In this document: in pieces, positions 1-32,648 of the stretch
How the letters are laid out: every line of letters starts with the position of its first letter
Position numbering within the stretch: position 1 is the stretch's first letter
Assembly (NCBI GenBank): GCA_002887195.1
Contig: PJAB01000239.1
Span: 1-32,648 of the forward strand
Reading direction: 5' to 3'
From: Chrysochromulina parva
Taxonomy: Eukaryota; Haptophyta; Prymnesiales; Chrysochromulinaceae
Length of the DNA: 32,648 nt
Position numbers and translations under genes: made by a program
Notes under the pieces: generated by a model
Databases searched by the model: none
Told to the model about the DNA's origin: nothing
What the model saw: the letters and a program-made list of their open reading frames with translations, nothing else

Positions 1-463
1 CCCCCCTCGGGGAACGCAAAGATGCACTCGACACGGTCGCGTTACGACGGTGTCGAGCACAGGTAGCTTCCGTCGCCGCCGCCGCCGCTGCGGCCTCCTA
101 GGGATCTCGACGACGTGGGCGTCAAGCCGCCGGCCGAGGCACCGCACTCGGTGCTGGTCGCGCGGCGCGGCACGCTGCGTCGGCGTCATCATCTTCACAC
201 TTGCACAGCACGCGTACACTCACGCCAATCGATCCCACCAAATCGCCGTTCTCTGGTTGCTCCATGACGATGCGCGTGCCCACGTTGCGGATGCCGGTCA
301 CGACGAAAGTATTGTACTTGCTCGTCTCGTCGTCGTCATCGGAGTCCATAAAATCAGATTCGCCCTCGAGGTAGAGATGGGCGCCGCGCTTGTTCAGCCC
401 GTCGACATCGCCCACCACCTTCGCGCCCCTGGACGCTTGGCGGGCCTGCCTCGGGGGCCACAT
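1..463 (-). CDS. Unidentified protein, truncated at the left edge
   Basis: The minus-strand frame is open from about 718 down to a stop at 122-124, and its 3' half has gene-like codon use with mostly G/C third bases. It encodes an acidic patch (DSDDDDETSKYN) followed by NTFVVTGIRNVGTRIV and EQPENGDLVGSIG. A consensus GTGAGT donor follows that stretch directly at 223. If it is used, with an acceptor near 27, the frame continues into VECIFAFPEG-like coding sequence at the window edge and the stop at 122 becomes intronic. The start is unresolved; the ATG at 463 is one choice, but the codons just after it look poorer, so an upstream exon is possible. I do not recognise a family. The gene runs away from the neighbour at 788 on the other strand. 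Confidence 0.4.
27..223 (-). other. Possible intron in the left-edge gene
   Basis: GTGAGT donor at 223 in phase 0, immediately after a well-behaved coding stretch; the codons after it shift to A/T third bases and reach a stop. The acceptor choice, a TCGAG at 27-31 followed by an open frame to the window edge, is an inference; other AGs exist. Confidence 0.3.
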
Positions 464-787
464 CGCCCGTTTCACCGTCCGCGAGGTCGGTTGGGGCTGC
501 GAGGGGTACTGCGGCCACGGCAGGTGCTGCGGTGGCTGCGTGTGTCCTCTTCCGGGTTGCTCGCATGCTGCACAGGGGCCGCGACGGTGCGAGGCCGCCG
601 CAAGAAGAAAAATAGCGCACGAAAAAGAGCAATTGTGCAGATTCGCACGTTTCTCCGGGACCCCCCTCCCCCCCTCCCCCCCGGTGACAATGTCGCGGAG
701 ACACACTGTAACGTTCACACACCGCGACGTAGCGGCGTCGACAATGGCACATCCAAGCGCAGTCTCGCTGGAACAGCCCTCGAGCCC

Positions 788-2383
788 ATGGAGGCGGCGG
801 TCAACTCAGCACGACGACGATTGCTCGGGCTCGAGGACCGTATTCCGTGGAACGCCGTGAAAAAATCGTGGGCGGCGACGCAGCAAAAGTGGAAGAACAT
901 TGTGACCTCGGCGCTGGACTTCAACGCGCTTGCACAGGAGCTGCTCGTGCTCGAGTCGATGCTCACCTCGAATTCGATGGCTCCCGATTGGCAGTCACAT
1001 AAGGCTGCCTGGATCATGCGCGTCAAGCAGTGTGCCGGGCCCGCCGTGCTCGAGCAGCTGGTTGGCGTGCTCGAGAACACCATCCAGTGGCACCGCATCC
1101 TGGTCGCTCCCGACGGCCGGCCGCTCTCAGCGGAGGAGCTCGCCTCAGGCCAGTTCGGCGTCGGCGGCTTTCCTCCGACGCCGCTACCGCCACCGCTGAG
1201 CCTCACGCTGACGGCGCGCGCCAATGGCGGCGCCGGCTCGAGTGGTGCAGCCAGCCCATCGACGGTGCCAGACCCGCCCGATGGCGTGCCGCGTGCCGCG
1301 GCTCGCATGCAGATGCTGCTGCTGGCGATGGGGGCGAAGGACTACGACCCGAAGGTGGTGGTGCAGCTGCTCGACGTGATGTATGTGTGGACGGCCTCGG
1401 TGCTCAACGACGCGTCACTGTATGCGAGGATGCGCGTGCTCGGGAGCGATTCAGCGACGCGCCAACATACGCTCCAGCTCGCGATGGCGGCAGAGCCACC
1501 GATTGAGGAGGTGGACGTGGTGCTCGCGGTGCGCGGGCGCGCCGAGCACCTGTGGACGTCAGCCGCCGCGCGCGATGTGATCGCGCAGCAGGCGGCGGAT
1601 ATCAATACGGAGCCGATGCCCATTTTGCCTCGCCAACCCGTCGTGACGTTGCCCACGGACCTGTCGCAATGCCTGCCGTGCGCGCACGCAGCGGAACCCC
1701 GACCCTGACCCCCATGCCCGAACCCGTACCTACCCTGTCCCTCGAGCCTTGCCAAGCTATGCCCGCCGCGCTGCTCTGTTGGCCGCCTCTTCACATTCAC
1801 ACTGTGGCCGCCTCGCTCGTGCGCGCTCGACCACTCTCATGCGCATTCACACTCTTCACATTCACACTCTCATTCGTCGCCGTGTGCTGCAACCTGCGTT
1901 CACATTCACAGGGGCGCTCGCGCTCTGCTACGGCGTGGACTCGATGTCGAAGAGGAGGATGAAGAAGAGGCGCCGTGCTGGGCGTTAGACGCCCACGGCC
2001 TGTACAGCGCGGCCGCCTCGGGTACGCTCCCAACCGTGCCGTCCGCGCCCGCGGCGGCTCCATGGGGTCATGCTGCACCCCCCGCGCCGGCAGCGCCATG
2101 GGGCGCGGTAGGAGCGGCTCCCGTGCCGTGCATTCACACTCACACTCACACGGTGCCGCCGGGAGGCGCCGTACCGGGCGCGGTGGGAGCGGCTCCCGTG
2201 CCGCCGGGAGGCGCCGTCCCAGGCGGGCTGCTGCCGCCTCAAGGAGCCCAGCACGGCGCCGCTGGCTACCCGGTGGTGCCCAAGTTGCCCGCGCCACAGC
2301 AGCAGCCGAGGCCGGGAGGTGGCGTCGGCGGCGTCGCCGTTCCCTCTCGCCCCGGCGATGCAAAGAGGCAGCGTGCGCGATGA
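788..2383 (+). CDS. WSD/D-TOX-like domain protein (probable chromatin-associated)
   Basis: Joined as 788-1677 and 1912-2383 this gives about 453 residues. The first 110 residues hold a Trp-punctuated helical pattern: LEDRIPW, then KSW...QKW, then LAQELLVLESML, then W..H..AW, then LEQLVGVLENTIQW. This resembles the WSD/WHIM3 (D-TOX) region of DDT-type subunits of ISWI remodellers, where such helices contact linker DNA and the remodeller. No DDT or PHD domain is visible, so the protein is short for that family. After the inferred intron come an acidic run and a Pro/Ala/Gly-rich tail ending in a basic KRQR. I chose ATG 788 because the frame upstream of it is antisense to the minus-strand gene and looks non-coding; an unseen 5' exon is possible. 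The family call is by eye only. Confidence 0.5.
1678..1911 (+). other. Inferred intron (234 nt) with TTCACA repeats
   Basis: The frame meets a TGA at 1706-1708 but reopens downstream in the same frame with an acidic and then Pro-rich coding stretch. A GTGCGC donor at 1678 and a TTCACATTCACAG acceptor at 1911 join the two parts in frame and remove the stop. The interior is rich in TTCACATTCACAC-type repeats. The boundaries are inferred. Confidence 0.4.
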
Positions 2384-2674
2384 GCTGGCGCACGCAGTGA
2401 TGCTCACGCGCCCCCTCTTCCGGGTACCCTCTTCCGAAGAGCGTGTGATGTGGATGTGAACCGGCACCCTGAGCGGCGAGGCGGATTTTGAAGTGAACGA
2501 GCAGGTCGAAGACTGTTCATGGTATGTTGTGAATGAGCTCCGTCCTCCGAGATCTCCTAACTCGACCAAAAAATTCCGCGGATCTCGTCGAACGCACGGG
2601 ACACGGGACTCACGCGCCCTGATCGAGCCAAGCCACTAGAGAGTCGGGCGAGGCTTCAGGACGCTGTGAGCATC

Positions 2675-5600
2675 ATGCCGAAGCTCAGCTCCCTTGTCGG
2701 CTCGCTCCCAGCACCGCCTGAGCCCGGATCCTTGCCTGCGCCGTCGATGGCATTGGGCGGTGGCCGTGGTGGGCCAATGGCGCCACCGCCGGCACCTCCT
2801 GTAGTGCCCTTGGCACCAGATGAGCTCCACGGCCTCGCGTCGGCGCTCGCCGCCGGGCTAATTGCGGCCGATACCGCGGAGGCCGAGGCCGAAGCCACCG
2901 GAGCGGAGGCAAAGGCGGCAGAGACACCGGAGTCGCCGCACGCCACGGCCGAGCCACCGCCAACCTTTGAGATAGGCACCACCGCCGAGATCGTGAACAT
3001 GCTCTCACATGCCTTTCCTGGCTTTCAGCTGCCACCGCTCCTGGCGAACGTTAGGTTGCGCCCGGCGAGTGCTCACGCCGTGCGCCTGACGCTAAGCTTC
3101 AGCCCAGATCTGGTCGCGCTCGGGATGACGACGCCCTACGATGGGATGATGGAGGTGGACGATGATGCATCTCGTGAGGACGCTCTGATCGAGGCCCTGA
3201 TGCACGCTAAGGTGGCGGGGGTATCGGCGTCCTCGTCGCAGGCGCCAACCCCAGTGGCATCACCCGCGGCGGCACAAGCGCAGGCGGTCTCCACCCCTCC
3301 GGCGCCCCAAGCGCCCCAAGCGCCCCAAGCGCCGTCCCAAGCGCCCCAAGCGCCGTCCCAAGCGCCCCAAGCGCCGTCCCAAGCGCCTAAGGCGCCGTCT
3401 GCTGCCCGAGCGCCGCCGCCAGCTGCCCGGGCCCGAGCGCCGCCGTCGCCCAGCTCGCTCGATGTTCGACTGAACATCGTGCCAACGAGTGCGTTCAGCC
3501 TGTACACTGCCCTCTCCTTCGGCACCCGCATGCAAGCGCCGTCCCAAGCGCCGCCCGCCGCCACCGGAGCATCTGAGGACGTCCGCATGCAAGCGCCGTC
3601 CCAAGCGCCGCCCGCCGCCACCGGAGCATCGGAGGACTTGTACGACCTGTTGCGGACTTTGCGGGCGCAGTTACTGGCGGGGGACTACCTCGCGTCGCAC
3701 CCTGCGGATCCTTCACTGCTGCCCGACGCACCGCCCGTGACGACGCGTCTCGTGATCCAGCCTCGCTCAGCGGGCACGGTGTGCGTGCGGTTACACTTCC
3801 TCTCTCCAGAACAACTCGCCGACGAGGACGAGGACGAGGACGCGGGCGCGGCGGCGGCGGCGGCGGCGGCGGTGGGTGGGGCGGCGGTGGACGATGAAGA
3901 GGAGGGCCTCGAGGTGCTCGAGGTGGGCGCTGCACCGGGCGGCGGTGACTTGACTGCGCTGCTCTCGATGCTCTTCAAGCAGATGCAAGGGAGTGAGATG
4001 GATCTGGACGGGCTGACGGCGAGCCTCGAGCGCGCCGGCCTCGCCGTTGAACGCGTCTCAGCCAGCTCAGCTGCGGGCGCCGCATCGGGCAGCGTGCCAG
4101 ACGATTGGGAGGCCACTGAGGCGGCCGAGGCGGCCGAGGCGGCCGTGGCGGCCGCGGCGGCCGCGGCGGCCGAGGCTGCGGCTGCGGCTGAAGCAGCGGC
4201 AGCGGCGGCGGCACGGCCACCCAAGCGCCACGTGTACTCGAAGGCTGAGCTGCTGCAGCTGCAGCATTCCACAGGGTGCTCCGCGTGCCCACCGGAGCTC
4301 TTGGAGTTGTACGGTGACGTCATCGTCGAGGACGGACACACTGCCGAGAAGGGGGCCAGAGACAAGATCTCAAAAGATGCTCAAAGAGAAGCACGCGCTG
4401 CCGCGCGCAATGGCACGGACGGCGGCGCGCAAGAGGCCGCTGGGATGGTACCCGCGCCAGCGGCAGCGCAGTCGCCCGCACCGACGAAGCCGTTGACGAA
4501 ACCCTCGAATGAGAGGCTGCCCTCAGTGCAGCCGTCGCCCGCCGCCGCCGCCGCCGCTGCTCGCACTGCCCCACAGGCCGCCGGCGCACCGGCGGCCGCC
4601 CAAAGGGTTCCCGCGCCCGCTCCCGCGCCCGCTCCCGCTCCAGCCGCGGGCTTTGTGTGGAACCCCGCGTACCTGTCGGCGCGTTCCGTAACGGCCGCTC
4701 CGCCCGTCGCGCCACCGCCCGCGCAGGGGCCGCCGCCGCCGCCGTACGCGCTGCCGGTAGCCACTGCTTCGTCTGCTTCGTCAGCTTCGTCAGCTTCGTC
4801 TGCTTCGTCACAGCACCTCATGAGCATGCTCGGAGTCACGACGGCTGCCGCGGGCGCTGCTGCCTCGGCGGCGGCCCTGCCGCCGACGATGAGTGCCGCC
4901 GCCTCAGCCGCCTCAGCCGCCTCAGCCGCCTTAGCCGCCTCAGCCGCGTCGCAGCACCTCCTGGGGGTTCTGGGCATCCATTCACAGGGCGCGAGTTCAC
5001 ATGGCATCAGCTCAGAGTTCGCATCCGTTCACACGCCACTAGGGATCAGTTCACACGCCCGAGGCGCGCCTCAGGGCGAGATCTTACATCATGCGCCCCC
5101 CCCAAAGGCACGCCCAGCCGCCGCCCAACCACGCCTGGGTCTCGAGCGTCGGATGGCCCCGGATGGGCAGCACTACACGCGCTCCGAGTTCGAGCTCTAC
5201 TTCGGAGGGCTCGATGAGTGGCAGGCGGCCGCGACACCAGCGGGCGGCGTGGTAGCGGCGCTGCCGGCGCCGCCGCAGCCTGTCGATGTCGCGCTGCTGC
5301 CCCCGACGGCCGCGCCAGCAGCACCGACCCCCGAGGCGACCGTTGGCGGCAGCAACGCGGCGTCTCGTCATCTGCTCGGGCTGCTCGGGGTGGGTGGCCT
5401 CTCTGCAGCAGGCGCGGCTGCAGCACCGGCCATGCCCCCCATGTCGGTGCCCGGGATGCCAGCACAGCCAGTGAGGACTGTCAGGGAGATGATGGCGGCG
5501 CGTGCACAAGCGCCCCCCCCGATGCCGAAGCTGACGGTGCCGCCGGCTCCCTGCATGCAAGTGCCCACCACGGCGCCGAACCTGATGTTGGCGCCGTCGC

Positions 5601-5893
5601 CTCCCCTGGCCTCCCTCGGCTCTCCCTGGGCGTCAGCCACCCCATCGGTGGCACAGCCACCGGCGCTCAGCTCGGCGGAGATGTTCTCGCGAAGATGGGG
5701 CCTCGGCACGCCGGCCGCCGCACAGCGGCCGGTACCCGAGCCAGTGCAGCCGGTCCCGGCCCGCCGTGCCGTTCCGAGCGCGCAGCCCTCCTGGAGTAGC
5801 GTGCAGCCAGAGTGGGCGAGCGCAGGCGCAAGCGAGGGTGATTTCCTTGCCCAGCTGGCCCAGCAGACGGCTAAATGGCACCTCGACCGTTGA
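2675..5893 (+). CDS. Low-complexity protein with an eIF4E-binding motif (4E-T-like candidate)
   Basis: About 1072 residues, intronless as read, starting at the first ATG; the frame extends nine bases upstream only through a GTG. Most of it is Ala/Pro/Ser/Gln-rich, with short ordered islands. Residues 521-527 read YSKAELL within RHVYSKAELLQL, a match to the eIF4E-binding consensus Y-x4-L-hydrophobic and close to the form used by 4E-T proteins. A nine-residue motif occurs three times: QHLMSMLGV (713-721), QHLLGVLGI (760-768) and RHLLGLLGV (898-906). Around 834 is a DGQHYTRSEFELYFGG...W segment of a kind I associate with algal low-complexity proteins. The C-terminus is more ordered (GDFLAQLAQQTAKWHL). 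An mRNP scaffold or translational regulator in the cytoplasm is my inference; short motifs in disordered sequence also arise by chance. Confidence 0.5.
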   Translation: MPKLSSLVGSLPAPPEPGSLPAPSMALGGGRGGPMAPPPAPPVVPLAPDELHGLASALAAGLIAADTAEAEAEATGAEAKAAETPESPHATAEPPPTFEIGTTAEIVNMLSHAFPGFQLPPLLANVRLRPASAHAVRLTLSFSPDLVALGMTTPYDGMMEVDDDASREDALIEALMHAKVAGVSASSSQAPTPVASPAAAQAQAVSTPPAPQAPQAPQAPSQAPQAPSQAPQAPSQAPKAPSAARAPPPAARARAPPSPSSLDVRLNIVPTSAFSLYTALSFGTRMQAPSQAPPAATGASEDVRMQAPSQAPPAATGASEDLYDLLRTLRAQLLAGDYLASHPADPSLLPDAPPVTTRLVIQPRSAGTVCVRLHFLSPEQLADEDEDEDAGAAAAAAAAVGGAAVDDEEEGLEVLEVGAAPGGGDLTALLSMLFKQMQGSEMDLDGLTASLERAGLAVERVSASSAAGAASGSVPDDWEATEAAEAAEAAVAAAAAAAAEAAAAAEAAAAAAARPPKRHVYSKAELLQLQHSTGCSACPPELLELYGDVIVEDGHTAEKGARDKISKDAQREARAAARNGTDGGAQEAAGMVPAPAAAQSPAPTKPLTKPSNERLPSVQPSPAAAAAAARTAPQAAGAPAAAQRVPAPAPAPAPAPAAGFVWNPAYLSARSVTAAPPVAPPPAQGPPPPPYALPVATASSASSASSASSASSQHLMSMLGVTTAAAGAAASAAALPPTMSAAASAASAASAALAASAASQHLLGVLGIHSQGASSHGISSEFASVHTPLGISSHARGAPQGEILHHAPPPKARPAAAQPRLGLERRMAPDGQHYTRSEFELYFGGLDEWQAAATPAGGVVAALPAPPQPVDVALLPPTAAPAAPTPEATVGGSNAASRHLLGLLGVGGLSAAGAAAAPAMPPMSVPGMPAQPVRTVREMMAARAQAPPPMPKLTVPPAPCMQVPTTAPNLMLAPSPPLASLGSPWASATPSVAQPPALSSAEMFSRRWGLGTPAAAQRPVPEPVQPVPARRAVPSAQPSWSSVQPEWASAGASEGDFLAQLAQQTAKWHLDR
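3301..3395 (+). repeat. In-frame tandem repeat coding (QAPQAPS)n
   Basis: Units of about 9 and 21 bp built from GCGCCCCAA and GCGCCGTCCCAA follow one another and keep the frame, giving a Gln-Ala-Pro linker in the low-complexity protein. Confidence 0.85.
3527..3637 (+). repeat. 57-bp tandem duplication inside a coding region
   Basis: The 57-bp unit at 3527-3583 is repeated at 3584-3637 with very few differences. It encodes two copies of the 19-residue block RMQAPSQAPPAATGASED plus one residue. The near identity points to a recent in-frame duplication. Confidence 0.9.
5552..5575 (+). repeat. 24-bp dispersed motif, copy 1
   Basis: Same motif with one C for T. Similarity to the 8194 copy extends on both sides to about 33 bp (GGCTCC before, CC after). 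Here it is read as protein (APCMQVPTTAP) in frame. Confidence 0.85.
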
Positions 5894-5954
5894 GGTGTCG
5901 ACTGATGCCTTCTTGCCCGTTTGCACGCCAGGACGGAGCGTTGAGGTGTCGACT
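5888..5954 (+). repeat. 16-bp direct repeat spanning a stop codon
   Basis: CGTTGAGGTGTCGACT occurs at 5888-5903 and again at 5939-5954, a 51-bp spacing. The first copy contains the TGA stop of the preceding gene; the second lies in its 3' flank. Confidence 0.85.
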
Positions 5955-6234
5955 TGCCGTTCCAGTGGCCAATGACCGGCGGTGTGGGAGGGAGCTTTGA
6001 CTGAAGCTTTGACATCATGACACGCCACGCCACTTGGGAGCGGCACGAGATGGCGTAACGCATACGAGTACGTGCGAACCTGACGCACATGCGAGTGTGT
6101 GCATGCCACTGATGCGCCGAGATGGGGCAGGACAAAAGTTGGAGCTTGGACGCACCACAGGGATCCAGGTGGTGTCACTTGATGTGTGTGCGAAAATAGT
6201 AAAAACGGCACACAGTCGTTGCAGGCGGGTCGGC
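5894..6234 (+). other. Intergenic region between two plus-strand genes
   Basis: 341 bp covering the 3' flank of the 4E-T-like gene and the presumed promoter and 5' leader of the AMPK beta gene. It holds the second copy of the 16-bp repeat, a doubled AGCTTTGAC near 5994-6012 that runs into TGACATCATGA, a bZIP-like site by appearance only, and T/G-rich sequence. I see no gene in it. Confidence 0.5.
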
Positions 6235-9200
6235 ATGGACGTCGACCGGATGAAAAGACTCCGAAGTATTGACGGCGCCAGCAGCAGACCGCTGGGAGAA
6301 TCCTTCGAAAAGATGCGCACTTTTCACAATCTTCCGAGTCAACAAAGGAATCAATTCATCGATGGATTGATGCGACAACGTTCCTTGTCCCCCAGCCACT
6401 CGGGGCGTGTGCGCAAGACGCTGAGTCGCAGCTCGTCAGAGTGCGAGATCCATGCGCGTGTGCGCCGAAAGCCGTGCTCGGCCTCCGTCTCTCCACTCTT
6501 CCGGGGGCGTGACGAGCAGGATTGCTCGCACCAGCTTGCCGGGCGAGGGGCCCTTCCTCATCAGCTGCTCTCGTGCATGAGCCATCTCGAGCTCTCGCGC
6601 ATGGACGAGGACAGCGACTACTCCGAGCTGTGCCAACCCGACCAGCTCTCCCGCTCGCTTGGGACGAATGGTGGTGCGTCTCTTTTACCGAAGAAAATCT
6701 CCTCCGCTGGGGAGTTCTGGGACTTGATTGAGCGTATCCGCGTGCCGACGACGAGCGCGGTGCTCGAAGAGCGGGCTTTCGCGCGCTCGCTGCCATCGAC
6801 CGCGCGCGCGTGCGCCACAGATCCCAAGTTTCTCAAGGAGTTTTCGTCACGCCAGATTGATCGGATGGGAAGCGGTGGCGGCGCTGTGATCCATGGCCAT
6901 CCAATCTTCCAGGCCGCCGCCTTCGCGCCCGCCGTCTCCGCGCCTGCCGCCGCCGCCGCCGCCGCCGTCGCGCCATCGGCGCCGCTGCCGCATCTGGCGC
7001 ACTTGCCTCACTTGCTCGAGCGATTCGGCGGCTGGTGGGCTTCGACACCCTCGGCCGGCGCGAGCACGAGCTCGGCGGCGCCTGCTGGCAGCCAAGGCGA
7101 GATGGCGGCGGAGGCGGCCGTGCCCACGCCGGTGGTCGTCGTCGATGCGATGGAGACCACCACTATGGCCTCCAGCGCGGCGAGCCCTCTGATGTCATTA
7201 GTCTCACCGGGCGGCCTGCCGTCGCCCCTCGCCTCGCACTCACCAGGCCGTCCCCCGTCGCCCAGCGGCATGGGTGAGGCAACGCCTGCATGCAAGTGCT
7301 CACCACGGCGTCCCACGTCGCCCAGCGGCATGGCAGAAGATCAAAAGAAGTTGATGTTCTTCGGCGCTAGCATGACTCGGGAGCGCATGCTGGCGAACAT
7401 GACCAAATTAGGCGAGCAGTTGACGGAGAGATACCCGCAGCTGACGGCGGCGGCCGCTTCGGCCGCGGGCACGGCGGCGGGGACGACGGCGGCGACGCGA
7501 GTTCACCTGGACCGAGAGATCACCTGGACGAGAGATCACCTGGCATTTGCACCGGCCGCCCCTGCCGCCGCCGGTTCGGCTGCTCTCGTCGCCCCAGGCC
7601 TCGCAGAGCCGTGCATCATCGACAGATCTCCGATCTCCGCTCGATCTCCGATCTCCGCTCGGAGCCGTGCGCCCTCGACCGATCTCGTCATCGATAGATC
7701 TCGTGGGCCCTCGACCGATGCCCACCTTCTCTCCCCCGCCACTGATCCGTCCGGATCGGAACATGGCGCCACCGACCCGTTCGGTGCGGCACCAGCCACC
7801 ATGCTGGTCGTCGATGCGCCGATGGCCGCGACGGTATCGGAGCCTGCGCCCGCGACGGCGTCCGCGACGGCGTCCGCGACGGCGCCCGTGACGGCGCCCG
7901 CGACGGCGCCCGTGACAAAGCCCGTGACGAAGCCCGTGACGGCGCCGAAGGCCTCCCCTTCGCTCGTGCCCACTGCTTTCGTGTGGACGGAGCCATGCAC
8001 CGCCGCATTCCTGTGCGGCACATTCAATCGATGGTCCGAGCGCATACCGATGCGCCGCCGGACGGGGACGCGGCAGGAGTGGTGGACAGTGCTCAACCTA
8101 CCGCCAGGGGAGCATGCCTATAAGTTCGTGGTTGAGTTTGCGGATGGCGAGGTCGGCTGCTCCGCGGCACCCGCCCGTGGCGACGGGGCTCCTTGCATGC
8201 AAGTGCTCACCACGGCGCCCTCTCCCTCTCCCCACAGGTCGGCTGGCGGCACGCGCCCGACCAGCCAATCGCCCTCGATGCGTCCGGCCAGACCAACAAC
8301 TGGGTCGCCGTCGTCGATCAGGAAGACTATGAGCGCGAGGAGGACCAGGGCGCGAACGAGAGAGGCGCGGCAGGCGAGGAGGAGGAGGAGGAGGAGGGCG
8401 GCTACTCGCAGATCGTCGAGTCCGAGTTCGTCGAGATGCTCTTCGCGACTGAACCGCCCGCCGCCCCGCCGCAGCTTCTCGATGCCATGCCGAGCCCGCC
8501 GCTGCTGCATCTCGCGCCGCCGCCGCCGCCACCGCTCGCCCCGCCGACCCCGCCGCTCGCGCCGCCGGCACCGGCATGCGCGGCACCGGTCCCGGCACCG
8601 GCAGCCGGGCCCTCGCAAGCAGATTGGGGCGCGCAGGTCGCTCACTGGGGCTCTCAAATGGGCGCCGTCGTGGGCTCATCAACAGCGGCCGCCTTCGCCT
8701 CCCTTGTGCCGCACGCCGTGCAGGATCGCATCGCACGTCCACCGCCGATCGCACCGCCCGCGCCGCCGTCGCCCGTAGTCGACCCTGCGGCCAGGGCGTT
8801 GGGGGCGGCCGAGCTCGCGGCGGCGAGGGCGGCGGCGGACGCGGCGGACGCGGCGGAGGCGGCGGCACTCCCCTTTTTGCCGTCGCACGCCGTACTCGAG
8901 CACCTCTGCTGGCTGATCGCCGAGCCACTCCCCTCGCCCGTGCACGCGCGTCGTCCCGAGCGCTGGGTCGCGCAGCCGGCTGAGAGCCAAGCCGACGGCG
9001 AGGGGGAGGCACGCGTCATGGGCTCCGTGGCGCAGACTGAGGATGATGTGACTCGAATGGAAGGTTCCGACGGCGTCCTCCTGTTTGACGAACAAGGCAA
9101 CGACGACGGCGGATTCGGATGGTGGAGGCGCGAGGCACCTCCACCCGAGCGCGCGCCGCCACTGCCCCTGGCCTGTGTGCTCCGGACCACGATGCGGTGC

Positions 9201-9281
9201 CGCACGAAGCTCGTCACTCTCGAGCACGTGCGTCCCGTCATGGCCTCCCCATCCCCCCCACCGCACGGCTCGCTGAGGTGA
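6235..9281 (+). CDS. PRKAB: AMPK/SNF1 complex beta subunit with a long N-terminal extension
   Basis: Joined as 6235-8151 and 8238-9281 this gives about 986 residues, far above the usual 270 or so. Residues 579-671 are a CBM48 glycogen-binding module: PTAFVWTEPC, FLCGTFNRWSERIPM, LPPGEHAYKFVVE, then after the intron VGWRHAPDQP and TNNWVAVVDQEDYE. The two Trp that stack on carbohydrate in AMPK beta (FNRW and the GW of VGWRH) are kept. The C-terminal part fits the ASC/AMPKBI domain that binds the alpha and gamma subunits: APPQLLDA, LPSHAVLEHLCWL and VLRTTMRCRTKLVTL match its conserved blocks in order, with Ala/Pro-rich inserts between them. The first 578 residues are Ser/Ala/Pro-rich with an Arg-Ser-rich start and no known domain. 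ATG 6235 is the first good one; the frame is open further upstream. AMPK senses energy state; beta is its scaffold. Confidence 0.85.
7249..7333 (+). repeat. 60-bp imperfect tandem repeat, possible small intron
   Basis: A 25-bp block at 7249-7273 recurs at 7309-7333 with one mismatch and ends in CGTCGCCCAGCGGCATGG. Directly after the first copy is GTGAGG (7274) and after the second GGCAG (7336). These would bound a 63-nt, frame-preserving intron, so the segment could be spliced or translated (SPSGM duplicated). Confidence 0.6.
7287..7310 (+). repeat. 24-bp dispersed motif, copy 2
   Basis: TGCATGCAAGTGCTCACCAC plus GGCG, identical to the copy at 8194-8217 inside the AMPK beta intron and one base different from 5552-5575 in the 4E-T-like gene. 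Confidence 0.85.
7848..7947 (+). repeat. 12-bp coding repeat (P-x-T-A)n
   Basis: About eight units of the type CGCGACGGCGTC or CGTGACGGCGCC, keeping frame and encoding a Pro/Thr/Ala linker just before the glycogen-binding module. A similar GCGACGGCGCCC doublet occurs near 32550-32580 in an unrelated gene. Confidence 0.8.
8152..8237 (+). other. 86-nt intron in the AMPK beta gene, introner-like
   Basis: The CBM48 domain is broken after ...EFADGE and continues with VGWRHAPDQP in another frame. The donor is GAG|GTCGGC at 8152 and the acceptor CTCTCCCCACAG at 8237 follows a clear pyrimidine tract; splicing is phase 0. The 10-bp AGGTCGGCTG lies across both junctions (8150-8159 and 8236-8245), as a target-site duplication would. 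The 24-bp dispersed motif sits at 8194-8217 within it. Confidence 0.85.
8194..8217 (+). repeat. 24-bp dispersed motif, copy 3 (intronic)
   Basis: Exact match to the copy at 7287-7310; located in the 3' half of the AMPK beta intron just before its pyrimidine tract. Confidence 0.85.
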
Positions 9282-10169
9282 CGTCCTCTGGCTCTGCAAG
9301 GCCATTCCCACGGACGCTCAGCACAGCGATGCAGTTGCAGAAGAGAGCGCCATGTCGACTAGCGTCGTGTCGGTCGGACCCCGTGTCGCTCGGAGCGCCG
9401 TGTCGGTCGGCGCGAAAGCAGTCTCGCGTGACAGGACTATGCTGAGAAGGCTTGCCCCACCCCAGGGAGGGCTGTGGCCCGTGGGGCGCCGTTTGGGACG
9501 GTTTGTCATTCGTGGGTCGATGGACGATGCTGATGTATTACATGTTTCAAGCGCGCGACGGGCTCGTGTTAGTACTCGTGTAGTTCTTGCTTCTTCTGTT
9601 CGGTTGACGGTTCATTAGAATCAATCATGAACATCCGAAATGTTCTACATGTTGTGGTCGCCGCTGGTCGGCACGGCGGTTCACGGATCACGCGCCCGGT
9701 AGGCGGCCGCACGCATCACGGCGGCCGCGGCGGGGACGTCGATCTGGACGTGGTTTTCACCGCGATAGCGATACGTACAATGGCACGGTCAATCCTCATG
9801 GAGGATTGCGTGGAGGAAGGTGGAGTGGCGTAGGTTCGGTCGGCCGGCCCGCCAACTCAGCAACCGACCACGCCGGAGGCGGAGCAGAGCCGCGACGGCC
9901 ATGGCCCAGGCCCGAGGCGCCCCAGCCGCCCCGCGTGGGATGCGCACACCGCTCACCGGGGAACCGTCCTGAGTCCACGCGGGATCCGCGGCGATCACCA
10001 CAGGGAGCCGCAGGCTCCGACCTCCGTCCCCACCACCACACCCTCTCGCCGACTCCTCCACATGGCGCATGCATACTTCACACCACTGAGTACAAAAATC
10101 ATCTCTGGAAGTGTGTTAACATGCCAAACCTCCTGGGTCGGTAACGAGGAGCCTCAAGAACGCCCACGC
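9282..10169. other. Unresolved region between two convergent genes
   Basis: 888 bp between the stop of the AMPK beta gene and the stop of the EF-hand gene on the other strand. It has GTGTCGGTCGG repeats at 9366-9410 and AT-richer DNA around 9530-9660. Small open frames exist: 88 aa at 9352-9618 (+), 68 aa at 9627-9833 (+) and 93 aa at 9789-10070 (-), the last with a plausible stretch (LPVVIAADPAW, AWAMAVAALLRL). None has a recognised domain or decisive codon pattern, so I call no gene. Confidence 0.5.
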
Positions 10170-11429
10170 TTAAGACGAGCCCACCGCGAGCTTGAGGTGC
10201 ATTTTGGCAGAGGACGAGTCGACCATCTCGTTCAGGATGAGCTCGAAGTCGTCGCCGAGGTCCGCGCCCAGCACGGTGAAGTACGCGACCATCTCGGCGA
10301 AGGTGACGGTGCCATTCTGATCGGCGTCCATCGAGTCAAGAAATTGGAGCAAGGTCATCTTCGTGGGACCGATCTCGATGGTGGCGTCCCCTTGAAGCGC
10401 CGCGATCGGGATGCCCGACTTGTCGTCGCCCTTCGCGAAGATGTCGAAGAGCTTTCGCACGAGCGCCGTCTTCTCCGGCGACAGAGGTTCAAACTTCTCC
10501 TCTTCATCGTCATCCTCACTGGCGTGCCCACCTGAGTTACGTTCCTTTCGGAAAGAGTTTCGTTCTTCGGCGTCGGTGGTTGAGATCCTCATGAGCGCCT
10601 CGATCAAGGTCGTGTCCGCCGCTGCCGTCTGCATCTCCCCTAGGATCAGGCTAAACTCGTCATCGGACGTGTGGTCGCCTAGCACCGTGAAGTACATGAG
10701 CATCTCTGTGAGCGTCACGTTGCCGTCGCCGTCGGCGTCCATGTCCTGCAACCGCTCGAAGAGACTGGATTGCTGCGGGCCGAAGGTGATCTTGCCCTGC
10801 TGCAGCTTCTTGAGTGGGATCGCCCCCTTGTGGTTCACGTCCCAAGCCCCGAAGAGCTCGTCGACCTTGGCCTTGCGCTCGGCAGTGAGCGGCGTGAGCG
10901 CGTGATCGTCGGGTTCCTCGTCGAGGGTCGTCGGCTCGCTCGCGGCCGTGGCGACATGCGCGAGGGCCGTGCACCGAAGCACTGTGATGAGGTCCGCGCC
11001 CGACTTGCCCATGTCGTCGAGGACCGACTGGAAAGACAACTCGTCCAGGTGCTCGGTGAGCAAGGCAAAGTACTTTTCCCACTCTTGCGGCTCGATCTTG
11101 CCGTCGCCGTTGAAGTCCATGTCGCGCAGGTGCTGCAGAACCTTCCGCTCGCTGGGTCCCACATTGATGCTCACGTGGGTAAACTCCTCCACGTCGAGCG
11201 TGCCACTCTCGTCGTAGTCCCACTCCTTGAAGATGGTCCGCACCTTTCCAAGCCGCTCTGGTGAGAGCGGCGGGATCTCAACATGGTCAACATCCACCTT
11301 TGGCTTTACCGAGGACGGGCGCACCAATGCACCCCCCATTCCTCCGCCTGCTGGTAGTACCTGTGCAGCACCTGGTGCACCCGCCGTGAGAGTCACGCTA
11401 CCCTCCGGCTTGCTACCTGCACAACCCAT
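10170..11429 (-). CDS. Six-EF-hand calcium-binding protein with an acylation signal
   Basis: 419 residues, intronless. It starts MGCAGSKPEG: Gly2 with Ser6 fits N-myristoylation and Cys3 a palmitoylation site, so membrane anchoring is likely. Three EF-hand pairs follow. Canonical loops are at 71-82 (DYDESGTLDVEE), 105-116 (DFNGDGKIEPQE), 231-242 (DADGDGNVTLTE) and 368-379 (DADQNGTVTFAE). Degenerate loops are at 197-208 (DVNHKGAIPLKK, no Glu12) and about 333-344. Each pair is introduced by a similar L(S/T)PE(R/K) block (55, 180 and 316), so the protein is a triplicated module in which the first hand was lost in copies two and three. An acidic linker (EDDDEEE) precedes the last module. It carries no kinase or enzyme domain; it probably acts as a Ca2+ sensor or buffer. 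Confidence 0.85.
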   Translation of the reverse strand: MGCAGSKPEGSVTLTAGAPGAAQVLPAGGGMGGALVRPSSVKPKVDVDHVEIPPLSPERLGKVRTIFKEWDYDESGTLDVEEFTHVSINVGPSERKVLQHLRDMDFNGDGKIEPQEWEKYFALLTEHLDELSFQSVLDDMGKSGADLITVLRCTALAHVATAASEPTTLDEEPDDHALTPLTAERKAKVDELFGAWDVNHKGAIPLKKLQQGKITFGPQQSSLFERLQDMDADGDGNVTLTEMLMYFTVLGDHTSDDEFSLILGEMQTAAADTTLIEALMRISTTDAEERNSFRKERNSGGHASEDDDEEEKFEPLSPEKTALVRKLFDIFAKGDDKSGIPIAALQGDATIEIGPTKMTLLQFLDSMDADQNGTVTFAEMVAYFTVLGADLGDDFELILNEMVDSSSAKMHLKLAVGSS

Positions 11430-11710
11430 GCGCTGCCGAGAGACGAAACGGGGTCGCCGTCAGTGAGAAGACCAAAGTCCGATGTTAATCGGCCGGCGTT
11501 TGCGCTGCGCATGTTGCAGGGCTCAAGCGGCCGGAATTCGTGCTGCCGTGCCGACATGGAAGGCGCGCAAGCCTGCAACGCCTTTCGCCATGCACGAACC
11601 TAATCGCTCTGTCGCGCTGCAGAGAGGAAAAAGGAAAAAAACCCCGACAAGTTCCACACAACGGCCCCGGTGCTTCACAGACCCTGCTGGAGATCTTACC
11701 ACAGTCTCTC

Positions 11711-14239
11711 TCAGAGGCGCTCGAGCGTGTCGATGCCCAGCAGACCGAGCGAGGTCTTGAGCACCGACGCGGAGAGGCCGCACAACGCGAGGCGTGAGCG
11801 CTGCAGCTGCGCCGACTCGGCCTGCATCACCGGGCAGCTCTCGTAGAACTGGTTGAACTTGCCACTCAGCTCAAAGATGTATTCACAGAGCTTGGACGGG
11901 AGCAGCTCTGATTCGACCTCGCGTACCACGTCGGCCAGCTTGAGCAGGTGGCGCGCGAGCGCCAGCTCCGCGGGCGCATCGAGCATGATCTCGGACGCCT
12001 GCAGTCGCGCCGTGTCGAGAGCCCCTGCGCCGAGCTTCTCCGCCGCTCTCCGCTGGATGCCGCGAATGCGAGCGTACGCGTACAACATGAAGGGCGCCGT
12101 GTTGCCGTTGAGGGCGAGCATCTTGTCGTACTCGAACCGGTAGTTGCTGTTCCGGTTCATCGCGAGGTCCGCATACTTGACAGCACCGATGCCGACTGTG
12201 CGGCTCACGAGCTCGACAAAGTCGGCGTCCTCGGTGCGTCCCTCGGCCGTGATTCGGGAGCTCAAGTCGGTGTGCGCGCGTCGCACAGCTTCGGAGAGGA
12301 GGTCCATCAGCTTCACCGTCTCCCCCGAGCGCGTCTTGAACTTTTTGCCGTCCTCGCCAAGCACGAGGCCAAAGGGCACGTGCTCGAGGGAAACCGTCGA
12401 CGGTACGATGGAGGCGAGCCGTCCAATGGCAAACACCTGCCGAAAACGGACAAGGGACGTCATCAGGGAGGGGCGTCATCAGCCGGGCGCTATCAGCCTG
12501 GCGCCCTCAGCATGGCGTCATCAGCATGGCGTCATCAGCCTGGCGCCCTCAGCATGACGTCATCAGCCTGGCGTCATTAGCATGGCGTCATCAGCATGGC
12601 GTCATCAGCATGGCGTCATCAGCATGGCGTCATCAGCATGGCGTCATCAGCATGGCGTCATCAGCATGGCGTCATCAGCATGGCGTCATCAGCCTGGCGC
12701 CGTCAGCCTGGCGCCGTCAGCCTGGCAAACCCACCTGCTCGAAGTGTTGCGATTGGCCCGCGTCGGTCACATACAGGATTCGCTCCGCGCGCTCGTCTCC
12801 CACGCGGTGGGCGAGGGCGGCGAGGTCGGTCGTCGAGTACATGAAGCCACCATCCGACTTCTGGACGATCATCGGCTGAGGCTCGCCCTCGCGGTTGACG
12901 TACCCGTCGAGGAAGACGCACTGGGCTCCCTCACTCTCCCGCAGCAATGACGCCTCCCTAAGCGTCTCGATGACCCTGCCCAGCCTCGGATTGTAGAACG
13001 ATTCGCCACGTGTCTCGAGCCGCTTGTCGACGCCGAGCAAGCCGTACACCTCGTTGAAGGCCTTCTCGGACTGCGTGCAGAGCATGCGCCATGCTTTCAG
13101 AGAGTCCTCCGCGCCCGCCTGCAGCTTGACTACCTCCGCCCGGGCCGATGTCTGGAACTCCGCGTCCGCGTCAAAGCGAACCTGGGCACAGGCAACACAG
13201 TGGCACAGCAGAGGTCAAGCACAGGCCAATCAGAGGCCAATCAGTGACCGACCAGCGACCAATCAGCGACGATCGATCCCAAACAGTCGCAATCAGAGGC
13301 CAATCAGAGGCCAATCAGCGACGATCGATCCCAAACAGTCGCAATCACGCTGTGGTATGGGAGACGGCGTCCGTATCGTGAGTGTACCTTGGCCTCTTTA
13401 TAGAAGGTGACCAAGTCGGAGATGTCGAGCTCATCGGTGCCCGCGAGCGCGCCAGGTGCCTTATCCTTCAGGTGCAGGATCAGCATCCCAAACTGCGTGC
13501 CCCAATCCCCCACATGGTTCAGGCGCAGCACCGAATGGCCACGGAACTCGAGCACCTTGCTCAGAGAGTCGCCGATAATCGTAGAGCGAAGGTGGCCCAC
13601 GTGCATCTCCTTGGCGATGTTGGGCGAGGAGTAGTCGACGATCACGCGCTGCGTGGGCACCGCCAGCGGCACCGCGCAGCGCGCCTCGTCCGCGATCATC
13701 CGGCGCAGCTGCTCCTGCATGAATGGCATTCGAAGCTTGATGTTGAGGAAGCCCGGGCCTGCGATCTCGATCGGCTCGCACACGTCCTCGAGGCGCAGCC
13801 GCGCGACAATGTTCTCGGCGATGTCGCGCGGCTTCGACTTGAGCGACTTGCCAAGTGGCATCGCCACGTTGCACTGGTAGTCACCGAACTCGGGCCTCGA
13901 CGCCGGCACCAGCATCGGGTCAGCATCGGCGTACTCTGGCCCATAGGCCTCGACGAGCGCCGAACGCACTCGCTCGCTGAGCCACGCGGCCGTATCGAGT
14001 GTCGACTCGCCCGCATGGTACTGCGCCGTCGCGCCCTCGGCGTCCTTGACGAGTTTCGAAGGGCCGCAGTGAAGCCACCTCCGGCTGCGCCCGACGGCGC
14101 GCACGACCGCGGCACGGTTCTGCGCCGCTGCTCCGAGCGACGAGCTGAGGCCCATGCCACGCTGCTGCACGACGCGTGTCGCCGCACTCCGCGTCCATGG
14201 CATTATGAGGCTCATGACGAGGCTGATGCGCAGAGCCAT
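11711..14239 (-). CDS. RARS: Arginyl-tRNA synthetase, probably organelle-targeted or dual-targeted
   Basis: Exons 14239-13388, 13181-12735 and 12436-11711 join in phase 0 to give 674 residues. This class Ia synthetase charges tRNA-Arg. Residues 85-170 are the ArgRS N-terminal domain ([17 protein letters not shown]). The catalytic core has [17 protein letters not shown] with the HIGH signature at 213-216 and [13 protein letters not shown] at 241-253. Exon 2 gives [10 protein letters not shown] and [10 protein letters not shown], and continues to [10 protein letters not shown]. Exon 3 opens with VFAIGRL, then [27 protein letters not shown] at 465-471 stands for KMSKS. It ends with the helical DALR anticodon-binding domain. 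The first 60 residues are basic, Ser/Ala-rich and poor in acidic residues, like a mitochondrial or plastid transit peptide. No second, cytosolic copy is in this window. Both introns carry tandem repeats. Confidence 0.95.
12437..12734 (-). other. ArgRS intron 2 (298 nt)
   Basis: On the gene strand the donor is CAG|GTGGGT and the acceptor TTTTCGGCAG|GTGTTT. It lies between HFEQ and VFAIG, in phase 0. About 83 percent of its length is a 14-bp minisatellite. Confidence 0.9.
12472..12719 (+). repeat. 14-bp minisatellite inside the ArgRS intron
   Basis: Seventeen complete 14-bp units (12482-12719) plus a partial one at 12472. The main form is GCATGGCGTCATCA, with eight consecutive identical copies at 12580-12691. 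Variants cluster at both ends (GCCTGGCGCCCTCA, GCCTGGCGCCGTCA), and one unit at 12552 makes a TGACGTCA palindrome. Homogenised centre with diverged edges is typical of slippage or unequal exchange. Confidence 0.95.
13182..13387 (-). other. ArgRS intron 1 (206 nt)
   Basis: The donor AAG|GTACAC follows TFYKEAK and the acceptor CCTGTGCCCAG precedes VRFDADAEF, phase 0. The residues joined across it match the conserved ArgRS order. Confidence 0.9.
13259..13347 (+). repeat. 52-bp tandem repeat inside ArgRS intron 1
   Basis: A 37-bp block starting CCAATCAGCGACGATCGATC occurs at 13259-13295 and 13311-13347. Between and before the copies are several AGGCCAATCAG units. Confidence 0.9.
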
Positions 14240-14482
14240 AAAGGCGAAGGTCGGAAGTGAATGCCGCTAAAAGCCCCACTGATCTCGCCGCAGCCAGCTA
14301 ACTTTCGAGAGAACAATTGGCTCGCTTGGATCCCAACGTGTACCCATTGGGGGCACCCGTTAACGATAGACACATCGGCGTGGCCGGAAAACGTGAATCT
14401 TCCTTTCCGGGTCGGGCAGGGAGAAGGTCAGAGAGAATCGACGACAACCAACACGCGCTGGGTCACGGCTTCACGTGCAATC

Positions 14483-15136
14483 ATGCCCGTCCTGCTCGGG
14501 TCCGACATGTCTAGCCTCGGGGCATCCCTCTTGCGTGGACCCTGGCCGTCCCCTTCAACACTTCAGGCTAGTGCACTCTGGAGCGACCAGACTACCGTCA
14601 TCTATGCCATTCGGCGCATGGGATGACCCTTGTGCCGGAGGACCGCAGCTCAACTGACGTCGCTGCGACCTCAGTTCGAGGCGGCGGGTGTTAAGCTGAC
14701 CGTGCTGTCCGGCACAGAGAACGGCGCAGCTGACTTCGTTCGGGAAGTCTGGAAGGGTGGAGAGCTCTACATCGACGAGCAAGAGCAGTTCAAGAAGGCG
14801 ATTCACGGCGGAACTACCGTATCCGCTATCTCACTGTCCTTGTTTAATCCATGGTTGCTCAGGACCATGCTCTCCCTTGGTCGTCAAGTCGGTGCGTACA
14901 ATGGCGACGTGTCCGACAAGAAAACCCAAGTCCTCGGTGGTACGATGGTCATCAAGAATGGCAAGGCGATTTATGTGCACAAGGAGACTGCGTCCTTTAA
15001 CAGTGGTGATGCGAACGATTTGCTCTTCGCTGCCCTTGGCGGGAACTCCGCGCCCACGCCGGCCCCCACGCTTATCGCATCGGAGGTCGTATGCGATGGA
15101 GATGTCTGTGGGCGCCCACCCAAACGCTCCAACTAA
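14483..15136 (+). CDS. SELENOU: SelU/peroxiredoxin-like 2 protein, candidate selenoprotein with UxxC motif
   Basis: Reading through one TGA (14624-14626) gives 217 residues in a single frame with no intron. Upstream of it is LWSDQTTVIYAIRRMG and directly after it PLCRRTAAQLTSLRPQF, so codon 48 stands exactly where PRXL2/SelU/FAM213 proteins have the first Cys of their CxxC motif, giving UPLC. The rest fits this thioredoxin-fold AhpC/TSA-like family: AAGVKLTVLSG, WKGGELYIDEQEQFKKA, VLGGTMVIKNGKAIYVHKE and NDLLFAAL. These proteins reduce disulfides or peroxides. The length of about 200-230 residues is normal. SelU is an established selenoprotein family with Cys versions in mammals. ATG 14483 is the last good start before the domain; the frame is open further upstream. 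The gene is divergent from ArgRS (243 bp apart). I found no convincing SECIS by eye. Confidence 0.8.
14624..14626 (+). other. In-frame TGA, proposed selenocysteine codon (Sec48)
   Basis: Context GGATGACCC, with coding sequence on both sides in the same frame. It lies three codons before the resolving Cys (TGC at 14633), forming a U-P-L-C redox motif. Confidence 0.8.
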
Positions 15137-15839
15137 CCGACCAAGAACGTCTACAGGAATGAACGCACCTCGCACCAGCGCGTGCGCGCGTGTGCATCAT
15201 TCATCAGGAAAGTCTCGTCGTGGGTCCTCGACGTGTTCGCTTGGCAGCATGACGGCCACTCCCAAAACTGCGTCGTCGACGCGCCAAGGGATTTGGCACG
15301 ATAAATCAGCTCAAGCGGCACGTGTGGGATTCTGAGTGCGTCAGTGCGAGCGGCGACGGACCGACGTGGTCCTCCGCGCCGCGCGCCGGGACCTCGCCAT
15401 GCGTGTGCTACAGTCAGTAGGGAAGGTCAGAGATGGCCCACTTCTGACGTGAGTCTAGCCGCCCCTGGCTCAGGAGGTTCGACACCTCTCGGCACATGTA
15501 ACGATTATGTGGCATTGACTAACGATAATGCTTAATGGTCGACTATACCGTATACGCCGCGGCGGATATGGCTCCGTATCGTCGCGTATGCTAGGTACGC
15601 CGGCCGCCCTCGCACCGGCGGGGCGCCGGCTACCCGGTCGTAACCTTCTAACCCCAGGTCCCCACTACCCCACCTTACACCCCTCCCCGCCGCCCGCGCG
15701 CGCCCCTCGCCTGAAGACTCACCGACCCACCTGCTCCCACTCGATGCACGATGGCGCGTGCGGGCCGCCCGCACCGCGAAACGCCTAAACGCCACGTGTC
15801 TGTCCGACGAGGGGGTGCGCGCTGCCGTTGCACTACGCA
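15137..15839. other. Intergenic region between convergent genes; must hold any SECIS
   Basis: 703 bp between the SelU-like stop and the channel stop on the other strand. Hairpins visible: GAATGA...TCATTC with ACGCAC/GTGTGC inside (about 15157-15205), GGTCC...GGACC (about 15368-15394) and GTCAGA...TCTGAC (15426-15448). An ATGA followed after 11 nt by AAAA lies at 15249-15267 and recalls the 5' half of a SECIS core, but the matching second strand is not convincing. No gene seen. Confidence 0.5.
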
Positions 15840-17963
15840 CTATTTCGTTTTGTCACTTGTGCGACCCCTGGTGGATAACAATAGGGGCGTTCTTACAGGT
15901 GCTCTGCCCGCAAGATTATCCACGCTTTGCTCCATGAGGGTCTTGAGGAGTGTCTGTATGGTGCATATCTGCGTCTGAATGGTACTCATCTGATTTGTCA
16001 TGGTGCCCATCTGTTTTCTCATGGCTGCCATCTGCGTCCGCATTGAACTCGTCTCGGCAGCGAGGACGCCACTGCCACCTGTAGACTGGCCCGGTTGCTG
16101 CTGGTGCTGTCGAATCATGTGTCGAATATCTGCTGGAGAAGTCCCGCCGCTGAACTCGAGCTTTCCAGAGCCCATCACGATGTTCTCCCTCGAGCTGGAA
16201 AGATCGGGGGCTGTGGCCTCGAGGAAAGGCGCGATGAGCTCGTAGAGTGGGTCCTGCTGTGCAACCCGATTCTGAAGGGATCTCGCGGCGTACTGGATCT
16301 GCAGCGCTGCGCGCAACTCACCCGTTCTGTCGGCTGTGAGCATATTAATGCGCAGCTTTGCGCAGAGAGAGTCGAGTTTGTCGTTCGCGCGGCTTTCAGA
16401 AACCAAAGAGCGGCAGAGGATGCGCGATGACTGTGGGTCGTGTTGCAGCAGCTGGACCATGTCTTCCTTCACGATCGAGAAGACCTCGCACTCCGTAATG
16501 GCCATGTGCGACTTCGTGCGCCGACGTCCAAGAAGCATATCGGCACCGAGAGCTCCCTCAAACGGCAGCGTGGCGCTGACGGAGCCGTCGAAGAAGTCGA
16601 GCCTGAAATGTTGTGCGGGCGTTATGCGTGCCTCGATGATTCTCTCATCCGCGCGCAGCAGTACAGCCACATCGCCCTTCATGAGGAAGAGCAGGTCGCG
16701 CGAGGCATCGCCTTTGCGGAAGATGACCTCCCCAGGCTTGAAGGAGCCAGGGCGCAGCTTCGCGAAGGCCGCCAGGTGGAACTCCGGACTCAACTTCTCG
16801 AAGATCGCGAGCTTGCCGATCTTTTCGCGCAGCACGAACTTGACCACCTCTGCGTTGAGCATCGGGTTGAGGCACGATAGGATCTCCGTCTCGTCAAAAT
16901 GGGGCCGCTCTCGGTAGTAGTGCTCGTAGTAGCGGCGCAAGCGCAGCCCGAGGTGCTTCGGAATCCTTCGCCAGGCAATGTACTCCTTGATCGCATCCAT
17001 CTTCTCATCTACGTGCGAGGTCTGCCGGTCGAGTGACGCGATGGCGCAACCGATCTGCCCGATCATGTACGAGAAGACAAGTGCCGAGACGATGAGGGCA
17101 CACGTGACGTACGCGATCTCGGTGGTTGAGACGGCGACAATGTCGCCGTAGCCCACACTCGTGATTGTCGTAAACGCCCAGTAAATGCAGAGCAGATACT
17201 TTTCGTGCACCTCACGATGAATATTCTGGTCTAATCTTTCCAGCCAGTTGCCGCTCTCCTCATCTGGGAACCACGTCGTGTAGAACCAGCCGCAGCCGAG
17301 CAGGTGCGCAGTGAATATCAGCTGGCACAGGAGACTCAAGAGGTTGACGAAACGCATGTTGATGCGGATATCAAGCCGATCCTCGAGGTTGTCGATGAAC
17401 TCGGAAATCCTCAAGAGCTTGAGCAGCCGAAGAAGGCGGAAGAGGCGCAGCATGCGCACCGCCTGCAAGTTGGATGAGCTCCCCCCAATGGCAAGCTCAA
17501 TGAGCTCGACAGGGATCGACGAAGGCCCGTCGATCCAGAACCAGCCGCTCAAGTACCTCTTGGCGATCTCCTCGCCGCGTGTCTCCCAGACGGCGCCTTC
17601 AATGTACGCCGTTCGGAAGGCAAAGGTCAAGTCGATCATGAAGACGATGGATCCGAGCGTCTCAAACGCCCACATCCAACCGGTCGCATACTCATGGAAG
17701 GCGATGCGATATGGCACAGAGACACTCGCGTACAGGATGAGAAACATGATCAGCAAATCCCACTGCTGCTTCCACGATACATACGGGTAGATTACGTCGA
17801 GGGGCAGGCAGAGCCAGTGGACCTTAGACGTAGGTGGCCCGTCGTTTGCGCTATCCCCATTGCTGGGCTCGTTGAGTGGCGTAAAAGGTACGGCGGTGCT
17901 CCTGGCAGTTTCCGGCGTTGTGAAAGGACCTCGACTCGGCATCGATAGAACTGGTAGGGGCAT
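15840..17963 (-). CDS. Voltage-gated K+ channel with cyclic-nucleotide-binding fold
   Basis: 707 residues, intronless. Six membrane segments are visible. S1 is near residues 70-89. S4 at 171-185 (MLRLFRLLRLLKLLR) has a basic residue every third position. The pore carries TTITSVGYGDI with the GYGD selectivity filter at 271-274. A C-linker and a CNB domain follow (about 387-506: PGEVIFRKGDASRDLLFLMKGDVAVLL). The phosphate-binding cassette is divergent (FEGALGADMLLGRRRTKS instead of FGE...R-T/S-A), so nucleotide binding is doubtful. The C-terminus has a Met/Gln heptad pattern (641-678), a likely tetramerising coiled coil. The layout is that of EAG/HCN/plant Shaker-type channels. The frame is open upstream through a GTG, but the first ATG is 17963. 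Plasma or organelle membrane location cannot be told. Confidence 0.9.
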   Translation of the reverse strand: MPLPVLSMPSRGPFTTPETARSTAVPFTPLNEPSNGDSANDGPPTSKVHWLCLPLDVIYPYVSWKQQWDLLIMFLILYASVSVPYRIAFHEYATGWMWAFETLGSIVFMIDLTFAFRTAYIEGAVWETRGEEIAKRYLSGWFWIDGPSSIPVELIELAIGGSSSNLQAVRMLRLFRLLRLLKLLRISEFIDNLEDRLDIRINMRFVNLLSLLCQLIFTAHLLGCGWFYTTWFPDEESGNWLERLDQNIHREVHEKYLLCIYWAFTTITSVGYGDIVAVSTTEIAYVTCALIVSALVFSYMIGQIGCAIASLDRQTSHVDEKMDAIKEYIAWRRIPKHLGLRLRRYYEHYYRERPHFDETEILSCLNPMLNAEVVKFVLREKIGKLAIFEKLSPEFHLAAFAKLRPGSFKPGEVIFRKGDASRDLLFLMKGDVAVLLRADERIIEARITPAQHFRLDFFDGSVSATLPFEGALGADMLLGRRRTKSHMAITECEVFSIVKEDMVQLLQHDPQSSRILCRSLVSESRANDKLDSLCAKLRINMLTADRTGELRAALQIQYAARSLQNRVAQQDPLYELIAPFLEATAPDLSSSRENIVMGSGKLEFSGGTSPADIRHMIRQHQQQPGQSTGGSGVLAAETSSMRTQMAAMRKQMGTMTNQMSTIQTQICTIQTLLKTLMEQSVDNLAGRAPVRTPLLLSTRGRTSDKTK

Positions 17964-18725
17964 TCGCGGGGCGAGTCGCGCGATTTGCCAAAAGCAAATA
18001 TCCGGAACCGTTCCCAAATTCGGAATTCGGTTCGACGAAAGCCGCGCCACCCCGACACAGTTGCGTCCATTCGCACTCGCGAGACGTGGGTGGGGAAGGG
18101 GGTCGATGGAGGGCGCAGTTCACCGGAAGGGGGATTTCGTGGAAGAACGTCGCGTGGAATACGGATTACGGTAATATCGCTTATCGGCTATCGCGGCGCA
18201 ACGCGTTGAAGTTGAGTACGCTTCCTACAACGCTACATCCTAGATTATCTTGCAAGTAATACTATATCGTCGGACAGTCACTGCGACATGCGCGAGTGCG
18301 CGTGTCATAATTGGTATTCGAGGGCTTGGGACAACCGCGGCGTCCCGCGACGTCCAAATACACACAAAACACAACGAAACCGAGAACGCATCGTCCAGAT
18401 CGACCACTCCGCTCGGACCTAGCTCGGACCGCGCCGGGGAGCGGCGGGCGCGCCGCCGCCGCGTGGGCACGCGGTGCCGGTGGGGCGCGCCAGCGCGGCA
18501 CCCCTCGCCCTCGCTGTTCCTCGCTGCTCGCACCTGTCGGCCCTCGCGCCAACGACCACTACTCGCGCACTGTATCGGTCGTATAGCTGCCTTGCCCTGT
18601 ACCACCGGCACCGCACTATCCCCGAGCTCGTGCGTTCGCATCAGCTGCCATGACCCGTGTGTCGCACTGGGGCCTCTCTTTTCAGAGTACGAACTGGAGA
18701 GTTGAGAGTTATGAATGTCAGATGT
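17964..18725 (-). other. Upstream region of the channel gene
   Basis: 762 bp between the channel start and the 3' end of the next minus-strand gene. The centre (18170-18330) is AT-richer than its surroundings and probably includes the promoter; the part at 18420-18520 is very GC-rich. Open frames here on both strands lack recognisable domains and I call no gene. Confidence 0.45.
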
Positions 18726-19940
18726 TCAGAAGGGCAGCAGGCGGTGCGTGAGCTCAGCGCGCAGCCGCTCATACTCGGGTAGCCCCATAGCGCCGGGGAA
18801 TCCTCCCGCCTCCAGCACGGCGAGGCGCAAGTACCGGATGAGCGAGCAGGAGCGCCATAGCGTGGCGAACGGTGCGGCCTCCTCACCCGTAGCCTCACCA
18901 AATGTCGGCGATATCGACGGCAGACCAAGGTTAGGGAGCGAGGTGAGGAGAGGCGAGGTGAGGACGGCTTCGGCAGCGGTGCCGGTGCCGGTGCTGCCGC
19001 CCGCACTCTCGGTGGCGTCGCCGCCCTCCGAGCCGTGCGGGTGCTCGTGCCACGCCGGGGGGTCAAAGCGCAGCAGTGTGGGATCCAGTGGTGGATGGGC
19101 CTCGAGCCAGATCGCATACGACCCGAGCTCGTTCATGGCGCTCTCGTGTGCGTGGTCCTTGGAAAAGGCGTCCGGGGCGAGGTGGAGCACCGGCGCCGTG
19201 CGGAACGCGAAGCCCTCGTCGATCGAGAAGCTCGTGGGAAGTGTGAACTCCTCTGGCGTGAAATCCCCGGCAGCGTCCGCGTTGAGCACTGCGGCTGCGT
19301 GAGCAACCCATAACGGGTCGACCCGACGGACTGTCCATGGGGTGCGGCGCGACGCGGAAGCCGTCGTGGAGCCACTGCTGTGGCCGCCGCCAAAGCCACT
19401 CCGCGCCACGCACATCGACTGTGGCAGCGCCTGGCGCCACCAGGCGACGTGTTTGGCGTCCAGAGGATCGGCAAGCGTGATGCCGCCCACGTGGCGCCAG
19501 AGCAGTTCGAGCGCGAGCGGCACGGAAAACCCGCGCTCGCGCAGTGGCTGGAGCAGCGCGTCGAGATCCGTGATGGGCGTCAGCAACGGTCGACCTGAGC
19601 GCTCGCAATGCTTGGCCAGTGGGTACCCGTGAGCAGCAAGGCGTTCGCTGATCCTTTCGAGGTTGCGCCGGAGCCTTCTCATCGCGTCGGCGAGTATGGG
19701 TGTGGCACGAGTAATGTCGCCACTGGCAAGCGCCTCGTCGAGCGCCTTGGGTCCCGGATATGGTGGCGGCAGCGAACTCTTGAGGCTCTCCATCGGAGCG
19801 GCGAGGCGCGCGCGGAAGCCTCGAGAGGTTTGGCTCAGAGCGGCGGTGGCTTCGAGGATGAGCGGGTCAGCGAGGGCTCGGAGAGGGCTGGGAACGAAGG
19901 CGTACGCGAGCACATCGTCGCTGAGGGTGTCGAGCGGCAT
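18726..19940 (-). CDS. F-box-like plus SMI1/KNR4 (SUKH)-like protein
   Basis: 404 residues from the first ATG (19940); the frame runs upstream only through a GTG. The N-terminus (MPLDTLSDDVLAYAF...LSQTSRGFRARL) looks like an F-box, which would bind Skp1. The remainder follows, block by block, a SMI1/KNR4-like family common in bacteria: LQPLRERGFSVPLALELLWRHVGGI, then a DPLWV motif, then HLAPDAFSKDHAHES with SYAIWL, then a tail (LIRYLRLAVLEAGGFPGAM). In bacteria such proteins are often immunity or interaction modules. An adaptor that presents bound partners for ubiquitination would be consistent, but that is inference. Low-complexity Ser/Gly/Thr inserts break the domain. Its divergent neighbour starts 216 bp away. 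Confidence 0.55.
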   Translation of the reverse strand: MPLDTLSDDVLAYAFVPSPLRALADPLILEATAALSQTSRGFRARLAAPMESLKSSLPPPYPGPKALDEALASGDITRATPILADAMRRLRRNLERISERLAAHGYPLAKHCERSGRPLLTPITDLDALLQPLRERGFSVPLALELLWRHVGGITLADPLDAKHVAWWRQALPQSMCVARSGFGGGHSSGSTTASASRRTPWTVRRVDPLWVAHAAAVLNADAAGDFTPEEFTLPTSFSIDEGFAFRTAPVLHLAPDAFSKDHAHESAMNELGSYAIWLEAHPPLDPTLLRFDPPAWHEHPHGSEGGDATESAGGSTGTGTAAEAVLTSPLLTSLPNLGLPSISPTFGEATGEEAAPFATLWRSCSLIRYLRLAVLEAGGFPGAMGLPEYERLRAELTHRLLPF

Positions 19941-19999
19941 CGGACGGATCCAATCGGTAACAAAGGAGGAGCTACCCCTCACTCGAATTCAGCCGCGTA

Positions 20000-20018
20000 G
20001 AAGCGCACTTTGCGCTTC
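20000..20018 (+). promoter_or_regulatory. Perfect 7-bp inverted repeat in a divergent promoter
   Basis: GAAGCGC-ACTTT-GCGCTTC lies in the 216-bp gap between the starts at 19940 (-) and 20157 (+). It could be a dimeric factor site or a leader hairpin; function is not shown. Confidence 0.35.
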
Positions 20019-20156
20019 GTCAAAGTCGGAACGAAATCGTCACGTCGTACGTGTTCGAAAAATGAACCAGCCCGTCCGCGCGGAGGCACAAACCCCCACG
20101 GCGCGTGGTTACACAAACCAACTCACAAACCCCACACTTTCGTCCACGCCAACGGC

Positions 20157-20987
20157 ATGGGGTCCTACTTCAGCGTCGCCGTGCCGCAATGGGAGCTGGA
20201 GCTGATATCGAAGTGGCCTCAGGGTGCCATGATCGTGTCCTGGATCGGCGACGGCGACAATGCCAAGCTCAGCATCACCATCATCGATGGGAGCGGCTCG
20301 AAGCTCATGAGCCTACGTGGCGGCACAGGCTCGCCGTCTGCGTTCAAGATGACGAAGCCGTTGCCCGCATTGATCGTCTCGCCAATCAGCGGCACGAAAT
20401 TTGTGTCTGAAAAGCAGCTGACGACCCTGTCGAAGAAGCCATTGCGCACGATAGCTAGGGAACCGTCGAGAATGGACGTATCGTGGTCGCCACTGCTCGT
20501 GCGGCGCAAGGGCAACGACAGTTCGGGCTTATGGGAGACGACCTCGGCGTACTCGGGTGCGTTGGCGAACATGCTGAGCGTTCAGAGCGACGACGCCCGC
20601 GTTCGGCTATGGCGTGGCAAACCACCAGCCGACGCATCAGCAGCCGAGAGCCGCAAGGCAGACTTGCTCGCATACATCGACCTCGAGTGGGGCCGTCCCA
20701 CAAGGGCCGATGGCACGGAGGACATGTCGGGGACGCACGTGTACCGGGTGTATTGGGCACCGGGCACCGGCGAATGGGCCGAGGACGACCGCTGCCTCCT
20801 GCTGACGCTCTTGACCGATCTTTTTTGGTCTCTAGGCGACATGAGCCTTCACTTTGGAGGTCTCCTGTGGGCCACCCATGCGCATGGGGCTGCGGAGCAG
20901 GAGCTGGAGGCGACGCAATCCATCGTGACCCAGGCGCTGGCGAGGGACATGCAGAGAGAACGTCTCCTCCAGGTGTTAAGATTGTAG
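20157..20987 (+). CDS. Unknown protein with possible N-myristoylation signal
   Basis: 276 residues from ATG 20157, which I prefer to the longer frame because the sequence before it is basic, repetitive and promoter-like. It begins MGSYFSVAVPQWELEL, where Gly2 and Ser6 fit a myristoylation site. Two parts are visible: a beta-rich N-terminal half (AMIVSWIGDGDNAKLSITIIDGSG..., PLPALIVSPISGTKF) and a C-terminal half with ADLLAYIDLEW, HVYRVYWAPGTGEW and a hydrophobic helix LLLTLLTDLFWSLGDM, ending in a charged helix (QALARDMQRERLLQVL). I do not recognise the family. Codon use is like its neighbours, so it looks like a real gene. Confidence 0.65.
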   Translation: MGSYFSVAVPQWELELISKWPQGAMIVSWIGDGDNAKLSITIIDGSGSKLMSLRGGTGSPSAFKMTKPLPALIVSPISGTKFVSEKQLTTLSKKPLRTIAREPSRMDVSWSPLLVRRKGNDSSGLWETTSAYSGALANMLSVQSDDARVRLWRGKPPADASAAESRKADLLAYIDLEWGRPTRADGTEDMSGTHVYRVYWAPGTGEWAEDDRCLLLTLLTDLFWSLGDMSLHFGGLLWATHAHGAAEQELEATQSIVTQALARDMQRERLLQVLRL

Positions 20988-21174
20988 ACGCCCGGCCACG
21001 CCCCGGCCCGGGTCCGCCCGTCGCGGCTCGAGTTGGTCTAGTACTGTACCGTCCGGTACATGAGTCTGCGAGCCTGCAGACATCGTTAACGACATGATGA
21101 TCATGGGTGCTCGCCTTTCGTGAACACTGAGCACCATCGAGACCGAATCCCTTGTGCACGGAGATCCGCCGCAG

Positions 21175-22076
21175 ATGCTCACGAGAATTACGAAGTTTCT
21201 AGTTTGGCTCTTCGCCCAAGTGCGACTTGGCAAAAACCAAAATCGCGTGAAGACACGAGTCACGCGGGGAAGACGACGGTGCTCGAAGGTGTCCAGCTCA
21301 CCAGCGATAATCGGCCTCGCGCCGACGGTCGCTTGAAGCGGATACCTTTCGACCTCCTCGGCCCAGCTGAAGCAACAGGCGGCGCAATCTTCCTTCACGG
21401 ATTTGGAGGCAACAAACTTGCTCTGCGCCACCATGCCCTGGCGCTGGCAAAACTCGGGGCGAAAGCTTTTGCGCCGGATCTGATCTCCCTGACAGAAGGT
21501 GGGACGTTTCGCGAGATATGGGTCGATCGCAGCGTGCCTTCTGCTCAAGCGAACAATGCAAGCCAAATCGTTGCCCATGCACAGTTTCTGGACGTGAAGC
21601 GACTTGCTCTTGTCGGCCATTCTGCCGGCGGCAGCATTGCTTTGGAGGCAGCCATCATGTTACAGGCTGCGGGGAAGTCGCCAGCAGTCGTCATCTTGCT
21701 CGATGCGGTGCTCTGGGACGGCACGATTGAGAGGTGCGCTCAACTCGACCTCTCACAGACCCGCCTGGTGAGCTTGAGGAGCGAGCCCTCCGCCTGGAAC
21801 AAGAACGGGAACGTCGCCCTGGGGCTACGTCGTATCCCACAAAGCATCCCTGGTGCACTTGTCGATGTGAAACTCATAGGGAGCAAGCATGGCGACGCCA
21901 TGCCGGCCTCTCGCCTACTCAAACTCCTTGGTATCGTCGGGACCGGCTTTCGGAATACGAACCAGCTCGTGGAAGCGGCGCTTCGTGAAGGGCTCGCATT
22001 GGAATCAGGGACGAGCACACTCGCTCAACTGATCGACGCGCTGCGTGATGAGGGCGTGCTCCAAATCTACTCTTGA
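21175..22076 (+). CDS. Alpha/beta hydrolase
   Basis: The catalytic body has an oxyanion-type GGAIFLHGFGGNK, the nucleophile elbow GHSAGG (Ser in GxSxG), a strand ending VVILLDAVLWD and a late SKHGDAM that can supply the His. The substrate is unknown. The long frame (21120-22076) has no in-frame ATG before the domain, only a GTG at its beginning. A start at ATG 21175 (MLTRITKFLVWLFAQ) followed by a 53-nt intron (21220-21272) joins exactly in phase to TTVLEGVQLTS, giving 282 residues with a hydrophobic leader that could be a signal peptide. That model is inferred. Even so, the frame from 21273 on is clearly coding. Confidence 0.7.
21220..21272 (+). other. Inferred 53-nt intron in the hydrolase gene
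   Basis: Donor CAA|GTGCGA and acceptor GGGGAAG|ACGACG. It is the shortest path that links the hydrophobic ATG-initiated peptide to the hydrolase frame; no strong pyrimidine tract is present. Confidence 0.35.
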
Positions 22077-22083
22077 GGTCTCG

Positions 22084-22100
22084 ATCTCGAGCCTCGAGAT
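22084..22100 (+). repeat. Short perfect hairpin just after a stop codon
   Basis: ATCTCGAG-C-CTCGAGAT, 8-bp arms around one base, begins 8 nt after the hydrolase stop. It may act in 3'-end formation or be chance. Confidence 0.5.
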
Positions 22101-22240
22101 GGTTAGCCCCGCGGCGACGTATTGTAGACGAGGGACGCGACGCTGAAAACATCCGGGGGGAGCCTTATAGAGTTCCTATTTTTGTGTCCTAACCACTCCA
22201 GATACCCAAAAATGGAAAAGAGAGAGGGGGCGCGGAGTGA

Positions 22241-23203
22241 ATGTTTTCTTGGACATTGCTCACGCTCCTCGTGCGTGTGAGCAACGGTCTAACCATTGTT
22301 GTCGCGGCTGCAAATGGCAAGGTCGGCCGTCATGTCCTCGCAGCTCTTGCTGGGAAAGACAGTCTTACCATCGTTCCGCTCGTGCGGTCAACATCAAGGC
22401 TGCGTGCCGAGCTGGAGCGCCTGGACCTTTCTGCGTCGCTTTGCGATGCGATGGTTCGCGATGCGATAGAATGCGACTACACGGATACCGATGCCGTCTC
22501 CGCCGCTTTCTCCAAAATCCGCCCGGGTCTGATTAGCTTCAACGAGCTGCGACTCTTCCTCGCCACCGGCAATGGACCGCGGCAGGCAGAGGCAGAGTGC
22601 AACGTGCTGCAGGCAGCGCGGCGAGTGGGAGTGACCTACGTCGTGAAGCTCTCGACGGCAACGCAGGTGCTGGAGATGGAGAGCGGCCCGTATCAAGCGC
22701 ACCGGCAGGTTGAGGCCGCGCTGCAACAGGCCGAATCGCTTTGCTACACCGTGCTGCGCCCTAACATCTTCATGCAGATGACCGCCGCGCCGCTCATCGG
22801 CATTGGCGCGGCGCTCGCTCACACAGATGCGTGCGTGCATCCCTTTGCGGACACGCCCATCTCGATGGTCGATGCCCGCGACGTGGGCGCCGTGGCAGCG
22901 ACCCTGCTGAGCGCACGAGAGCCCCGAGAGCGGAATGCCCAAATTTTGGAGCTCACCGGCCCCAAAGCGGTGACCTACCGTGAGCTCGCGCAGTGCCTCT
23001 CGAGCGTGCGACCGCGGCCGGTGTCATGCGAGCCAGTCTCCTTGGAGGAGCACGTGTCGGCGCCGTCACTGCGCGCCTTCCTCGGGACTCTCTCGCGCTG
23101 CTCGGCGACTTCGACGACCATCGAGGAGTGTCTTGGCCGCCCTGCCACACCGCTTGCGGAATTCGTACTACGCCAAGCCGCTGAGTTTCAGCCGGCCATT
23201 TAG
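22241..23203 (+). CDS. NmrA-like NAD(P)-binding Rossmann protein (atypical SDR)
   Basis: 320 residues. The dinucleotide-binding loop reads TIVVAAANGKVGRHVLAAL (18-36), a variant of GxxGxxG. It is followed by VRSTSRL, a position that in NmrA/QorB-type proteins contacts NADPH. Further family blocks are VVKLSTATQV, CYTVLRPNIFMQM and the SMVDARDVGAVAATLL-QILELTGPKAVTYRELA segment seen in quinone oxidoreductase (QorB) and NmrA-like regulators. The canonical SDR YxxxK is not evident, which is usual for atypical SDRs. The first 16 residues (MFSWTLLTLLVRVSNG) are hydrophobic and could be a short signal peptide, as for proteins entering a secondary plastid or the ER. Reductase activity is likely but the substrate cannot be told. 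Confidence 0.8.
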   Translation: MFSWTLLTLLVRVSNGLTIVVAAANGKVGRHVLAALAGKDSLTIVPLVRSTSRLRAELERLDLSASLCDAMVRDAIECDYTDTDAVSAAFSKIRPGLISFNELRLFLATGNGPRQAEAECNVLQAARRVGVTYVVKLSTATQVLEMESGPYQAHRQVEAALQQAESLCYTVLRPNIFMQMTAAPLIGIGAALAHTDACVHPFADTPISMVDARDVGAVAATLLSAREPRERNAQILELTGPKAVTYRELAQCLSSVRPRPVSCEPVSLEEHVSAPSLRAFLGTLSRCSATSTTIEECLGRPATPLAEFVLRQAAEFQPAI

Positions 23204-23700
23204 GGATTAGGCGCACCTCGCTACCGATTGACAGCGTGTCCTCCAAGAGACGCAACGAGGTGTGTCTCGTCGTCGTGTGTGGCCGGCCGCGTACAGTGCG
23301 CACAACGCCCAACGCGTTTCTTATGCGTCTTCGCGCGGCGCGACGACCGTTCGCGAGATTGCAGATTCGACCGAAATCTTGCACTTTTGCATTCCCAGCC
23401 CCTTGCCCAGCCCCTTCTCAGACGGATCAATCGGAAGCGGGGGTCGGCCCGCGGGTGCCGGGGTGCGCCGCGCGCGCGATCTAGGGAAAGCGATAATCAT
23501 TCATAGGGGCGCAGGCCCGCCGCCTTTTTCCACGTCGACACCCTTGAATATGTCAAACAAAAATGAATTGTGGCTCTTCCGGACATGTACAAGACGGTTG
23601 CAACGTTGCATGCGAAAGCGCATGGTTGTTTGGGGCACCCTATAATTCGTGCCCGGTAAAAAATAAATTCAATCCTCAGTGACATTCAATCTATGACGCC
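23204..23700 (+). other. Intergenic region
   Basis: 497 bp between two plus-strand genes. The second half becomes AT-richer and has GGTAAAAAATAAATTC about 35-45 bp before the next ATG, a TATA-like stretch by appearance. The overlapping open frames in the first half carry no domain. No gene called. Confidence 0.5.
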
Positions 23701-24573
23701 ATGGAAACCGCCTCATGGATTGAGGAGGCCAAGCATGCGATGAATGAGGAGCTTGCTGCTGCAGAGGAGCTCTCAAAATGGATGCGATGCCAGCGCAGCC
23801 GTAGGCGCCAGCAGCGTACCAACGAGCTCGTCACCGCGCCCGCGGGGACACCCCGCACAATAAGTCTACAGGCTATTCAGCAAGGTCATGGTCCTGGGTC
23901 GGCGCCGTTATTTCCGCACTCTAAATCCAAGCACGAGGTCGCGTGGATGGAACCCTGGGGCGCTGGAACCGTCGGAGCGGTAGCAGCGGCGCCTGGAGTT
24001 GCTTCAGCGGTTCGCGTCTCAGTCCAAGATGTTCCAAGATTTGCCCCGGATGACTCGCACTCGGAGTCGATGAGCTTCGAGCCCGTGCTAAACCTGGGCA
24101 TGCGCGTGCTCGCTCGCTTCCTGGCCTCGGAGCCCAAAGAAAAACGGCGCAACAAGGCAGGCGCCAATAAGTGGTGGCGCGGCACGATCGTGGGGGTAGG
24201 CGCAGGCGGATTCACGTACGACGTCGAGTACGACGACAAGGTAATCGAGCAGGGCGTGCATGCCCGATTTGTGCAACGGCTCGACGAGGCGGAACCGATA
24301 AAGGAGCCGAAGGAGCCGGCGTGGCCGGTGGAGCCGATGGAGAGGGCAAAAGTTCACAGGTACGACCTCGCAGCCTCGACGGAGCATGAGCAGCTGCCGG
24401 ACTTCGGCCTCCAGCAAGTTCGGATCTCCAAGGTAGAGGCCGTGATGGCGCAGGCGCGCCTGTTGATGAGAAGAAGCTCGGCACCCCACGTCAGGCTCCG
24501 GGCCTTGCGCTCACTCGGAACGAGCGATGGCGGCGCGAGCGGCGATGGCAGAGTGGGTTTGAACATCAATTAA
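23701..24573 (+). CDS. Tudor-like domain protein
   Basis: 290 residues from a clear ATG (METASWIEEAKHAMNEEL). Residues 131-194 form a Tudor-like barrel: NLGMRVLARFL, an insert of basic residues, NKWWRGTIVGVGAGGFTYDV, EYDDKVIEQGVHARFVQRL. This WxG.I...G.YDV.YDDG..E..V pattern is that of Tudor/Agenet-type readers of methylated Lys or Arg. The protein starts with an acidic, helical stretch and an Arg-rich cluster (RCQRSRRRQQR), and ends with a basic region (ARLLMRRSS). No other domain is seen. Its job, possibly chromatin or RNP binding, is inferred from the domain only. It converges with the KDM8-like gene across 222 bp. Confidence 0.65.
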   Translation: METASWIEEAKHAMNEELAAAEELSKWMRCQRSRRRQQRTNELVTAPAGTPRTISLQAIQQGHGPGSAPLFPHSKSKHEVAWMEPWGAGTVGAVAAAPGVASAVRVSVQDVPRFAPDDSHSESMSFEPVLNLGMRVLARFLASEPKEKRRNKAGANKWWRGTIVGVGAGGFTYDVEYDDKVIEQGVHARFVQRLDEAEPIKEPKEPAWPVEPMERAKVHRYDLAASTEHEQLPDFGLQQVRISKVEAVMAQARLLMRRSSAPHVRLRALRSLGTSDGGASGDGRVGLNIN

Positions 24574-24795
24574 GGACTGACGACCACTCACACGACAGTG
24601 CTGCGGCGCGGCAGAGCGGCAGCGGAACCGTTAGCGGAACGGCGGAAGGTAGTAATCAGATATCGGAAATACGCGTGGCACGAGACAGTGAGAAGTGTTG
24701 CCATACACATTCCGGGTGATGAGACATGACTCATGAGTATTCGGGCGACCGCAACTACTCCTGGTACGTACTAAGTCGGGATCTGATGCCGCTTC

Positions 24796-26337
24796 TTAAT
24801 ACCTCGCCTCGACGCAGCCATCCGCGCGCAGACTGAGCGCCATCTTGGCACCCCACCAAAACGAGACGGAGAAGGAGGTCTCGAGCGAGCGCACGTAGTG
24901 CCAGACGTGGCGCGGGATGTACAGCAGCTCACCCGGCGCCAGGATGCAGTGCATGAACGGAGTGCTCTCCACCAGCGGCTGACGCGCCGGCTGCGGCTGA
25001 TCAAGGTCCACGTGGCAGTTGTTGCACAGCGCACCGCTTCGGGGGTAGAGTCGCGACGTGTGCCGCGCCTCATACAACCGCACGTACTTATGGCCAACCA
25101 CCTGCGCGAGCGTGTTGTGGTACGGGTCCGTGTGCAGCGGCGAGACGGTCCCAGCCGGCCCAAACCACGCCGAGACGATCGGTGCGAGGGACTGTTCACA
25201 CTCTGGCGGGGCTCCTTCATCCTCGGCGGTGCGGGCGGAACAGAAACGCGGTGTGAGGATATCTTCACGGAGGGACGGGATTTGGTCGAAGAGCTGGTAC
25301 TGAGCGAGGTAGCCGCAAGCCGCCGCCGCCTCCTCGTCCGCCGCATGCGCCTTGTCTGCAGACACCTCCTCAACTGCGGCCGTTGCCTCCAAGCGCGCCG
25401 CCATCGCCTTCGCCGTCGGTTTCGTGGGTTTCGTCGATTTCGTCGGTTTCGTCGGTTTCGGCGCCGACGGCGAGCCGCCCAAGGCTTCGTTGGCGGAGTG
25501 AGCTTCGGCGGAGTCAGGCGCGCCTTCCACATAGCGTTCAATGTACTCCGACAGGCTCATGACGCGCTGTGCCCATGAGTCACTCAGGTACGTCGAGGTC
25601 GCGTCCGCAACCGCGTATGTCTCTACGGGCACGAGACGAGTACCTGCCTGCTCCACGAGATACGCCGTCGTCCAGCGGCGCAGCGCGGGCCACTCATCGA
25701 GGGCACCGCAGAGGATCACGGGCCGCGGCGGCGCCTCGATACTGCCTTCCATGTACTGTGCACGGAAAGCCTCTGTGCTGAGCGAACTCGCGTCCACACG
25801 AGGAATTGGTACGCCACCCACCGCCGAGAAGTGCTTGCAGCTGGCCTCGAAGTGCCGCCGGCGCACCGTGGCCGCCTCGCTCGCAGAGGTTGAGCTGTAA
25901 GCGCTGCTCGCAGCATCGGGATCGCTCGTGCGCTTCGTCGCCTCGCGTTGCAGCCGGCCAGCGGCCAAGATCAGCGACTCTGCGTGTGGTGCCCACAACT
26001 CTATGCCGCCTCGCAAGATGGCAAGATCGAGCGCACGCAGTGCATCCGTGGCCGCCTGATGCACAAGCTCCGGCCTCGATGCCGAAGCCCGCAACCTCGC
26101 ATCGGCAAAGTACAGCGACGCAGCTGCATATGCAGCGGCATGAGGTGCGTATGCTGCATGCTCGAGGCCAGCCTCAAGGAACGGGAATGTCGCCTCTCGC
26201 GCAGCGTCGCATGCGGCTTCTGTGCGCTCGCGCTCCGCAGCACGAAGAGCGGTGGCCACATCCGTGTCCAGAGATGCGAGGTCTACCGGCAGCGAGGATA
26301 ATGGAGGCGCTGAAGCATCGTCATGAGGACGCTTCAT
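24796..26337 (-). CDS. KDM8: KDM8/JMJD5-like JmjC 2-oxoglutarate dioxygenase
   Basis: 513 residues, intronless. The C-terminal JmjC domain begins with RPVILCGALDEWPALRRW (205-222). It carries WFGPAGTVSPLHTDPYHN, whose His402 and Asp404 bind iron. GHKYVRLY (415-422) follows, with the Lys expected to bind 2-oxoglutarate. LLYIPRHVWHYVRSL brings the distal His480, and SFSVSFWW closes the domain. This order and wording is that of KDM8/JMJD5, which hydroxylates arginines. Residues 1-170 form an Ala-rich helical region like the N-terminal helical part of JMJD5. About 70 residues (272-340) with a PTKPTK repeat are inserted inside the JmjC domain. All metal ligands are present, so an active enzyme is likely; the substrate is unknown. 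Confidence 0.88.
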   Translation of the reverse strand: MKRPHDDASAPPLSSLPVDLASLDTDVATALRAAERERTEAACDAAREATFPFLEAGLEHAAYAPHAAAYAAASLYFADARLRASASRPELVHQAATDALRALDLAILRGGIELWAPHAESLILAAGRLQREATKRTSDPDAASSAYSSTSASEAATVRRRHFEASCKHFSAVGGVPIPRVDASSLSTEAFRAQYMEGSIEAPPRPVILCGALDEWPALRRWTTAYLVEQAGTRLVPVETYAVADATSTYLSDSWAQRVMSLSEYIERYVEGAPDSAEAHSANEALGGSPSAPKPTKPTKSTKPTKPTAKAMAARLEATAAVEEVSADKAHAADEEAAAACGYLAQYQLFDQIPSLREDILTPRFCSARTAEDEGAPPECEQSLAPIVSAWFGPAGTVSPLHTDPYHNTLAQVVGHKYVRLYEARHTSRLYPRSGALCNNCHVDLDQPQPARQPLVESTPFMHCILAPGELLYIPRHVWHYVRSLETSFSVSFWWGAKMALSLRADGCVEARY

Positions 26338-26604
26338 GTGTGAGTACCGGTATAAACATTGGCTGTGAATAGGCTGTTAATACTCAGCCTACTCGGATGC
26401 CTACTCAGTGCCTACTCTATGGTAGGGCACACAGGATAAGGTGTTGATGATGGGGTTCTGTGAGCTGGAAAGACAGGGAACCGTGAAGTGAGCAAGAAGT
26501 GAGCGCTCAGAACGACGCGAATGAAATGAGGGGCCCACAGAATGGTCCTGTGGTGCTCGATTGGCGTTGCAGACAGCCGAGCCACTTACCCGGTACATAC
26601 CACG

Positions 26605-27513
26605 CTACGGCCTTTGCGGTGGAGACAGAGAGTCGAGAAAGTCGCCCACGACCCGAAAGAAAGCCGTTGGGTTTCTCTCGAAGACGTCATTATGGCCCGC
26701 ACCCTCGACAAAGTGGGGCTCGCGCCGGAGGTGCGGCGGGCAGAGCCGGTGGAGCCGCACCGAGTGCGACACGTCGATCACCTCATCCTCGGTCCCATGC
26801 ATGATCAACACGGGGCAGCCCACTCTACCGAGCCTTCGGTGGTTTGGGTAGATGTCGCAGCACATGAAGACGAACGGCGGGCCACAAAAGCCCGCCGGCG
26901 AGCAGCAGGGCGCAGGCGCGAGCACACGCAGCCCGCTGAGCAGACCCGACAGCAAGAAGAGGCCGCGCAAGCCCTTGCGCCGCTCGGCGAGCCACGTCGA
27001 CGGCCCGGAGCCCACCGACTGGCCGACGAGCACGATCTTGTCGTCGGCCACGCCGCAACTCGACAGGTATGTGTGCGCGGCAGAGATGTCGGCGTAAGTG
27101 CCCGCCTCGGACGGACTTCCGCTCGACGCGCCGTACCCGCAGTAGTCATACGCGACCACGTTCACGTTCAGTTTGAGCGCGAGGAGCTGCAGCAACTCGA
27201 CGCACTCGCCGCAGTCCATCGCGTTGCCATGCGACCAAAGCAGCGTAATGTCGGCACCTTCACTGTGAAAGTGAAAGAGTGCGATGCGTTCACCGTGGCT
27301 GGACGTGGCGAAGTGCGTCGTCAGCGTGACACCCGGTGGGGGTGGGTGAGGCCTCCCGTCGACCCACTTGAGCTCGACCGACCCATGATTGTTGGAGCTC
27401 ATGCGATAAGTTGGATGAGGCGGGTGGAAGGCAAAATGGCTTTGAAGCTGCTGGATGTTGCAGCGCATGCCCGGCAGCACGCATAGAAGCGCACACGAAA
27501 GCCCCGCGCCCAT
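26605..27513 (-). CDS. ABHD17: ABHD17-like serine hydrolase (protein depalmitoylase type)
   Basis: 302 residues from ATG 27513; the longer frame starts at a TTG. The N-terminus MGAGLSCALLC...MRC followed by FAFHPPHPTY copies the ABHD17 layout of a Cys cluster (palmitoylated, membrane anchoring) and a LAFxPPxPTY block; Gly2 may add myristoylation. The fold signatures are LLWSHGNAMDCGE, AYDYCGYGASSGSPSE, the nucleophile GQSVGSG (Ser166), IMHGTEDEVID (Asp243) and EGAGHNDV (His274), so the triad is complete. ABHD17 enzymes remove palmitate from membrane proteins. The family's short CCDIYPN stretch is also present. It lies 267 bp upstream, in map order, of the KDM8-like gene and on the same strand. 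Confidence 0.9.
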   Translation of the reverse strand: MGAGLSCALLCVLPGMRCNIQQLQSHFAFHPPHPTYRMSSNNHGSVELKWVDGRPHPPPPGVTLTTHFATSSHGERIALFHFHSEGADITLLWSHGNAMDCGECVELLQLLALKLNVNVVAYDYCGYGASSGSPSEAGTYADISAAHTYLSSCGVADDKIVLVGQSVGSGPSTWLAERRKGLRGLFLLSGLLSGLRVLAPAPCCSPAGFCGPPFVFMCCDIYPNHRRLGRVGCPVLIMHGTEDEVIDVSHSVRLHRLCPPHLRREPHFVEGAGHNDVFERNPTAFFRVVGDFLDSLSPPQRP

Positions 27514-28368
27514 GCGTGTGAATGTTCTATTCAAAACAAATCAAGACAAGTCAAGTCAACACGATCTCAAAAGTGTATACATCGTGTGTGTATCTCGATT
27601 ATCTGTCGTGTGCTTCCAGCTGCTCTCTGTCTTTTTCAAGGAAGATAGCCGCGAGACCCCGAGCCGCGCGCATTCACGATTCCCACACAGGTCCGAGGCG
27701 GGACCGCCCCGCTGACAGGTGTGGGGCACATGGGGCCTTATAAACATGAAAAATAGTAGACCTCTGGACCTCTCCCCCTTGGGTCAAGGCGGCGCAAATC
27801 TCTTCTCGCGCCCGTGTTTCCGGCCGCGGCGGCCGCGGGCCGGCGGCGCCAACCGCCATTGGCATTGCCGATTGCCGCATGCCCGATGTGCCGGGAGCGC
27901 CTGCGCGCCGGTCCCGGCGCGCCCGAAATGCGCCGCACCGTAACTTTACTCTTTTAGACTCTTTACTCGACTCGCAAGTCGTACGCAAGTGCCAAGTCGC
28001 ATCTCTCATGTAATCATATTATCATCGCGCATGCGCCCAGGCGGTAGTGCGCACCTGTCTCCTCGCCGCCTCCCGCATGCTGCACAATCGCTTCTGCTCT
28101 CCATGGGGACGCCCGCTCGAAGCGCCCTTGCACAATGTTCACAGCCGCCCCCTGCCCACACCCCTGCCTCCTCGCCGCCACCACGGCGCCTGCGCCGCCG
28201 GCCGCGGCGCGTCGTTCCGCCGGCCCCGCTTGAATTGCATGCCTACATGGGTACGCTCAACACGGCGCTCTCCCGCGATGAGTCGCCGCCCCACACGCGC
28301 TCAACACGGCGCTCACGCGGTCTGACGAAGCAGCTCCTCTGACGAAGCAGCCCGCCTGACGAAGCCGC
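27514..28368. other. Intergenic region, upstream of the ABHD17-like gene
   Basis: 855 bp. TTTATAAGG on the minus strand (about 27736-27745) is TATA-like and could serve the ABHD17-like gene. On the plus strand a small frame from ATG 27746 (66 aa, Arg/Pro-rich) has no support. AAGTCAAGTCAAC (about 27545-27560) and ACTC-rich repeats (27950-27975) occur. From 28250 on, doubled GCTCAACACGGCGCTC and copies of CTGACGAAGCAGC lie in the 3' flank of the EF-hand repeat gene. Confidence 0.45.
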
Positions 28369-28395
28369 TCACGCAGTCTGACGAAGCAGCTCCTC
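28310..28395 (-). repeat. 30-bp duplication of a gene's end, stop codon included
   Basis: 28366-28395 holds the last codons (EELLRQTA), the stop and a few bases beyond; 28310-28339 repeats this 30 bp with one mismatch, 56 bp away, in the 3' flank. Two further partial CTGACGAAGC copies lie between them. Confidence 0.85.
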
Positions 28396-31300
28396 GTGCA
28401 CGCGAGGCTTGCGGAAACCGCCAAAGAGGGTAGACTTGTAGAGCTCGGGCGAGAATGGGGCGACCCGCTCGCGGTTCGAGAAGGTCTCCGTCGGGTCGAC
28501 ATCGGTCGCGAAGGCCACGTAGTTGACCGAGCCGTCGCCGCGGATGTTGTACTTGTCGAACAGGAGCTCGAGCTCGTCGGCGGACGGCTCGATGCCCAGC
28601 CGAGCGAGCCCTTGCACGTACTGGCCGCGCGTGCAGCAGTCGATCATGATAGGAGAGTTGTTGGAGAGCGCGAAGTCGTGGAAGGGCGCCTTGACGTAGA
28701 CGCTCCGGATGGCGAAGCGCTGCTTCATCTGGGCAAGCAGCTTCTGCACCTTGGCCTCCTTCTCCGGGCTGAGGGTGATGCGCGTGTGGCCGATCTCGGG
28801 CACGATAGGGTGCGGCTGTGCCAGCGGCATCTTCTCCAGGCCAGGCATGATGACCACGTCCTTGATGTCCTTGCAAAACTCCTTCCACGAGAAGAAGTAC
28901 TCGCCGTCGAGCGTCTCGCGCGCGTACACCTCCTCGAGCAGGTTGAGCTCCGCCTCGGTCGGCGCCTCGTTCGTGTAGTGCATGCCGAAGGCGGCGTTGA
29001 GCGCGCGTCGGAACTGCGGACGCGAGATCGCGCCCATGTTGTGGCGGTCGTAGTCGACGAAGTAGTCGTTGACCGGCACGTTGAACTGGCTGGCCTTCTC
29101 CTGCAGCCGGCGCATCAGCTCCGCAAGGCTCGACGCATCGGGCCGCTGCGACATGAGCCCGGGCACGTTGGCGACGAGCGGAGGGCGTCCCGGCTGCACG
29201 AGCGCCGTCTTGGGCGCCTTGAAGTTGGCGTTTGTCTTGAAGAGCGGCACCTCGGCGCGCTCGAGTGCCTCGCGGTCGGAGCCGCGCTCCTCCGGGTCGA
29301 CCGCCACGCAGAAGTCCACGTAGTTGATGAAGCCGTCGCCCTTGTCGTCGAACTTGCGCGTGAGCAGCTCGACCTGCTGCGTGGTCGCCTCGAGACCCAA
29401 GCGAGCGAGGCACTGCGAGAACTGCGACTTGGTCACGTGGTCCACGACGCGGCTCGAGTTGCGGTTGTACTCAGCGTCCGTAAAGAAGGGCTTCACAAGC
29501 ATACGCCTGTCCATGACACGCTTGCGGAAGCGCGACAGGACCCCGGCCACCTCGGTCTCCTCGTCGGTGGTCAGCGGCGCCTTGGGCCGGGGTAGGTGGG
29601 CGACGAGCGGCGGCGGCTGAGCAGAGGGATTCCTCTCGAGCTTCGTCATGACGAAGATGGAGTCAACGTCGCCGACGAACTTCTTCCAGTTCACGTGCAC
29701 CACGCCCGACTTGCCCACCGCGTACGTGCGCACGAGCAAGTCACTCTCGGCCTGCGAGAGAGGCAGGTGCTTGCCCCACGTCATCACGAGAGACTGCTGG
29801 AATTGCGGCACGGTGATGGTGCCGTCGCGGTGGCGGTCAAAGTCCTTGAAGACCTCGTCCACGCGCAGCCGCTGCGCCCACGCGCCCCGCTGCAGCTTCT
29901 CGAGCAGCACCTGCAAGTTCGGCGGGTGCTGGGCGCTGTAGGGCGTCAGCACCGGCGCGGGCGCGTCGTTCGTAGTGGGCGGCCGACCCGGCTGCACGTT
30001 GATGATCGGCCCAGGCACAACACGATCCATGCGGTAGCCGCCCGCGAGGAAGGGCTTGGTGCCGTACTCGGGGTCCTGAGGGAAGGCATGCAGCGTCTGC
30101 GCGCGACCCGAGAAGGCCTCGTAAGGGTCGATGTCGCGCACGAAGGCGACGTAATTGACAGTCCCAAACCCGAGCGTGTCGTAGCGCTCGAAGAGGAGCG
30201 CCGCGTCGTGCGCCTCGATCTCGACGCCAAAGCGCGAGAGCGACTGGAGCATGTTCTGGCGCGTGATGTGGTCCGAGATCTTGACCGAGTGCGACCACTC
30301 TCCGAAGTCGGCAAAGAGCGGCTTCACGAGCACGCGGCGCACCTCGACGCGCTTGCGGAGGTCCGCGAGCAGCTTCTGCACGGCCGCCTCGCGCGCGGGC
30401 GGCTGGAGCGTCACCGGCCGCTGCTCGGCCTTTTTGTACGAGGGCCCGAGCGTCGGGTCCTTTTCCATGCCCCTAGGCGCCTCATTCCCCTTGTTCACGT
30501 CGTCCACGAACTTGCGCCACATGACGTGCTGCGCGCCATGGCGCATCGTCCGCGCGTAGGTCTTGAGGAGCAAATCGATCTCGCCCTCGGAGAGCCCCAA
30601 ACCGATCTTGTCGTACGCGAGCATGAGCTGCTTGACGAACTGCGGCTGCGTCACGGTCCCATCGCCGTGCTTGTCGAAGTCGATGAAGTAATCGAACAGG
30701 CGTAGCCGGTGCTGCATGGCCTTGACCTGCAGCTTATCGATCAGCGGCGCGAGCTCTGCGACAGCGGGGTAAACGACCGGGTAGAGGGGCTGGTCGAAGG
30801 TGATAGGGGTGCGCCCCGGCTGGTCGGGGATCCCGTCCGCGTGGTACAGCTTCTTCCGGAACCCGCTCTTGAGCGGCTTCTCCACGTAGCTGCGCGGCTC
30901 GCGTGCTGAAAAGGTCTTGAGAGCCGGGTCGACCGCGCAGCAGAAGGCAATGTAGTCGACGTAGCCGTCGGAGGCGCCCGCAAAGGCCTTGGTGAGCACC
31001 GCGGTCTCCTCGGCAGAGACCTCGAGCTTCAGCTGGGACAGGCCGTTGCGGAACTGGATCTTGGTCACCTGGTCAATCGCCAGTGTCGAGTTGAGGTTCT
31101 TCGAGTAGTCGTCGAAGATGGGCCGGATGTCGATTTGGCGCGTCTTGACGAGGTGTGCGAGGCGCGCGACGACCGCCTCGCACTCGGCCGTCTCCTCGGG
31201 CGTCAGAAGCGGCGACTCGCGCACCAGCGTCGGCGTAAAGTCCATCGTCGTCGAGAACGGGTTCGACTCCATGTTGCTCGTTGTGAAGATCGAATCGATG

Positions 31301-31605
31301 TCGTCGAGAAAGGGCTCGTACCTGACGCGCTTCGGGTCGGTCGGGTCGGCGAAGTGCACGGCGAGCGCCTTGAGCTCCGGATCGCTCATCGCCAGACGTG
31401 ACTCCGCGAACGCGGTCCGGAACTTGGCCTCCGTGATGACGCCCGAGCGCAACGGGTCAAAGTCCCTGAAGAACTCGCGAATGCGAATGCGGCCCCTGAA
31501 GATGTCCTTCTTCAGGCGCTCGATCAGCGCGTGGACGTCCACCTTGGTGGCCGCCGAGAGTGTGCCGATCATATCGGACCGGCCTGGGAAGCGAAGGTCC
31601 GCCAT
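28369..31605 (-). CDS. EF-hand repeat protein, four modules (axonemal EFCAB6-like candidate)
   Basis: 1078 residues, intronless, ATG 31605. About four modules of 260-270 residues follow one another. Each has R-x-R-x-x-(D/E)-(Y/F)-F-x-D-(F/Y)-D with an EF-like loop and PQF (for example DFDKHGDGTVTQPQF at 309-323 and DFDRHRDGTITVPQF). A WKKF or WKEF block follows, then R...VKP.F.D, and finally a second EF-like loop such as FDDKGDGFINYVDF ending in VDP. Only some loops keep the acidic ligands and most lack Glu12, so the repeats are probably structural more than Ca2+-binding. Linkers contain repeated QPGRxP motifs. Such tandem degenerate EF-hand proteins are found inside ciliary doublet microtubules (EFCAB6 type); that match is by architecture, not by alignment, and would imply a flagellated cell. 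Confidence 0.75.
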   Translation of the reverse strand: MADLRFPGRSDMIGTLSAATKVDVHALIERLKKDIFRGRIRIREFFRDFDPLRSGVITEAKFRTAFAESRLAMSDPELKALAVHFADPTDPKRVRYEPFLDDIDSIFTTSNMESNPFSTTMDFTPTLVRESPLLTPEETAECEAVVARLAHLVKTRQIDIRPIFDDYSKNLNSTLAIDQVTKIQFRNGLSQLKLEVSAEETAVLTKAFAGASDGYVDYIAFCCAVDPALKTFSAREPRSYVEKPLKSGFRKKLYHADGIPDQPGRTPITFDQPLYPVVYPAVAELAPLIDKLQVKAMQHRLRLFDYFIDFDKHGDGTVTQPQFVKQLMLAYDKIGLGLSEGEIDLLLKTYARTMRHGAQHVMWRKFVDDVNKGNEAPRGMEKDPTLGPSYKKAEQRPVTLQPPAREAAVQKLLADLRKRVEVRRVLVKPLFADFGEWSHSVKISDHITRQNMLQSLSRFGVEIEAHDAALLFERYDTLGFGTVNYVAFVRDIDPYEAFSGRAQTLHAFPQDPEYGTKPFLAGGYRMDRVVPGPIINVQPGRPPTTNDAPAPVLTPYSAQHPPNLQVLLEKLQRGAWAQRLRVDEVFKDFDRHRDGTITVPQFQQSLVMTWGKHLPLSQAESDLLVRTYAVGKSGVVHVNWKKFVGDVDSIFVMTKLERNPSAQPPPLVAHLPRPKAPLTTDEETEVAGVLSRFRKRVMDRRMLVKPFFTDAEYNRNSSRVVDHVTKSQFSQCLARLGLEATTQQVELLTRKFDDKGDGFINYVDFCVAVDPEERGSDREALERAEVPLFKTNANFKAPKTALVQPGRPPLVANVPGLMSQRPDASSLAELMRRLQEKASQFNVPVNDYFVDYDRHNMGAISRPQFRRALNAAFGMHYTNEAPTEAELNLLEEVYARETLDGEYFFSWKEFCKDIKDVVIMPGLEKMPLAQPHPIVPEIGHTRITLSPEKEAKVQKLLAQMKQRFAIRSVYVKAPFHDFALSNNSPIMIDCCTRGQYVQGLARLGIEPSADELELLFDKYNIRGDGSVNYVAFATDVDPTETFSNRERVAPFSPELYKSTLFGGFRKPRVHEELLRQTA

Positions 31606-32036
31606 CGTCGTGCGCTCAAGCAGAACGGAGCGCAGGGAGGAGGCCGAAACAACTCGGAACAGCGAGCTCGAAACGACGCTCCCAAAAATCCTCGACGAAG
31701 CACACGGCGCAAGATACGCTCATCCGCGCACCTTCGGCATGCGCGACGTGCTGCACGGTCGATTTGACGTGATTCGATTTCTCCGGACTTGATTGGAATC
31801 GGATAGAATAGGCGTTCACGCCACATCCGCCAATCCGTCTCCGCACAGAAAGTTATCGTGAATGTGAAACTATTTAGTCAGATTGTGAACTTAGTTAGTC
31901 AGTCAGCGGTCCCCCCACGCTCATCACACCACCGTTTCACACGCGCACACCTCCTCCTGCCTCTTCCGACGGCGCGCGCGCGACGCACGCGGCCTCGTCA
32001 ACCGATGCACCTTCGCCCGACCGTTCATGGTACCCC
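31606..32036 (-). other. Upstream region of the EF-hand repeat gene
   Basis: 431 bp between two minus-strand genes. TTAGTCAG-type units occur three times at about 31873-31903. The stretch at 31750-31860 is AT-richer than its flanks. No gene seen. Confidence 0.45.
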
Positions 32037-32648
32037 TCACGGCAGCACGGCCTCGGCTTCGTCGACGCCCGCCGATGACGCCGCGACGTTCTTCATCGGG
32101 ATGATCTCCGTGAACTTGATCTCGAAGCGTCGCCCATTTCTGGTCACGATTTCGAAGGGTGGGAGGTTGATGATGTTGCCCAGATTGTCAGCCTTGGCGC
32201 CAGATTTTGTGTCGGGCACGTTGAGTGAGAAGCACTGGCAGCCGAACACGCCGCCGTTCGCCGCGCAACTGATTCTGAACCTCTTGTTCTTCTCATCGCG
32301 GCTCGCCTTGAGGATGCACTCCCCCTCTCGGCCGCGCGTCGGGGTGAGCTCCGCGATGGTGAGCTGGCAGCCTGGAATCTTCAGTGTCGAGCGCGTTGCG
32401 GTCCCGCCAACGGCCCCGCCCAACTTCCCTCCAACGGTCCCGCCCAACTTGCCGTTGGCGGCCGCGCCCTCGCCCAACAGGCGCGCGATCTCGTTCTCGT
32501 CCTTGTTGGCGACCGCCGCCTCGTACTCCGCTGCCTTGGCCGCGGTCAAGCCCGCGACGGCGCCCGCGACGGCGCCCAACTTGCCGCCGTGCACCTGCGC
32601 CCGAGCGTCGTGCATCGCGAGGACCTTGGAGCGCTCGAGGTAGTCGTC
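32037..32648 (-). CDS. Unidentified protein, C-terminal part, cut by the right edge
   Basis: The frame is open to the edge (DDYLERSKVLAMHDA at the window end), so at least 203 residues remain. It begins with an Ala/Gly-rich stretch, KDENEIARLLGEG (which recalls an ankyrin-type helix pair) and a repeated GKLGGTVGGKLGGAVGG linker. Then comes a compact beta-rich domain: IPGCQLTIAELTP, GECILKASRDEKNKRFRI, a GVFGCQCFSLNVPD block with two Cys, NIINLPPFEIVTRNGRRFEI and KFTEIIPM. I do not recognise it. The codon pattern is good, so the gene is real. Confidence 0.7.
   Translation of the reverse strand, partial: DDYLERSKVLAMHDARAQVHGGKLGAVAGAVAGLTAAKAAEYEAAVANKDENEIARLLGEGAAANGKLGGTVGGKLGGAVGGTATRSTLKIPGCQLTIAELTPTRGREGECILKASRDEKNKRFRISCAANGGVFGCQCFSLNVPDTKSGAKADNLGNIINLPPFEIVTRNGRRFEIKFTEIIPMKNVAASSAGVDEAEAVLP

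Follow-up and report, generated by a model that had tools for sequence, protein, structure and literature searches.

A photosynthetic alga, Chrysochromulina parva, very probably reads a stop signal as selenocysteine (Sec) and so places this residue at the active site of a small protein of the antioxidant type. The gene lies in the window, the whole stretch of 32,648 nucleotides analysed here, which is contig C239 of a 45 Mb genome of 2199 contigs. We hold with high confidence that its product belongs to the eukaryotic selenoproteins of the SelU/PRXL2 kind, broadly defined, that UGA 14624 is translated as Sec by tRNA-Sec with the aid of a SECIS hairpin, and that Sec48 and Cys51 form the redox centre. 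The frame, its homology, the cysteines aligned with the codon, the hairpin, the tRNA-Sec and SepSecS genes of the same genome and the clade of the protein have been computed, and from them we infer that Sec is inserted in the cell. This kind of gene is already known; the part that merits specialist attention is a clade with a cysteine-bearing tail. The features discussed are as follows.

14483..15136, + strand: coding sequence of the SelU-like selenoprotein, ending in TAA; 217 residues, Sec48 predicted (translation, PF13911, N-terminal database pieces)
14624..14626, + strand: TGA, codon 48, the first position of UxxC and probably translated as Sec (Cys aligned in 9us9 and P0087; six pieces end at residue 47)
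14633..14635, + strand: TGC, codon 51, Cys of UxxC and presumed resolving residue (opposite Cys47 of human prostamide/PGF synthase)
15092..15109, + strand: residues 204-209, the cysteine-bearing C-terminal tail CDGDVC (48 of the 56 clade rows have Cys in this tail)
15225..15330, + strand: SECIS-like hairpin in the presumed 3' UTR (AUGA at 15249, apical AAAA from 15264, GA at 15300)

Between ATG 14483 and TAA 15134-15136 the frame is open bar one in-frame TGA at codon 48, and the read-through product reads YAIRRMG-U-PLCRRTAAQLTSL around it; the translation agrees with the original prediction, which had described a frame broken solely by TGA 14624 and had given the flanking residues as we find them. 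Judged by local base composition, the 169 codons past the TGA would stay open with a probability of about 0.005. The product matches PF13911 (AhpC-TSA_2 / PRXL2) with an E value of 4.7e-10 and 40.3 bits against a curated cut-off of 27. This match spans residues 57-168 and codon 48 lies just N-terminal of it, so that a stop at 14624 would cost the whole domain, as had been foreseen. The in-frame ORF extends upstream of the ATG as far back as 14261, within the gap that separates this ATG from an arginyl-tRNA synthetase ORF of divergent orientation. ATG 14483 is backed as the start by the N-terminal database pieces P0010-P0012, whose agreement with the window sets in at about RAIMPVLLGS and is lost upstream. 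The neighbouring ORF (13304-14239, minus strand) corresponds to the N-terminal part of the synthetase and is separated from the SelU-like gene by about 240 nt.

The residue that belongs at the TGA is indicated by those relatives that can be aligned across the codon. Every one of them has Cys at this position, namely P0087 and human prostamide/PGF synthase (PGFS, 9us9) for the window gene, and P0023 for a second SelU-type gene described below. PGFS, of which the C44S/C47S mutant has also been solved (PDB 9usa), aligned over residues 8-167 with an E value of 6.1e-12, gap-free near the motif, and places Cys44 and Cys47 opposite window residues 48 and 51. P0087 is a full-length relative that covers window residues 12-201, with 89% of the query aligned and an identity of 41%; its sequence runs YAIRRMGCPLCRR, such that YAIRRMG-C-PLCRR stands opposite YAIRRMG-U-PLCRR. 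P0016 places a C opposite Sec only through an unrelated 5' stretch and was left out of the count. The original prediction had put the TGA on the first Cys of the family CxxC and had named homologues with Cys or Sec at residue 48 as the check; Cys44 of PGFS and the Cys of P0087 fall exactly there.

Other database entries break at this codon. A profile search returned 59 proteins, of which P0087 alone covers codon 48 while the other 58, including the window's own P0065, start at residue 50 or later. P0002, P0003, P0041 and P0063 start exactly at residue 50, and six N-terminal pieces (P0007-P0012) stop exactly at residue 47, although truncation at the codon, like starts later than residue 50, may also stem from introns, contig ends or start choice. 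It had been predicted that annotation would split the gene, and pieces ending at residue 47 and others (P0002, P0003) beginning at 50 are what such splitting leaves behind. Gene callers split such genes in two, and since only one of the 59 matches spans the codon, a group of algal selenoproteins has probably been recorded as truncated, mostly nameless proteins. The relatives P0038, P0051 and P0069 from MMETSP, a transcriptome source, have ORFs that start past the codon, at residues 58, 61 and 61, respectively; P0069 is attributed to the haptophyte Calcidiscus leptoporus. These starts are as expected if the mature mRNA keeps the stop, and a 5'-truncated transcript would look alike. They bear on the best-surviving alternative, itself very unlikely, in which the TGA lies within a small intron and splicing leaves a protein devoid of the motif. 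Ten frame-keeping GT-AG pairs of 78-177 nt that span the TGA do exist mechanically, but splicing at any of them would remove 26 or more residues from a motif block that is gap-free in 9us9 and P0087, and the MMETSP relatives likewise begin past the codon.

The genome holds a second SelU-type selenoprotein gene on the minus strand of contig C68 (1222-1809), with a TGA at residue 46, a site aligned with the window TGA, in the context VRRLG-U-QLCREEALELSSL. A SECIS candidate lies 85 nt past its terminal stop. That stop is itself TGA, and UGA would therefore carry two meanings in one mRNA. The encoded protein matches a SelU1-like row, P0035, with 61 bits compared to 37 bits for the window protein. 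Three relatives of this second gene, P0027, P0028 and P0029, end in CGPKGC or CGPSGC, another C-terminal Cys pair. The second gene also weighs upon the reading of the window gene as a pseudogene or sequencing error with the TGA as a lesion, which we consider even less probable than an intron. TGA is a single base change away from a Cys codon. Yet the break recurs at this codon in near-identical relatives from different contigs, with P0007-P0012 stopping at residue 47 and P0002 and P0003 starting at 50; the C68 gene shares the TGA at the equivalent site, and the remaining frame is open and conserved.

The means of inserting Sec appear to be present in this genome, which contains a tRNA-Sec with anticodon TCA (70.7 bits) and a SepSecS (TIGR03531, 516 bits). 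The GTPase that matches selB best among 21 scores 181.5 and thus stays below the cut-off of 242. A search of the genome for selD (TIGR00476) found none, the sole AIRS match being PurM-like; with tRNA-Sec and SepSecS in place, this may reflect an assembly gap or a divergent or split selenophosphate synthetase. An inner TGA occurs in 4/4 Rdx, 3/3 Sep15_SelM and 8/11 GPx matches (contigs C845, C1751, C8, C467, C1145, C1125 and C664, and eight GPx places), that is in 15 of 18 matches in three families, and the genome looks rich in selenoproteins. The same 15 matches are what speaks for TGA as a general sense codon of the nuclear genome, a reading to which we give next to no credence. An inner TGA is found in only 1/58 LHC and 0/21 GTPase matches, which argues that TGA is no general sense codon here; in the 14 displayed loci (of 15) it is confined to what we take to be CxxU or NVASxU-type GPx sites, and in several of these selenoprotein-family genes it is also the plausible terminal stop. 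The sole LHC match with an inner TGA (C1675:2019-2600) may owe it to a lesion, an error or something else. The LHC matches mark the genome as that of a photosynthetic alga; for the one LHC protein compared, the top PDB hits are LHCI chains of 9vfj, followed by chains named light-harvesting or FCPI, and these names together with P0069 suggest haptophyte affinity. Just as negligible is a true stop at 14624 followed by a restart, at TTG 14630 or a later ATG, that yields a shorter separate protein: gene callers do leave the gene in this form (P0002, P0003), but the conserved N-terminal half and the motif, which P0087 has in one chain, would be wasted. We reject this reading together with the intron, the lesion and the general reassignment.

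Decoding of UGA 14624 as Sec calls for a SECIS element, and a candidate hairpin of the AUGA-AA-GA type is found past the stop codon (15249-15301). Its AUGA at 15249 is located 625 nt past the TGA and, counted from the leading T of the TAA stop, 115 nt downstream. Helix II pairs GGCCACUCCC with GGGAUUUGGC; the apical region begins with AAAA and contains one more short stem, and the hairpin also has CGA, whose GA is at 15300, and a long helix I. The segment 15225-15330 folds with -45.9 kcal/mol (z -4.0), a stability equalled by none of 200 shuffles. On our own SECIS score it reaches -23.7; when the downstream kilobase is shuffled with its dinucleotides preserved, 2 of 300 shuffles attain this value. 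The sequence pattern also applied to the hairpin was drawn up with the candidate already in view, and an Rfam search did not detect a SECIS. Over both strands of the whole window seven candidates score -20 or better, three of them of the AUGA type, and a GUGA candidate at 22822 on the minus strand outscores the hairpin with -25.4. By this scoring, and with Rfam negative, the hairpin qualifies as a candidate element.

The position of the hairpin can be compared with that in other genes. The scan took in 15 TGA-bearing loci, leaving out the TGA-bearing GPx match on C1929, for which there is no locus. With a line at -21, drawn after the scores were known, 12/15 have a candidate in the downstream 1 kb, compared to 1/15 in antisense (L005) and 1/15 upstream (L006); among loci devoid of TGA, 1/4 (L020) also reaches this line. 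L006 has no downstream candidate, L012 and L019 have weak ones, and in L011 the candidate precedes the next in-frame stop. Where the place is unambiguous and the candidate scores -17.8 or better, the AUGA of other genes lies 43-303 nt past the stop, a range that brackets the 115 nt of the window.

Mechanistically, tRNA-Sec guided by the hairpin would decode UGA 14624, and the resulting Sec48 would pair with Cys51 in a UxxC redox centre carried by a thioredoxin-like fold. The attack on a peroxide or other oxidised substrate would come from Sec48, Cys51 would resolve the intermediate as a selenenylsulfide, and a Cys of the flexible C-terminal tail may relay the oxidation to a cellular reductant. 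The peroxiredoxin-like fold of the model suggests peroxides as the substrate; PGFS is reported, in PMC3473315, to reduce prostamide H2.

The tail sets the window-type proteins apart. Across 56 rows, with the motif excluded, Cys accounts for 2 of 6441 body residues but for 71 of 1413 tail residues, and 48 of the 56 carry at least one tail Cys. This count excludes the near-copies P0002, P0004 and P0065, with which it becomes 51/59, and one of 57 rows lacks the core end; the rows are related and mostly miss the N-terminal part, and therefore do not form an independent sample. C68-type rows have a tail Cys in 5/17, with 12 Cys among 2219 body residues, and four animal-like rows have none in the tail. 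The C68-type figure is 5 rather than 6 because the last 'Cys' of P0013 is a terminal TGA read as a residue; alignments A1, A2, A4 and A5 and the model include P0013 with this extra last letter. The distribution suggests that the tail Cys is a single additional thiol retained to serve the Sec centre, as a resolving or shuttle residue, although it may instead serve lipid attachment or metal binding. We tentatively raise the possibility, which we regard as rather doubtful, that these proteins constitute an undescribed algal SelU-like subfamily whose body is almost devoid of Cys and whose flexible Cys tail supplies the Sec site, from within the protein, with a thiol for resolution or electron shuttling. 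Among the titles, abstract openings and passages that wider literature searches returned, we noticed none that deals with a C-terminal Cys in proteins of this kind. This clade lends itself to testing directly whether a Cys in the tail can serve a Sec active site.

In the tree, which omits P0007-P0012, P0088-P0091, rows shorter than 118 aa, P0016, P0032, P0033, P0056 and P0082, the window protein falls into a separate clade with support 100/100, apart from the C68 type and the SelU1-like rows; a haptophyte sequence is among its members. A motif common to the latter two groups and found in the present analysis, G[ND]xxGEG, occurs in 0/49 window-type rows and in 21/21 others, and the window protein does not have it. 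The original designation as SelU type therefore stands in the broad SelU/PRXL2 sense (PF13911), whereas the tree places the protein outside the clade with the SelU1-type motif. PGFS is the best structural match of the protein model (Foldseek, VIA-align), and UPLC, as a UxxC, is predicted to sit on a Trx-like fold closest to PRXL2. On sequence grounds the protein is well supported as belonging to a known family, the broadly defined SelU-like (PRXL2) proteins.

The typical peroxiredoxin active site follows the TxxC rule. Peroxiredoxins (PrxQ/Bcp, Prx5) share the fold of the window protein's model, yet where they have Thr three residues before the active residue, the window protein has Arg45. Parts of PMC2398784 give TxxU for Prx and list SelU among the eukaryotic selenoproteins of ocean metagenomes; SelU in algae is likewise on record in sections of PMC7539508, SelU1-3 are covered in portions of PMC3473315 and PMC3316567, and an excerpt of PMC13235717 deals with selenite and reactive oxygen in E. 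huxleyi, while the passages of PMC13188914 have nothing under SelL or SelU.

A likeness to SelL is seen in NCBIfam NF040769 ('SelL-related redox protein'), which the window protein matches with 32.8 bits, far under the cut-off of 120, and which 31 of the 37 rows of alignment A4 match. SelL, according to passages of PMC3473315, has two Sec, whereas the window protein has a single TGA and TGC at codon 51, hence presumably one Sec and one Cys. AhpC_b of Thalassiosira oceanica, described in parts of PMC7539508, is also an AhpC/TSA-type selenoprotein with UxxC. Its homologues are given there as solely prokaryotic, whereas no relatives of the window gene were found in the prokaryote contigs scanned, a distinction drawn from these occurrences; the viral contigs scanned yielded none either. 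Closest are the SelU/PRXL2 proteins themselves (SelU1, SelU2 and SelU3, the last being prostamide/PGF synthase, and algal SELENOU), from which the window clade is separate in its position in the tree, in its lack of G[ND]xxGEG and in its tail Cys.
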